From: an uncultured Allofournierella sp.
GTDB lineage: Bacteria > Bacillota > Clostridia > Oscillospirales > Ruminococcaceae
Assembly: GCA_944382775.1 (NCBI GenBank)
Contig: CALWNI010000001.1
Location: 1-56,103, forward strand
Length of the DNA: 56,103 bases
Reading direction: 5' to 3'
Below are positions 1-56,103 of this stretch, piece by piece. Under the pieces are notes generated by a model. The model searched no databases. It worked only from the letters and a program-made list of their open reading frames with translations, and had not been told where the DNA came from. The position numbers and the translations under genes are program-made. The stretch's first letter is position 1, and each line of letters starts with the position of its first letter.

Positions 1-1181
1 AGGACGGCAAGGTGTATGTAACGCTGTACAACCGTGACGGCAGTGTGGCGCTTCGAGATGTGGCGGTGGACGTGAGCAGCAAGATTGTACAGCGGGGTGA
101 CAAGTGGACGGCAGCGGCAGCAAATCTGCTGCTGCGGATTGGCGATGATGGACAGCCACAGCTTGCTTTGACGCCTGCACAGATTGGAGCCGCCACCGCT
201 GCCCAAGGGGTTGCAACCTATATCCATGCCAAAAGCGGTACGGTACACACCTTGACCGGCACAGGCGACAACATTCGATTTGTGGCAACTGCAGATTTTA
301 CAGCCGGCGATACCGTAAAAGTGAACGGTACAACCTGCACAGCCAGCACCGCAGGCGGAGACGCTTTGTGGTCGGGCTTTTTTAAATCCGGTGCAGTGGT
401 TGTCTGCTACAAAAACGGAAACAAGCTAACTTTTAACGGAGGGGGTCTGCCTGCCGCAGAGCTGGCAAAGCTGACCCCCGAAAACCTGAAAACCGGGGTA
501 TCGATAACCGCCAACGGAAAGACGGTGAATGGCAATTTTACCGCAGATGCAACCGGCGGCAATTGGGATTTGAGAGCCGGCAAAACTGCCTATGTAAATG
601 GGCAGAAAATAAGCGGCGAGCTGATTTCCAGAGACACCGGAACACCCAACCCCATTGACCATATCCGATTGGCAAACGGTCGGGTTGAGGTTGCCCCACC
701 TGCCGGTATCCACGGCTGTTGGTGGGATGGCGGACAGTATTCCTATTTAAGCTATGCACAGGTTGCAAATGCCATTGGTCTAACCCCGGACAAGCTGCGA
801 AAAGGACAATCGGTGATTGGGGTAAATGGTGGTTATGTGGGCTGCTATTATCTTGGTACAGGAAAAAGCTTTAATGTTTCTTCTGTTCCGAACTACCGGA
901 ACTTAACCGCAGACAATTTCGTGGTGGAGCCTGCCAGCCTTTCCGGCGGTGGCAACAACGCACAGGGATTTGGCTGGTATGACAACGGGGTAAAGGTAAG
1001 CTGTTCCACCAGCTGCGGGGTAAATAAATGGTATGATCCCGGTAGCGGCACCTTGAGTTGTGAAAGCTATTTGAATTGGGATGCAGCCGGTATGAGCAAC
1101 GGCGGCATGAAAACCCAAACAACGGGACGTAACACCGGCGATTGCCGTGTGTTTTTGATTATTGACGCATACAGCGTATAA
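1..1181 (+). CDS. Phage tail / receptor-binding-like structural protein (5' partial)
   Basis: The frame is open to the left edge, so the N-terminus is missing; a GTG at 12 is only the first possible start inside the window. The visible part is rich in Gly, Thr, Asn and Trp. It carries repeats of the form seen in clostridial phage tail proteins: LTPENLKTGVSITANGKTVN (about residue 154), LRAGKTAYVNGQKISGEL (about 187) and LTPDKLRKGQSVIGVNG (about 257). The C-terminal 80 residues are Cys/Gly/Trp rich and may form the host-contact tip, which is inference. The endolysin gene follows 18 bp downstream and a holin after that, which fits the end of a phage late operon. Confidence 0.6.
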   Translation, partial: DGKVYVTLYNRDGSVALRDVAVDVSSKIVQRGDKWTAAAANLLLRIGDDGQPQLALTPAQIGAATAAQGVATYIHAKSGTVHTLTGTGDNIRFVATADFTAGDTVKVNGTTCTASTAGGDALWSGFFKSGAVVVCYKNGNKLTFNGGGLPAAELAKLTPENLKTGVSITANGKTVNGNFTADATGGNWDLRAGKTAYVNGQKISGELISRDTGTPNPIDHIRLANGRVEVAPPAGIHGCWWDGGQYSYLSYAQVANAIGLTPDKLRKGQSVIGVNGGYVGCYYLGTGKSFNVSSVPNYRNLTADNFVVEPASLSGGGNNAQGFGWYDNGVKVSCSTSCGVNKWYDPGSGTLSCESYLNWDAAGMSNGGMKTQTTGRNTGDCRVFLIIDAYSV

Positions 1182-1199
1182 AGAAAGGAAGTTTTAAGT

Positions 1200-1805
1200 A
1201 TGAGAAAATCGAACGGAGAAGTATTGTTTGCATGGCCTTTGCAGGCTCACACCATCACCGCAGGCTGGCTTTACAACGACGGCACAAACCATGGCGCAAT
1301 CGACCTGCGTGCAGCGGTTGGTACTCCCGTGTATGCAGCAGAAGATGGTACCGTAAACTGGGTGCAAGCCTGGGACGGCAAAACCAAAACCGGCAACCAG
1401 AGCTATGGCAATCTGGTGCGGATTCAGCACGCTGCTTATAAGGGGAAAAAGCTGGAAACCTACTATGCGCATCTTTTCAAGGTGTGCGTAAAGAACGGCG
1501 AAAAGGTCAAGGAGGGCCAGCTGATTGGCTACAGTGGCCAAACTGGCAACTGCTACGGTGCCCATCTGCATTTTGAGGTGCGTTTGGGCGGTACTCGTTA
1601 CAATCCGCTGAACTGGTTGGATGCTGATTTCACCAAGGCAAGCACTGCCGTTAAGCTGGGCAGTTACACCAGTGTGGAACGTCCTGCCAAAAAGGCTGAG
1701 CTGTTCACCATTACCACCAGCGGTATGAGCAAGGGTGATCTGGATGCTGTGCAACAGTTTATTACCGACCGTGGCGGTATTACTGTTACCGTAAAGAATG
1801 CTTAA
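1200..1805 (+). CDS. M23-family peptidoglycan endopeptidase (phage endolysin)
   Basis: Zinc metallopeptidase of the LytM/M23 type that cuts peptide cross-bridges in peptidoglycan. The zinc-binding HxxxD is H31-D35 in NHGAIDL, the second conserved His is H91 in YYAHL, and the HLH motif is H122/H124 in GAHLHFEV. The VKEGQLIGYSGQTGNCYG stretch before HLH is typical. There is no signal peptide, as expected for a holin-released endolysin. About 70 residues follow the catalytic domain and may bind the cell wall (inference). ATG start with AAAGAAAGGAAG upstream; a holin gene follows 17 bp downstream. Confidence 0.85.
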   Translation: MRKSNGEVLFAWPLQAHTITAGWLYNDGTNHGAIDLRAAVGTPVYAAEDGTVNWVQAWDGKTKTGNQSYGNLVRIQHAAYKGKKLETYYAHLFKVCVKNGEKVKEGQLIGYSGQTGNCYGAHLHFEVRLGGTRYNPLNWLDADFTKASTAVKLGSYTSVERPAKKAELFTITTSGMSKGDLDAVQQFITDRGGITVTVKNA

Positions 1806-1822
1806 AGAAAGGAGAAAAGAGG

Positions 1823-2224
1823 ATGCAGAATAATATTGTGAATGCAATCGGTGCGGTATCTGCCGGGTTGATTACATACCTGTTTGGTGTGCAGGATACC
1901 TTACTAAATGCGCTTTTGGCGGCGGTAGTGCTGGACTATGCAACCGGTGTTGTGGCGGCATATCTGGCAGGGACACTATCCAGCAAGGTGGGCTTTAAGG
2001 GGTTGGCTAAGAAGTTCTTTATTCTGTGCATTGTGGCAATGGCAAACATCTTGGACGATGCCACCGGCGCAGGTGGTATGATGCGGAACATGGTGCTGGG
2101 TTTCTACATTGCCAATGAAGCGTTGAGCCTTATTGAGAACGGCGCACGGTTAGGCGTTCCAATGCCCGAAAAGTTGAAGGATGCACTGGTGCAGATTAAG
2201 GGAGAAAAGTTGGAAACAGTATAA
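1823..2224 (+). CDS. Phage holin, holin_4/phi105 type
   Basis: Small membrane protein of 133 aa with at least three hydrophobic segments (about residues 8-24, 28-52 and 65-85) and a charged C-terminus. The LLAAVVLDYATGVVAAYL segment and the KVGFKGLAKKFFIL segment are typical of the toxin-secretion/phage-lysis holin family. It would form membrane lesions that release the endolysin encoded just upstream. Start ATG with AAAGGAGAAAAGAGG upstream. It is the last recognisable phage gene in the window. Confidence 0.85.
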   Translation: MQNNIVNAIGAVSAGLITYLFGVQDTLLNALLAAVVLDYATGVVAAYLAGTLSSKVGFKGLAKKFFILCIVAMANILDDATGAGGMMRNMVLGFYIANEALSLIENGARLGVPMPEKLKDALVQIKGEKLETV

Positions 2225-2276
2225 TTCCTTTAACCATTCGATATTGATAAAAAAGATGTAGAACGAATACAATTAG

Positions 2277-2305
2277 TTGGAATGAAAATCGCTTCGTGAT
2301 ATAAT
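2277..2305 (+). promoter_or_regulatory. Sigma-A promoter of the DUF5662/permease unit
   Basis: TTGGAA (2277-2282), a 17-bp spacer, then a perfect TATAAT (2300-2305) preceded by TGA, an extended -10. It lies after the phage lysis genes and before the TTG start at 2352, so the two downstream genes have their own promoter. Confidence 0.75.
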
Positions 2306-2351
2306 AATCAAAGTTTCATGCAGAGAGAATGCGGCAAGGAGGAAGAATACC

Positions 2352-2882
2352 TTGAAAATTTGGGGGCATTTTTCGACAATTACATATCATAAATGGTTGG
2401 TTCTGAAAAATTGTTTTCGGATTGGTTTATACAAACAAGGACTGACACATGACTTATCCAAATATAGCATTACGGAGTTTTGGGCAGGCGTGAAATATTT
2501 TCAGGGAAATCGAAGCCCCAATGATGCACAGCGACAGGCGGAAGGTTACAGTGCCGCATGGTTGCATCATAAGGGAAGAAACCGACACCATCTGGAGTAT
2601 TGGATTGACTATGACCCTTCCGGCAAGGAAACCTTGATTGGAGTTGAAATGCCGGTTCATTTTGTTGCGGAAATGTTTTGTGATCGAATTGCGGCAAGCA
2701 AAGTGTACATGAAAGAAAATTACACAGATGCATCCCCTTGGGAGTATTACGAACGGGGAAAAAATCACTATATTCTTCATGAAAAAACAAGGGAGCTACT
2801 GGAATATATGTTGCTGCTTTTAAAAGAAAAAGGAGAAGATGAGGCATTTCGCATCATCAAAAAGGAGATCTTGAAGCGATGA
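2352..2882 (+). CDS. DUF5662 family protein
   Basis: A 176-aa protein with the HDLSKYS motif (residues 33-39), FWAGVKYFQG, and a HHKGRNRHHLEYW histidine-rich segment typical of DUF5662. Its function is unknown; the clustered His/Asp/Glu residues suggest metal binding (inference). The start is TTG at 2352, chosen because AAGGAGGAAG lies just upstream and no ATG fits. Its TGA stop overlaps the ATG of the next gene (ATGA), so the two are translationally coupled. The base composition is clearly more AT-rich than the housekeeping genes. Proteins of this family are often found on phages and mobile DNA (family knowledge). Confidence 0.7.
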   Translation: MKIWGHFSTITYHKWLVLKNCFRIGLYKQGLTHDLSKYSITEFWAGVKYFQGNRSPNDAQRQAEGYSAAWLHHKGRNRHHLEYWIDYDPSGKETLIGVEMPVHFVAEMFCDRIAASKVYMKENYTDASPWEYYERGKNHYILHEKTRELLEYMLLLLKEKGEDEAFRIIKKEILKR

Positions 2883-4000
2883 ACCGAATAAAAGAAGGAA
2901 TACAAAAAGAGCCGGTATTGACAATTGCGGCAATACTTGCAATACTATCCTGTTTTTTTGTAACGCCTGATTTACAGTATATAGGATACATTGATATGCG
3001 TGTATTAGCATTGCTGTATTGTCTTATGGTTGTAGTGGCGGGAATTGAACAAGCCGGTGTTTTTAATCGTATGGCAACAACGCTGCTGCAAAAGTGCAAA
3101 AGCGGAAAAACCTTATGTTTAACATTGGTAATGTTGTGCTTTTTTTCTGCTATGATTGTAACCAATGATGTGGCATTGATTACGTTTGTACCCTTTGCAA
3201 TCTTGGTAATGTGTGCGAGCAGACAGGAACAATGGTTGCCGTGGGTGATCAGTTTGCAGACAGTGGCTGCAAACTTGGGAAGTATGCTGACACCGATTGG
3301 AAATCCGCAAAATTTATACCTATATAATTGTTATGGATTTGATGCGAAATCCTTTTTTGGAATCACATTTCCGCTTACCTTGGTGAGTTTTGTGGTGTTA
3401 TGCGCATTGTGTTTTGTTGCACCGATTCGCAATGTATCCATGAAAACAGAACAAGAAAAACAGCCCATGACAAAAGAGCAAAAAAGGCAGACTCTGGAAT
3501 GTTCGATTTTGTTTTCGCTATGTTTGGGAACGGTATTCCATCTAATTGAATGGCCGGTTTTGCTGGTTATGGTAATTATTGAATTGTTGCTTTTTAATCG
3601 AAAATTATTAAAAAGCGCAGATTTTAATTTACTGGTTACCTTTGTGTGCTTTTTTGTATTTGCAGGAAATTTGGCACGTATTCCGTTTTTGCAGGAGTTT
3701 TTATCTCAGATTATGCTGCAAAAAGAAGTGCTTGTATCGGCGATTGTTAGTCAGGTGATTAGTAATGTGCCGGCAGCGGTTCTGCTTTCCGGATTTACAG
3801 GCAATGGTGCCGGTTTATTGCTGGGTGTAAACATTGGAGGATTGGGAACTCCAATAGCCAGTTTGGCAAGCTTAATCAGCTTAAAAGCATATGCAAAAAC
3901 AACAAATGCCAATATGGGAAAATATCTGACAATATTCAGTGTTTTGAATGTGGTACTACTAATTGTATTTTTATTACTAAGTTATACGTTTGTGAAATAA
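2879..4000 (+). CDS. SLC13/ArsB/CitMHS-type anion permease
   Basis: Polytopic membrane protein of 373 aa with about ten hydrophobic segments. Ion-transporter superfamily signatures are visible: VTNDVALITFVPFAILV, LTPIGNPQNLYLYN, SNVPAAVLLSGF and NIGGLGTPIASLASL. The two re-entrant TP-G motifs are the sites where this family binds Na+ and anions. The substrate cannot be told from sequence (citrate, dicarboxylate, arsenite or Na+/H+). It is coupled to the upstream gene by an ATGA overlap and closed by a strong terminator. AT-rich like its partner. Confidence 0.75.
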   Translation: MNRIKEGIQKEPVLTIAAILAILSCFFVTPDLQYIGYIDMRVLALLYCLMVVVAGIEQAGVFNRMATTLLQKCKSGKTLCLTLVMLCFFSAMIVTNDVALITFVPFAILVMCASRQEQWLPWVISLQTVAANLGSMLTPIGNPQNLYLYNCYGFDAKSFFGITFPLTLVSFVVLCALCFVAPIRNVSMKTEQEKQPMTKEQKRQTLECSILFSLCLGTVFHLIEWPVLLVMVIIELLLFNRKLLKSADFNLLVTFVCFFVFAGNLARIPFLQEFLSQIMLQKEVLVSAIVSQVISNVPAAVLLSGFTGNGAGLLLGVNIGGLGTPIASLASLISLKAYAKTTNANMGKYLTIFSVLNVVLLIVFLLLSYTFVK

Positions 4001-4038
4001 AGAAAGCCGCAAAGAATGTTTCTTTGCGGCTTTCTTTT
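4001..4038. terminator. Bidirectional intrinsic terminator
   Basis: Inverted repeat AGAAAGCCGCAAAGA / TCTTTGCGGCTTTCT with a four-base loop and T-runs on both strands. It sits between the converging permease gene (plus) and pilT (minus) and can end both transcripts. Confidence 0.9.
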
Positions 4039-5084
4039 TATAAAATATAAGCGTTTAGTTCTTCGGGGTCACTGGAGCGTTCCAATGCGGCAGCGTAATC
4101 AATACGGCCTGCTTGCACCAGTCTGGCCAGGTGCATATTAAGGGTTTGCATGCCCTCTTTGGCACCGGTTTGCATAACACTGGACAACTGATGGGCTTTG
4201 CCTTCACGAATTAAGTTCAGTGCAGCATCGGTACCCATAAGGATTTCCTGCACGGCAACACGTCCGCTGCCGTCGGCAAGAGGAATCAATTCCTGTGTAA
4301 TACAGCCTTGCAGTACGCCGGCAAGCTGTGTGCGAACTTCCTGCTGGATTTCACCAGGGCAAGCGTTCACAATACGGTCTACCGTATTAGCTGCACCAAT
4401 GGTATGCAAGGTACTGAATACTAAGTGACCGGTTTCCGCAGCAGTTAATGCGGCGGAAATGGTTTCGTAGTCACGCATTTCTCCCACCAGAATAACATCG
4501 GGGTCTTCACGCAGAGAGCTGCGCAGTGCAGAAGCAAAGGATTTGGTATCGGTACCTACCTCACGCTGATGAATGACGCAGCTTTGCGGTGTGTACACAT
4601 ATTCGATGGGGTCTTCAATGGTAACAATATGGGCACGGCGGGTGCTGTTGATGTGCTGAATCATGGCAGCCAGTGTGGTGGATTTACCACTGCCGGTGGG
4701 ACCGGTAACCAAAACCAGGCCACGGGGACGGGAGGCCAATGCACGTACCGCACCCGGCAAACCCAATTCATCAATGGTGGGGATGCCATCGCGCAAAAGA
4801 CGAATCGAGGCACAAAGATGACCTTGCTGGCGGAATACGTTTACACGTTGACGCTGACCATCTCGGGTGTGCATACAAAAGTCGGCATCGTCGCCGTTTT
4901 CAATGTTCGCCCGCATAGCTTCGGGCAAAGCATCCCAAATCATCTTTTCTGCTTCACCCGGGGCGAGGGGTTCAAAGGGAAAAAGCTGGCCCAACTTGCG
5001 GAAGGAAGGGGGTTGGTCATGGGTAACATGCAAATCGCTGGTGCCTTGTGCACGAGCGATAATAATTAAATCTTCTAATGTCAT
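4038..5084 (-). CDS. pilT: Type IV pilus retraction ATPase PilT
   Basis: Hexameric cytoplasmic ATPase that depolymerises the pilus. Walker A GPTGSGKST is at residues 128-136, the Asp box is TIEDPIEY (about 155-162), Walker B DPDVILVGEMRD is at 194-205, and the His box GHLVFSTLHT is at 219-228. The C-terminal LNLIREGK matches the PilT-specific AIRNLIRE element, which separates it from PilB. The length of 348 aa is normal. It is the last gene of the pilus operon, 23 bp after pilB. Its presence predicts a retractile pilus. Confidence 0.93.
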   Translation of the reverse strand: MTLEDLIIIARAQGTSDLHVTHDQPPSFRKLGQLFPFEPLAPGEAEKMIWDALPEAMRANIENGDDADFCMHTRDGQRQRVNVFRQQGHLCASIRLLRDGIPTIDELGLPGAVRALASRPRGLVLVTGPTGSGKSTTLAAMIQHINSTRRAHIVTIEDPIEYVYTPQSCVIHQREVGTDTKSFASALRSSLREDPDVILVGEMRDYETISAALTAAETGHLVFSTLHTIGAANTVDRIVNACPGEIQQEVRTQLAGVLQGCITQELIPLADGSGRVAVQEILMGTDAALNLIREGKAHQLSSVMQTGAKEGMQTLNMHLARLVQAGRIDYAAALERSSDPEELNAYIL

Positions 5085-5107
5085 AAATAGGCTCCAAGAA
5101 TTTAAGA

Positions 5108-6793
5108 TTAGTCAGCACCATAGGTTAAGCGCACAACTTCGGCAGGGTCGGTTACGCCGTTTTGTACCAGACGAAGCAGACCGCCGCGCAGTGTGGTAGA
5201 ATGTTGCGTTTCACGAACGTATTTTTGGATATCGTCAATATCTCGCTGTTCGGAAATCATACGGCGCATGGCTTTATCAATGGTAATAACTTCATGCACA
5301 GCAACACGACCTTTATAACCGGTATTGTTGCACATGTGGCAACCCTTTGCACGGTGAATTTGTGTGATATCAGGACCAAGAATTTCTTGCTCTTCAGGGG
5401 TGGGAACATCGGTATAGCAACAATTGGTGCAAAGTTTTTTAGCAAGACGCTGTGCCACAACGCCAACCAGACTGTTGGCAACCATGAAAGGTTCAACGCC
5501 CATATCTTCCATACGAACAATGGCACTGATGGCATCGTTGGTATGCAAGGTACTGAGAACCAAGTGGCCGGTGATGGCGCTTCGCACACTGATTTGAGCG
5601 GTTTGACTATCACGGGTCTCGCCCACCATGATAACGTCAGGGTCCTGACGCAAAAGGGCGCGCAGACCGATTTCGAAGGTTAGGCCGGCTTGCGGGTTTA
5701 CCTGCATCTGATTGATACGGGGCAGGTTTTTTTCGACAGGGTCTTCGATGGTTGCCACGTTAATGGGCTTTTTGGTCAGACGTTCTAACATTAAGTAAAG
5801 GGTAGTGGTTTTACCGCTACCGGTGGGACCGGTGATGTAAACAACGCCATGGGGGTTTTGCAGAATTTCCAAACACTTCTGGTAGTTTTCCTGGTCCATA
5901 CCAAAGGTATCGGCGCGCTCAATGGTTGCGTTAGTGTTCAAGAAACGCAAAACCGCTTTTTCGCCGTAAATGGTGGGAATTACGTTGGCACGCACGTTCA
6001 TTTCCAGACCGTCAATGGTGGTTTTGACGTGACCGTCTTGTGGGAGGCGTTTTTCTGCAATGTCCATGCCGCACAAAATTTTTGTACGAGCAATAAGGGG
6101 TTGATGCAGCTGGGTTTGCAGGGTAACATAGTCAATCAACTGACCGTCGATACGCATACGAACCAGAAGTTCGGTTTCGTAGGGTTCAATGTGGATATCC
6201 GATACACCGGTGGTGTAACCGCGCAGCAATAGGCTGTTCAGCAGCTTTACCACCGGGGTTTGGTCATCCTCGGTTAGGTCAATTTGTTGTGCCATATTTT
6301 GCACGGCATCGGCATCAATTCCAGTGTTGCTGGCCTCGACTGCGCTGCGGGCCTCTAGTTCGGCATAATGGTACTCGATGGCAGACACAATGGCAGATTT
6401 AGAGGCAAGTGCGACCTCAACCTGCATACCGGTAACCAGCTTAATATCTTCGATTGCATAGAAGTTTAAAGGGTCGTTCATGGCAACCAAAAGCTGACCG
6501 TTTTGAATGGCAACCGGAATCAAATTATACCGCTGTGCCAGAGCTTTGGGCACTTTGGCAACAGCTTCTTGATTAACGGGATAGCTGTTTAAGGGGATGA
6601 AATCCAAGCCAAGTTTCTGGCCCAAAGCACTGAGCATTTGTGCTTCGGTGATGGCGCCCATTTCAATGAGCACCTCACCAAGGCGTTTGTCTTTGTTTTG
6701 TTTTTGATAGGCGAGTGCTTGCTCGACTTGGGCTTCTTTAATATAGCCATATTCGACCAAAACTTCGCCTAAGCGGATGTTTTTGGTAATCAT
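5108..6793 (-). CDS. pilB: Type IV pilus assembly ATPase PilB with MshEN-type N-terminus
   Basis: Extension ATPase of 561 aa. The N-terminus holds two RLG motifs, R7-Q30 (RLGEVLVEYGYI...) and R37-K60 (RLGEVLIEMGAI...), separated by six residues. This is the layout of the MshEN domain that binds c-di-GMP in MshE and related ATPases; the final Gln of motif 2 is Lys here, with a Gln one residue earlier. Walker A GPTGSGKTT is at 322-330, then TIEDPVE, Walker B DPDVIMVGETRD and HLVLSTLHTND. Two Cys pairs (CTNC and CHMC) form the usual PilB/GspE zinc site. pilB lies between the giant prepilin gene and pilT. Confidence 0.93.
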   Translation of the reverse strand: MITKNIRLGEVLVEYGYIKEAQVEQALAYQKQNKDKRLGEVLIEMGAITEAQMLSALGQKLGLDFIPLNSYPVNQEAVAKVPKALAQRYNLIPVAIQNGQLLVAMNDPLNFYAIEDIKLVTGMQVEVALASKSAIVSAIEYHYAELEARSAVEASNTGIDADAVQNMAQQIDLTEDDQTPVVKLLNSLLLRGYTTGVSDIHIEPYETELLVRMRIDGQLIDYVTLQTQLHQPLIARTKILCGMDIAEKRLPQDGHVKTTIDGLEMNVRANVIPTIYGEKAVLRFLNTNATIERADTFGMDQENYQKCLEILQNPHGVVYITGPTGSGKTTTLYLMLERLTKKPINVATIEDPVEKNLPRINQMQVNPQAGLTFEIGLRALLRQDPDVIMVGETRDSQTAQISVRSAITGHLVLSTLHTNDAISAIVRMEDMGVEPFMVANSLVGVVAQRLAKKLCTNCCYTDVPTPEEQEILGPDITQIHRAKGCHMCNNTGYKGRVAVHEVITIDKAMRRMISEQRDIDDIQKYVRETQHSTTLRGGLLRLVQNGVTDPAEVVRLTYGAD

Positions 6794-6820
6794 AGTTGAA
6801 GGCCTCTCGTTGATTGGGGT

Positions 6821-9800
6821 TTAAGCTTTGAAGTTAATGGAGTCATATGTTGTCCACAGGGATTCGCCAGGGTCGCGATATTGAAGCGTTAGCGTATAGT
6901 TACGAGAAAACTTGCTTAGCGAACCAGAAGAAGTCGATTTTTTTATCTGAATAGAGCGACCGAAATCCTTAATATCATAATGGAAAGCATAATAGTTGAT
7001 CCATAGTAGTTTATACTTATAGTAATCTCCACTTTGTGTTTCCGGAGAGATGGAGTAAATAGATGAACCATTGATAAGCCAACGAAACTCTTTGTTTTCC
7101 AGCATATCGACTGGTGTTTTTATGTTAAAATACCAGTTTTTTCGTTCTGGATCGCCAAATAATTTGGAAGTACCAATAATATTAAGCGGATCATTGGGGC
7201 CCTGTTGAACGTCTTTGTTTGAATAAAGAGTGGTCCAACTACGTAGTTTAGAATCTCGGATATACATGGTTAACTTAAGTTGTTTTTCTTCCAATGGAAG
7301 TGAGGCAGTGTCTGCTCTTGTAAAGGTAAGATATACCGTATATTGATCTTGCGAGGCATTTTCAGGGCGAATAGCTTCCAATTCCAGATGAGAAGTGCTG
7401 GTGCTGATTTCTTTTAAAACTGTTTCTTTCTGTCCAACAGGATAGCTGATGGACCAAGTACCGTCAACATTAGATGGGGTGCCACCATTTTTTCTTAAAT
7501 ACGCATATAAATCAATGGTGTCACCAAAATATGCAGTGAACGAATGATTGCCAGAGTTATATTCCGGAGTAGGGGGGTCATCCTTATCGTACTCATCCGA
7601 AAATGCAACGAGATAATCCGATTCTTTTACAACAAGGGTGAATGTTTTAGTAATGGGATTGTAAGGGGCAATGTTGCTGTTGAAGGTAACTTGGTAAATG
7701 CCGGCAGACAAGCCTTTGACTGCGGTGGCAGGGCAATATTCCTGATTTGTATAGCTGTTTTTACCAATAGTCCAAGTGCCGGTAAGACGATAAATTCCAG
7801 TGGGGTCATATGCGCAGAAAGAAAGTTCCTGCCCCTTATTGATGGAGAGTTCAGAGCCGATTTTTTTGCCGGAATTTGTTATACCGATATACAAGGTTAT
7901 ATCTGGAGGAGTAATGGTTACTGTGCAGCGGTTTGGCAATGTGGGGTCGAACACCGCAGCAATACCGCCTTGTATGGTCGAGTTTTGCATTGAAATCCAA
8001 GCATACAAGTCTGTTTCTGCATTAGAGGTTGGTATGGAATTCGAAAAAGCAAGCGGGAATGTGGCCTGATAGGTACCGTGCTCACTGGATGCAATCAGCG
8101 TTGTATTTTCTGGCTTAGCAATAGCAGAAACGTCAGACCAACTGGTCATAGACGTTTTAAAGGTACTCAGAGAAACGCTGGGAGGATTGCTTTCCAGTGC
8201 GTTGCGGATGATTTCTTCCACATTTACTTTGCTTTCATCCCAATTCCATTTTGGTACAACATCCAGAGAGAATGTTGCCTTTGCAAATACCTCGCCTTCG
8301 GCTGTATAAGCGGTTGTGATGGAATCGGATTTGGTTTCATCGGTACCAGTGGTAAGGGTAAGCGAAGATTTGAGCAATTCACTGGTGCCATTGGCAACCT
8401 TTTCGGCATCGTAGAAGATGATGGTGACTTGTGAAAAAGCATTTTGCAACGGATGGTGATAACCAACATAAGTGCCGGAATTCGTATAATAGTTGCCGGT
8501 TGCGGTATGCTTTAAAGTTACAATTCCTTCATTTTCAGCAAGAAGAATTAAAGGATAAGAAATATCTTTATTTAAATTTTCTTGCACAGAGGAAGCTAAG
8601 ATGGTATCGGAAGGTTCTCCGGAAGGAGTTACGGATAAAGTGGAAGTCCATTTTCCAAAAAGTAAGTAGTCGCCAATATAATCAGGTGCATAGGAAGCTA
8701 TCGGATAAGACTGACCAACAGGGATAAAAATTGTGTTACCCGAGAGTACGGGAGAATATCTGCCGACCCATTTTCCATTGTCTTGCACAACAACGGAATC
8801 TTGATTATGCTTATAAATTTGCGATAGTTCGGCAGTTACATTTACTATGCAAGGCTTATTATCAAAAATACAGCTGTAGGATCTATCTGCATAAGGCTTT
8901 TTTTGAAACCAGATATCATTTATGTTTCCCAATTGGCTATAGACCCAACAATAGATTTTATATTGCTGACTGGGCTTATGTGGAGTTATATCATCGAAAT
9001 AGAGAGGGACGGTAGCCCGATATTCAGTTTCACTATAGGGTAGCAATAAGGCAGAAGATGGATTTTTTGTATAGTATGGCTTAGAATCTTCTTCCGGTTT
9101 CCAGGTATCAGGAATGGGTGGATTGGCGGGACCGCCTCCTACATAACCCTGAGTGGATAAGGTCACCGTGGGGGATTCATCTAATTTTTGTTTTATAGTA
9201 TTAAAAATTTCTGGAATGTTGGCAACGATTTCTACTGAAAATACAACATTTGTGAAAGAAGTGTCCGAACGTTTAAAGGGGATCTCCAGTGCACTGCCAT
9301 TATTTGTGGATTTTAGATGGTCAAAATAGTAATTAAGATGAATCAGACGAGAGTTTTTGGCATAGTCAGAAGCATCGTAAGAAATAATGGTAATTTTGGT
9401 TGTTTGGCCATCTAATGCGGGATTGTATGGAGTGTCCCACTGATATTTTTTGCCTGTAGCTGTGAAAGTAAGTTCGGCAACACCTTCACGCAAAGCGGAT
9501 ACACTAATGGTTCGATTGATGTGTGGTTGAGTAGGATCACTTGGACTGGTGGATACTACAGCAGTATCAGAACCGTCATAACAAATATTTTTTGTGATTT
9601 TCCAGATACCATCTATGGGATCGCTAAAAGTAGTACCATTATTGTCGAAATTAGGGAAATAAGAACCAAGAACAATGCCATTTGTACCTACAGGAACTAA
9701 AATAATTTGGTTTGAGTAATTAAAAGAATTAATATTATAGCTCCACTCGTTTAATTGGATTTTTAAAATACTATCACTGGTGGTAGGAGTATCAGGATTA

Positions 9801-10540
9801 GGTGTAGCAGGGGTCGGTGTGGCAGGGGTCGGTGTGGCAGGGGTCGGTGTGGCTGTAGGTTCTACAGTGGGGATAGGAGAGGGTGTGGCGGCAGTTGGTT
9901 GTGTAGTAGGAGTTTGGACCGGAGTGAAAACAGGAATCGTTTCATTTGCTGCGGATTGAAAATAAATTACCAACTGAGGAACAGAGCCTAAAGTTGAAAT
10001 CTGACCAGAAGAATAACTCATGGTAGCAATTTCTGTACCGATACTGCCTTGGATGCAAGAAAAGGAAGAGGTGTTCATTCTGGCAGGAGAAAAGGCAGAA
10101 GATTGCGTGTATAAAACTTCCGATTGTTCACCAGTAACTTTTGTTAACTCCAGACCTAATTCGATATTGGTACGGCCAATACCATTTGCACTTAGTGTCA
10201 ACATACAGCCATTCTGATAGTTGGCATCGTAAACAGCTGCTCCGTTTAGTAAAAGAACACCGTTTTCTACTGTAAGTTTAGACCAGCCGGCGGAATTGGT
10301 GGAAGGATCTGGCTGATTGTTTTTGTTATCACCAATCCAAATTTGGTCGGCAGTATCTAAGGTGTCAACAATGTATTTGTAAATGGATTCACCGACTTGT
10401 GAGGCTGAGGTAGTATTTTGGGTGCGGTACATCTGTTTTTGTGCGACAGGAAGCAATGGTACAAGACCTGCCAACAAAACAGAAGAAAGCACAATGACTA
10501 CCACAACTTCAATCAGTGTAAATCCTTTTTTGTGCTTCAC
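6821..10540 (-). CDS. Giant minor prepilin with repeated beta-sandwich modules, putative pilus-tip adhesin
   Basis: A 1239-aa protein with a class III signal KHKKG|FTLIE (cleavage after G6, Glu at +5) and a hydrophobic helix to about residue 31. A pilin-like head (35-205) is followed by a Pro/Thr linker (206-254) with PATPT units. Two related modules of about 300 residues follow (about 278-575 and 602-885), for example IILVPVG / IFIPVG, TFTATGKKY / KHTATGNYY, TIISYDA / TIIFYDA and EYRATVPLYF / TYQATFPLAF. Two shorter Ig-like units (GTWTI near 921, GTWSI near 1027) and a unique C-terminus (about 1100-1239) complete it. Ordinary minor pilins are 150-300 aa. The start is GTG with AAAGGAG upstream. 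The gene is AT-richer than pilB. The adhesin role is inferred from architecture. Confidence 0.85.
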   Translation of the reverse strand: MKHKKGFTLIEVVVVIVLSSVLLAGLVPLLPVAQKQMYRTQNTTSASQVGESIYKYIVDTLDTADQIWIGDNKNNQPDPSTNSAGWSKLTVENGVLLLNGAAVYDANYQNGCMLTLSANGIGRTNIELGLELTKVTGEQSEVLYTQSSAFSPARMNTSSFSCIQGSIGTEIATMSYSSGQISTLGSVPQLVIYFQSAANETIPVFTPVQTPTTQPTAATPSPIPTVEPTATPTPATPTPATPTPATPNPDTPTTSDSILKIQLNEWSYNINSFNYSNQIILVPVGTNGIVLGSYFPNFDNNGTTFSDPIDGIWKITKNICYDGSDTAVVSTSPSDPTQPHINRTISVSALREGVAELTFTATGKKYQWDTPYNPALDGQTTKITIISYDASDYAKNSRLIHLNYYFDHLKSTNNGSALEIPFKRSDTSFTNVVFSVEIVANIPEIFNTIKQKLDESPTVTLSTQGYVGGGPANPPIPDTWKPEEDSKPYYTKNPSSALLLPYSETEYRATVPLYFDDITPHKPSQQYKIYCWVYSQLGNINDIWFQKKPYADRSYSCIFDNKPCIVNVTAELSQIYKHNQDSVVVQDNGKWVGRYSPVLSGNTIFIPVGQSYPIASYAPDYIGDYLLFGKWTSTLSVTPSGEPSDTILASSVQENLNKDISYPLILLAENEGIVTLKHTATGNYYTNSGTYVGYHHPLQNAFSQVTIIFYDAEKVANGTSELLKSSLTLTTGTDETKSDSITTAYTAEGEVFAKATFSLDVVPKWNWDESKVNVEEIIRNALESNPPSVSLSTFKTSMTSWSDVSAIAKPENTTLIASSEHGTYQATFPLAFSNSIPTSNAETDLYAWISMQNSTIQGGIAAVFDPTLPNRCTVTITPPDITLYIGITNSGKKIGSELSINKGQELSFCAYDPTGIYRLTGTWTIGKNSYTNQEYCPATAVKGLSAGIYQVTFNSNIAPYNPITKTFTLVVKESDYLVAFSDEYDKDDPPTPEYNSGNHSFTAYFGDTIDLYAYLRKNGGTPSNVDGTWSISYPVGQKETVLKEISTSTSHLELEAIRPENASQDQYTVYLTFTRADTASLPLEEKQLKLTMYIRDSKLRSWTTLYSNKDVQQGPNDPLNIIGTSKLFGDPERKNWYFNIKTPVDMLENKEFRWLINGSSIYSISPETQSGDYYKYKLLWINYYAFHYDIKDFGRSIQIKKSTSSGSLSKFSRNYTLTLQYRDPGESLWTTYDSINFKA
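9809..9853 (-). repeat. Three perfect 15-bp tandem repeats in the giant prepilin linker
   Basis: The unit AGGGGTCGGTGTGGC (plus strand) occurs three times head to tail. It encodes the PATPT units of the linker. As 15 bp is five codons, slippage would lengthen or shorten the linker without breaking the frame. Confidence 0.9.
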
Positions 10541-10573
10541 TATTTGGCACTCCTTTCATATAGTGATCAAAAA

Positions 10574-11395
10574 TCAAGAAGAAAAGGTAAGTCCTGCAAG
10601 GATAATGCGAGCATATGCTTTGTCAAGTTCAAGAGAAAGCGATTCTTTTTGTTCAGAGGTAAGACTGTTGATATCTGTGGAATATAACATATAGTCTAAT
10701 CGATAATCCGCAGGATTGCTTAATAAAGTTTCAAGTGTATTTTCAAAAGGAATCAAATACCACCCATGTGATAAACTGATATCGTTGATTGTGATGCTTT
10801 CGGGATCGACATACAGCAGGCAAGACTGACGGCTGCTTGGGCGGAATTTAAGCGTATTGGATGAAGTAGAAAAAGAATTGGTAAAAACAACGATTTCTTG
10901 CGAAAGTGTTTGATTTTTGGTTAAGTTGTTTTCGCTGAATATTAAAAATGGGCCATTTTCCGGGGCAGTTAGATCGCTTGGCAGTTGCAAGTTTGGAAGT
11001 TGCAATGGGTCGGCATAAGCAGAAGTCTGTGATGCATCGAGAGGTTGGTTAAAGAGATGAAAAAAACTATTTCCAACCCAATAAGGTTGAACCGAAAATA
11101 AAAACTGCGAACGAATTAAGGTGTCGGCTTGTGCTACCTTGCCATAAATTTTATAACCATTTGGTAAAATAGCATCGCCATTTGTAGTAGTAAAAGTTAA
11201 ATTATCACTAATATTTGCTTGGAGTACGCCATTCAGCGATTGATTTGCTTGGGCATTTGTATCACGTTCGTCTTTAGCTGATAGCTGAAGATTGAGCGAG
11301 GCGCGGATAAATGTGGCAAGTATCAATGCGCCAAGAGAGAGAACCGTTAAACCAACAACAAATTCAACTAATGTAAAGCCTTGTTTACAACGCAA
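10574..11395 (-). CDS. Minor prepilin, PilW-like position (273 aa)
   Basis: The class III signal peptide is MRCKQG|FTLVE with Glu at +5 and a hydrophobic helix (residues 7-30). The rest is a 240-residue soluble domain I do not recognise. The start is TTG at 11395, directly after the TAA of the upstream prepilin gene; GAGGAGG eight bases before supports it, and no other start would keep the prepilin signal. It lies between two larger prepilins, so it likely belongs to the minor-pilin complex that primes assembly or sits at the tip (inference). Confidence 0.8.
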   Translation of the reverse strand: MRCKQGFTLVEFVVGLTVLSLGALILATFIRASLNLQLSAKDERDTNAQANQSLNGVLQANISDNLTFTTTNGDAILPNGYKIYGKVAQADTLIRSQFLFSVQPYWVGNSFFHLFNQPLDASQTSAYADPLQLPNLQLPSDLTAPENGPFLIFSENNLTKNQTLSQEIVVFTNSFSTSSNTLKFRPSSRQSCLLYVDPESITINDISLSHGWYLIPFENTLETLLSNPADYRLDYMLYSTDINSLTSEQKESLSLELDKAYARIILAGLTFSS

Positions 11396-12952
11396 TTATG
11401 TTCCCTCCTCTTGTGAATATGAAGACGTTTGGTCTACCACTCGTTGAACAGACACTAAATGAAAGTACGGTGTGGTTTTACCATTGCTTGCAGGAGCATT
11501 TAAAATAGATGTGTTATTTATTGTGATGGGTTCCAGATAAGAAAGGGTAAGAGTGGGAGTATCAGTACCGTTTGTTAGAATGTTTACGTTTACATTTTGC
11601 AAACAGCCATAAACGGTAGCACCACTGTCAATGTTTACAGTGCTGCTGGTATCACTGCCATAAACCATAAGATAAAAAGGTCCTTTGCCACTAAGCGTTA
11701 GAGTGGCATTGGGTTCTAAAACAATTATGCTACCCACTTTTGAGGTTCCGTTTATATCACAAGCAGGGGCATTGCTGATAGTGGCAGAAGAATTAGAGGT
11801 TACAATGCCATATAAGCCAACGTTATTTTCCGGTGTTTGGCCATTATCAAATGTTTTCATTGTGGAAGGAAAGGTAGGGATATACATAGATAACGGACTG
11901 GAAAGCACAGGAAAGTCTTGCCATGTTAAGGGAGCAAACCCGGTAGAGGATCGATAGCCATAAGAGTCACCACGGCGGTAGCCATTTGTTAGCGTATATA
12001 CGCCGTTTCCGTCATTTCCGTAGACTGCATCGCCAACATCGACCGAGGCGCAATAAGCAGAGCCGGAAATGGAAGAGCCGCCTTCATAACGAAGGCTAGT
12101 GCTGTAAACATCTCCATTTACGATAACGCCAGGCTTTACGGTTAATTTTCCAAGTGAATAAATACCGGAAAGCCGGTTTACAGTGCTACCAGATACAGTA
12201 CTTGCCACATTGCCAAATACCGAGTTACTGATGGTTAAATTTCGATTTGCAATGAGGATACCACCAATGGAACTATTTTCGATGGTGATTGTTGTATCAG
12301 ATACTTGACCAGGGACTAAAACATTACCGCCGATAGTACTATCAATAAATGTTAGATTTTGTGTAGAATCTTGGTCAAACAGATATAAATCGGTATCTGC
12401 ACCTAGATTTAAACGGAATGTATTAGAGCCGTTGCTGGCAGTAAGCTTACCGGCCAAACCGCTGCCATATAATACGGTATTGCTGTTGGATTGCTCGATG
12501 CTATAAAGCAGCGACGGAATGGTGTCGGCATCGTGATATTGTACAACCATTTGCACAGTTTCGCTTTGCGTACCCACATTGGCTGTGGCGGTTAAAGTAA
12601 AGCTGTTATTTTCTGCCGAAGCTATGGCGATATCAACAGGAATGGTTACCGTGATATCTTCGGATGTGGTAATAGTAATTTGGGTAGAAAGAGGGCTTTC
12701 TGCAGGAGAGTTGGTTAAGTATTGCAAATCCTGCCCGTTGAGTAAGCGTGTGGATTCGCCATCTACCAGCAGTTGCAATGCGCTAAGGGCGGCATTGTAT
12801 GCCTGGTTATTGGTGCTGTATTCCAAACTGCGAACACGGTCATTATACGATGCGGAGAGCATGGCTGCACCAAGTACCATCATAAGCGTGATAAATACAA
12901 CCGCTTCCAGCAGAATAAAGCCCCTTTTTTTCTTTTTTTTGCTGGGCAACAT
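11396..12952 (-). CDS. Large minor prepilin with beta-solenoid-like domain (518 aa)
   Basis: The N-terminus MLPSKKKKKRG|FILLE has a basic leader, Gly at -1, Phe at +1 and Glu at +5, followed by a hydrophobic helix (12-32). The middle and C-terminal parts are rich in Ser, Thr, Asn, Gly and short strands such as TIENSSIGGILIANRNLTIS and NLTFIDSTIGGNVLVPG. This recurring pattern suggests a right-handed beta-helix, like PilX-type minor pilins with polymer-forming domains (inference). Start ATG with GGAGGGG upstream. It stands where PilX/GspK-like proteins stand in other pilus operons. Confidence 0.75.
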   Translation of the reverse strand: MLPSKKKKKRGFILLEAVVFITLMMVLGAAMLSASYNDRVRSLEYSTNNQAYNAALSALQLLVDGESTRLLNGQDLQYLTNSPAESPLSTQITITTSEDITVTIPVDIAIASAENNSFTLTATANVGTQSETVQMVVQYHDADTIPSLLYSIEQSNSNTVLYGSGLAGKLTASNGSNTFRLNLGADTDLYLFDQDSTQNLTFIDSTIGGNVLVPGQVSDTTITIENSSIGGILIANRNLTISNSVFGNVASTVSGSTVNRLSGIYSLGKLTVKPGVIVNGDVYSTSLRYEGGSSISGSAYCASVDVGDAVYGNDGNGVYTLTNGYRRGDSYGYRSSTGFAPLTWQDFPVLSSPLSMYIPTFPSTMKTFDNGQTPENNVGLYGIVTSNSSATISNAPACDINGTSKVGSIIVLEPNATLTLSGKGPFYLMVYGSDTSSTVNIDSGATVYGCLQNVNVNILTNGTDTPTLTLSYLEPITINNTSILNAPASNGKTTPYFHLVSVQRVVDQTSSYSQEEGT

Positions 12953-12991
12953 GGTGTCAGCCCCTCCTTTTTATAAGAGATTGAGGTGCAG

Positions 12992-13654
12992 TTACTGCAC
13001 CTCATCCAACATATAGAGTTCTAATGTAACTTGAAAATCGCCGGTTTGAGAAACATCCACTTGGATAAACTGAACCGGTAAACGGTCGGCGATGTTGCTG
13101 ATAAATTGCTCAAAATTGCTACGCTCGCCAACACAGGTTAGGGTAATGGAACTGTATAGAACCTGTGCGGTGGTTGCAGTGGTACTATCACCGGAGGAAG
13201 TTCCGCTGCCAGAACCGGTTTCGCCTGCTTGTGCGGCTTTAATCTGGTTGCCCCAGGTGTAGCCGTTTTCTTGCGGCAAAGAAAATTGACCGTTGGCAAG
13301 GTCTTTTACCCGGATATCAGAAACACTCATGGCAGTGGCAGAAAGATTGTAAGAATCCAGAAATCCGCTGATTAAGTCGGCAACCATATTGGTGGACATG
13401 GGTTCGTAAAACGCTTTGCCGGTTTGACGAGTTGTTTCTTTTGCAGTTTGCTGATCTTTTTGCAGTTGTGGTAGTTGTGCAATATTAGACTGCATTTCCA
13501 TTTGCAGTGTGAGTTGTTCGTCCAGTTCTTGCTGTAACTCCAACTTGTGATCCAGTGCAGGCTGAATGAGCAGCATTAAGCCACCCACCAAAACTGCAAA
13601 AATAGATAGAACAAATATCAGGATTTTTTCGCGTTGTGTCAATTGGTAATTCAT
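12992..13654 (-). CDS. pilO: PilO-like pilus alignment protein
   Basis: A 220-aa bitopic membrane protein with a short cytoplasmic N-terminus, one membrane segment (about residues 11-30), a Gln/Leu-rich coiled coil (about 33-70) and a C-terminal alpha/beta domain. This is the PilO/GspM layout. It begins one base after the stop of the PilM-PilN fusion gene, so translation is coupled. It should pair with the PilN part of that protein to link PilC and PilB to the membrane platform. The assignment rests on layout and context more than on sequence motifs. Confidence 0.75.
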   Translation of the reverse strand: MNYQLTQREKILIFVLSIFAVLVGGLMLLIQPALDHKLELQQELDEQLTLQMEMQSNIAQLPQLQKDQQTAKETTRQTGKAFYEPMSTNMVADLISGFLDSYNLSATAMSVSDIRVKDLANGQFSLPQENGYTWGNQIKAAQAGETGSGSGTSSGDSTTATTAQVLYSSITLTCVGERSNFEQFISNIADRLPVQFIQVDVSQTGDFQVTLELYMLDEVQ

Positions 13655-13655
13655 A

Positions 13656-15116
13656 TTATGCTACCTCGTTTAAGACACAGGTCAAGTTAAAGGAATATTG
13701 ACCGGTTTGGTTATTGAGTGTGTAGCCGGTATAGGAAACAGACCAATAATCGCCAATGCCGGAAAGACGCTCTACAATGGTGGGAATGGAGCGATAATCG
13801 GCGACCGAGCAACCATAGACAATGGTGTTGTTGCTTGCGGTATAGTGATATTCCAGTATGGAGCCGGCATCGCCAAAAACACTGGAAGCACGATACAGCA
13901 GTTCGGCGGTGATTTGAGGGTTAGATTCCAAGATGGAAATGGCACGATTAGCCTCAGCCGTTGCGGCATTGTAATAAGAAATAATGCTGCGGGTTGTTTG
14001 AGCTTGCTGATTTAAGTCAATATTATTTGCATCGGTTGTATAGGCTTTTACATCTTTGATTTGAGATTCAAGATGATAATTGCCAAAAAGCAGTACAGCC
14101 CAGCCTAGCATTACCAATCCAGCTAAAACACCCGGAACGGCCCAAGGAAGCTTTCCACTCTTTTTCTCTAAACTAGAGACTTCGCTTTGAGAAGAAGCTT
14201 CCAAAAAATTGACGGCTTTGTACTTGGTGTGCAGCATGCAGCCGCTCATGGGGAACATTTCAGGCAAAAGAATGCCGGCATGTGCGTTGTATGCTACCTG
14301 TTCCACATCAGGAAAAGGTTGTGCTGTGATATGAAAGGTATCGGCAATAACGCGGCAGCCAGGTTCTTCGTTGGGTTCCAGCCCACAAAAATAAACCGTT
14401 TGAGCAGGCTCAGCGGATTTATTGCTTTGGCTAAACTGCAACATGCTGCTGACACGGCCAAGCAGTTCTCCCAGAACAGCAGGAGTTCCGCGTTCGGTAA
14501 TTAAACGGCTACGCGCATTCATAAGATAGCGGCCGCCTGCAAACAGATAAGTAACAACGGTTTGCCCATCTAAAACGCACAGAATAAAGCTGAGATTTGC
14601 CAGTTGAGGCAGAAATTGAACCATTTGCACACAACTACTTAAAGCACTGGTAATACCAGACAGCTTAATACCGGCTTTTTCAAACAATTCGGTGATCTGT
14701 GCCAATAAAGGACGTTCGATACCAAAACAGAGAAGTTCTTGCTGTTGGGTGGGAGGTAATTCGGTATAGTCAAATACCAAATCACGCTCACCTGAATCCA
14801 ATTCACTTAATTCAGTGCGTACCACACCAGCTGTTTCTTTTGCCGAAAGAGAAAGAGGAACCGATAGCGTTTTTGCCATGATTTGGCTAGAGTCGATTAC
14901 CAATCGAACTTTGGTAGAAGAAAGCTTGGCTTGTTTTTTTAACTGAACTAAACCGTCCACTAAGGCATCGGTATCGTTAATGATACCATTTAAAATAGTA
15001 CCCTGCGGCAACTGCTGTTGCCACGAGGCTTCTACAGTAAGGAGTTTTTTGTTGGCGTGGCTTTTTACCAGCAAAAGCCGGTCATCAGCCAGATAAAGGG
15101 TGTGCTGTTTACTCAT
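13656..15116 (-). CDS. PilM-PilN fusion protein of the pilus platform
   Basis: The first 300 residues are actin-like, as in PilM: LVIDSSQIMAKTLSVP (about 72-87), an ELSELDSGERDLVFDY segment, VLDGQTVVTYLF (181-192) and a C-terminal GLEPNEEPG loop. At about 301 the sequence AVNFLEA resembles the INLLP motif that begins PilN, which binds PilM. One membrane segment (about 325-345) is followed by a coiled-coil and PilN-like periplasm-side domain. PilM and PilN are normally separate genes; here they are one 486-aa chain. Start ATG with GGAGGG upstream. Confidence 0.75.
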   Translation of the reverse strand: MSKQHTLYLADDRLLLVKSHANKKLLTVEASWQQQLPQGTILNGIINDTDALVDGLVQLKKQAKLSSTKVRLVIDSSQIMAKTLSVPLSLSAKETAGVVRTELSELDSGERDLVFDYTELPPTQQQELLCFGIERPLLAQITELFEKAGIKLSGITSALSSCVQMVQFLPQLANLSFILCVLDGQTVVTYLFAGGRYLMNARSRLITERGTPAVLGELLGRVSSMLQFSQSNKSAEPAQTVYFCGLEPNEEPGCRVIADTFHITAQPFPDVEQVAYNAHAGILLPEMFPMSGCMLHTKYKAVNFLEASSQSEVSSLEKKSGKLPWAVPGVLAGLVMLGWAVLLFGNYHLESQIKDVKAYTTDANNIDLNQQAQTTRSIISYYNAATAEANRAISILESNPQITAELLYRASSVFGDAGSILEYHYTASNNTIVYGCSVADYRSIPTIVERLSGIGDYWSVSYTGYTLNNQTGQYSFNLTCVLNEVA

Positions 15117-15146
15117 AAGCCCTCCGCAAGCGTATATTATAAGGAA

Positions 15147-16331
15147 TTAACCAACATTGCCATACATGTTCCAAATGGGAACCAAAACACCAACCATGAT
15201 CATACAAACAATAACTGCCATAAAGACAATCATGACAGGTTCGATCATACCGGTAAGCTTTGAAAGTGCCACATCGGCTTCGTATTCGTAATTGTCAGCG
15301 ATGTTTTCCAGCATTTGATCCAAACGGCCGGTTTCTTCACCAACGTAGATGGTAGGAGCTAATTTGCTATCGAAGCCGTCAACCGATTGAATTGCTTGAC
15401 TTAACATTTCACCACTGCGAACACGCTTAACCACCTGACCAAATTGACTGGTAAGATAGCTGTTGTTTAATGTGTAAGAAGCAATTTCAAGGCTTCGCAA
15501 CATGGACAAACCGCTGGAATACAAACTGGATTGTGTGCGTGCAAAACGTGCGGTATAAATGATTTGCAGGTGCTTTTTGATAACGGGTGCCTTTAGTTTT
15601 GTTTTATCCCACCAAAAGCGAACTTCGGGAATGGTGAAAATAATCTGAACCGCTGCTGCAACACACAAACCGCCAATGATAAGCAGATACCAACGTTCTT
15701 TTAAAAATACAGAGAATGCCATCATGGCACGGGTCATTACAGGTAGAGTGGTGCCTTCGAACATGGGTTCAAGTTGTGGCATTACAAATAAAAAGATAAT
15801 TAAAACCGCAGCTACGCAAACCAAGCCCAAAAGTTTGGGATACATGGTTGCACTTTTAATGCGGTTATTCATACGATGCTCTTTTTGGTAGTGGGTAGCG
15901 AGTTTTGAGGCAACTTGTTCTAACTGACCGCTTGCTTCACCTGCACGGAACATGTTAATCATCATTTCCGGAAAAATTTCCTGCTGTGCAAGGGAATCGC
16001 TGAGAGGCTGGCCCTGTTGTACGAGTTTTTGAACTTGTCGGTAAGCTTCTGCTGCTTCGGGTTTTAATTTGCCCATTAAAATAATATTCAGCGCACGGCT
16101 TAAAGTAATACCGGCACCGGTAAGATTGGCCAGCTGACGGCAAAATTCGCTGAGTTCCATAGAACCCAGCTGTTTTTTACGACTGGCGGCTTCTTTTTTT
16201 AGTTCGTACTGGGTTAGATAAATGCCCTCTTTTTTTAAGTTATCATATAAAGTTCGCTCATCGGCAGCGTTCATGGTACCTTTTACGGATTTACCTGTTT
16301 CGGTTTTGCCCCGATAATGATATTCTGGCAT
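15147..16331 (-). CDS. pilC: Type IV pilus inner-membrane platform protein PilC
   Basis: A 394-aa protein with two GspF domains (about 66-190 and 270-390), each with the pattern FCRQLANLTGAGITLSRAL / FARTQSSLYSSGLSMLRSLE, and three membrane segments (about 167-187, 216-236 and 367-388). GEASGQLEQV and GEETGRLDQM are the paired family motifs. It transmits PilB motion to pilin subunits. It lies 18 bp after the prepilin peptidase gene with AAGGAGG before ATG. Confidence 0.93.
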   Translation of the reverse strand: MPEYHYRGKTETGKSVKGTMNAADERTLYDNLKKEGIYLTQYELKKEAASRKKQLGSMELSEFCRQLANLTGAGITLSRALNIILMGKLKPEAAEAYRQVQKLVQQGQPLSDSLAQQEIFPEMMINMFRAGEASGQLEQVASKLATHYQKEHRMNNRIKSATMYPKLLGLVCVAAVLIIFLFVMPQLEPMFEGTTLPVMTRAMMAFSVFLKERWYLLIIGGLCVAAAVQIIFTIPEVRFWWDKTKLKAPVIKKHLQIIYTARFARTQSSLYSSGLSMLRSLEIASYTLNNSYLTSQFGQVVKRVRSGEMLSQAIQSVDGFDSKLAPTIYVGEETGRLDQMLENIADNYEYEADVALSKLTGMIEPVMIVFMAVIVCMIMVGVLVPIWNMYGNVG

Positions 16332-16349
16332 GAGAATCGCCTCCTTGCA

Positions 16350-17144
16350 TTAGGATGGAAAGAACGATAGATAAAAGCGCAGTATAGTTGTGCCAAACAA
16401 AAGCGATAGATAGCATCCAGTGCAAAGTGCAGGCCCAAAAGGCATATGTGCACCTTGGCCAATTTTTGCTTTTCCGCGGACTAAAAGGAAAATTCCTTGA
16501 ATGGAAGCAAAAATCAGACCAAAGAAAAAGCCAACCAAGGTAAGCTTCCATCCCAATAAAAAGCCACATACAGCCATCAATTGCACGTCACCGCCGCCAA
16601 AAGCATCGCCAATCAGAAGATTAATCAAAAGCATTGGCAGGCTAATGCATACTAAGCCAAGCAAACGCTGAGGAAGGGAAATATGGGGAAAAGCCCAAAT
16701 GCTAAGCAGAGCAGGAATGCATAGATACAGAGTATAACGGTCGGGAATTTCCATGGTTAGGCTATCATATAACGCAATCAACAAAAGGCAGATAGCAGTT
16801 AACAAGCATATTGCAATTTTAGTAAACTGAAAAGGATAAGCCACAAAAGATAATACAAACGCAATGCCGCCAATGAGTTCACTAATGGGATACCAAACAG
16901 AAATTGAGCATCCACAATGACGACAACGTCCTTTGTGAAAAAGCCAGCTAAAAATAGGAATTAGGTCAGATGTGGTAAGCTCTGTACCGCAAGAATCGCA
17001 ATGGCTACGTCCTTTATAAAACGGAATACTTTGTGGAATAGCAGCGCGATGCACAACCACAAATAAAAAACTGGCACAACAACTACCTAAAACAAACAGG
17101 TAGATAAAAATTATCAGCAAAAGAGAAAATGGAAGCTCAAACAT
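16350..17144 (-). CDS. pilD: Prepilin peptidase (PilD-type)
   Basis: Membrane aspartic protease that removes prepilin leaders and can N-methylate the new N-terminus. Two CxxC pairs (CDSCG and CRHCG) form the zinc-binding cytoplasmic loop of the bifunctional type. The catalytic aspartates lie in ALYDSLTMEIPD and GDAFGGGDVQLM. Six or more hydrophobic segments are present. I chose the start at 17144 (MFELPFSLL) because TTGAGG precedes it; the longer reading frame to 17216 has no ribosome site. A TATAAT on the minus strand at 17166-17171, with a poor -35, may add a weak internal promoter. Confidence 0.9.
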   Translation of the reverse strand: MFELPFSLLLIIFIYLFVLGSCCASFLFVVVHRAAIPQSIPFYKGRSHCDSCGTELTTSDLIPIFSWLFHKGRCRHCGCSISVWYPISELIGGIAFVLSFVAYPFQFTKIAICLLTAICLLLIALYDSLTMEIPDRYTLYLCIPALLSIWAFPHISLPQRLLGLVCISLPMLLINLLIGDAFGGGDVQLMAVCGFLLGWKLTLVGFFFGLIFASIQGIFLLVRGKAKIGQGAHMPFGPALCTGCYLSLLFGTTILRFYLSFFPS

Positions 17145-17240
17145 AAAGAGAACCTCAATTAATATATTATATCGCAATTCAACAAAACAAAAAAGTACTG
17201 AAGTTGTGAAAAACAAGGTCAGAGTAGTAAATGGGGGAGA

Positions 17241-17849
17241 TCATCGAATAAATTCGCCCTGATTGCCCGATAAATCGATATAGGGATCTCCGCTGCTAAT
17301 CCAGCTGCAATCGGGGTTTTGGGGAGAGCGGCGTAAAGAGCGATCATTTTGCCAAAGCTGAATGGTAAAAACACCATCTTGTTGGGTTACGGTAAACCGA
17401 TAGGTGGGGGCAGAATCAGATTGAGAGGCAACTTCAAAGTCCTCTAAAAGTCCAGAAAAATCGCTATTCAAAGTCATTCCACTGTCAGTAGGGAGATAAC
17501 CGGTGAGGGCAGAGCGAAGCACAGCACCGTTTTCGTCGTCTTGGTCGGGAGTAAGAGCCAAATGATAAGAAAGGGAACCGTCCTCGTTTTGTTCCATTTT
17601 GTCATAGCAAGACAACATAGCAGTTTGAACCGAAACGCGAATCAAACGCAGGTTGCTTTGCAGGGTAATCAATTGTGCTTGTTTTACTACGGGTTGTATA
17701 AAAAACAAAAAAATAACCGAGGCCATGCCGACAATGACAACCCGAATCAATAGCTCTACAGCGCGAAATTCCTTTTGATGATTCAATTCACGGTCAAAAT
17801 TTAATTCAATGCGTTCCTGTGCGGTGGGTTTGTGCGGTGTAGGGGTCAC
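17241..17849 (-). CDS. Pilin-like single-pass membrane protein without canonical cleavage site
   Basis: A 202-aa protein. The start is taken as GTG at 17849 because CGGAGGG lies six bases upstream; the longer frame would begin inside the upstream hairpin. Residues 28-51 read FRAVELLIRVVIVGM..., with Phe and, four residues on, Glu, then a long hydrophobic helix as in pilins. The residue before Phe is Glu (E27), not Gly, and the leader is 27 residues long. It may be a divergent pilin-like subunit that is not processed, or an accessory protein of the platform. The C-terminal domain is soluble and unrecognised. It is the second gene of the operon. Confidence 0.55.
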   Translation of the reverse strand: MTPTPHKPTAQERIELNFDRELNHQKEFRAVELLIRVVIVGMASVIFLFFIQPVVKQAQLITLQSNLRLIRVSVQTAMLSCYDKMEQNEDGSLSYHLALTPDQDDENGAVLRSALTGYLPTDSGMTLNSDFSGLLEDFEVASQSDSAPTYRFTVTQQDGVFTIQLWQNDRSLRRSPQNPDCSWISSGDPYIDLSGNQGEFIR

Positions 17850-17874
17850 GGCGTATCCCTCCGATACAATAATA

Positions 17875-17905
17875 AAAGCGGTGCGGCATATTGCCACACC
17901 GCTTT
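17875..17905 (-). terminator. Hairpin between the major pilin gene and the rest of the pilus operon
   Basis: AAAGCGGTG-c-GGCA / TGCC-a-CACCGCTTT form a 13-bp stem with one mismatch and a three-base loop. On the minus strand it is followed by TTTTATTATTG. It begins 17 bases after the pilin stop codon. A leaky terminator or RNA-processing hairpin here would give far more pilin mRNA than assembly-gene mRNA. Confidence 0.7.
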
Positions 17906-17921
17906 GGGTTGTTGGGAATGA

Positions 17922-18413
17922 TTAAGCTTGGCTAGTAGAGGTGGTATCCATTACGTCGGAACCTTGACCCGGGATCAGTTCAACGGTTTTAGGAGTGCTG
18001 CCATTCATTTGGTAGCAAGCAACAATTTTGGTAATAGCGCCATTGCTTAATACAATCTGATATTGGTCTTTTGCAGCAGGAGCAGTAGTAGTGTTAGTTG
18101 TAAATTTATCAGAACCCATATTGGACAGGTCAGCAACACGCTGAATAAAAGTGGTACCACTTTTTTTTCCATCAATAACAGTAGTGTATTCGGTAACGGT
18201 TACACCATTTGCGGCAGCTTCTGTTAAAGCACTTTGAGCAGCAGTGTAAACAGCGCGCATGTTGCTCAGGTAAGCAGCCTTACGGGAGTTCTCAACATAG
18301 CCCATGATGGTGGGGATAGCAGCAGCGGCCAGGATTACCATGATTACCAGAACAACAATCAGCTCGATCAGGGTAAAGCCTTTCTTTTTACGATTACGCA
18401 GTTTGTTTAACAT
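17922..18413 (-). CDS. pilA: Major type IV pilin
   Basis: A 163-aa prepilin with leader MLNKLRNRKKKG, cleavage before F13 and the consensus FTLIELIVVLVIMVILAAAA. Pro at +22 bends the helix in the usual way (AAAAIPTIMGYVENSRKAA). The globular domain of about 110 residues is Thr/Ala-rich with one Cys visible (VACYQM), so no disulfide loop is formed. It is first in the operon, has its own strong promoter and a hairpin behind it, and has the typical size of a major subunit. AAAGGAGTC precedes ATG. Confidence 0.92.
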   Translation of the reverse strand: MLNKLRNRKKKGFTLIELIVVLVIMVILAAAAIPTIMGYVENSRKAAYLSNMRAVYTAAQSALTEAAANGVTVTEYTTVIDGKKSGTTFIQRVADLSNMGSDKFTTNTTTAPAAKDQYQIVLSNGAITKIVACYQMNGSTPKTVELIPGQGSDVMDTTSTSQA

Positions 18414-18433
18414 AATGTGTGACTCCTTTACAT

Positions 18434-18490
18434 AAAAAAATTAATGAGTTTTACAGTATCCTTTATGAGTTTCTTGCCTTTGAAACTCAC
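18434..18490 (-). promoter_or_regulatory. Pilin leader with two mutually exclusive hairpins
   Basis: In the minus-strand leader, GTGAGTTTC (18490-18482) can pair with GAAACTCAT (18473-18465) to form a tight hairpin with an 8-base loop. The same arm can instead pair with AAAACTCAT (18452-18444), after which a run of seven T (18440-18434) follows. The arrangement resembles an antiterminator/terminator choice. No known riboswitch core was recognised. Confidence 0.4.
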
Positions 18491-18510
18491 CTTGAATTTG
18501 TACTAGAAAT

Positions 18511-18539
18511 AATATATAGTAGGAATTATGAAAAGTCAA
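18511..18539 (-). promoter_or_regulatory. Promoter of the pilus operon
   Basis: On the minus strand TTGACT (18539-18534), a 17-bp spacer and TATATT (18516-18511). It predicts a leader of about 90 nt before the major pilin gene. The divergent pilin promoter lies about 35 bp away. Confidence 0.75.
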
Positions 18540-18572
18540 ACAAAATTTATAAATTGTTTGCAAATTGTTAAT

Positions 18573-18601
18573 TTGGTTTGATTTGCATAAAAAAATATAT
18601 T
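18573..18601 (+). promoter_or_regulatory. Promoter of the divergent pilin gene
   Basis: TTGGTT (18573-18578), a 17-bp spacer and TATATT (18596-18601). The same -10 sequence as the opposite pilus promoter suggests the two may be co-expressed. The region is AT-rich, so the call is moderate. Confidence 0.55.
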
Positions 18602-18671
18602 GTGCTTTGTTAATAATGCGAATGGGTTAACTTTAACATGTGTAAACTAACTTACTTTAAGGGGGATGTTC

Positions 18672-19058
18672 ATGCTTACAAAATGGAAAAAACAGAGCAA
18701 AAAAGGTTTTACACTTATTGAGCTTGTGGTAATAATGCTTGCACTGAGTATTTTGGCGGCAGCCGGTACAGCAAGTTATAATGGCATGGTAATCCACTTT
18801 ACGGAACGTACTTGCATCGACAGCCGTACCGAAGCTGCACAAAGCCTGGTTTCGGCATGTTTACAAGGAGAACTTTCGGTAGACGTAAATGCAATTGAAA
18901 CATGGTTACAGAACTATCCCACCAAAAATCAAACCAATGATAGCGAACATTGGGAATATGATGTTCAAGAAAATAACGGAAAAATTCAGGTGGAGATTCG
19001 CTGTAGAAGACATACCGACGAAACAGTTACTCGAACCATTTCAAAACCGCTTGGATAA
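18672..19058 (+). CDS. Second small type IV pilin, divergent from the operon
   Basis: A 128-aa prepilin with leader MLTKWKKQSKKG and mature start FTLIELVVIMLALSILAAAG. The leader length of 12 equals that of the major pilin. I placed the start at the ATG at 18672, six bases after AAGGGGG; an ATG at 18666 is too close to it. Pro at +22 is absent (AAAGTASYNG). The soluble domain has three Cys residues and charged segments and is unlike the major pilin. It faces the pilus operon and is followed by a diguanylate cyclase gene, so it may be an alternative or regulatory subunit (inference). Confidence 0.8.
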   Translation: MLTKWKKQSKKGFTLIELVVIMLALSILAAAGTASYNGMVIHFTERTCIDSRTEAAQSLVSACLQGELSVDVNAIETWLQNYPTKNQTNDSEHWEYDVQENNGKIQVEIRCRRHTDETVTRTISKPLG

Positions 19059-19162
19059 AAATTATGCTGTAAGTCATAAAATGATTCTCAGTTGTGTAAA
19101 TTTACATTTGTATCAGTATCGCATAATTTGTTTCGATGATTTAAAAAGCGTTAAAATAGTCA

Positions 19163-19191
19163 TTGACAATTTATCAAAAAGCTGAGAAAAT
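19163..19191 (+). promoter_or_regulatory. Candidate promoter of the diguanylate cyclase gene
   Basis: A perfect TTGACA (19163-19168), a 17-bp spacer and a weak -10 GAAAAT. The 241-bp gap between the small pilin and the cyclase is AT-rich; I see no terminator in it, so read-through from the pilin promoter is also possible. Confidence 0.45.
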
Positions 19192-19299
19192 TTAAGAAAT
19201 CGCCCAAATGCATTGAATCATAATTTAAATTTGTATTTGGTTAAAATAGGTGACGTGTAAAAAATACGCTTTTTAAAGTATTGTATATGGAGTTTACCA

Positions 19300-21261
19300 A
19301 TGGAGAAAATTTTATTTCGGCGAATGAGCATAGTTTTTGCCGGTTTAACGTTGTTGCTGTTTGGGATAATTTCGGTTGTGATTTTTACACAACAGTCAGA
19401 GGCTGCTATTGACGATTTGGAGCAGATGTTGATACAGGTGGAACAGTCCTATGAAAATAGCCAAAAAAGCACCCAAGAGCTAACAGAAGAGTTGCGTGAA
19501 GAGTATATTCATAAAGCCAGAGCAGTGGATTTTATTTTGGAGCATGATATACAGAAAGAGCATACTTCCGATGAATTGAAACAAATTCGCGACTTAATGG
19601 AAGTCACCGAAATCTATTTAATTAATGCAAACGGCATTGTAGAGCATAGCAGCGATGAAAAATCGGAAGGGTTGGATTTAAATAATTACACCCAAGATGA
19701 GGCTGCTGTTATTTTGGGGTTACTGAAAACCGAAGATGTAAACGCTGTTGCAATTGATATGCAAGCAGAGAGCTTGATAGAAAAGAATGCGGTGATTTAT
19801 ATTGGCATTAAAGCCAGCCGAGATGAATATGAGATTGTTCAAATTGCAATTGACCATCAAATATTAGAGGAAGCATTAAAGCCGACTCGTATTGAGTGGA
19901 TTATATCTCAAACGCCAAGCATATTCAGTAAAGCTTTGTTTGTTGTTAGCAGAGAAACCGGTGAGGTAACAGGGATCACAGCAAACAATGACCAAGAAGT
20001 AAACTTGCAGGGTGCAGATACACCACAGAAATTTGTAGAAGAACTGGATCATTATACCGAAGGTGGACTAGCAACAATTAATGGTAAAATCCGATATATG
20101 AAAACCTGTAATATGGGCGATGAAATTTTAGCAGCCTATGTAGATTCAGAGCGTGTTCATATGGCGGCAAGAATTCAATTGATTTATTCATTTGGTATTA
20201 TTTGCATTGTAATGATATTTGTAATGCTGGTATTGCGCTATCATATCCGCGAATATGTGCTGAAAGATTTAAAAGCCATTGAACATAATGTACAAGTATT
20301 GGTAGGCAGTGACTACGAGGTGGAATTCAGCACAGAACATGACACCGAATTCCGCACGATATCAAAAGTTTTAAATAACTGGCGGGATAGTTATCGGCAT
20401 AAAGAAGACCGTATGAGCCGTATTATGAATGCGGTAAATGAAAATGTTGGTGTTTTTGAATGTCTATACTCCATTGGACAGAACTTTTTTTCAAATAATT
20501 TGCAGCTTATTTTGGGTACAGATAATGCAATGTGGCAAAAAGTTAGCCGCACACCGGGGTCCTTTCAAACATATATTGATTCTTTGATGCAAATGGAAGA
20601 GACCGAGGGTTGTATCTATGTAAATGGTCAGTACTTAAAAATTTCGGTATTTAATAACGATGATGCTTGTTATGGTATGGTGATGAATAAAACCGAAGAG
20701 GTTTTACATAACAAAAAAATCAAAGAACAAGCAGAAACGGATCCGTTAACCGGATTGATTAACCGCAATGGATTTGAAAAGCGTGTACAAATGCATCTGG
20801 TTGAAAAGCCACAACAAGGTATGTTGCTGATTTTTGATTTAGACCATTTTAAAGCGGTTAACGACGCACAAGGTCACCCCGAAGGCGACCGCGTATTGCG
20901 CGTTTTTGCAAATGCACTGCAAGCATTTTTTGGTAAAGATGATATTGTAGGGCGCATTGGCGGCGATGAATTTGTTGTATTCATGGATGAGAATGTTTCG
21001 CTTCAGACCATTGAGTCAAAAATGCAGGCATTTTTGCAGCAATTTTTCAGCCATTTAAAAGAGTATCACGAAAAATATGGGCTTTCGGCCAGTGTTGGCA
21101 TTGCATATGTAGACCATACAATTACTGATTATGAAAGTTTATACCGTTGTGCAGACGTGGCACTATACATTGCAAAAGACAATGGAAAAAATAGTTTTTA
21201 TGTGAATAAGCAAACGCTTCGAAACAGCAACGGAAAAAATGAAATCAGCGAACAATTATAA
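19300..21261 (+). CDS. Membrane-bound diguanylate cyclase (GGDEF)
   Basis: A 653-aa sensor enzyme predicted to make c-di-GMP from two GTP. Membrane segments lie at about 9-29 and 294-313; between them is a 260-residue extracellular sensor domain of Cache-like layout with a coiled coil near 35-70. A cytoplasmic HAMP-like linker and a PAS-like region (about 380-470) lead to the GGDEF domain (about 475-635). DPLTGLINRNGF, FDLDHFKAVND and an intact GGDEF (554-558) are present, so it should be active. The RxxD inhibitory site is missing (GKDD at 545-548). There is no EAL domain. It sits next to the pilus genes, whose PilB has an MshEN-type domain. Confidence 0.88.
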   Translation: MEKILFRRMSIVFAGLTLLLFGIISVVIFTQQSEAAIDDLEQMLIQVEQSYENSQKSTQELTEELREEYIHKARAVDFILEHDIQKEHTSDELKQIRDLMEVTEIYLINANGIVEHSSDEKSEGLDLNNYTQDEAAVILGLLKTEDVNAVAIDMQAESLIEKNAVIYIGIKASRDEYEIVQIAIDHQILEEALKPTRIEWIISQTPSIFSKALFVVSRETGEVTGITANNDQEVNLQGADTPQKFVEELDHYTEGGLATINGKIRYMKTCNMGDEILAAYVDSERVHMAARIQLIYSFGIICIVMIFVMLVLRYHIREYVLKDLKAIEHNVQVLVGSDYEVEFSTEHDTEFRTISKVLNNWRDSYRHKEDRMSRIMNAVNENVGVFECLYSIGQNFFSNNLQLILGTDNAMWQKVSRTPGSFQTYIDSLMQMEETEGCIYVNGQYLKISVFNNDDACYGMVMNKTEEVLHNKKIKEQAETDPLTGLINRNGFEKRVQMHLVEKPQQGMLLIFDLDHFKAVNDAQGHPEGDRVLRVFANALQAFFGKDDIVGRIGGDEFVVFMDENVSLQTIESKMQAFLQQFFSHLKEYHEKYGLSASVGIAYVDHTITDYESLYRCADVALYIAKDNGKNSFYVNKQTLRNSNGKNEISEQL

Positions 21262-21293
21262 TAACTGATTTGTAATAAAAAGTTCGCCATAGA

Positions 21294-21333
21294 GAAAAAC
21301 CAGGTTTGGTATAACACCAAACCTGGTTTTTTT
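21294..21333. terminator. Bidirectional terminator between the cyclase gene and glnS
   Basis: AAAAACCAGGTTTGGT / ACCAAACCTGGTTTTTTT, a 16-bp stem with a 5-base loop and T/A runs on both sides. It serves both converging genes. Confidence 0.92.
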
Positions 21334-21338
21334 ACAAG

Positions 21339-23012
21339 TTACTTTTGCTCAAGTGTTTTGCTGAAGCTGTCCTTTAAGGTTACAATGCGGTTGAATACAC
21401 CGGGATTTTTGGAATCGGGGGTAAAGTAACCCATGCGAACAAACTGGAACTTTTCACCGGCAGAAACAGAATCCAAAGCGGCTTCCAGTTTTGCGCCTTT
21501 CAGAATCTTTACAGAATCGGGATTCAAGAAATCCTGATAGCTGCTGCCCTCAGGCAAATCGCCCATATTTTCTTGGGTGAACAGGGTGTCGTACAGGCGA
21601 ACTTCTGCATCAACAGCGTGTGCAGCACTAACCCAGTGAATGGTACCCTTTACCTTGCGGCCGTCAATAGGGTTGCCGTTGGAGGTTTCCAAGTCAGCAG
21701 TACAACGCAGCTCTACGATTTCGCCGTTTTCGTCCTTAATAACCTCGTTGCATTTTACGATGTAGGCACCCATCAGGCGAACCTCGCCATCGGGCTTTAA
21801 GCGCTGGAACTTGGGCGGCGGAACTTCGGCAAAGTCGCTCTTTTCAATGTACAAAGTACCCGAGAAAGCAACCTTACGGGTAGAACTGTCGTTTGCAGCC
21901 TTGTTGGGATTGTTGGGAATTTCAAAATACTCTACCTTGTCGGCAGGGTAGTTGGTAATGGTTAGCTTAATGGGTTCGGTAACTGCCATACGGCGCAGGG
22001 CGCAGGTTTCCAGCTCGGTGCGAATGCAGTACTCCAGCAAGCGGTAGTCAACCAAGCTGTATACCTTGGACACACCGGCCTTTTTTACAAATTCAAAAAT
22101 GCTGGTGGGGGTGTAACCACGGCGGCGTAAACCACATAAAGTGGGCATACGGGGGTCGTCCCAACCGTCTACGATATTTTGCTCTACCAGCTCACGCAGA
22201 TAGCGCTTGCTCATAACGGTGTTGGATACATTCAAACGGGCAAATTCACGCTGAATGGGGAAGGGACCCAGGTGCAGATTGTTGATGACCCACTCGTACA
22301 GGGGGCGATGGTTTTCAAATTCCAAGCTGCACATGCTGTGGGTAATGCCCTCGATTGCGTCCTGGATGGGGTGCGCGAAGTCATACAAGGGATAAATGCA
22401 CCACTTGTCACCCTGGCGATGATGATGTGCACGAACAATGCGGTAAATGGCAGGGTCACGCAGGTTCATGTTGGGGCTTGCCATATCAATTTTAGCACGC
22501 AGAGTACGGCTGCCGTCCTCAAATTCGCCGGCACGCATGCGGCGGAACAAATCCAGATTTTCCTCTGGGGTACGATCACGCCAGGGGCTGGGCTTGCCGG
22601 GCTCGGTCAGTGTACCGCGGTATTCCTGCATCTGTTCGCGAGTCAAATCGCAAACATAGGCTTTGCCCTCTTTAATCAGCTGTTCAGCGTAGTTATAGCA
22701 CTGTTCAAAATAATCACTGCCATAGTAGATGCCGCCGTTGGGGATTGCACCCAGCCAGCGCAAATCTTCCTCGATGCTTTTTACGTATTCATCGTCTTCG
22801 CGCACGGGGTTGGTGTCATCAAAACGCAGGTTAAACTTGCCGCCGTAAGCATTTGCAATGCTCCAGTTAATCCAGATTGCCTTGGCGCTGCCAATGTGCA
22901 GATAACCGTTGGGTTCGGGCGGAAAACGGGTGTGAATTTCTTTTACACGGCCTTCAGCGAGATCGGCATCGATAATCTCGGTGAGAAAATTGCTTGGCTT
23001 TTCTTCCATCAT
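21339..23012 (-). CDS. glnS: Glutaminyl-tRNA synthetase
   Basis: Class I synthetase that charges tRNA-Gln directly. The signature is PPEPNGYLHIGSAKAIWINW, with HIGS at 39-42; the second ATP motif is VMSKR at 266-270. FDDTNPVREDDEYV and the C-terminal beta-barrel anticodon domains (from about 345) are typical of GlnRS and not GltX. The length of 557 aa is normal. Start ATG with AGAGGAG upstream. Many Firmicutes lack GlnRS and use GatCAB; its presence suggests a lineage that acquired the direct route (family knowledge and inference). Confidence 0.95.
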   Translation of the reverse strand: MMEEKPSNFLTEIIDADLAEGRVKEIHTRFPPEPNGYLHIGSAKAIWINWSIANAYGGKFNLRFDDTNPVREDDEYVKSIEEDLRWLGAIPNGGIYYGSDYFEQCYNYAEQLIKEGKAYVCDLTREQMQEYRGTLTEPGKPSPWRDRTPEENLDLFRRMRAGEFEDGSRTLRAKIDMASPNMNLRDPAIYRIVRAHHHRQGDKWCIYPLYDFAHPIQDAIEGITHSMCSLEFENHRPLYEWVINNLHLGPFPIQREFARLNVSNTVMSKRYLRELVEQNIVDGWDDPRMPTLCGLRRRGYTPTSIFEFVKKAGVSKVYSLVDYRLLEYCIRTELETCALRRMAVTEPIKLTITNYPADKVEYFEIPNNPNKAANDSSTRKVAFSGTLYIEKSDFAEVPPPKFQRLKPDGEVRLMGAYIVKCNEVIKDENGEIVELRCTADLETSNGNPIDGRKVKGTIHWVSAAHAVDAEVRLYDTLFTQENMGDLPEGSSYQDFLNPDSVKILKGAKLEAALDSVSAGEKFQFVRMGYFTPDSKNPGVFNRIVTLKDSFSKTLEQK

Positions 23013-23069
23013 GCTTGTTCGCTCCTCTTATCTTAGGGCTATAAAACAGCCCGAAAACTCTATTTAATC

Positions 23070-23098
23070 ATTTTACAAGATTTTTATCGGCTTTGCAA
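23070..23098 (-). promoter_or_regulatory. Promoter of glnS
   Basis: On the minus strand TTGCAA (23098-23093), a 17-bp spacer and TAAAAT (23075-23070). A small GGGCT/AGCCC hairpin follows in the leader at about 23036-23052. No T-box features were recognised. Confidence 0.6.
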
Positions 23099-23191
23099 TA
23101 ACAAGCAGGCAGGGAATCAAAACAGCCTGTCAATCAGCGCAAGCTTTTTTCTTAGTTATGGCAAAAAATTCGACAGAACCCCCAAAGTGTT

Positions 23192-23229
23192 TGTCAAACA
23201 TTGACATAGCTGCATGTCTGTGATAATTT
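23192..23229 (+). promoter_or_regulatory. Promoter of the yitT-like gene with overlapping palindrome
   Basis: TTGACA (23201-23206), a 17-bp spacer and TAATTT (23224-23229) preceded by TGA. The palindrome TGTCAA-ACA-TTGACA (23192-23206) overlaps the -35 box and could be a repressor site. Confidence 0.5.
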
Positions 23230-23247
23230 TAAAAAGACCTTGTCTGT

Positions 23248-23265
23248 ATATTTAATATTAAATAT
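23248..23265. repeat. 18-bp perfect palindrome in the yitT-like leader
   Basis: ATATTTAATATTAAATAT reads the same on both strands. It lies just after the predicted transcription start of the yitT-like gene, where it could be an operator or an RNA hairpin. Being all A/T, it is partly expected from composition. Confidence 0.5.
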
Positions 23266-23325
23266 GTAAGAGTTGCATTGTTTTAAATGCGAAAAAGGCA
23301 GAAATACGCACCTATTCACCAAAAT

Positions 23326-23354
23326 CGCTGCTCACGGTTTGTGCAGCGTTTTTT
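23326..23354 (+). terminator. Attenuator-like hairpin in the yitT-like leader
   Basis: CGCTG-ct-CAC / GTG-CAGCG form a stem with a two-base bulge and a 5-base loop, followed directly by six T. It lies about 95 nt after the predicted start of transcription and 33 nt before the TTG start codon, where a terminator would switch the gene off. Confidence 0.5.
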
Positions 23355-23386
23355 CTGTTTTGGGATGCAAAAAGGAGCGATTAAGC

Positions 23387-24292
23387 TTGAAACAATTAAA
23401 CCGAAATCGGCGGCTGATTCCCTTTAAATGGGACGACAAAGCAACACCAAAAGAAGTGATACGCTATATTGTTTTGCTAAACTTGGGTTTGTTTTTAACA
23501 GCAGCCGGCATCCACCTGTTTAAAACTCCCAACCATTTTGCTATGGGCGGCACCAGTGGTATGTCTATTATTATGGCCACACTTTGGCCGGGCATGAATG
23601 TTGGCGGTGCCTTGTTTGTAATCAACGGAATTTTGGTGGCCCTTGGTATTGTGTTTTTGGGCGTAAAAACCATGGGGGTAACGATTTATTCTTCGTTTGC
23701 CTTATCTGCCTTTGTAAGTCTTTTGGAAAAAGTTTATCCCATGACAGCCCCTTTCACCAATGACACCCTGTTGGAACTGTGTTTTGCAGTAGCGTTGCCT
23801 GCTGCGGGTAGTGCCATTGTGTTTAACGTGGGCGCATCCACCGGCGGCACCGACATTGTGGCCATGATTCTTGCTAAGTACACCAGCATGGAGATTGGAA
23901 GAGCATTGTTGATTTCCGATTTGCTAATTGCCATGTGGGCAGGCGGATTGTACGGCATTGCAACCGGATTGTACTGTACTTTGGGCACCTTTGCAAAGGC
24001 CTTTATGGTGGATAGCGTAATTGAAAGTTTGAACCAGCGTAAGGTGGTTACCATCATCAGCAGTCAGCCGGACGATGTAAAAGCGTTTATTTTGCAAAAG
24101 CTGAATCGAAGCGCAACGGTTTATATGGCAAAAGGTGCTTATACAAACCGAGAAGAGCAGGTGTTTACCACCGTTTTAACACGCAGACAGGCCGTATTGC
24201 TGCGCAATCATCTGCGCCATATCGACCCGCATGCATTCCTGACCATTGTAAATTCCTCTGAAATTGTGGGCAAGGGATTCCGTGCACTGTAA
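23387..24292 (+). CDS. YitT-family membrane protein (DUF161 + DUF2179)
   Basis: A 301-aa protein with about five or six membrane segments containing GGTSGMSIIMATLWPGMNVG and NVGASTGGTDIVAMIL, the paired glycine motifs of the DUF161 repeats. The C-terminal soluble part (about 220-301: VVTIISSQPDDVKAFIL..., TVLTRRQAVLLRNHLR, DPHAFLTIVNSSEIVGKGF) is DUF2179. The function of the family is not established. The start is TTG at 23387 because AAAGGAG lies ten bases upstream; the frame runs further up to 23273 but that stretch is leader RNA with an attenuator-like hairpin. Confidence 0.85.
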   Translation: MKQLNRNRRLIPFKWDDKATPKEVIRYIVLLNLGLFLTAAGIHLFKTPNHFAMGGTSGMSIIMATLWPGMNVGGALFVINGILVALGIVFLGVKTMGVTIYSSFALSAFVSLLEKVYPMTAPFTNDTLLELCFAVALPAAGSAIVFNVGASTGGTDIVAMILAKYTSMEIGRALLISDLLIAMWAGGLYGIATGLYCTLGTFAKAFMVDSVIESLNQRKVVTIISSQPDDVKAFILQKLNRSATVYMAKGAYTNREEQVFTTVLTRRQAVLLRNHLRHIDPHAFLTIVNSSEIVGKGFRAL

Positions 24293-24351
24293 GTTTAATT
24301 TTGTTTTCGGAGTTTTACAGAACTCTGTCCAATAGATAAGGAGTGTTTTCC

Positions 24352-27270
24352 ATGCGGGTAGGCTTGGACATTGGTTCCACCACCATTAAATGTGTTGTTC
24401 TGAACGAACAAGATCAAGTTATTTATGACACTTACGAGCGTCATGGCAGTCATATCACCCAAAAAGCACAAGAGTTATTGCAGCGTTTGGCAAAAGAGCA
24501 GTTGAACGGAAAACCGGCCTATCTGGCCATTTCCGGCTCGGCAGGCATGGGCTTGGCAGATGGCTGCGGTGTTCCCTTTGTGCAGGAAGTGTTTGCAACG
24601 CGAGTTGCCGCCAAGCGATTGGCACCACAAGCGGACGTGGTGATTGAACTGGGTGGCGAAGATGCAAAGATTCTGTTTCTTTCCGGCGGTACCGAGGTTC
24701 GTATGAACGGCAGCTGTGCAGGCGGCACAGGTGCATTTATTGACCAGATGGCAACCCTGCTAAAGATGAGCCCCGAAGAACTGAACCAAGCCGCTGCTAA
24801 CGCCCACAAAACCTACACCATTGCAAGCCGCTGTGGTGTATTTGCAAAAAGTGATATCCAGCCGCTGATTAACCAAGGTGCAGCAGCCGGCGATATTGCC
24901 GCAAGCATTTATCAAGCTGTGGTAAACCAGACCATTGCGGGCTTGGCGCAAGGTCGCCCCATTCAAGGTAATGTATTGTATCTGGGCGGCCCGCTCACCT
25001 TTAACAGTGTATTGCGCAAGAGTTTTGATGAAACCTTAGAGCTAACCGGTGTTTGCCCCGAGCATAGCTTGCATTTTGTGGCAATGGGTGCCGCATTCTA
25101 TGCAGATAAAGAGATGGATTTGGAACAGGTGGCACACGCCATTGAAAAAATTGACCTTTCCGCCGATTACACCAGCCAGCCGCCTTTGTTTGAAAAGCAG
25201 CAGGAGTACGAGGAATTCCATGCAAGGCATCTAAAAGCCAGTGTGCCCTGTGTACCCTTTGGCAGCGATTGCGGCCCGGTGCATATCGGTGTGGATGCCG
25301 GTTCCACCACGGTTAAGGTTGCAGTGATTGACGACAATGCAAATCTGCTGTTTACCGACTACCAGCCCAACTTGGGTAACCCGCTGCCACTGGTTCGTCA
25401 AGTTTTGATGCAACTGTATCAAGAGCACCCCAATTTGAAGGTAGCAAGTCTGACCAGTACCGGTTACGGTGAAGAACTAATCAAAGAAGCCTTTCGTGGC
25501 GATAACGGCGTGGTAGAAACCGTTGCTCACTTTACCGCAGCCCGCCACTTTTTGCCGGATGTGGATTTTATTATTGACATTGGCGGCCAGGATATGAAGT
25601 GCTTTAAAATTGAAGATGGTGCCATTAGCGATATCTTCTTAAACGAGGCTTGTTCCAGCGGCTGCGGCAGCTTTTTGCAAACCTTTGCACAGGCATTGGG
25701 TTACGATGTAAAAGAGTTTGCCGCATTGGGCCTATTTGCCGATAAGCCGGTGGATTTGGGCAGCCGCTGCACCGTGTTTATGAATTCCAGCGTAAAGCAG
25801 GCACAAAAAGACGGTGCTTCTATTCAGAATATCTCAGCAGGTTTGTCGATTAGTGTTGTAAAAAATGCAATTTACAAGGTGATTCGTGCCGCCAGCCCGG
25901 AAGAGTTGGGTCGCCGCATTGTGGTGCAGGGCGGTACCTTCTACAATGAGGCTGTTCTGCGTGCCTTTGAAAAAGAAATGGGCGTAGAAGTGGTACGCCC
26001 GGATATTGCAGGCCTAATGGGTGCCTTTGGTGCTGCACTGCACGGCAAAGCCCTAGCAAAGCAGGGGCAAACCAGCACCATGCTCAGCGCAAAGGAATTG
26101 CAGGAGTTTACCCAGGAAATCAAGAATGTACAGTGTAATAGCTGTACCAACCACTGTCAGCTTACCATCAATACCTTTGCAGGCGGACGTAAGCTGATTA
26201 GCGGAAACCGCTGTGAAAAGCCCGTGAGCGGAAAAACTGCACAAAGTGATTTGAATATGTATGCCTATAAGCAGGAGTTGTTGGCAAGCTACAAAGCGGG
26301 CCCGGCAGTTCGCGGAACCATTGGCATTCCCATGTGCTTAAACATGTATGAATTGCTGCCGTTCTGGCACGCATTTTTCACCAACTTGGGCTTTGCTGTT
26401 GTAACCAGCCCGGTATCGACTCGTGCTATGTACATCAAAGGGCAGGCCAGCATTCCAAGCGATACCGTTTGTTTCCCTGCAAAGTTGGCACACGGTCACA
26501 TTCGTGCCTTGGCAGATATGGGCGTTACCACAATTTTTTACCCCTGCATGAGCTACAATTTGGATGAACAAATGGGCGATAACCACTACAACTGCCCGGT
26601 TGTTGCCTATTACCCCGAAGTTTTGGCAGTAAATTGCCCGGAACTAGAAGGAAAAACCTTCATTAACGAGTATGTAGGTCTGCACCGTCCCCGTGATTTT
26701 AAAAAGAAGATGCATGAAATTTTGAGTCGCCATTTTGATGGCATCAAAAAGAGTGAGGTAGAGCGTGCTGCCGATTTGGGCTATGCAGAATACAATGCCC
26801 ACATGCAAAAGCTGCGGGACAAAGCAGATGAAATGATGCAGCAAGCCCGTGAACAGGGCAAACGCATTATTGTGCTGGCAGGTCGTCCCTATCATGTGGA
26901 CCCGGAAGTTAACCATGGTATTGATGCCTTGCTTTGCCGCCATGGTGCAGCGGTTCTCACCGAGGATAGTGTGGCTCATTACAGCGAAAAGGTACAAACC
27001 ACGGTGCTGAACCAGTGGACCTATCACTCGCGCCTTTATGCGGCAGCAAAGTATTGCACCACACAGCCGGATATGGATTTGGTACAGCTGGTGAGCTTTG
27101 GTTGTGGCGTAGATGCCATTACCACCGATGAAACCAAAGAGATTCTGCATGCAGGCGGAAAGTTATACACTCAGTTGAAAATTGATGAAATTACCAATCT
27201 GGGTGCGGTGAACATTCGGTTGCGTAGTTTGTTTGCTGCCTTGGATGAAAAAGACCGAAAGGGGGAATAA
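24352..27270 (+). CDS. 2-hydroxyacyl-CoA dehydratase activase-type protein, N-terminal part
   Basis: A 972-aa protein with two ASKHA ATPase domains: GLDIGSTTIK..., NGSCAGGTGAFIDQ and SRCGVFAKSD (about 1-270), then GVDAGSTTVK..., IGGQDMKCFK, NEACSSGCGSFLQ and GSRCTVFMNSS (about 305-580). A Cys cluster follows (CNSCTNHC...C, near 598-625), then the DUF2229 domain. In the HgdC/BadF family such domains hold a [4Fe-4S] cluster and drive ATP-dependent electron transfer to a dehydratase. The start is ATG at 24352, eight bases after ATAAGGAG; a GTG at 24343 overlaps that site. The stop TAA is followed after one codon by an in-frame ATG of the next gene. Confidence 0.82.
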   Translation: MRVGLDIGSTTIKCVVLNEQDQVIYDTYERHGSHITQKAQELLQRLAKEQLNGKPAYLAISGSAGMGLADGCGVPFVQEVFATRVAAKRLAPQADVVIELGGEDAKILFLSGGTEVRMNGSCAGGTGAFIDQMATLLKMSPEELNQAAANAHKTYTIASRCGVFAKSDIQPLINQGAAAGDIAASIYQAVVNQTIAGLAQGRPIQGNVLYLGGPLTFNSVLRKSFDETLELTGVCPEHSLHFVAMGAAFYADKEMDLEQVAHAIEKIDLSADYTSQPPLFEKQQEYEEFHARHLKASVPCVPFGSDCGPVHIGVDAGSTTVKVAVIDDNANLLFTDYQPNLGNPLPLVRQVLMQLYQEHPNLKVASLTSTGYGEELIKEAFRGDNGVVETVAHFTAARHFLPDVDFIIDIGGQDMKCFKIEDGAISDIFLNEACSSGCGSFLQTFAQALGYDVKEFAALGLFADKPVDLGSRCTVFMNSSVKQAQKDGASIQNISAGLSISVVKNAIYKVIRAASPEELGRRIVVQGGTFYNEAVLRAFEKEMGVEVVRPDIAGLMGAFGAALHGKALAKQGQTSTMLSAKELQEFTQEIKNVQCNSCTNHCQLTINTFAGGRKLISGNRCEKPVSGKTAQSDLNMYAYKQELLASYKAGPAVRGTIGIPMCLNMYELLPFWHAFFTNLGFAVVTSPVSTRAMYIKGQASIPSDTVCFPAKLAHGHIRALADMGVTTIFYPCMSYNLDEQMGDNHYNCPVVAYYPEVLAVNCPELEGKTFINEYVGLHRPRDFKKKMHEILSRHFDGIKKSEVERAADLGYAEYNAHMQKLRDKADEMMQQAREQGKRIIVLAGRPYHVDPEVNHGIDALLCRHGAAVLTEDSVAHYSEKVQTTVLNQWTYHSRLYAAAKYCTTQPDMDLVQLVSFGCGVDAITTDETKEILHAGGKLYTQLKIDEITNLGAVNIRLRSLFAALDEKDRKGE

Positions 27271-27273
27271 CCC

Positions 27274-28605
27274 ATGGAACAAAACTATCCCCGTTTTACT
27301 CAAGAAATGAAATCCACTCACACCATATTGATTCCCAACATGCTGCCGCTGCATTTTTCCATGCTTGCAGCAGCATTGGAATGCGAAGGATATAAGGTGG
27401 AGGTATTGGGCAACTGCGGAAGTCAGGTTGCACAGCTGGGATTAAAATACGTACATAATGATACCTGCTATCCTGCTTTGTTGGTCATTGGTCAGTTTTT
27501 GGATGCACTGCAAAGCGGTAAGTATGACCTGGAGCACACCGCCTTGCTGATTACCCAAACCGGCGGCGGTTGTCGTGCATCCAACTACATTCACCTGTTA
27601 CGCAAAGCATTGCAGCGTGCAGGCTATGGCAATGTTCCGGTTGCCAGCTTGAATTTTTCCGGCTTAGAGAAAAATTCCGGTTTTCAAATGACACTGCCGC
27701 TGTTGAAAAAATGCCTTGCTGCTATTTTTTACGGTGATTTGATTATGGCACTGCGCAACCAAACCTCCCCCTATGAAACCACAAAAGGGCAGGCAAAACA
27801 GCTGGCGGAACAATGGGTCAATACCATTTGCGGATGGTTCCATCAAAACAAGGGTACAAGCGGCAAAGAGATGAAACAAACCTTTCATAAAATTGCCCAA
27901 GACTTTGCAGCCATTCCTGTAAAGCGTGTACCCAAAGTAAAAGTGGGCGTTGTGGGCGAGATTTATGTGAAGTATTCTCCGCTTGGCAACAATAATCTGG
28001 AAGAGTTTTTGGCAAGCCAAGATTGCGAAGTAAATATGCCGGGTCTTATGGGCTTTGTGGAATATTGCATCAGCAATATGGGCGATACCATTCGGATTTA
28101 CGGCGGCAATGTGGCAGGCATTTGGGGCAGCGAAGCCTTACTGAAATATCTGGATGGTTTTGAGCGTTCCATGGGCGAAGCCATGCGGCAAGCGGGCTTC
28201 CATGCGCCTGCCCGTTTTCTGGACCTGCGGAAGATGGCAGACGGAATCATCAGCCGCGGCAATAAGATGGGAGAAGGCTGGCTGTTAACGGCAGAAATGG
28301 TGGAGCTGGTAACCGGCGGATACGAAAACATTGTTTGTGCACAGCCCTTTGGCTGTTTGCCCAACCACATCTGCGGCAAGGGAATGATTAGCCGTATCCG
28401 TGCGATTTATCCCAACGCCAACATTACCCCCATTGATTACGACCCCAGCGCAACCCCTGTAAACCAAGAAAACCGAATTAAACTGATGATTAGCGTTGGC
28501 AAAGAGCGTTTGCTGGAACAGGCAAATTCGCCTGCGCCCTCCTCGGTGCAAGAGCCGGTTGCAAAGCTGGAAACAAAGGTAGAAAGTTTGCCGGGCATAC
28601 ACTAA
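27274..28605 (+). CDS. 2-hydroxyacyl-CoA dehydratase-type protein, C-terminal part
   Basis: A 443-aa protein starting MEQNYPRFTQEMKSTHTILI. It carries the HgdB-like pattern HNDTCYPALLVIGQFLDAL, TQTGGGCRASNYIHLLRKAL, GVVGEIYVKYSPLGNNNLEE and CAQPFGCLPNHICGKGM, with conserved Cys residues that can bind Fe-S. In many Clostridia this region is the C-terminal third of one polypeptide of about 1400 aa that begins with the two activase domains. Here it is a separate frame, in phase with the upstream gene and divided from it only by TAA CCC. AAAGGGGG eight bases before ATG supports a true start. Substrate unknown. Confidence 0.8.
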   Translation: MEQNYPRFTQEMKSTHTILIPNMLPLHFSMLAAALECEGYKVEVLGNCGSQVAQLGLKYVHNDTCYPALLVIGQFLDALQSGKYDLEHTALLITQTGGGCRASNYIHLLRKALQRAGYGNVPVASLNFSGLEKNSGFQMTLPLLKKCLAAIFYGDLIMALRNQTSPYETTKGQAKQLAEQWVNTICGWFHQNKGTSGKEMKQTFHKIAQDFAAIPVKRVPKVKVGVVGEIYVKYSPLGNNNLEEFLASQDCEVNMPGLMGFVEYCISNMGDTIRIYGGNVAGIWGSEALLKYLDGFERSMGEAMRQAGFHAPARFLDLRKMADGIISRGNKMGEGWLLTAEMVELVTGGYENIVCAQPFGCLPNHICGKGMISRIRAIYPNANITPIDYDPSATPVNQENRIKLMISVGKERLLEQANSPAPSSVQEPVAKLETKVESLPGIH

Positions 28606-28649
28606 TGCAAGCAAGAATGCCCCGCAAAGCAACGGAAAGGAAATCACAA

Positions 28650-29645
28650 ATGAAAGATTTCGTTATTTTTGATATGGAGTGGAACATGGGCTATCAGCCC
28701 AAAATCTTTCAGTATCAAGGAATCGACCAAACCCTGCGGGGCGAAATTATTCAAATTGGTGCAGTAAAATTGGAAAACGGTAGGGTTGCCGACCGTTTTT
28801 CCATTAATTTAAAACCCCATATTTTCCCTAAATTGCATCATCATGTTGCAAAGGTTACCGGTTTAACCCAAGCCGATTTGGATGTAGGCATTCCTATTCA
28901 AGAAGGTCTGCGCCGATTCATGGAATGGTGTGGTCCGGATGCGGTTTTGGGCGAGTGGGGTCTGGATGATGTGCCGGTATTAAAGCAGAATATGGTGCTA
29001 AATGGCTTGTCGGAAGAATGGCCGCAACAGTGGTACGACATTCAGCGTATTTTTACAAGCCAAAAGCCCCGAAAAGAAGGGGAAGGCATGACCTTGGAAG
29101 CCGTGGTAGAGCGTTTGGGTATTCCCAAAAACGAAGCGTTCCACGATGCTTTGAGCGATGCGGAGTACACCGCAGCAATTTGCGGTTTTTTGAATTTGGA
29201 GCAGGGGCTGCAAGAATATCCCAGCGAAGAGCAACAGCTGCATGACCTGCTGTGCCCGGCGGAAAAAGACCGCCGTGATTTTACCATCTGGCGCGGCATT
29301 GTGGATGGTGAAGTGTGGACTACCAGTCAAGAGCTGCGGCAAGCAGTTTGCCCTGAGTGTGGGCAACCGTTGCAGCTGGATTCCGAGGATATTTGGTTGC
29401 GAAAAGGCAACAACTGCTTGTATAGCATGGGCCAGTGCAGCAGCCATGGGCCGGTGATGATTTGGTTGCGCCGTATGCGTTTGGATGGTTTGCGTTATAC
29501 CTTTGCCCGTGTAACCGAGCCGGCAGACCAAACACTGCAAGCCAAATGGAAGAAAGAGAAGCAGGCAGCCATAGAGCGGGCACGGCGCAAAAAGGAGCAT
29601 GAAGCAGCCGAAGCGTTGGAACGGGTGCGAAATGCAGGGCGATAA
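28650..29645 (+). CDS. DEDDh-type 3'-5' exonuclease (KapD/DnaQ-like)
   Basis: The exonuclease motif FDMEWNMG gives the first Asp and Glu, GEWGLDDVPVLKQN the second acidic motif, and HDALSDAEYTA the catalytic His and Asp (about residues 10-175). The C-terminal half has CPECG...C...C pairs (about 243-280) that may bind zinc, then a charged helical tail. The start is ATG at 28650 with GGAAAGGAAATC upstream; the frame from 28605 overlaps the preceding stop and lacks a ribosome site. The substrate is not known; related proteins act on RNA or DNA ends. Confidence 0.8.
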   Translation: MKDFVIFDMEWNMGYQPKIFQYQGIDQTLRGEIIQIGAVKLENGRVADRFSINLKPHIFPKLHHHVAKVTGLTQADLDVGIPIQEGLRRFMEWCGPDAVLGEWGLDDVPVLKQNMVLNGLSEEWPQQWYDIQRIFTSQKPRKEGEGMTLEAVVERLGIPKNEAFHDALSDAEYTAAICGFLNLEQGLQEYPSEEQQLHDLLCPAEKDRRDFTIWRGIVDGEVWTTSQELRQAVCPECGQPLQLDSEDIWLRKGNNCLYSMGQCSSHGPVMIWLRRMRLDGLRYTFARVTEPADQTLQAKWKKEKQAAIERARRKKEHEAAEALERVRNAGR

Positions 29646-29680
29646 TAAAACATCGATGTGATATCAAGGAGGCGATAGAA

Positions 29681-30148
29681 TTGAGAAGAGACAGACTAAT
29701 TTATTTTCGGCAGAAGATAGCAAAAATTGCAAGCATTATCGAAACCATTATCTCTGCGGTGGTGTTGTTAGCCATTGTGGTTGCAGGTGTTCGTGTTGCA
29801 GCCCAGCTGACGGGGCTTGTATTGGCACCGGATTTAAACGATACCTTTGAACTGTTTTTGAGCAATGCATTCAACATTGTAATTGGCATCGAGTTTGTAA
29901 AGATGCTTGCAAAACATAGCCCGGGCAGTGCCATTGAGGTGCTTTTGTTTGCGATTGCACGCCAAATGGTTGTGGAACACACCAGCCCCTTGGAAAATCT
30001 CATTAGCATCTTGGCAATTCTGTTAATCTTTGTGATTCGCAAATATTTGTTTGTACCTGCTTTTGGTGCGCACTTGCCCGGTGAGGATGCATTTTCACCC
30101 TCCAGCTTGCTGAACCAAAAAGAAGAAACCGATACCAAGCAATCGTAA
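29681..30148 (+). CDS. PsiE-like small membrane protein
   Basis: A 155-aa protein with four hydrophobic segments (about 18-40, 57-76, 86-97 and 106-122). GIEFVKMLAKHSPGSAIEVL and LLFAIARQMVVEHTSPLEN followed by a FVIRKYLF motif are typical of the PsiE-like family (Pfam PsiE). PsiE is induced by phosphate starvation in Escherichia coli, but the role of the Gram-positive versions is unknown. The start is TTG, seven bases after AAGGAGG. A strong terminator follows. Confidence 0.7.
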   Translation: MRRDRLIYFRQKIAKIASIIETIISAVVLLAIVVAGVRVAAQLTGLVLAPDLNDTFELFLSNAFNIVIGIEFVKMLAKHSPGSAIEVLLFAIARQMVVEHTSPLENLISILAILLIFVIRKYLFVPAFGAHLPGEDAFSPSSLLNQKEETDTKQS

Positions 30149-30168
30149 GGGATTGCGTACAGTCGTTT

Positions 30169-30212
30169 GAATAAAGAACCCCCCTCTGTTTTCAGAGGGG
30201 GGTTCTTTATTC
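30169..30212. terminator. Bidirectional terminator after the PsiE-like gene
   Basis: GAATAAAGAACCCCCCTCTG / CAGAGGGGGGTTCTTTATTC, a long perfect stem with a tiny loop. It overlaps the last codon of the converging phosphoesterase gene. Confidence 0.92.
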
Positions 30213-31016
30213 AAATACTACCAATTCAGGCGGAGTCAAAAAGCGGAATGGAACACCACTCATACCAATTCCACGGCTTACAAATAGTTCAGCCGCATGA
30301 CTTGCTTGGGGACGATACAGTCCGTACGGGTACATTTTTCCGCCCGGGGGCAAAATCATCTTGGTTAGAATCGGCAGTTGTAGTTGACCGGCATGGGTAT
30401 GACCGCTTAGCATTAAATCCACATTCTGCAAATTTAGATAACGTGCTTTATCCGGCATGTGGCATAAACAAATGCGCCAACCATCGGTGGGCATATTGCG
30501 CAGAATCTTGCCGTCAGAATAGGGGGCAAGGCCGCAAATGGTAATACCGGGGGCAGGGGTAACGATTTTGTCCCACAAGGGAACAAATCCACCATGTTCC
30601 ATCAACATGCGATAAAAGGGAGCGGCCGCATGGCGAACATCATGGTTACCCCAAACGGCATATTTGCCCAGGGGGGCATGAATCCGCCGTAGCTGAGCGG
30701 TTAACCAAGAAAAAGAAAGCATGTGGGCATCGCGTAAGAATTTTGCAAAAAAGTCGCCGCCAAATAAAACCAGCTCAGGCTCTTGGGCGTTGATGGTGTC
30801 TACCAGTTGTTCTAAATGCTGTGGAGCATACATGGGGCCCAGATGAATATCCGAAAAGAATAAGGTTTTTACCGGTGGGCGCCGCAATACTTTGGGGCGA
30901 GTAATGCCCAGTTGTTCCGGTTCAATTTGAGAAGCATAGAAAGCCAAGGCACTGCCTGCAACGGCGGCACCTGCAACGGTTTTCCAGAAAAGTTTTATAG
31001 CTTGGTTTGCGTCCAT
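30207..31016 (-). CDS. YkuE-type metallophosphoesterase
   Basis: A 269-aa protein with an N-terminal membrane anchor (about 12-28) and the calcineurin-like set of metal ligands in order: FFSDIHLG (D56, H58), FGGDFF, WGNHDVRH, a His in CLCHMPDK, and SGHTHAGQLQLP. The GHTHAGQ...P pattern is typical of YkuE and LpxH-like cell-surface phosphoesterases. The substrate is unknown. GGGGGAGG precedes ATG. Confidence 0.87.
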   Translation of the reverse strand: MDANQAIKLFWKTVAGAAVAGSALAFYASQIEPEQLGITRPKVLRRPPVKTLFFSDIHLGPMYAPQHLEQLVDTINAQEPELVLFGGDFFAKFLRDAHMLSFSWLTAQLRRIHAPLGKYAVWGNHDVRHAAAPFYRMLMEHGGFVPLWDKIVTPAPGITICGLAPYSDGKILRNMPTDGWRICLCHMPDKARYLNLQNVDLMLSGHTHAGQLQLPILTKMILPPGGKMYPYGLYRPQASHAAELFVSRGIGMSGVPFRFLTPPELVVFE

Positions 31017-31048
31017 GAAAATCCTCCCCCAAAAGAGTATATAGTGGC

Positions 31049-31077
31049 ATTATAGCAAAAAAACATTGGATTTAGAA
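31049..31077 (-). promoter_or_regulatory. Promoter of the metallophosphoesterase gene
   Basis: Minus strand: TTCTAA, 17-bp spacer, perfect TATAAT (31054-31049) preceded by TGC, an extended -10. It lies between the degV terminator and the ATG at 31016. Confidence 0.65.
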
Positions 31078-31095
31078 GCAAAGGCAAAAAAATAA

Positions 31096-31132
31096 ACAGC
31101 CTGCTTTGCCGTTTTGGCAAAGCAGGCTGCTG
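31096..31132 (-). terminator. Terminator of degV
   Basis: AGCCTGCTTTGCC / GGCAAAGCAGGCT with a 5-base loop; on the minus strand it is followed by TTTATTTTTTTG. Confidence 0.88.
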
Positions 31133-31149
31133 TTCTTGAAATATGAGAA

Positions 31150-31986
31150 TCAATATCCCACAATAATGCCGCCTTCTTGGGCATAAAAGCTGGTTAAGCC
31201 ACTGCAAGGTACAATGTAAACCTGAGCGCCGTGCCATTTGTTCTCAATGCCGTTTTTCAGCAAACCGGCAGCAACCGGATTTAAGCAATGGCTGATAACC
31301 ACAGGGGTTCCGTTGTAACCGCGGCGGTCCATTTCCTCTAAAATAAAGGCCAGTGTACGGGTTTCGCCACGGGTTTTGTGCAGCATTTCCAGCTTGCCTT
31401 CTTCGCTGCCGCGACCAACCAAACGCATACCCATTTTGCCTGCAACAAAGCCTACCACACGATTTAAGCGGCCGTTTTTCACCAGATTATCAAAGCAGGA
31501 CAAGGCAAACAGAACCTGACGGGGCGCATAGTAAATCTCCAATTCTTTTACAACGCTTGCAAAATCAAGGCCTTGACCAATCAGTTCATTGGCTTTCAAA
31601 ATGGCCAAAGCCATTTCGCCGCCGGTGGACAGGCTATCCATAACATAGATGTTTTTTTCGGGATGTGTTTCCAGTACCATTTCTTTGGCGATCATAGCAC
31701 TGTTGTAACTACCGGATAAATTGCTGCTGATGGCAATAGCGATAATGTTATCGCCCAACAGGAACTTTTCGGCCCATTCTTCCGGGCTGGGGCAGGCGGT
31801 GGTGGAGGCACCGTTGAAATTGCGCATTTCTTCCATCATGGAAGGAATATCTAACATGGCATTATCCACAAATTCACGTTCGCCCACACGGATTTTTAAA
31901 GGTACAGTGGCAAAACCCACATTGGGGGTTGCTTGCGGTAAAGTACGTAGTTCACAAGAGGAGTCGCTCACGATCATCCAAGACAT
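31150..31986 (-). CDS. DegV family fatty-acid-binding protein
   Basis: A 278-aa protein. MIVSDSSCEL, the N-terminal strand, is the DegV start; ASTTACPSPEEW, ISSNLSGSYNSAMIA and VMDSLSTGGEMAL are the fatty-acid-contacting motifs; the second domain carries VISHCLNP and VPCSGLTSFYAQEGGIIVGY. Members bind a fatty acid and some (FakB) deliver it to the kinase FakA. No FakA gene is in the window. It has its own promoter and terminator, so it is a single-gene unit. Confidence 0.9.
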   Translation of the reverse strand: MSWMIVSDSSCELRTLPQATPNVGFATVPLKIRVGEREFVDNAMLDIPSMMEEMRNFNGASTTACPSPEEWAEKFLLGDNIIAIAISSNLSGSYNSAMIAKEMVLETHPEKNIYVMDSLSTGGEMALAILKANELIGQGLDFASVVKELEIYYAPRQVLFALSCFDNLVKNGRLNRVVGFVAGKMGMRLVGRGSEEGKLEMLHKTRGETRTLAFILEEMDRRGYNGTPVVISHCLNPVAAGLLKNGIENKWHGAQVYIVPCSGLTSFYAQEGGIIVGY

Positions 31987-32056
31987 ATTTCATACACTCC
32001 CTACTAGTTGCTCGAAATTGCACGGTTCATGTAGTTTTAAAAACTAGATTTAATTT

Positions 32057-32085
32057 ATTATAAAGGATTTAAGCAAGGCAGTCAA
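32057..32085 (-). promoter_or_regulatory. Promoter of degV
   Basis: Minus strand TTGACT (32085-32080), 17-bp spacer, perfect TATAAT (32062-32057). One of the best sigma-A promoters in the window. Confidence 0.8.
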
Positions 32086-32133
32086 GAGATATTACCACAA
32101 AGCCTGATAGGAATAAAAAGACAAAAAACACCT

Positions 32134-32161
32134 TGTGCAATTGAGAAAATTTGCTACAATG
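32134..32161 (+). promoter_or_regulatory. Candidate promoter of the EamA transporter gene
   Basis: TTGTGC, a 16-bp spacer and TACAAT (32156-32161), 34 bases before the ATG. Moderate match. Confidence 0.45.
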
Positions 32162-32195
32162 ATAAAGAAAAAAAGCGTTTCGGTGGGAGAGTAGA

Positions 32196-33032
32196 ATGAA
32201 GCAAAAAAGCATAGGTCCTTTGTTAGTATTAAGTGCAGCAATTGTAATGAGTGTAGGGGGCTTGTTAATCAAGGTAATTCCATGGAACCCCATAGCAATT
32301 AACAGTGGTAGAAATTTATTTGCGGCATTGGTCACGTTTGGTTACTTAAAGGCAATCGGCCATAAAATAAAATGGAACCCGGCGGTGTTTTTGTGTGCCG
32401 TGTGTATGGCAGGTTGCTGCATTACCTATACCATTGCGGCCCGTTTAACCACAGCAGCAAATGCCATTGTTTTGCAATATACCAGCCCTGTATTTATTCT
32501 TTTATATCTGTGGATTTGGTTTTCGCAAAAGCCAAAACGGCTGGATTTGCTGGCCTGTGCCGTGGTTTTTGCCGGTATGATTTGCTGTTTTGCAGGTGGC
32601 TTGTCCGGCGGAAAAATGGTGGGCAATTTGCTGGCATTGGCGGCGGGTGCCCTGTATGCCGTTGTATTTATGGTAAATATGTTTCCCGATGCAGACAGCT
32701 TTTCCAGCTATTTCTGGGGCCAGGTAATTAGTTTTGTGGTAGGTTTGCCCTGGTTGATTCGAGAACCCAATTTTAGCGCAGTGAGCTGGTGGGGAATTGT
32801 ATTTATGGGTGTGATACAAGTTGGATTGGCTTACCTGTTAATGGCGCGCGGTTTGGCAGATACCAAGCCGGTGGCGGCAAATTTGATTTGTATGACCGAG
32901 CCGGTGTTAAATCCTATTTGGGTAGCAATTTTTTACGGCGAAACCATTGAACCAATTGGTGTAGTGGGTATTATTATTGTGCTGGTTGGGTTAATGGTGT
33001 ATAACATTGCAAATGCGAAAAAGATGACATAA
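32196..33032 (+). CDS. EamA/DMT-family transporter
   Basis: A 278-aa protein with ten predicted membrane segments in two EamA repeats (about 1-135 and 145-275). NSGRNLFAALVTFGY and TTAANAIVLQYTSPVFILLY fall in repeat 1, and ARGLADTKPVAANLICMTEP with VLNPIWVAIFYGETIEPIG in repeat 2, the usual positions of the conserved proline and glutamate. The family exports amino acids and other metabolites; the substrate cannot be told. GTGGGAG precedes ATG, and a palindromic terminator follows. Confidence 0.88.
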   Translation: MKQKSIGPLLVLSAAIVMSVGGLLIKVIPWNPIAINSGRNLFAALVTFGYLKAIGHKIKWNPAVFLCAVCMAGCCITYTIAARLTTAANAIVLQYTSPVFILLYLWIWFSQKPKRLDLLACAVVFAGMICCFAGGLSGGKMVGNLLALAAGALYAVVFMVNMFPDADSFSSYFWGQVISFVVGLPWLIREPNFSAVSWWGIVFMGVIQVGLAYLLMARGLADTKPVAANLICMTEPVLNPIWVAIFYGETIEPIGVVGIIIVLVGLMVYNIANAKKMT

Positions 33033-33068
33033 AAAAGAACACGGAGCAATTGCTCCGTGTTCTTTTTT
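33031..33068. terminator. Bidirectional terminator between the EamA and nucleotidyltransferase genes
   Basis: AAAAAAGAACACGGAGCA / TGCTCCGTGTTCTTTTTT, nearly perfect palindrome serving two converging genes. Confidence 0.92.
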
Positions 33069-33073
33069 ATCAG

Positions 33074-33997
33074 TTAGCCCCACAGCGGGGAAGGATACAA
33101 ACCGGCGGTGGTTTTTTCTGCAATGGCAGCAACAACCATGGGTTTATCCTCTTTGTAAGTAACACCGTGCCAGCGGTCGGTGCTGTGTAGCACCTTTACC
33201 CGTGCCTTTTCTTCGCTGATTAAGGCACTGACAACGCTGGGTAGATAAAATTCTGCTTTTAGCGGATTTTCTACCAGTGCTTTATCCAAAAAGGCAGGGA
33301 AACGGGCGGCAATTTCATCCACAAAACTGCGGGTAAAGCCCCATAGATTCATCGAAACAACACTTTCGCCGGCAATGTCGGTCCAAGTGGCACCGTCATC
33401 TTCGGAATAATGAATGCCTTGGGCATAGGTTTCAATGCGGGTGCGTTCGGTAACGCTTTCCAGATAGCCGGAATCATCGGTAACGCAAACGCCGCGGGAT
33501 ACATACCCGTTTTCGGTAACAGTGTTTTTGAGCAGATAGCCCACCATGCTGTATTCGTAAACTTCATCATCCGCATGGGTGGACAGATAGTCATAAATCA
33601 ACTGAAAGGCTTCAGGGCCATAATAGTCATCGGCATTGATAACCGCAAAGGGTGCATCAATGGCAGCATCGGCACTTAAAATGGCGTGGCTGGTACCCCA
33701 AGGCTTGGTACGGCCTTCGGGAACAGCGTAACCTTGTGGCAGATTTTCCAGCTGCTGATAGGCATAACGAACTTCAATGTGCGGTGCAAGCCGTGCACCG
33801 ATGGTGCTTTTGAAAGCCTCTTCAATCTCGTGCTTGATGATAAATACAACGGTTTCAAATCCGGCACGCTTGGCATCAAATACCGAATAATCCAAAATAG
33901 CTTCGCCGCAATTGCCAACCGGGTCAATTTGTTTTAAACCACCGTAACGGCTGCCCATACCGGCGGCCATAACAACTAAAATGGGTTTCTTTTGCAA
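33074..33997 (-). CDS. Sugar-phosphate nucleotidyltransferase
   Basis: A 307-aa protein with the nucleotide-binding signature VVMAAGMGSRYGGLKQIDP at the N-terminus (residues 8-26), GTSHAILSADAAI and the metal-binding VINADDYYG. The Rossmann-like GT-A fold should activate a sugar phosphate to NDP-sugar. It lies 24 bp downstream of galE on the same strand, so the pair probably makes or converts UDP-sugars for surface glycans. Exact substrate is not clear; it is shorter than and distinct from classic GalU. Confidence 0.8.
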   Translation of the reverse strand: MQKKPILVVMAAGMGSRYGGLKQIDPVGNCGEAILDYSVFDAKRAGFETVVFIIKHEIEEAFKSTIGARLAPHIEVRYAYQQLENLPQGYAVPEGRTKPWGTSHAILSADAAIDAPFAVINADDYYGPEAFQLIYDYLSTHADDEVYEYSMVGYLLKNTVTENGYVSRGVCVTDDSGYLESVTERTRIETYAQGIHYSEDDGATWTDIAGESVVSMNLWGFTRSFVDEIAARFPAFLDKALVENPLKAEFYLPSVVSALISEEKARVKVLHSTDRWHGVTYKEDKPMVVAAIAEKTTAGLYPSPLWG

Positions 33998-34021
33998 GGG
34001 AAAACACTCCTTGTAAAATAA

Positions 34022-35041
34022 TTATTCTTTGTAACCGTTGGGGTTCATGCTCTGCCATTTCCAGCTGTCGGCACACATCTCTTCAATGCCGTATTCGGCT
34101 TCCCAACCCAACTCATTTTTAGCCTTGCTGGGGTCTGCCCAACACTCGGCGATATCACCGGGACGGCGGGGGTCAATCACATAGGGCAGGGTTTTTCCGC
34201 ATGCCTTTTCGTAAGCATGAATTACATCCAATACGCTGTAGCCGTGGCCGGTACCCAGATTGCAAACAAACAGGCCGGGTTTTTGCTCCAGCTTTTTAAT
34301 GGCGGCAACATGACCACGGGCCAGATCAACCACATGGATGTAATCGCGCACGCCGGTGCCGTCGGGAGTGGGGTAGTCGTTGCCGAATACATGAACCTTT
34401 TCCAACTTACCTACTGCAACCTTTGCAATGTAAGGTACCAGGTTGTTGGGAATACCGTTGGGGTCTTCGCCAATCAGGCCGCTTTTGTGTGCGCCAATGG
34501 GGTTGAAGTAACGCAGCAATGCCACATTCAATTCTGGGTCTGCAACGCAGCAGTCAGCCAGCATACGCTCGTTGAATACCTTGCTGGTGCCGTAAGGGTT
34601 GGTGGTTGCACCAACGGGGAAGTCCTCGGTAATGGGCACACTGGCAGGATCGCCGTAAACGGTAGCAGAAGAAGAAAATACAATGTTGTGTACACCGTGG
34701 CGGCGCATGGCATCCAATACAACCAAGGTGGTTTGCAGGTTGTTGGTGTAATATTCAATGGGTTTGGCTACGCTTTCGCCAACAGCTTTGTATGCTGCAA
34801 ACTGAATAACAGCATCAATATCCTTGTTGTTGGCAAACAGGGCTTCCACCTGTTCGGCATTGGTCAAGTCGACCTCAACAAAACGAAAATCTTTGCCGGA
34901 AATTTGGCGTACTCGCTCTACCGCAGCGGGACAAGAGTTGTAAAAATTGTCGGCTACAATAATATCGTAACCTGCTGCCAAAAGTTCCACACAAGTATGG
35001 CTGCCGATATATCCGGCACCACCACATACCAGAATTGCCAT
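34022..35041 (-). CDS. galE: UDP-glucose 4-epimerase
   Basis: A 339-aa SDR enzyme interconverting UDP-glucose and UDP-galactose. The NAD-binding motif is GGAGYIGSH (residues 7-15), the active-site serines are VFSSSATVYG (121-130) and the catalytic pair is Y150/K154 in NPYGTSKVFNE. DFPVGATTNPYG and the C-terminal RRPGDIAECWAD are typical of GalE. I moved the start to ATG 35041 (MAILVCGG); the frame continues to 35137, but that part is leader and terminator. GGAG lies ten bases before. Confidence 0.95.
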   Translation of the reverse strand: MAILVCGGAGYIGSHTCVELLAAGYDIIVADNFYNSCPAAVERVRQISGKDFRFVEVDLTNAEQVEALFANNKDIDAVIQFAAYKAVGESVAKPIEYYTNNLQTTLVVLDAMRRHGVHNIVFSSSATVYGDPASVPITEDFPVGATTNPYGTSKVFNERMLADCCVADPELNVALLRYFNPIGAHKSGLIGEDPNGIPNNLVPYIAKVAVGKLEKVHVFGNDYPTPDGTGVRDYIHVVDLARGHVAAIKKLEQKPGLFVCNLGTGHGYSVLDVIHAYEKACGKTLPYVIDPRRPGDIAECWADPSKAKNELGWEAEYGIEEMCADSWKWQSMNPNGYKE

Positions 35042-35080
35042 TGATAGGACACTCCATTCTATTTTAAATATTGTGGAAGC

Positions 35081-35100
35081 ACCGTTCTTAATAGAACGGT
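35081..35100. repeat. 8-4-8 inverted repeat upstream of galE
   Basis: ACCGTTCT-TAAT-AGAACGGT, perfect arms, 40 bases before the galE start. There is no T-run behind it on the minus strand, so it is not a terminator. It may be an operator or a leader hairpin of the galE unit. Confidence 0.55.
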
Positions 35101-35103
35101 ACA

Positions 35104-35150
35104 TAAAAAACGAGAAACCCAACGCATTTACAAACAATGGGATTCTCGTT
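35104..35150 (-). terminator. Terminator of the AraC gene
   Basis: AACGAGAATCCC / GGGTTTCTCGTT (minus strand) with one mismatch and an 18-base loop, followed by TTTTTT. It separates the AraC gene from galE. Confidence 0.75.
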
Positions 35151-35184
35151 GTTACATACAGTTTACGATAAAATTACGTTATCG

Positions 35185-36033
35185 TCAAATAGAGTTTTTC
35201 TCTTCGACATTTTGTGTCTGACGGCGATATTCTGCGGGAGAAAATCCGGTAGAACGCCGAAAACTTTGGCTGAAATAACTGGGGCTGGAAAAGCCCATTT
35301 GAATGCTGATTTCGTGAATGGGCGTATTGCCGGAAGAAAGCAGACGTTTGCTTTCGGCAATGCGGCGGTCAATTAGATAACTAATGGGGCTACATCCCAT
35401 TTCGCGGTTAAATACGTGAACCAGATAGTATTTGTTCAGGTTGGCGTATTGCGCCAGATGATCCAATGTTAAGGGCTCGGTAAAGTGTTCGTCGATGTAA
35501 AGGCGAACACGGGCACACTCACGCGCGCTTTTTCGGCTGGTAGAAACAGCCTTGGAATGTTGGCAGCGTCGACTTAACTGAAGAATAATAACATCTGTTA
35601 ATTTCTGACATAATTCCTCAAAATCATCTGATTTGTTAATTAATTCTGTTGAAATATCTTTCATGTAGGTACGAAAAATAGAGGCGTTTTCTTGCGCCGA
35701 AAGTAACGTATAATGATTTTCAGCAGAACCAAAAATACAAGGAGAACAAAGCTCTAATGTAAGAACTGACATTCCGTTGTTTCCCGCCCGAATGCCTTGG
35801 TGAACGACCTGTGGGTTAACTAAAATCAAATCATCCTGTTGTACCGGAACCAGTTCTTCCTCCAGCTGAAACCAACCTTCGCCCTCCAAAATATAAACCA
35901 GCTCGGTAAAAATATGGCTGTGGGGATTGCTTTGCCAAGAAGAGCCATATTCCACGGCAGTGGCGTGCAATAATTGGGTATTGGGAACCTTTGATTGCTT
36001 ACCCGACTTTTCATCAAAATAATGTGTAATCAA
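35185..36033 (-). CDS. AraC-family transcriptional regulator
   Basis: A 282-aa protein with an N-terminal cupin sensor (about 20-100: NPHSHIFTELVYILEGEGWF and QQDDLILVNPQVVHQG, the two His-rich cupin motifs) and a C-terminal double helix-turn-helix (about 170-275: EPLTLDHLAQYANLNKYYLV, then IHEISIQMGFSSPSYFSQSF). The cupin suggests a sugar or small-ligand effector. It is transcribed alone. The 357-bp region upstream holds several paired inverted motifs that may be its own or other regulatory sites; TTGACG-17-CATACT near 36213-36185 is only a weak promoter candidate. Confidence 0.9.
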   Translation of the reverse strand: MITHYFDEKSGKQSKVPNTQLLHATAVEYGSSWQSNPHSHIFTELVYILEGEGWFQLEEELVPVQQDDLILVNPQVVHQGIRAGNNGMSVLTLELCSPCIFGSAENHYTLLSAQENASIFRTYMKDISTELINKSDDFEELCQKLTDVIILQLSRRCQHSKAVSTSRKSARECARVRLYIDEHFTEPLTLDHLAQYANLNKYYLVHVFNREMGCSPISYLIDRRIAESKRLLSSGNTPIHEISIQMGFSSPSYFSQSFRRSTGFSPAEYRRQTQNVEEKNSI

Positions 36034-36213
36034 AAGATTGCAACTCCTTTGCTATGAAAATAAACAAAGCGTAAAATAACAGAAAGCAGTTTAGGAACGT
36101 TGACGTTAAAGAATCAGCTGCTTACTAGGATGCAATCTTTAAAGTCGAATTTTCAGTACGCTTTGTATAACATGTGTATCTCTAAGTATGCAACTTGTTG
36201 GGCGTAACGTCAA
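36033..36213. repeat. Three interleaved inverted-repeat pairs upstream of the AraC gene
   Basis: Pairs: AAAGATTGCA (36033-36042) with TGCAATCTTT (36131-36140); ACAAAGCGTA (36064-36073) with TACGCTTTGT (36157-36166); TTGACGTTA (36100-36108) with TAACGTCAA (36205-36213). The partners come in the same order as the first copies, with offsets of about 98, 93 and 105 bases, so they do not nest into one hairpin. AACGT/ACGTT recurs. No protein is encoded in 36034-36390. Confidence 0.6.
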
Positions 36214-36323
36214 GTACAAAAGTGCAAAGTAACGAATAATAGCGGTTTATGTCAAATTTTGCGAATTGAAAAAATGAACGGTAAAAAGGTTAATTTAATG
36301 CAGTAAATTTGTTGGTGTTCATA

Positions 36324-36352
36324 TTGAACCCATGTGGGGAGTGGGGTATAAT
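36324..36352 (+). promoter_or_regulatory. Promoter of the SGNH hydrolase operon
   Basis: TTGAAC (36324-36329), 17-bp spacer, perfect TATAAT (36347-36352). Leads to the ATG at 36418. Confidence 0.75.
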
Positions 36353-36417
36353 GAAACCAATGCAATAAAAGAAAAACGAAGCAAAATCAAGTGATATTCA
36401 TTAGGGAGAGGAAATGT

Positions 36418-37428
36418 ATGCCGACCTATCGTGAGTTTCGAGAACAAATAAAACGCCGGCAGCGCAAGCGTATGGTAAGGCGCGGAATTATTGTTCTGCT
36501 GGCAATGCTTGGCGTACTGGTTGCGGCAGTAGCAGCAATAAAAATATGGGCACAAAAGCACCCTGCCTCGGTGCAAACACAAACGAATTCAATCCAATCA
36601 CAAAGTACCGCACAAAACGATGTATCAACAAGTGAATCAACAACCGAAAGCCAACAAGCAGTGGATTCACAGGTGAATTGGAATGTTTCGTATCCGATTG
36701 AAAAAACCTTAGACCAAACCATTCGCATGCCGGATTTTCGTATGCTTGCCTTACCGGAAAACGGACAGGTTGATATGAAATACTTTGACCGAACCGCAAT
36801 TTTGGGCGACAGCGTAAGCCAAGGCTGGAATGTGTTTAATACATCGGATATGAAAGAACATGCCTTTATCTGCGCCTACAAAAACATTGGCCCCAGCCAG
36901 GTTGTCAACAATGAAATGGCGGACCCGGGCACAGGTTCCGGCCGTGAACAGGAGCCGATTTTTGATACCATTATCAACAGCAAACCCAAACGGCTGTACA
37001 TTTTGTTGGGAACCAATGCACTGGTACGCAACGATGAAACATCGGAACAATCTTATCTGGCGTATTATGGCCAGATGCTGGATAAATTCCGTGAGGCTTT
37101 GGGCAGCGAGGTTGCAATTTATGTGCAGTCGGTCACACCGGTACGGCCGGGAGTAAGTCAGCCGGGATTGTATAAAGAGCGCATTCAGCAGGTCAATAAT
37201 AAGTTGGCACAGCTGGCAGTGGAAAAGGGTTGCTATTTCATCAATCTGCATGAAATTCTGGCAGATGAAAACGGTGATTTGCGCGCCGACTTGGCAGCAG
37301 CCGATGGGGTGCATTTAAACGAAACCGCCTACCCGCTGATTCGGGATTATCTCACAACCCATACCGCGTATCATCCGGAAAATCCCTATCTGCCCGGGAG
37401 CCCGTACTACAAAGCACCCACAGAATAA
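36418..37428 (+). CDS. Membrane-anchored SGNH/GDSL hydrolase, copy 1
   Basis: A 336-aa protein with a basic N-terminus, one membrane anchor (about 20-42), a Ser/Thr/Gln-rich spacer (to about 90) and an extracellular SGNH domain. Block I is ILGDSVSQGWNV (catalytic Ser), block III is LLGTNALV (Asn) and block V is DGVHLNETAY (Asp and His). The start is ATG 36418 with GAGAGG upstream. Copy 2 follows after 33 bp. Such enzymes add or remove O-acetyl groups on surface polymers; the target is unknown. Confidence 0.83.
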   Translation: MPTYREFREQIKRRQRKRMVRRGIIVLLAMLGVLVAAVAAIKIWAQKHPASVQTQTNSIQSQSTAQNDVSTSESTTESQQAVDSQVNWNVSYPIEKTLDQTIRMPDFRMLALPENGQVDMKYFDRTAILGDSVSQGWNVFNTSDMKEHAFICAYKNIGPSQVVNNEMADPGTGSGREQEPIFDTIINSKPKRLYILLGTNALVRNDETSEQSYLAYYGQMLDKFREALGSEVAIYVQSVTPVRPGVSQPGLYKERIQQVNNKLAQLAVEKGCYFINLHEILADENGDLRADLAAADGVHLNETAYPLIRDYLTTHTAYHPENPYLPGSPYYKAPTE

Positions 37429-37461
37429 CAAACGAGCATATGCATAAAGATAGGAGAAAGC

Positions 37462-38472
37462 ATGGCAAACAGCTATCGTGAATTTAATCAACAACCAAGA
37501 ACACGGGCACGCCGCAACCAAAACAAAACACAGCGCATGGCAGCGTTTGTGATTATGGTTATTTTGGTTTTGGCTGTGTCGGGATTTATCACCTTGATTA
37601 TTGAATCGCTTAGCGGTTCCAACCAAGATGCAAGTGCCCAGCCCGAACCCGTTACACCGGGGATTTCGGGCAGTGTGTTGGCACCCTTGCCCATGGAAAA
37701 TCCGGTGGTGGAAGTGAATGAAACCGGATTTGAGCATATGGGCCCGGTACAGCAAACCCAAAATTACAGCATTAAAACCTTAACGTATGAGGATTTGTGC
37801 CAGCCGGAATGCGGTCTTGTGGACAGCACGGCTTATTTCCCTAATGTAATGTTTTTGGGTGACAGTGTAACCGAAGGTTTGGCACTGTATGAAAACCCTG
37901 CCAAAGATGTGGCAACGGTGGGCGGCTACCGTGGTGCCGTGCCCAGCGATATTGTAAACCGCAAGATTATGGGCCGTTATCTGGATACCCAGCGTACCGA
38001 CGAGGTTCCGCTGGAGGTTATGGCACAAAAGCAGCCCAAGGTGGTTTATTTGATGTTTGGTGCCAACGCTTTGGCAAACAGTTCGGACGAATCGGTGGAA
38101 AAGGGCTATTTTGCCTATTATCGTCAGATGATTGCGGCAATTCGCGAGGTTGCAGGGCAGGATGTTGTGATTTATGTGCAGTCCATGACACCGGTAACAA
38201 CCGATTACACCAACGCAAACTTAAACAACGAGCGCATCCAGCGCATCAATCAGCAGTTGGCACAAATGGCTTTGGAAGAGGGTTGCCACTATCTAAATGT
38301 ATACAGTGCCTTGGTGGACGAAAGCGGCGGATTGAATCCCAGCTACACAACCGAAGGCTTGCACATGAATGCAGCAGGGTACAAAGCTTGGATTGATTAT
38401 CTGCTGCGCCATGTGGCATATAGTCCCGATGTTCCCTATGTAATGGGCAGCGAGTATTACATTGCCAAATAA
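37462..38472 (+). CDS. Membrane-anchored SGNH/GDSL hydrolase, copy 2
   Basis: A 336-aa paralogue of the upstream protein. It has an anchor at about 26-48, a Pro-rich spacer and blocks FLGDSVTEGLAL, MFGANALANS and EGLHMNAAGY; the Asp of block V is Glu (TEGLHMN) in contrast to copy 1 (ADGVHLN). The shared signature IYVQS(V/M)TPV and matching ERIQ...LAQ(L/M)A..EGC segments show a tandem duplication. AGGAGAAAGC precedes ATG. Both copies also share a short conserved C-terminus (PYLPGSPYY / PYVMGSEYY). Confidence 0.82.
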   Translation: MANSYREFNQQPRTRARRNQNKTQRMAAFVIMVILVLAVSGFITLIIESLSGSNQDASAQPEPVTPGISGSVLAPLPMENPVVEVNETGFEHMGPVQQTQNYSIKTLTYEDLCQPECGLVDSTAYFPNVMFLGDSVTEGLALYENPAKDVATVGGYRGAVPSDIVNRKIMGRYLDTQRTDEVPLEVMAQKQPKVVYLMFGANALANSSDESVEKGYFAYYRQMIAAIREVAGQDVVIYVQSMTPVTTDYTNANLNNERIQRINQQLAQMALEEGCHYLNVYSALVDESGGLNPSYTTEGLHMNAAGYKAWIDYLLRHVAYSPDVPYVMGSEYYIAK

Positions 38473-38482
38473 AGTTATAAAC

Positions 38483-38524
38483 AAATCCCCGCCCTACTTG
38501 TGGAAAAGTAGAGCGGGGATTTTT
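38483..38524. terminator. Bidirectional terminator between SGNH copy 2 and fhs
   Basis: AAATCCCCGC-c-CTACT / AGTAG-a-GCGGGGATTTTT with a 10-base central loop; serves two converging genes. Confidence 0.88.
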
Positions 38525-38539
38525 CTGTAATGATGAATT

Positions 38540-40201
38540 TTAGAAAAGACCGATGATGCGACCGTTTTCATCCACATCAATGGATTCGGCAGCGGGTTTT
38601 TTGGGCAAACCGGGCATGGTCATGATATTACCCATAATAATAACCACAAATCCGGCGCCGGCCGACAAACGAACATCCCGAACTGTCATGGTAAATCCTT
38701 CGGGTGCGGCCAAAAGTTTTGCGTCATCGCTAAAGGAATATTGGGTTTTTGCAATGCAAACGGGCAGGTTGCCATAACCCATTGCCTCAATTTCAGCAAT
38801 AGCCTTTTGTGCGGCAGGATTCCACACTACGTCCTTTGCGCGGTAGATTTTTTGGGCTACTGCACGCACCTTATCTTGCAGGGGCATTTCGTCCGGGTAG
38901 GTAAAGTGAATTGCAGTGTTCTCCTGCATAATATCCAAAACTGTTTGGGCAAGTGCCAATCCGCCTTGGCTGCCCTTTGCAAATACCTCAGCCAAAGCAC
39001 AAGGTACCCCAATTTCAGCACATAGTTCCTTTAAGCAATCATGCTCTGCCGCAGTATCGGTGGGGAATGCGTTGATGGCAACGCAAACAGGCAGGCCAAA
39101 GTTTTGAATGTTCTCAACGTGGCGGCGCAGGTTTGCAGCACCTGCGGTCAGATACTCCAGGCTTTCCACGCCCAGTTGCTCTTTGGGGCAGCCGCCATGG
39201 TGCTTCAATGCACGAACGGTGGCAACAATAACAACCGCATTGGGAGAAAGTCCGGTTTTGCGGCACTTGATATCCAGGAATTTCTCGGCACCCAAATCAG
39301 CACCGAAGCCGGCTTCGGTTACCACATAATCTGCCAGATTTAAGCTGAGCTGTGTGGCCATAGCACTGTTGCAGCCGTGGGCGATGTTGGCAAAGGGACC
39401 GCCGTGAATAATGGCAGGATTATGCTCCAAGGTCTGTACCAGGTTGGGGTCAAAGGCATCTTTTAACAGTGCGGTCATTGCACCGGCTGCGCCAATTTGC
39501 CCGGCGGTTACCGGTTCGCCGCTGTAGCTGTAAGCCACCACAATGCGGGAAAGCCGCTCTTTTAAGTCGGCCAAATCGGTTGCCAAACAGAAAATTGCCA
39601 TCACTTCGCTGGCAACGGTAATATCGAAACCATCTTCACGGGGAACACCGTTCACCTTGCCGCCCAGTCCGTCGGTAACAAAACGAAGCTGGCGGTCGTT
39701 CATATCCACGCAGCGTTTCCAAACAATGCGGCGGGGGTCGATGTTGTAGGGGTTGCCTTGGTATACGCTGTTGTCTACCATGGCAGCCAACAGGTTATTT
39801 GCTGCACCAATGGCGTGCAAATCGCCGGTGAAATGCAGGTTAATGTCCTCCATGGGAACAACCTGAGCGTAACCACCGCCGGCCGCACCGCCTTTTACAC
39901 CGAATACGGGGCCAAGGCTGGGCTCGCGCAAACACAGCATGGTTTGTTTTCCCAAAGCGTTTAAGCTATCAGCCAAACCGGTGCTGATGGTGGTTTTTCC
40001 CTCACCCGCAGGGGTAGGGCTGATAGCAGTAACCAAAATCAATTTGCCTTGCTTACCAGACTGTTTGGCAAGTTTGTGGTCAATTTTGGCTTTGTATTTG
40101 CCATAAAGATTTATGTTATCTTCGGTCAGACCAAGTTGATTTGCTACCTGAGAAATGGGAAGCAGGGTGGCTTCCTGTGCGATTTGGATATCCGATTTCA
40201 T
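38540..40201 (-). CDS. fhs: Formate--tetrahydrofolate ligase
   Basis: A 553-aa enzyme forming 10-formyl-THF from formate, ATP and THF, for purine and one-carbon metabolism or the Wood-Ljungdahl methyl branch. The ATP-binding loop is [11 protein letters not shown] (61-71). [23 protein letters not shown], split across the THF site, and the HFTGDLHAI motif are diagnostic. I chose the ATG at 40201, nine bases after AAAGGATG; an ATG three codons earlier overlaps that site. No other Wood-Ljungdahl genes are in the window. Confidence 0.96.
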
Positions 40202-40415
40202 GGTATTCATCCTTTCTGATGGCGGGTGACCATAACGTAAAAAACAACATGCAGCAACCACTGCACTTTAATCCTACCAAAAGTGACATTGTGTTACAAG
40301 CAAAAATAAAGAAGTAACACTTTATCTCGAAAAAATTAACTAAGAATCTATGGCAAATTGCCAGTTTTTCGCAGGCAGAATCCTAGGTTTTTGGCTGTAC
40401 GAATTTTTGGGTGTG

Positions 40416-40424
40416 TGATATACT
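40416..40424 (+). promoter_or_regulatory. Extended -10 promoter of the nifS-thiI-cinA operon
   Basis: TGATATACT: an extended -10 (TGn plus TATACT at 40419-40424), 80 bases before the start codon; the -35 is weak. Confidence 0.5.
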
Positions 40425-40504
40425 TATTCTGTATGATTATTTACCTTGTATGCGGATGAAAAACGCATCTTTCGATAACAACGGCAAGGCGAAGGGAAAG
40501 AAGC

Positions 40505-41674
40505 ATGTTACAAAACGAAACACTGCATTATCTGGACAATGCAGCCACTACTATGGTAAACCCGGCGGTGGCAGAGTCCATTCACAAAACCATGTTGGAG
40601 CATTGGGCAAACCCGTCCAGCTTGTATACACCCGGTTATGAAAGCAAAAAGCTGCTGGAAAAAGCACGGGCAGCGGTTGCCAAAACCTTGGGCGCATCGG
40701 CAGAAGAGATTTTTTTCACCGGATGCGGAAGCGAGAGCAACAACATTGGTATTTTGGGTGCAGTGTTGGCGCGCCGCAGTTGGGGCAACCGCATTGTAGT
40801 CAGCGGATACGAACATCCCAGTGTGGCGTTGCCCGTTGAGCGGCTGCGTCAGCAGGGGTTTGATGTGGTTGTGATTGAGCCGGACGAAGAAGGGCATATT
40901 GCAATCGAAGATTTTGTGCAGGCGGTGGACAAAAATACAATTTTGGTTACCTGTATGCATGTAAACAACGAAATCGGCGCAGTGGTGGATGTGAACACCT
41001 TGGCACAGCGTGTCAAAGAAAAAAATCCCCGAACCGCTGTACATGTGGACGGAGTGCAGGCATGGTTGCGGATGCCCATCAACCTGCAATGGATTGACAG
41101 CTATGCAGTAAGCGGTCATAAAATCCATGCACCCAAAGGCGTGGGTGCCTTGTATTTGCGCAAAGGTTACAACATCCAGCCGCCGTATCTGGGCGGTGGA
41201 CAGGAAAAGGGAAAAGGCGGTGGTCAAGAAGTTGGCGTGCGCCCCGGTACCGAAAATATTCCCTATGCGGTGGGCTTGGCAAAAGCAGCCGTTACCCTGC
41301 ATAAGACCTTGAAAGAACGCGAAAAGCATTTGAGCGGGTTGAATGCGTATTTGCGCCAAGGTTTGGCAGAACTACCTGAAGTGGTTCTGAACAGCCCGCA
41401 AGATGCCGTTGCCGAAGTGGTGAACTTTAGCACAAACTGCATCAAAAGCGAAACCATGCTGCATTTTCTGGAGCGTAAAAACATCTATGTTTCCAGCGGT
41501 TCGGCCTGTTCCAAAGGTGGCGCAAGCCATACCTTGCAGGCAATGGGGTTGTCCGCACTGCGTGCAGATACCGCAATTCGCGTTAGCTTTTGTGCAGACA
41601 ATACCAAGCAAGATGTGGATGCACTGTTGCAAGAGTTAAAACAGGGCCTTGCAACCTTGGCCCGTATTAAGTAA
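40505..41674 (+). CDS. Cysteine desulfurase, NifS/IscS family
   Basis: A 389-aa PLP enzyme that takes sulfur from cysteine. YLDNAATTMVNPAV is the N-terminal signature, H104 (GYEHPS) stacks on PLP, K206 (SGHKIHAPKG) binds PLP, and C335 lies in the short SSGSACSKG loop. It is directly upstream of thiI (30-bp gap), the position of the dedicated sulfur donor for 4-thiouridine in tRNA (NifZ in Bacillus). AAGGGAAAGAAGC precedes ATG. Confidence 0.92.
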   Translation: MLQNETLHYLDNAATTMVNPAVAESIHKTMLEHWANPSSLYTPGYESKKLLEKARAAVAKTLGASAEEIFFTGCGSESNNIGILGAVLARRSWGNRIVVSGYEHPSVALPVERLRQQGFDVVVIEPDEEGHIAIEDFVQAVDKNTILVTCMHVNNEIGAVVDVNTLAQRVKEKNPRTAVHVDGVQAWLRMPINLQWIDSYAVSGHKIHAPKGVGALYLRKGYNIQPPYLGGGQEKGKGGGQEVGVRPGTENIPYAVGLAKAAVTLHKTLKEREKHLSGLNAYLRQGLAELPEVVLNSPQDAVAEVVNFSTNCIKSETMLHFLERKNIYVSSGSACSKGGASHTLQAMGLSALRADTAIRVSFCADNTKQDVDALLQELKQGLATLARIK

Positions 41675-41704
41675 TAAGTTTCCGATTATAAGGAGTTAAG
41701 CAAA

Positions 41705-42910
41705 ATGAAAGAAATTATCATGTGTTATCAGGGCGAAATGGCCCTGAAAGGATTAAACCGTGCCAGCTTTGAGTCGGTGCTGAGCAAATCGCTGCGTTGG
41801 CGTATGAAGGATTTGGGCGACTTTAAGGTTTACAAGGCACAAAGCACCATGTACGTTGAGCCGCAGGACGAGCAGGCACAGAGCAACATGAACGAAGCCT
41901 ACGACCGTGTAAGCAAGGTGTTTGGCTTGGCAGCCTTGAGCCGTGCAGCGGTATGCGAAAAGGATATGGACATCATCAAGGCAACGGCTGAGGAGTACCT
42001 GGGCCAGACCCTGCGAACCATCAAGACCTTTAAGGTAGAGGCGAAGCGTTCGGATAAGTCGTTCCCCTTAAAAAGCCCTGAGCTGTGCCGTGAGCTGGGC
42101 GGATTTTTGTTGAGCAAGCACCCCCATTTGCGGGTAGATGTGCGCAATCCGGATTTGGTGGTTATGGTGGAAGTGCGTGATTTTGGCGCATACGTTCACG
42201 GCCCCAAAGAGCCCGGCGCAGGCGGTTTACCCGTTGGCACCAGCGGCCGTGCCATTACCATGCTGAGCGGCGGCATTGACAGCCCGGTTGCTGCTTGGTA
42301 CATGGCACGCCGTGGCTTGGCATTGCATCACATTCATTTTGCAAGCCCGCCGTACACCTCTCAGGCAGCACAGGATAAGGTAAAAACACTGGCACAGCAG
42401 ATTAGCCCCTATACCGGCAACTGCATTCTGTATGTTGTGCCTTACACCACACCCCAAGAGTACATTCGTGACCATGCGCCAGATGTGCTGTTTACCGTTT
42501 TGATGCGCCGCAGTATGATGCGTATTGCAAACCGCATTGCAAAGGAAATTGACGCAAAAGCATTGATTACCGGCGAAAGCTTGGCACAGGTTGCAAGCCA
42601 GACCTTACATGCGCTGGCATGTACCGATGCTGCGCAGGATTTGCCGGTTCTGCGTCCCCTGATTGGTATGGACAAAAGCGAGATTACCGTGGTAGCCCGT
42701 AAAATCGGTACGTTTGAAACCAGCATTCTGCCCTTTGAGGATTGCTGCACCATCTTTACTCCGCCGCATCCCAAAACCAAGCCCACGCTGGAAGAGATTT
42801 TGGAGGCAGAAGCAGCAATGCCCGGCTTAGCAGAGCTGGAGGAAAAGGCAGCCGCCGAGGTAGAGCGGATTCGCATTGATATGCGTCAAACCGAAGAAGA
42901 CGAGTTTTAA
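41705..42910 (+). CDS. thiI: tRNA 4-thiouridine synthase ThiI
   Basis: A 401-aa enzyme for s4U8 in tRNA. It has an N-terminal ferredoxin-like part (YQGEMALKGLNRASFE), a THUMP domain (about 60-165) and the PP-loop MLSGGIDSPVAAWYM (about 186-200). GESLAQVASQTLHAL and the LRPLIGMDKSEI element fit ThiI. There is no C-terminal rhodanese domain, as usual in Firmicutes, so sulfur must come from a partner such as the upstream desulfurase. AAGGAG precedes ATG. Confidence 0.94.
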   Translation: MKEIIMCYQGEMALKGLNRASFESVLSKSLRWRMKDLGDFKVYKAQSTMYVEPQDEQAQSNMNEAYDRVSKVFGLAALSRAAVCEKDMDIIKATAEEYLGQTLRTIKTFKVEAKRSDKSFPLKSPELCRELGGFLLSKHPHLRVDVRNPDLVVMVEVRDFGAYVHGPKEPGAGGLPVGTSGRAITMLSGGIDSPVAAWYMARRGLALHHIHFASPPYTSQAAQDKVKTLAQQISPYTGNCILYVVPYTTPQEYIRDHAPDVLFTVLMRRSMMRIANRIAKEIDAKALITGESLAQVASQTLHALACTDAAQDLPVLRPLIGMDKSEITVVARKIGTFETSILPFEDCCTIFTPPHPKTKPTLEEILEAEAAMPGLAELEEKAAAEVERIRIDMRQTEEDEF

Positions 42911-42937
42911 TGGATTGCAGTAAATGAGGTGTGTGCA

Positions 42938-44227
42938 TTGAAAGCAGAAATTATCTGTGTGGGAACCGAGTTATTATTGGGCGATATTTTGAATACAAAT
43001 GCACAGTTTTTGGCTAAGGAATTGGCAGCACTGGGCATTACCGTGCATCATCAATGGGTTGTTGGCGACAACGAAAGCCGTTTGGCAGAGTTGGTACAGC
43101 AGGCAATGCAGCGCAGCGACCTTTTGGTGTTTTCGGGCGGCTTAGGCCCCACCGCAGACGATTTGACCAAAGAAACCGTAGCACGCTGTTTTGGTGATAC
43201 TCTGGTGTTGGAGCCGGAGATTTTGCAGCAGATTCAGCAGTATTATGCTTCTACCGGTCGGCACATGCCTCAAAGCAATGAAAAACAAGCCTTGATTCCC
43301 CAACAAGGCGGCTGGTTTGACAATAAAAACGGAACAGCCCCCGGAATTTGGTTTTATCGGCAGGGAAAACGTGCTGTTTTACTGCCCGGGCCACCCAACG
43401 AGTTGTGTCCGCTCTGGCATGAAAAAGTGAAACCGTGGCTGGCAGCGGAACAAAATCAGGCGTTGTATAGTCTGGTGTTGCGTATCACAGGCATTGGCGA
43501 AAGCCATGTGGAAGAGCTGGTTGGTCATTTATTTGAAAATGCCAACCCCACGGCGGCTATTTATGCCAAAACAGGCGAGGTGCATATTCGCATTACCGCA
43601 ATGGCAGAAAATCAGCAGAGGGGCGAGGAAATGTGCCGCGCCTATGCAGAGAAATTCTATGCCCTGTTGGGAAATGCCATCTATGCAGAAAATGACTGCA
43701 CCTTACAGCAGGCGGTGGTGGAAAGCTTGAAAAAACAGGGGCTTACCATTGCAACGGCAGAAAGCTGCACTGGTGGCTTGGTTAGCCAGATGATTACCCA
43801 AGTGGCAGGCGCAAGCGAGGTGTTCGGTTTTGGTTTTTGCACTTATGCCAACCAGGCCAAGCATAAATTGCTGGGCGTAAGTACAGAGTTATTGGACACC
43901 GTAGGCGCGGTGAGCAGTCAGGTTGCTTCGCAAATGGCAACGGGTGCAGCAAAGGTGAGCGGTGCAGATATTGGCGTATCGCTTACCGGCATTGCAGGCC
44001 CGGGCGGTGGAACCGAACAAAAACCGGTGGGGCTGGTATACATTGCCGCATGCAAAGGCGATGATGTGTACGTTGCAAAACTACTGGTGGGCAACCGCAG
44101 CCGAGAAACCGTGCGAACCTGTGCCGCAAAACGTGCGCTGGATATGGCCCGGCGGTTGGCTTTGGGTTTGCCTCTGCCTCATACAAAAAAGTTTTCTGCA
44201 ACCGAGATTGCAGTGTTGGAAGAATAA
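42938..44227 (+). CDS. cinA: CinA: NMN deamidase / competence-damage protein
   Basis: A 429-aa protein. The N-terminal MoCF-like domain has CVGTELLLGDILNTN and FSGGLGPTADDLTKE; the KH-like middle domain is about 178-250; the C-terminal deamidase domain (about 255-415) has TATAESCTGGL with the catalytic Ser and SLTGIAGPGGGT. It hydrolyses NMN for pyridine nucleotide recycling. The start is TTG at 42938, eight bases after TGAGG; a GTG at 42929 overlaps that site. The next gene encodes a diverged copy of its C-terminal half. Confidence 0.93.
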   Translation: MKAEIICVGTELLLGDILNTNAQFLAKELAALGITVHHQWVVGDNESRLAELVQQAMQRSDLLVFSGGLGPTADDLTKETVARCFGDTLVLEPEILQQIQQYYASTGRHMPQSNEKQALIPQQGGWFDNKNGTAPGIWFYRQGKRAVLLPGPPNELCPLWHEKVKPWLAAEQNQALYSLVLRITGIGESHVEELVGHLFENANPTAAIYAKTGEVHIRITAMAENQQRGEEMCRAYAEKFYALLGNAIYAENDCTLQQAVVESLKKQGLTIATAESCTGGLVSQMITQVAGASEVFGFGFCTYANQAKHKLLGVSTELLDTVGAVSSQVASQMATGAAKVSGADIGVSLTGIAGPGGGTEQKPVGLVYIAACKGDDVYVAKLLVGNRSRETVRTCAAKRALDMARRLALGLPLPHTKKFSATEIAVLEE

Positions 44228-44232
44228 AATAG

Positions 44233-47148
44233 ATGGGTGGTGAGAACGTGGAAGAAAATTGCATCATAGCACTGCGACTGTTTGGTCTGCCACAGCAACA
44301 GGTGGAAAGCGTATTGCAGCAGGCAGCGCAAGAGGGATGCCCAGGTTTGCGGCTGTTGAGCAAGCAGGACGAATTTGTGGTGTGTGTGAATGCCAAAGCA
44401 GAAACCAAGCAACAGGCCGAAGAAATTTGTGCCAAGTGGGAAGAATGGTTTCGGCAAGAATTTGGCGAAGCGGTATTCGGTCGGGATGAAGTGGGCTTGC
44501 CCACTGCGGCACTAACTGCCTTGGCACAGCAGCACAAGCTGTTTGTGGCAGCCGATGAGCCCACGGGTCGTATGCTGGAAGAACAGATTGGCCAAGAAGA
44601 GCTGGCACGGGTTGTGTATGACTTTGGATACGAAAGCTATCGGCACCCCAAAAAGTCGCAGCGCATCCGCTCTGCAAATCAAATGGCAAAAAAATACCCC
44701 GGCTGTCCGGTACAGCCTGTAGCAGAAGCCGCCCATGAGGCATTGGCGGCATCCGGGGCAGATTGGGCTGTTAGTTACAGCAAACAAAAGGGCAGCCAAC
44801 CCGCGTTTGTTTTGGTATGCGATGCAAAACGTGTGTGGCTGAAAACACTGGCCCAAAGCGAAGAAATCGATGCACTTGCCATGAACTGGCTGCTGGATAT
44901 GCTGCGTCGTTTGGGGCAGGATTTGCCCATGGAGGAAACCGTGCAAAGCTTTTTGTACGGCAAAGCAGCACCGGAATTGCCCACACTTATCGAGACGGTG
45001 GTAACCGGTTCGGCATGGGCAAGTACAGCACCTGTAACCAAACAGCAGATTGACGCATCGGCTAAGGTGTCAGAAGTGGTACAGGATGCAGCACAAAAAT
45101 TGTTTGATGAACAGGCGGAACTGTCCGAACAGCCGGTAAAGCGAAACGGGTATGCAAGCCGCAAACAGATGGCCTTTTATGCGGCTATGGTTGTGGCAAT
45201 TGCCGCCATTGCAATTCTTGCCTATGAGCTGGTTTTAAGTGTAAAAAACAATAGCTTGGGCAATGTGGGATATGGCACAGCGGACTATGATACCGCAGCC
45301 CGCGATTATCTGCTGGAAGCCCAGAGCAACAATGGACAGGTTGCGGCATATTTGGCACTGCCCAAATTGGGCGGCACACTGATTTATCAACAAGGCGCAG
45401 CCCAGCCTGTGGAAAACACAGCGGTAGTATCGGCGGCACAGGGCGAAAGCATTGCCACCTTTACAAGTAAGATACAGCCGGGGACCCCCCATTCCAATGT
45501 GGTGTTAACCTGCCCTGCCGATGCCATAGAACAATTGGGTAAGTTGGATGAGCAGGAACTTCTCAGCCAAAACAGTGGCTTTACCATTTACACCAATGCC
45601 GATGTATACCGTTATAAAATTGCAGCGGTGTATTATTGGGACCCCAACGAAACCGGTCGAACCGCTTTTGACTTGTATAACTTACAGGATTTAACCAATT
45701 ATCAAGACTTTTTGACCTTTGTGTTGGGAATGAAAGCCCGTAGTTTGTATGACATGCCGGTGGATTTGCAAGACAGCGATTGTTTTGCAACACTGGTGGC
45801 GGATGCCGCCGATGGTTCAGGCAAAAAGCTGGTGATCACCGGCCGTCAACAGCGCGAGGACGAAACCGGCATTCTGTATGGGAAGTTGATTACACAGGCA
45901 GACCAGCCTTTGTTACCCATGGTGGTTTATCAGCAAACACAACAAGACGTACCTTCCATTGAAACCTTACAACAGTACTGGGTGAACTGGTACCTCACAG
46001 GAGGAGCTACCAGCAGCGATGTGCAGGAACAAAGCGGTATGCCGCAGGAGGATAGCGCAGTGCCCGATGTGCAGGAGCTGGAGCCTTCGGATACGGCAGA
46101 ACCCACACAAGAGCCGGATGCATCGGAGCAGCCCCAAGAAAGTGGGCAGCCTAGCGCACAGCCCAGTGCACAACCCAGTGCAACGCCGGGAGTAACGGCC
46201 ACACCAAAGCCGTCGGCAAGTTCTGAAGCATCTTCCGGCAGCAGCGCAACCCAAGCACCCACGGCTACAAAGGCCCCCACAACGGCAGCACCCACAGCGG
46301 CGCCCACCGCAGCACCTACCACTGCCCCAACAACAGCACCTACCCCGACTCCCACACCAAAGCCGGCAGGTGCAACCATCACCGTAACCATGAACGGCGT
46401 GCGGCAGGAAATGGATTTGGTAGAGTGTCTTGCCATGATTGCCCGTGCAGAAATGGGTGCAGGTGCTCCCATTGAGGCGTATAAAGCGCAGATGATTGCA
46501 GCCCATTCTTGGATTTTAAGCCAAGGTGGTGCCCCCAGCGTTACCGGTCGTGAGCCAAACGAAAGCATTCGGCAGGCAGCCCGTGAGGTGGCAAACATCA
46601 TTGTTACTTACAACGGCAAGGTGGCATTTACTCCGTATTTTGCAAGTGCGGCATTCGGAACCAACCCAAGCCAAGAGGTATGGGGTTCCTCTCGTCCGTA
46701 TCTGGTGGCGGTAGAAAGCCCCTATGACCAGCAGTATGCAACTAACTGGAAAAATACCCGTGTGTTCACGGTGGAAGAAGTGGCAACCCGTGCAAGCGAA
46801 AAACTGGGCGAAGACCTGTATGCCTACAGCGAAGACCCTGCCGATTGGATGGGCGATTTGGTGAAAAACTCGTCTGGCTATGTATTAAGCATGCGAATCG
46901 GCAATTCAACCATTACCGGTATGAAATTACAGGAAAATGTATTGGCAGGTTTTTCGGGCCGCGCCATTCGCAGTGCAGCCTTTGATATTTCTTACAACGA
47001 CGGCACATTCAGCATTACCACCTATGGATATGGCCATGGCTGCGGTATGTCGCAGTATGGCGCATGGGGCTATGCAGCAAACGGATGGAGCTATGCACAA
47101 ATATTGGCGCATTATTACCCGGGTACAACCCTTTCTACCATTGGCTAA
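44233..47148 (+). CDS. SpoIID/LytB-domain membrane protein with an N-terminal decayed CinA-like domain
   Basis: A 971-aa protein. Residues 10-235 resemble the KH-like and deamidase parts of the upstream CinA: LRLFGLPQQQVESVL / LRITGIGESHVEELV and ALAASGADWAVSYS / AAKVSGADIGVSLT. The catalytic AESCTGG is ADEPTGR, so it should be inactive. A membrane segment (about 314-335), a 300-residue external domain, a Pro/Thr/Ala/Gln linker (about 605-715) and a SpoIID domain (about 735-965: IARAEMGAGAPIEAYKAQMI, AAFGTNPSQEVWGSS, GYGHGCGMSQYGAWGYA) follow. SpoIID proteins cleave glycan strands lacking stem peptides. A GTG at 44248 with GGTGGTGAG before it is an alternative start. Confidence 0.82.
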   Translation: MGGENVEENCIIALRLFGLPQQQVESVLQQAAQEGCPGLRLLSKQDEFVVCVNAKAETKQQAEEICAKWEEWFRQEFGEAVFGRDEVGLPTAALTALAQQHKLFVAADEPTGRMLEEQIGQEELARVVYDFGYESYRHPKKSQRIRSANQMAKKYPGCPVQPVAEAAHEALAASGADWAVSYSKQKGSQPAFVLVCDAKRVWLKTLAQSEEIDALAMNWLLDMLRRLGQDLPMEETVQSFLYGKAAPELPTLIETVVTGSAWASTAPVTKQQIDASAKVSEVVQDAAQKLFDEQAELSEQPVKRNGYASRKQMAFYAAMVVAIAAIAILAYELVLSVKNNSLGNVGYGTADYDTAARDYLLEAQSNNGQVAAYLALPKLGGTLIYQQGAAQPVENTAVVSAAQGESIATFTSKIQPGTPHSNVVLTCPADAIEQLGKLDEQELLSQNSGFTIYTNADVYRYKIAAVYYWDPNETGRTAFDLYNLQDLTNYQDFLTFVLGMKARSLYDMPVDLQDSDCFATLVADAADGSGKKLVITGRQQREDETGILYGKLITQADQPLLPMVVYQQTQQDVPSIETLQQYWVNWYLTGGATSSDVQEQSGMPQEDSAVPDVQELEPSDTAEPTQEPDASEQPQESGQPSAQPSAQPSATPGVTATPKPSASSEASSGSSATQAPTATKAPTTAAPTAAPTAAPTTAPTTAPTPTPTPKPAGATITVTMNGVRQEMDLVECLAMIARAEMGAGAPIEAYKAQMIAAHSWILSQGGAPSVTGREPNESIRQAAREVANIIVTYNGKVAFTPYFASAAFGTNPSQEVWGSSRPYLVAVESPYDQQYATNWKNTRVFTVEEVATRASEKLGEDLYAYSEDPADWMGDLVKNSSGYVLSMRIGNSTITGMKLQENVLAGFSGRAIRSAAFDISYNDGTFSITTYGYGHGCGMSQYGAWGYAANGWSYAQILAHYYPGTTLSTIG

Positions 47149-47150
47149 CA

Positions 47151-47186
47151 AAGAGAACCCACCCTGTATGGGGTGGGTTCTCTTTT
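47151..47186 (+). terminator. Terminator of the nifS-thiI-cinA-spoIID operon
   Basis: AGAGAACCCACCC / GGGTGGGTTCTCT with a 6-base loop and TTTT. The rest of the gap to 47460 is AT-rich without genes. Confidence 0.9.
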
Positions 47187-47332
47187 GCTATATTTGGAAA
47201 AAATGGTGTTTGATTGCTGTTTTAAAATCAAAAAATTGTTAAAAAGATTAAAAAAAACAATAAAGTATGTATTAGGTTTATGATTTAAGGCAAAAATCAC
47301 ACAAAATACTCCCAAAAAGTGCATGTTTGGGG

Positions 47333-47338
47333 TATAAT
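47333..47338 (+). promoter_or_regulatory. Candidate -10 box of the LCP gene
   Basis: A perfect TATAAT, 122 bases before the ATG; no convincing -35 at 16-18 bp. Confidence 0.4.
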
Positions 47339-47460
47339 ATGCGTTGTAACTTTTTTGATATCTTTTCGATGAGATACATACATCTACTTGCTTTTATGAC
47401 ATATTATTTGAGAACATCAACGGTCAAAAAAGAAGAGAACAGAAAGAAGAGGGCAGCCTT

Positions 47461-48627
47461 ATGGAAAAACCGGGTAAAAAACGACTGCTGAAAATTATTG
47501 GTATTATTTTAGCCGTGATTATTTTGGCAAGCTGCGGAACTGCAGCATTCTTTTACAGCCAAATTGCAGGGGTATTTGATGAGGGCGATGCAGGCACCTT
47601 AAATCAAGAAACCGAAGATGCAGAGGAATTGAACATTGAAAGCGGCGGCGATCGGTTCTATAACCTGCTGTTGTTGGGCATTGATTACGATGCCGATGAT
47701 GACGGACGTGACTATGCCAACGGCAAAGGCATGACAGACGTAATTTTGTACCTGCAAATCGACCGTCAAAATTATACCATTAACGCATTCCAGATTCCCC
47801 GCGACAGTTACACCGGCGAGGATATCGGTGACGGCATTCAAACCCAAACAGGCAAAATTAACGAAGTATTTGCCAATGGTCCCGACCAGGAAAACAAAAT
47901 CAACAACATTGCCAACAAAATTTACGATATGTTTAAGTTGCCGGTTGATGACTACATTACCATTGATATGAAGGCATTTAAAACCATGCTGAATACCATG
48001 GGCGGCATTGAAATGTATGTACCTTGGGATATTGTTACCGTGGATAAAGAAACCGGTAAGGAAGATTTGGTGTGCAAACAAGGCTTGCACCGAATCAGCG
48101 GCGATACCGCGGAGCTGATTTTGCGCAACCGCAATTACAGCACCGCAGACTATAAGCGGCTGGAAACCCAGCAGTATTTCTATGCAGCGTTGGTGAAAAG
48201 CCTGCTCAATGATTACACCTTAGCCGATTATTACAATACCTGTAAGGTGGTTGCCCATTATATCAATACCAGCTTAGACATCACTGAAATTTGGGGCTTG
48301 TACGCCACCATGTTAAAGGTACAGCCGGAAAATATTTATATCGTGCGTGCACCCGGCGGTTCGGCGCACATTAACGGTCATCAATGGGTTTATTACATTG
48401 ACCGTGACAGCTGTGCTGATATTTTAAATGAGCATTTCCGCAGCCAGGAAAATCCTGTTTCGGCAGAGAATTTAGGTTTAACCACAGGTCAAACCTACTT
48501 GTACGGCATGAACATTGACCCAGGCCGCACCATGGGCGATGTAATGCAGGAATCCGAGCAGGGAGAAGCAGAACTGGAGCAGCAAGCAGAATCCGCAGCT
48601 TCTGCATCCGAAGAGAACGCAGCATAA
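47461..48627 (+). CDS. LytR-CpsA-Psr (LCP) family cell-wall glycopolymer ligase
   Basis: A 388-aa protein with a basic N-terminus and membrane anchor (about 9-31), then the LCP domain: NLLLLGIDYD, TDVILYLQID, AFQIPRDSY with the catalytic-site Arg, GKINEVFANG and the C-terminal LRNRNYSTADYKRLETQQ. These motifs bind polyprenyl pyrophosphate and transfer teichoic-acid-like polymers to peptidoglycan. A Glu/Ala/Ser-rich tail (about 360-388) is probably disordered. AAGAGGGCAGCC precedes ATG. Confidence 0.9.
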   Translation: MEKPGKKRLLKIIGIILAVIILASCGTAAFFYSQIAGVFDEGDAGTLNQETEDAEELNIESGGDRFYNLLLLGIDYDADDDGRDYANGKGMTDVILYLQIDRQNYTINAFQIPRDSYTGEDIGDGIQTQTGKINEVFANGPDQENKINNIANKIYDMFKLPVDDYITIDMKAFKTMLNTMGGIEMYVPWDIVTVDKETGKEDLVCKQGLHRISGDTAELILRNRNYSTADYKRLETQQYFYAALVKSLLNDYTLADYYNTCKVVAHYINTSLDITEIWGLYATMLKVQPENIYIVRAPGGSAHINGHQWVYYIDRDSCADILNEHFRSQENPVSAENLGLTTGQTYLYGMNIDPGRTMGDVMQESEQGEAELEQQAESAASASEENAA

Positions 48628-48628
48628 T

Positions 48629-48665
48629 AAAAAGCCAGTACTTCAACCGAAGTACTGGCTTTTTT
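48629..48665. terminator. Bidirectional terminator between the LCP and anti-sigma genes
   Basis: AAAAGCCAGTACTTC / GAAGTACTGGCTTTTTT, a perfect 14-bp stem serving both converging genes. Confidence 0.92.
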
Positions 48666-48667
48666 GT

Positions 48668-50188
48668 TTAGTCGTCGTGGTCCTGTTCAAATTTTAAGAT
48701 GCTGCCATCTTGTGCATTTACTTCATATTCGTATTCCATTCCGTTGGCTTTAAACTCAACGGAATAGTAGGCAGGCTGCTTGTGCAGTTTGTTGTCAATA
48801 TCCAAATCATAAATTTCACTTTGTGATACACCTGCATGGGCAAGCGCAGCAGCAAGAGCAGCGTTCTGACCGATTGTGTTGGCAGGGGTGCTGGTTGTGT
48901 TACCGGAATTGTTGGAGCTGTTTTGCCCGTGAATTTCTTGCTTAATAATCTGGCCGTTGTTGGCATTAACTGCATAGAAATATTGCGTGTTGTTAACCCA
49001 GAATTTTACCTTGTAAATGGTTTGTCCGTCGTCACGGTCGGGAATAACCACCATGCCGTCTACTTGATCCTGTGTGAGGCCGGCAGCTTGCAGGGCAATT
49101 GTGGTTGCCTCGGCTTCGCTTACGGTTGCAGCAGTGGTATCACTGGGAGTAGTGGTAGCGGTAGAATTACTTGGTGTATTCACAGTACTGCTTGCAGAAA
49201 TATCAGCGTTGGCTTTGCTCTTTTGGCTCTTCTTTAAAACAGCACCGGATGTGGCATCAATGTCGTATTCGTATTCCACGCCATTGGCCCAAAATTCTAC
49301 CTCATAGGCCATGATACCGTCGTCCAAATCGAATTCTACCACATCAAAGGTGGCAGCATCTGCCGATACACCTGCATCAGCCAGTGCAGCGGATTTTGCG
49401 GCTTCGGTGCCAATATAGGAACCATCGCTTGCGGAACCAATCGAGGTTACATTGGCAATGCCATTGCCTTGGTTGGAGGCCAGCAAATTCAAATCGTTAA
49501 CACTTTTGTTGGCCAGTTCGTCAAAGGTCAGGGTCGGATTTTCGGCAAGAATGGAATCAATCAGCTGTGCCTTGCCCAAAGAAATGGCGTATTGTTCGGC
49601 CTTTTGGGTCAGTTCCTGTGTTTTTTGCACAGTTTGGCTCAAAATGGCACCATTCACCGAGCTGGACTGCATGACACTGTTTACGGTTTCGGTTAGCTCG
49701 GTTTGCAATTGAGCGGCACGGGTGGCATCATCATCTTCAACGGTAATCAAAATTGAGTTTGCAAGCTCATCAATATAGCCGTTTTTCAAAAGAGAACCCA
49801 TGAGGGCGTTTACAGCAACATCCAGCGTGGTGCCCTTTAAATCCATGTCGGCTAAAATAATGTTTGCATCGTCATTTAGGGGGGTTGCTTTTAAAACCCG
49901 TTCTTTGTTGTTTAAGGTTAGTTCAATGCTGGGGTTTACGTCCAGCGATACAATGGATGCAACGGATTGCAGCTGGTGATAAGCATATCCGCCAAATCCG
50001 GCAATGCCCACCATAAGGCAGGCGGCCGCTGCGGCGGCAAAGATTAAGGGGCGTTTAGATTTGTTTGGTGTCATAGGAAAGACGACTCCTTTCTGTGATT
50101 CACATTTTGCAAGGATTTGCTCAAACTGCTGCGGTGCGGCATGTTCAAGCGCAGTGCGAAGCATTTCTTCGGGACGATTTTGTTTCAT
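48668..50188 (-). CDS. RsgI-like anti-sigma protein with three PepSY domains
   Basis: A 506-aa protein. The cytoplasmic N-terminus (1-46) should bind the sigma factor; a membrane segment lies at 47-68; the SIVSLDVNPSIELTLNNKE segment (78-96) is the conserved start of the RsgI periplasmic region. Three PepSY repeats follow (about 259-321, 356-417 and 439-501) with the shared pattern (V/Y)EF(W/K)ANG(V/M)EYEY. Ser/Thr-rich linkers separate them. The gene overlaps the sigma gene by ATGA. In RsgI proteins the outer domain senses an external ligand or stress; PepSY domains replace the carbohydrate-binding modules known from cellulolytic Clostridia. Confidence 0.83.
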   Translation of the reverse strand: MKQNRPEEMLRTALEHAAPQQFEQILAKCESQKGVVFPMTPNKSKRPLIFAAAAAACLMVGIAGFGGYAYHQLQSVASIVSLDVNPSIELTLNNKERVLKATPLNDDANIILADMDLKGTTLDVAVNALMGSLLKNGYIDELANSILITVEDDDATRAAQLQTELTETVNSVMQSSSVNGAILSQTVQKTQELTQKAEQYAISLGKAQLIDSILAENPTLTFDELANKSVNDLNLLASNQGNGIANVTSIGSASDGSYIGTEAAKSAALADAGVSADAATFDVVEFDLDDGIMAYEVEFWANGVEYEYDIDATSGAVLKKSQKSKANADISASSTVNTPSNSTATTTPSDTTAATVSEAEATTIALQAAGLTQDQVDGMVVIPDRDDGQTIYKVKFWVNNTQYFYAVNANNGQIIKQEIHGQNSSNNSGNTTSTPANTIGQNAALAAALAHAGVSQSEIYDLDIDNKLHKQPAYYSVEFKANGMEYEYEVNAQDGSILKFEQDHDD

Positions 50189-50766
50189 TGGTTCTCATCT
50201 CCTTGCAGTGTGTTTTTTAACTTTTTCAGAGCCCTATGATATTTGGAAAGCACGGTTGCCAAAGGCAATTCCAGTAAATCAGCAATTTCTCGATGCTTTA
50301 AGCCGGACACCGCATGAAGCAGAATAATGCGGCGTTCCTGGTCAGACAATACACCAAAAGCAGCAGTAAGCACGGCTCGGTCTTCGGTGGTAAGGTGCGG
50401 CGATTCTATGGCGAGGGATTCCCACACATCTTGCGGCAGATCTTGCAAATGATTTTGCTTGCGAATTCGCATCAAAGAAAGATTGCGTGCAATGGTCAAA
50501 ATCCATGCCATTGGTTTGCCGTGGTGCTGATACCGATGTGCGTTGTGCCAAATCTGAACAAAGGTATCTTGGGCAATGTCCTCGGCTTCGGCACTGTTTT
50601 TCAGATAAGAAAGCGCAAGGCCGTAAACAGCAGGGTTGGTGCGCTGATAAAGCAGAGCAAACGCATCTTGTTCGCCGTTCGCAGTACGGTCAATAAGAGC
50701 ATCCAGCTCGTGGGCAGGGTTGCAACGAGCTGCCTGATTGGCCATAGTGCTTAGTACAAATATCAT
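50185..50766 (-). CDS. ECF-type RNA polymerase sigma factor
   Basis: A 193-aa sigma-70 family protein with region 2 (about 28-95: ALLYQRTNPAVYGLALSYLK, AEDIAQDTFVQIW, and PMAWILTIARNLSL) and region 4 (about 125-185: LSDQERRIILLHAVSGLKHR, EIADLLELPLATVLSKYHRA). Region 3 is absent, as in ECF factors. The start at 50766 has AGGAGC nine bases before. The ATGA overlap with the anti-sigma gene gives equal expression. Targets cannot be told. Confidence 0.92.
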   Translation of the reverse strand: MIFVLSTMANQAARCNPAHELDALIDRTANGEQDAFALLYQRTNPAVYGLALSYLKNSAEAEDIAQDTFVQIWHNAHRYQHHGKPMAWILTIARNLSLMRIRKQNHLQDLPQDVWESLAIESPHLTTEDRAVLTAAFGVLSDQERRIILLHAVSGLKHREIADLLELPLATVLSKYHRALKKLKNTLQGDENQ

Positions 50767-50850
50767 AGTAATAAGCTCCTGTCATTTAGGTAATGTATCA
50801 GAATAAGATTTTATTGCACAGAAAGAAAAATTTTTTTATATACTGGTTTG

Positions 50851-50879
50851 ATTATAGTATGCCTTCACCCGAATAACAA
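50851..50879 (-). promoter_or_regulatory. Promoter of the sigma/anti-sigma operon
   Basis: Minus strand TTGTTA (50879-50874), 17-bp spacer, perfect TATAAT (50856-50851). It is a housekeeping-type promoter, so the operon does not depend only on its own sigma factor. Confidence 0.75.
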
Positions 50880-50894
50880 GGTTCGATGAAAAAC

Positions 50895-50929
50895 AAAAAA
50901 GAGTTGGCAAAATTGCCAACTCTTTTTTT
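50895..50929 (-). terminator. Terminator of the ATP synthase operon
   Basis: AAAAAAGAGTTGGCAA / TTGCCAACTCTTTTTTT, perfect stem with a two-base loop, nine bases after the atpC stop. Confidence 0.92.
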
Positions 50930-50937
50930 GTTGATTA

Positions 50938-51338
50938 TTAACGACGTCCGGTAACTTTTAGACGAGCCATAGCACGGGCCAGCGCAGCCTTAGAATAATA
51001 GTATTCTTCAATGCTCTTCTTTTGGCGCATACGTTCCTCGGCACGCTCTTTGGCTTCCTGAGCACGCTTTGCGTCAATTTCATCGGGATTTTCGGCTGTG
51101 CTTACCAACACAATGGCACGTTCGGGCATGATTTCTACAAAGCCTTGGCCAATTGCAGCAACACGCCATTCACCATCTACCTTAAAACGCAGCTCGCCGG
51201 GTTCCATGGCGGTAACCGCAGGCTCGTGGCCGGGTTGTACACCATACAAACCATCAATGGCAGGCAGAATCAGTTCTTCTGCCGGGCCAATATAAAACTG
51301 ACGTTCCGGTGTGATGATTTCTAAGAAAAAAGTAGCCA

Positions 51339-51339
<1 letters not shown>
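50938..51339 (-). CDS. atpC: ATP synthase F1 epsilon subunit
   Basis: A 133-aa protein with the beta-sandwich start (FLEIITPERQFYIGPAEELI) and LPAIDGLYGVQPGHEPAVTA, then the two-helix C-terminal domain (AQEAKERAEERM...). It is part of the rotor stalk and can inhibit ATP hydrolysis. Its ATG overlaps the atpD stop by one base (TAATG). Last gene of the operon. Confidence 0.94.
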
Positions 51340-52775
<1,436 letters not shown>

Positions 52776-53738
52776 TTACCCTTTGTTCAGCACAGTGCCG
52801 TCGGCCGATACCAGCATGGTAAGGGCAGGAGTTGTGTGGTTTGTGGGGCGAATCCGAGTTTTCTTTTGTTGTGAGCCGCCCACAATTTCGGTAATTTCCT
52901 GTGTAATTGCAGACTGGCGTGCACGGTTGTACTCTAACGAAAGGGTACGAATCATTTCGCGGGCGTTTTTGGTGGAAGAATCCATTGCAGTCATGCGGGC
53001 ATTTTGCTCGCTGCAAAAGGATTCAACCAAACAGCCAAACACAACGCCCTTTAAATAACCGGGTACGATTTTGTCCATAACCTTGGAAGGAGAGGGAACA
53101 TAGGTAACCCGGCGCAGATACTGCCCGCTGGTTTGTGCAGGTTCGGTGTAATCAAACTGGTTAATATCCAGCGGAAGCAGCTGGTAGGTCATGGGACGCA
53201 TTACCAAAGGAGTAACCATTTCGGTAAAAATCACATGTACTTCGTCCAGCTCACCGGATAAAAACAGCGATGCAATTTCTTCGCTGATATCACGGGCACG
53301 GGTAACGGTGGGGTCTTGTGCAGAATACAAAAATTCGCCTGCAACGGGGATGTGTTTGCCTGCAAAATAAGCACGGCCCACCTGACCGATTAAGAACAGC
53401 ATGGCGTTTTCGGTTTGTGCCAGCTTTTGCTCTGCCAATTTCAGCACGTTGTGGTTGTAAGCACCGGCAAGGCCTTTGTCGCCGGTGATTACAATGTAAC
53501 CGATTTTACGGTTGGTTTTGGCAGCGCGCTTATCCATAAACGGATGATCCAGCTCTTGCGAGTGATTCAAAATATCCGCAATGGTATCTTGAATCTTTTT
53601 AAAATAAGGCTCTACGCCATTTAATTGTTGGCGTGCCTTGCGCATTTTTGAAGAAGAAATCAGATACATCGCATTGGTGATTTTTAATGTCTGATCTACA
53701 CTTTTAATGCGGGTACGAATTTCTTTTATGCTTGCCAT
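52776..53738 (-). CDS. atpG: ATP synthase F1 gamma subunit with C-terminal extension
   Basis: A 320-aa rotor subunit. [20 protein letters not shown] and the [15 protein letters not shown] motif are typical; the C-terminal helix contains [20 protein letters not shown] and [17 protein letters not shown]. Most gamma subunits end near that last motif (about 285-290 aa). Here 32 further residues (289-320) follow, with basic KKTRIRP and a hydrophobic patch [10 protein letters not shown]. The start overlaps the atpA end by 13 bases. Confidence 0.94.
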
Positions 53739-55243
53739 TGTGCGCTCACCTGTCCCTTATAGGCATCCAGTGCGGCGCGGATACTTTCGGCAACAGCGGC
53801 GGAAAGTGCGCCGGTGGATTCGATTTCTTCCAACAATTGCGGCTGGGTATTTTCCAAATGGTCCACAAAGCCCTGTGCAACCTCACGCACTTTGTTCAAA
53901 GGAACATCGCTTAACAGGTTGTTGGTGGCAACGTACAAAATGGTTGCCTGACGGCTTACGCTCATGGGGTTGTAAAGGGGCTGCTTTAAAATTTCCATCA
54001 GCTGTTTGCCGTGGTCCAAAGCACTTTTGGTGGCTTTGTCCAGGTCAGAGCTAAACTGGGTAAATACCTCCAGCTCGCGGAAACGAGCCAGGTCGATACG
54101 CAGGGTACCGGCAGTCTTTTTCACAGCCTTAGTCTGTGCAGAACCACCTACACGGCTAACCGAAAGACCCACGTTAACGGCAGGACGCTGACCGGCAAAG
54201 AACAGGTTGCTTTCCAGATAAATCTGACCGTCGGTAATGGAAATTACGTTGGTGGGAATGTAAGCGGATACGTCGCCTGCCTGGGTTTCAATGATGGGCA
54301 AAGCAGTCATGGAACCGCCGCCGTACTCTTTGGTCAAACGGCAGGAACGCTCCAACAAACGGCTGTGCAGATAGAAAACGTCGCCGGGATAAGCCTCACG
54401 GCCGGGGCTGCGATGCAGAAGCAAGCTCAAAGCACGGTAAGCAACCGCATGCTTGGACAAATCGTCGTATACAATCAGAACGTCTTTGCCCTTGCTCATG
54501 AAGTACTCGCCGATTGCGGTAGCAGCGTAGGGCGCAATGTACTGCAAGGGAGCAGACTCACTTGCGGGGCTGGATACGATGATGGTGTAATCCATAGCAC
54601 CGTATTTGATAAAGTTGTTGCGCAGCTGTGCAACGGTGGAAGCCTTTTGACCAATGGCAACATAGATGCAGATGACATCTTTGCCTTTCTGGTTCAGAAT
54701 GGTATCCACAGCAATGGCGGTTTTACCGGTTTGACGGTCACCGATGATCAGCTCACGCTGACCGCGGCCGATGGGAACCATAGCGTCAATGGCCAGAATA
54801 CCGGTTTGCATGGGTACGTTAACGGGCTCACGGGATACAACACCGGAAGCTTCGCGCTCGATGGGGCGGGTTTCGGTGGTTTCAATGGGGCCCAAGCCGT
54901 CAATGGGCTGTGCCAATGCGTTTACGGTACGGCCGATGATGGCATCGCCAACTGCAACGTCGGCAGCACGACCGGTGCGCTTAACAATGCTGCCCTCGGT
55001 CAAACCATCTTCGCTGCCCAGCAAAACAACGCCCACGTTGTCGCGCTCCAGGTTCAAAACAATACCTTTGGCACCGGTTTCAAATTCTACCAGCTCGCCA
55101 TATACAGCATTATTTAAGCCGTATACGGTTGCAATGCCGTCGCCGATTTCGATGATGGAACCGGTTTCGTCGTGGCTTGCACGGCTGTCGTACTGTTCAA
55201 TCTCCTCGCGGAGAATGGAAATAATCTCTTCGGATTGATTCAC
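53726..55243 (-). CDS. atpA: ATP synthase F1 alpha subunit
   Basis: A 505-aa regulatory nucleotide-binding subunit with P-loop [43 protein letters not shown] and [15 protein letters not shown] placed the start at GTG 55243 ([20 protein letters not shown]), with AGAGGTG nine bases before; the longer frame to 55294 runs into atpH. It begins seven bases after the atpH stop. Confidence 0.96.
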
Positions 55244-55250
55244 AGTGGTT

Positions 55251-55766
55251 TCACCTCTCTTGCAAGCGGCGTGCCAAACGGTGCAGCTGGCCACTTACAC
55301 TCTTGTTGTAGGTCGTCCCGTCAATTTCCAGGACGAAACCGCCCAAAAGGGACGGATCAATGGAAACCTGCATTTCCACAGCAGACCGATTGTGCTGTTT
55401 GCACATGGCTTTTGCAATGTCCACCACCATGTCTTCGCTGGGCATTTTGGCACAGCGCATATGGCAGATGGTTTGGTTGTTTGCTGCAAGAACCAGCAGG
55501 TGATACTCGTATAAAATGTCGGAGAGCAGAGCAAAACGGCCCTTCTCGGCCAGCAGTTCATAAAAATGCATCAGCTGTTCCGGGCAGTTTGCAAAAGGCA
55601 GGCGGTGCAATACCGCCTGCTTTTCTTTGAAACGAACCGCCGGGCTGATGAGTGCCTCGCACAACTCTTTGCTGCTCAGAACCAAGGCTGCGGTATCACG
55701 CAGGGTTTGCTCCGGGCAACCGGTTTCATACAGGGCTTTTGCATATCGGGCGGCTGTTTGGCTCAT
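55251..55766 (-). CDS. atpH: ATP synthase F1 delta subunit
   Basis: A 171-aa peripheral-stalk subunit (OSCP). [12 protein letters not shown] at the N-terminus and [20 protein letters not shown] near the C-terminus are the family signatures. The start overlaps the atpF stop by four bases. Confidence 0.92.
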
Positions 55767-56103
55767 GCTTGTTCCTCCACTTCAGCTAAAAAGGCATTTA
55801 CCAAGGCACGGTCGGCATCGCTGTTCATGTTTTGCTGCGATACCTTAGAAGCAGCCAGCAATGCCAGCATGGCAATTTCCTGGCGGGCACCTTCCAGCAT
55901 GGCGGCACGGTCGGCTTCGGCCTGCTGCTGGGCAGCGGCCTGCATGCGTGCAATGTCTTGACGAGCTTTTTCGATTTGCAGCTCGTATTCCTTTTGACCA
56001 CGTTTTTTTGCTTCGTCCAAAATGGTTTGTGCTTCCTTTTTGGCTTGCAGCAACTGTGCCTCGTATTCTTCTTTGGTTTTTAATGCCTCATCCATCTTGG
56101 TAT
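55763..56103 (-). CDS. atpF: ATP synthase F0 b subunit (5' partial)
   Basis: The frame is open to the right edge; the window keeps the last 112 or so residues. They form a charged coiled coil (KEEYEAQLLQAKKEAQTILD, then ARQDIARMQAAAQQQAEADR) as in the peripheral stalk. The N-terminal membrane helix lies outside the window, so the Met at 56095 is internal. Confidence 0.88.
   Translation of the reverse strand, partial: TKMDEALKTKEEYEAQLLQAKKEAQTILDEAKKRGQKEYELQIEKARQDIARMQAAAQQQAEADRAAMLEGARQEIAMLALLAASKVSQQNMNSDADRALVNAFLAEVEEQA

What the first reader, a model, noticed from the sequence alone, without database searches (positions are those of the whole stretch)
44233..47148. SpoIID-like protein built on a decayed copy of the neighbouring CinA
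Residues about 10-235 line up in order with CinA residues about 178-400. Matches: LRLFGLPQQQVESVL / LRITGIGESHVEELV; NAKAETKQQAEEIC / TAMAENQQRGEEMC; the position of the deamidase AESCTGG holds ADEPTGR; SGADWAVSY / SGADIGVSL; NWLLDMLRRL / KRALDMARRL. The catalytic Ser is lost, so it looks like a pseudo-enzyme sensing domain in the cytoplasm, joined by a membrane helix to an external SpoIID domain. A tandem partial duplication of cinA followed by fusion would explain it. I know of no described SpoIID protein with this architecture; it might couple pyridine nucleotide state to cell-wall cleavage.
Basis: partly seen in the sequence, partly recalled or inferred. Interest (0 to 1): 0.75.

Follow-up and report, generated by a model that had tools for sequence, protein, structure and literature searches.

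The report
CinA–sortase–SpoIID fusion with dead enzymes
A gut bacterium makes a membrane-spanning wall-cutting protein that carries two conserved but apparently inactive enzyme domains, a nucleotide-recycling one inside the cell and a protein-anchoring one outside, and its relatives show how three neighbouring genes were joined and two of the enzymes lost their active sites.

Summary
Residues ~11-231 of the 971-aa ORF at 44233-47148 are a CinA KH+deamidase pair: Pfam KH over cut-off, AF2 pLDDT 89, and the first 21 PDB fold matches are CinA/PncC. The catalytic Ser, the GIAGP loop and a conserved Arg are lost. Residues ~350-601 are a decayed class B sortase (profile-profile probability 97%; six best PDB hits all sortase B) without its His, Cys and Arg. 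SpoIID keeps its Glu740.

The tandem-duplication story needs correcting. The locus nifS–thiI–cinA/pncC is kept across the order. srtB and spoIID follow as separate genes in some genera and are fused to it in many: at least 34 of 61 family genomes, and none of 119 genomes from other orders. A within-genus duplication is rejected (AU p 5e-60).

Tethered CinA is intact in 16 genomes, none with a second copy detected. It is degraded or missing in 27, of which 24 have a separate intact copy. The dead domains evolve under purifying selection, strongly in one species group, weakly in another. Best reading: a membrane-anchored lytic transglycosylase with domesticated pseudo-CinA and pseudo-sortase. 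Pseudo-CinA probably acts as a dimerisation or CinA-docking module, which is inferred and untested.

The parts
44233..47148 (+). fusion gene (971 aa from ATG 44233; probable start GTG 44248)
44263..44490 (+). pseudo-CinA KH domain, residues 11-86; GIGES motif replaced by GLPQQ
   Evidence: Pfam PF18146 over cut-off; custom profile; residue table
44491..44925 (+). pseudo-CinA NMN-deamidase domain, residues 87-231; S31 place is Glu109, GIAGPG loop missing, Arg lost, Y58/K63 equivalents kept (Tyr136, Lys141)
   Evidence: catalytic residues from PMC5384747 passages
45181..45237 (+). single predicted membrane helix, residues 317-335
   Evidence: hydropathy scan
45280..46035 (+). pseudo-sortase B domain, residues 350-601; His aligned to a gap, Cys to Asp524, Arg to Lys532
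   Evidence: TIGR03064 E 2.2e-4, under cut-off; hhalign 97.1%, C-terminal 145 columns; six best PDB hits sortase B
46036..46362 (+). linker rich in Pro/Ser/Thr/Ala, residues 602-710
   Evidence: translation
46363..47142 (+). SpoIID/LytB lytic transglycosylase domain, residues 711-970, catalytic Glu740 kept
   Evidence: TIGR02669 over cut-off; PF08486 over cut-off; 5i1t/5txu E 2e-28; numbering
42929..44227 (+). intact full-length cinA (MoCF-KH-deamidase), five bases upstream
41705..42910 (+). thiI, conserved upstream neighbour
   Evidence: Pfam ThiI; synteny
40505..41674 (+). nifS-like class V aminotransferase, conserved upstream neighbour
   Evidence: Pfam; synteny
47150..47185 (+). terminator-like hairpin (16 pairs) directly after the fusion gene
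   Evidence: consensus match only (21 such sites found in the stretch, 11.9 expected)

Best explanation
The gene encodes a single-pass membrane protein: cytoplasmic pseudo-CinA (KH + dead deamidase), a membrane helix, an external pseudo-sortase B, a linker, and an external SpoIID lytic transglycosylase with its catalytic Glu. Shown by sequence: the domains, the lost residues, the conserved locus nifS-thiI-cinA/pncC with srtB and spoIID behind it, and a series from separate genes to one fused chain with loss of the CinA and sortase active sites. Inferred: the topology, and that the chain cuts glycan strands at the membrane. Also inferred: the CinA-type part, which comes from a dimeric enzyme, pairs chains with each other or with the active CinA made by the gene just upstream, holding CinA at the wall-cutting site in trans where other genera do so in cis. 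The pseudo-sortase is a wall or protein-binding spacer.
For: Domains. Residues. In 37 chains with CinA deamidase + sortase: 10 both intact, 6 only CinA intact, 6 only sortase intact, 15 neither (one of these, G030, is cut by a contig end). The SpoIID Glu is kept in 29 of 29 fused SpoIID chains. The sortase triad is intact in 7 of 26 of those that also carry a sortase, and in 26 of 26 free-standing sortases of the fetched loci.

One predicted membrane helix lies between deamidase and sortase in 36 of 37 chains. Synteny: 68 of 69 fetched loci that hold thiI are followed within 2.5 kb by a CinA/sortase/SpoIID ORF, a few genomes being counted twice; in the 69th thiI and pncC are one ORF. Fused intact deamidase: 16 of 16 genomes show a single PF02464 match; degraded or missing: 24 of 27 have a separate intact one (Fisher p 3.7e-9, not corrected for kinship).

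dN/dS of pseudo-CinA is 0.03-0.14 in four pairs of the window's genus. In G036 and G051 the pseudo-CinA-helix stands next to cinA without sortase or SpoIID in the fetched stretch. G046 carries an intact CinA directly on a related wall half. Dimeric CinA: PMC4246079 passages.
Against: No experiment and no complex prediction supports CinA docking or dimerisation. The AF2 model of the middle domain failed (pLDDT 44), so its sortase fold rests on sequence profiles; Pfam's Sortase model does not find it, and A3 was chosen from hits of my own iterated profile. In three Fournierella MAG pairs constraint on the dead domains is weak (0.27-0.38) and in part no stronger than on the linkers. G031, G037 and G042 have a degraded CinA-type part and no second CinA found (87, 91 and 84% complete). 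Six of the 16 single-copy genomes are under 90% complete. In 12 genomes the intact free CinA is not beside the fusion. Deep branches of the CinA tree are unresolved and long branches are present. One G013 SpoIID-type ORF lacks the Glu.
Confidence: 0.6

Rival explanations
1. The pseudo-CinA domain is a sensor: it binds a pyridine nucleotide (NMN, ADP-ribose) and switches the external SpoIID enzyme through the membrane helix.
For: CinA fold kept; Tyr58 and Lys63 equivalents kept in the window protein; a single predicted helix links inside and outside.
Against: The GIAGPG loop, a conserved Arg, Ser31 and GIGES are lost and the MoCF domain is absent, so the known NMN and ADP-ribose sites look broken. 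The Lys is Arg in several kin.
Confidence: 0.12
2. The N-terminal and middle domains are passengers: the genes fused by loss of stop codons, selection acts on SpoIID alone, and the rest is a membrane anchor and spacer.
For: SpoIID Glu is the one active site never lost in fused chains (29 of 29); both other sites are lost in many. In three Fournierella MAG pairs the dead domains have dN/dS 0.27-0.38, in part as high as the linkers.
Against: In four pairs of the window's genus pseudo-CinA and pseudo-sortase dN/dS is 0.03-0.14 and below both linkers of the same pair; many invariant columns in both domains; pseudo-CinA stands without SpoIID in G036 and G051.
Confidence: 0.2
3. It is a sporulation protein, a second SpoIID for engulfment.
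For: SpoIID homology; SpoIIP is present in the genome.
Against: A further SpoIID-type gene of 361 aa is at C1:91469-92011. Fused chains occur in G023 and G046, which are over 90% complete and show no SpoIIP. The locus is that of nifS-thiI-cinA. The spore_II_D model stays under its cut-off.
Confidence: 0.1

Closest known systems
CinA / PncC NMN deamidase (PF02464, PF18146)
   Same: KH + deamidase fold, order of domains, Tyr58 and Lys63 equivalents
   Different: no MoCF (COG1058) domain, catalytic Ser lost, GIAGP loop and Arg lost, joined to a membrane helix and wall domains
Class B sortase (TIGR03064, PF04203)
   Same: profile match strongest over the C-terminal part; relatives with intact active site lie next to or fused to CinA
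   Different: His, Cys and Arg of the active site all lost; sits inside a larger chain
SpoIID/LytB lytic transglycosylase (TIGR02669, PF08486; C. difficile SpoIID 5i1t/5txu)
   Same: domain, catalytic Glu, C-terminal GYGHGxGMSQ motif
   Different: carried on CinA and sortase domains; 14 residues between the two matched blocks where C. difficile SpoIID has about 45; under the sporulation equivalog cut-off

Membership tests
CinA / PncC NMN deamidase | KH + deamidase fold | tested here: met
   Foldseek ranks 1-21 all CinA/PncC, CinA_KH over cut-off (deamidase model under its cut-off)
CinA / PncC NMN deamidase | catalytic Ser31 | tested here: not met
   Glu109 at that place; Ser31 role from PMC5384747 passages
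CinA / PncC NMN deamidase | catalytic Lys63 and Tyr58 | tested here: met
   Lys141 and Tyr136; Lys becomes Arg in some kin
CinA / PncC NMN deamidase | GIAGPG loop and phosphate Arg | tested here: not met
   that the Arg of xVR is R145 is my assignment
CinA / PncC NMN deamidase | N-terminal MoCF/COG1058 domain | tested here: not met
   single-domain PncC lacks it too
Class B sortase | sortase B profile match | tested here: met
   hhalign 97.1% vs 8 relatives, control 0.2%; PDB sortase B E 9e-5; TIGR03064 E 2.2e-4 but under its cut-off; Pfam Sortase not listed at E up to 1
Class B sortase | His-Cys-Arg active site | tested here: not met
Class B sortase | predicted sortase fold | tested here: inconclusive
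   AF2 pLDDT 43.9
SpoIID/LytB | family model over cut-off | tested here: met
   TIGR02669 129.1 vs 83.3 bits; PF08486 24.3 vs 23 bits
SpoIID/LytB | catalytic Glu | tested here: met
   Glu740 aligned to the Glu of the GEM motif of C. difficile SpoIID; catalytic role recalled
Sporulation SpoIID (equivalog TIGR02870) | score over equivalog cut-off | tested here: not met
   132.3 vs 234.75 bits
SpoIID/LytB | lytic transglycosylase activity | not testable with these tools
   needs an assay

The most novel reading that the evidence does not exclude
A previously undescribed transmembrane system of this order: an enzyme of pyridine-nucleotide recycling (CinA) is held, in cis by fusion or in trans by docking on a pseudo-CinA, at a complex of sortase B and SpoIID, so that NMN or ADP-ribose turnover inside is coupled to wall cutting outside.
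Probability: 0.2. Interest if true: 0.9.

Novelty: new variant of a known kind. Interest (0 to 1): 0.74.

Why it matters
A cytoplasmic nucleotide enzyme and two external wall enzymes have been joined into one chain in many genera of one bacterial family, and living genomes show many of the steps: separate genes, pairs, three-way fusions, then loss of one or both active sites while the domains stay. It is a natural experiment on how enzymes become pseudoenzymes, and it makes a physical link between CinA and the cell wall directly testable.

Tried and rejected
Recent tandem duplication of the neighbouring cinA: rejected. Folding the middle domain: unusable model, so no fold search was run on it. 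Pfam on the window protein alone shows no sortase, nor on L046, L061, L064 and L075; the session's profile finds one in the first three, NCBIfam in L064 and the window protein but not L046. Weak matches (MmeI_N, sea anemone cytotoxin; fragaceatoxin, equinatoxin), best E 0.006, I take as chance. Promoter scan: 10 found, 9.3 expected, not used.

Literature (listings only): CinA+SpoIID+sortase 0 papers, CinA+SpoIID+fusion 0, CinA+SpoIID 0, SpoIID+sortase+Faecalibacterium 0, SpoIID+sortase 3, not on this subject by title and start of abstract; searches listed nothing on it among the rows shown (15 of 22, 20 of 60, 3 of 3). PMC5384747 and PMC4246079: found, passages seen. The library is open-licence PMC only.

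Rows dropped: the tree took ORFs with both KH and a deamidase match over 100 profile positions (66), less G028_L113; the AU tests left out nine of the 66 by name (long, short or partial). Profile hits covering under 50-60% of a domain were dropped. The SpoIID tree is a quick one without bootstrap.

Full report
WHAT IS THERE. The ORF at 44233-47148 (+) is intact, 971 aa, and starts five bases after the cinA stop. In 8 of 8 aligned relatives a Met stands at the column of Val6, so GTG 44248 is the more likely start. A terminator-like hairpin follows at 47150-47185. Upstream lie nifS, thiI and an intact three-domain cinA.

THE CinA PART IS REAL. BLASTP with the neighbour: 25% over 12-236, E 2e-22 for one comparison. 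Pfam CinA_KH passes its cut-off; the deamidase model does not. NCBIfam CinA E 3.8e-13. A profile of nine sequences finds CinA 6mr3 at E 2.9e-6 and PncC 2a9s at 9e-4. AF2 with nine sequences gave pLDDT 88.7, and the first 21 Foldseek matches in PDB are CinA or PncC, best E 6.3e-12, with query TM 0.60-0.69 for the CinA chains of ranks 1-6. Catalytic residues were taken from passages of PMC5384747: S31A, K63A, Y58A and R145A had no detectable activity. PMC4246079 passages describe a dimer and GIGES in the KH domain near bound ADP-ribose. In the window protein Ser31 is Glu109, the GIAGPG loop is missing, a conserved Arg is lost and GIGES is GLPQQ, while Tyr136 and Lys141 remain (that this Arg is R145 is my assignment). 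It is therefore most likely a dead deamidase.

A MISSED DOMAIN. Residues about 350-601 are a decayed class B sortase. NCBIfam TIGR03064 matches residues 433-522 at E 2.2e-4, below its cut-off. A profile of nine sequences against PDB gives sortase B as its six best hits, E 9e-5 to 0.01; the next is an alginate lyase at 0.24. hhalign against eight sortases of the same gene cluster gives 97.1% over 145 columns; the control against the CinA part gives 0.2%. The N-terminal third of the domain rests on the session's own profile. His, Cys and Arg are gone. The AF2 model of this part failed (pLDDT 44). The SpoIID domain is clear and keeps Glu740.

FAMILY-WIDE HISTORY. I searched 100 genomes, the window's among them, found ten named loci, called Gemmiger, Fournierella or uncultured Oscillospiraceae, and fetched regions. 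68 of 69 fetched loci with thiI are followed within 2.5 kb by a CinA, sortase or SpoIID ORF (a few genomes are there twice); in the 69th (G086) thiI and pncC share one ORF. Not every piece is there: some SpoIID chains and genes lie in loci without thiI, for example L051 (G043) and L059 (G028). In some genera pncC or cinA, one to three sortases and spoIID are separate genes in a row (G019, G021, G032, G040, G045, G049, G054). Others have CinA-type and sortase fused with spoIID next (G007, G029, G096, G074), sortase and spoIID fused (G039), or all three in one ORF (22 family genomes). CinA-type domains are fused to sortase and/or SpoIID in 34 of 61 family genomes and 5 of 39 genomes of other families of the order (lower bounds, since only loci pointed to by earlier searches were fetched). 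In a draw of the same class, 119 genomes of other orders had a CinA match and the longest CinA frame was 471 aa, so none is fused. Pfam alone finds CinA, Sortase and SpoIID all over cut-off in one ORF of G056 (1310 aa). In G034, G028 and G043 the chain at this locus carries Big_2 Ig-like repeats in place of SpoIID.

DECAY FOLLOWS A PATTERN. Among 37 chains with deamidase and sortase: 10 have both active sites, 6 only CinA, 6 only sortase, 15 neither (G030 of the last class is cut by a contig end). SpoIID Glu: 29 of 29 fused chains; among 30 SpoIID-only ORFs 24 show it, five are too partial to tell and one (G013) lacks it. Sortase triad: 7 of 26 chains that also carry SpoIID, but 26 of 26 free-standing sortases. 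Free full CinA: 40 of 40 intact; free PncC 18 of 19, the odd one (G035) with another CinA elsewhere. The 16 genomes whose fused deamidase is intact (Ser, Tyr, Lys, Thr, Arg all kept) each have exactly one PF02464 match; 10 of them are at least 90% complete. Of 27 genomes with a degraded or missing CinA-type deamidase, 24 have a separate intact one; the exceptions G031, G037 and G042 are 87, 91 and 84% complete. For G042 and G057 the chain is cut by the contig end, so the tether itself is not seen. Fisher p 3.7e-9 ignores kinship, and 14 of the 27 belong to one clade.

ORIGIN. In the KH+deamidase tree the window-type N domains (16 rows, nine genera by handle plus two named MAGs) form one clade, 99/99, with a long stem. 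A duplication within the genus is rejected (p 5e-60), also one within genus + G026 + the two Fournierella MAGs (p 4e-4); the groups were named after the tree was seen. The full CinA of G046, fused to a dead sortase and SpoIID, groups with free CinAs of G036 and G051 (94/85; within the same 17-row group but unresolved), while its SpoIID is among the nearest outside the window clade (SH-aLRT 97). So a CinA directly attached and a CinA beside a pseudo-CinA tether may be interchangeable in evolution.

CONSTRAINT. In four pairs of the window's genus (G001-G002, G001-G006, G002-G006, G001-G003) dN/dS is 0.03-0.14 for pseudo-CinA, 0.09-0.14 for pseudo-sortase, 0.03-0.05 for SpoIID, 0.10-0.14 for CinA and 0.11-0.46 for the linkers. 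In three Fournierella MAG pairs pseudo-CinA shows 0.33-0.38 and pseudo-sortase 0.27-0.33, against 0.15-0.28 for SpoIID and 0.20-0.55 for the linkers, so there the dead domains are not clearly more constrained than linkers. The pair with the window protein is saturated at silent sites in part and is not used.

FUNCTION. One predicted helix stands between deamidase and sortase in 36 of 37 chains, so CinA is probably inside and the wall domains outside. Inferred: glycan cutting by SpoIID; dimerisation or CinA docking by pseudo-CinA. In favour of a role of its own, G036 and G051 have pseudo-CinA plus helix beside cinA with no sortase or SpoIID in the stretch fetched. A sporulation role is less likely: SpoIIP is found in 17 of 21 genomes tested; it is not found in G004 and G007 (under 90% complete), nor in G023 and G046, both over 90% complete and carrying the fusion. 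The window genome has SpoIIP and another SpoIID-type gene.

NOVELTY. Searches of an open-licence library found no description; subscription papers and preprints are not covered.

Noticed in passing
window 48668-50188 (-) and 50185-50766 (-): A sigma-70-type factor gene overlapping a gene for a membrane protein with repeated PepSY-like stretches, looking like a sigma/anti-sigma pair (by eye from the translation).
   Followed up: no
window 47461-48627: LytR-CpsA-Psr protein gene follows the fusion after a hairpin and is next to it in the related Gemmiger/Fournierella loci, on the other strand in L010 and L039.
   Followed up: partly
L085, L086, L087 (G034, G028, G043): At the same thiI locus a chain of divergent CinA, helix, intact sortase B and Big_2 Ig-like repeats in place of SpoIID.
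   Followed up: partly
L093 4350-5378; L091 1172-2077: Pseudo-CinA with a membrane helix but without sortase or SpoIID directly behind cinA.
   Followed up: partly
L133 3846-5567 (G086): ThiI and PncC domains in one 574-aa ORF.
   Followed up: partly
L072, L062: Three and four class B sortase genes in a row before spoIID; one in L062 is 867 aa with a long N part without Pfam match at E 0.01.
   Followed up: no
L071 6436-11085 (G024): 1550-aa protein with choline-binding repeats, GH25 lysozyme and SpoIID domain.
   Followed up: no
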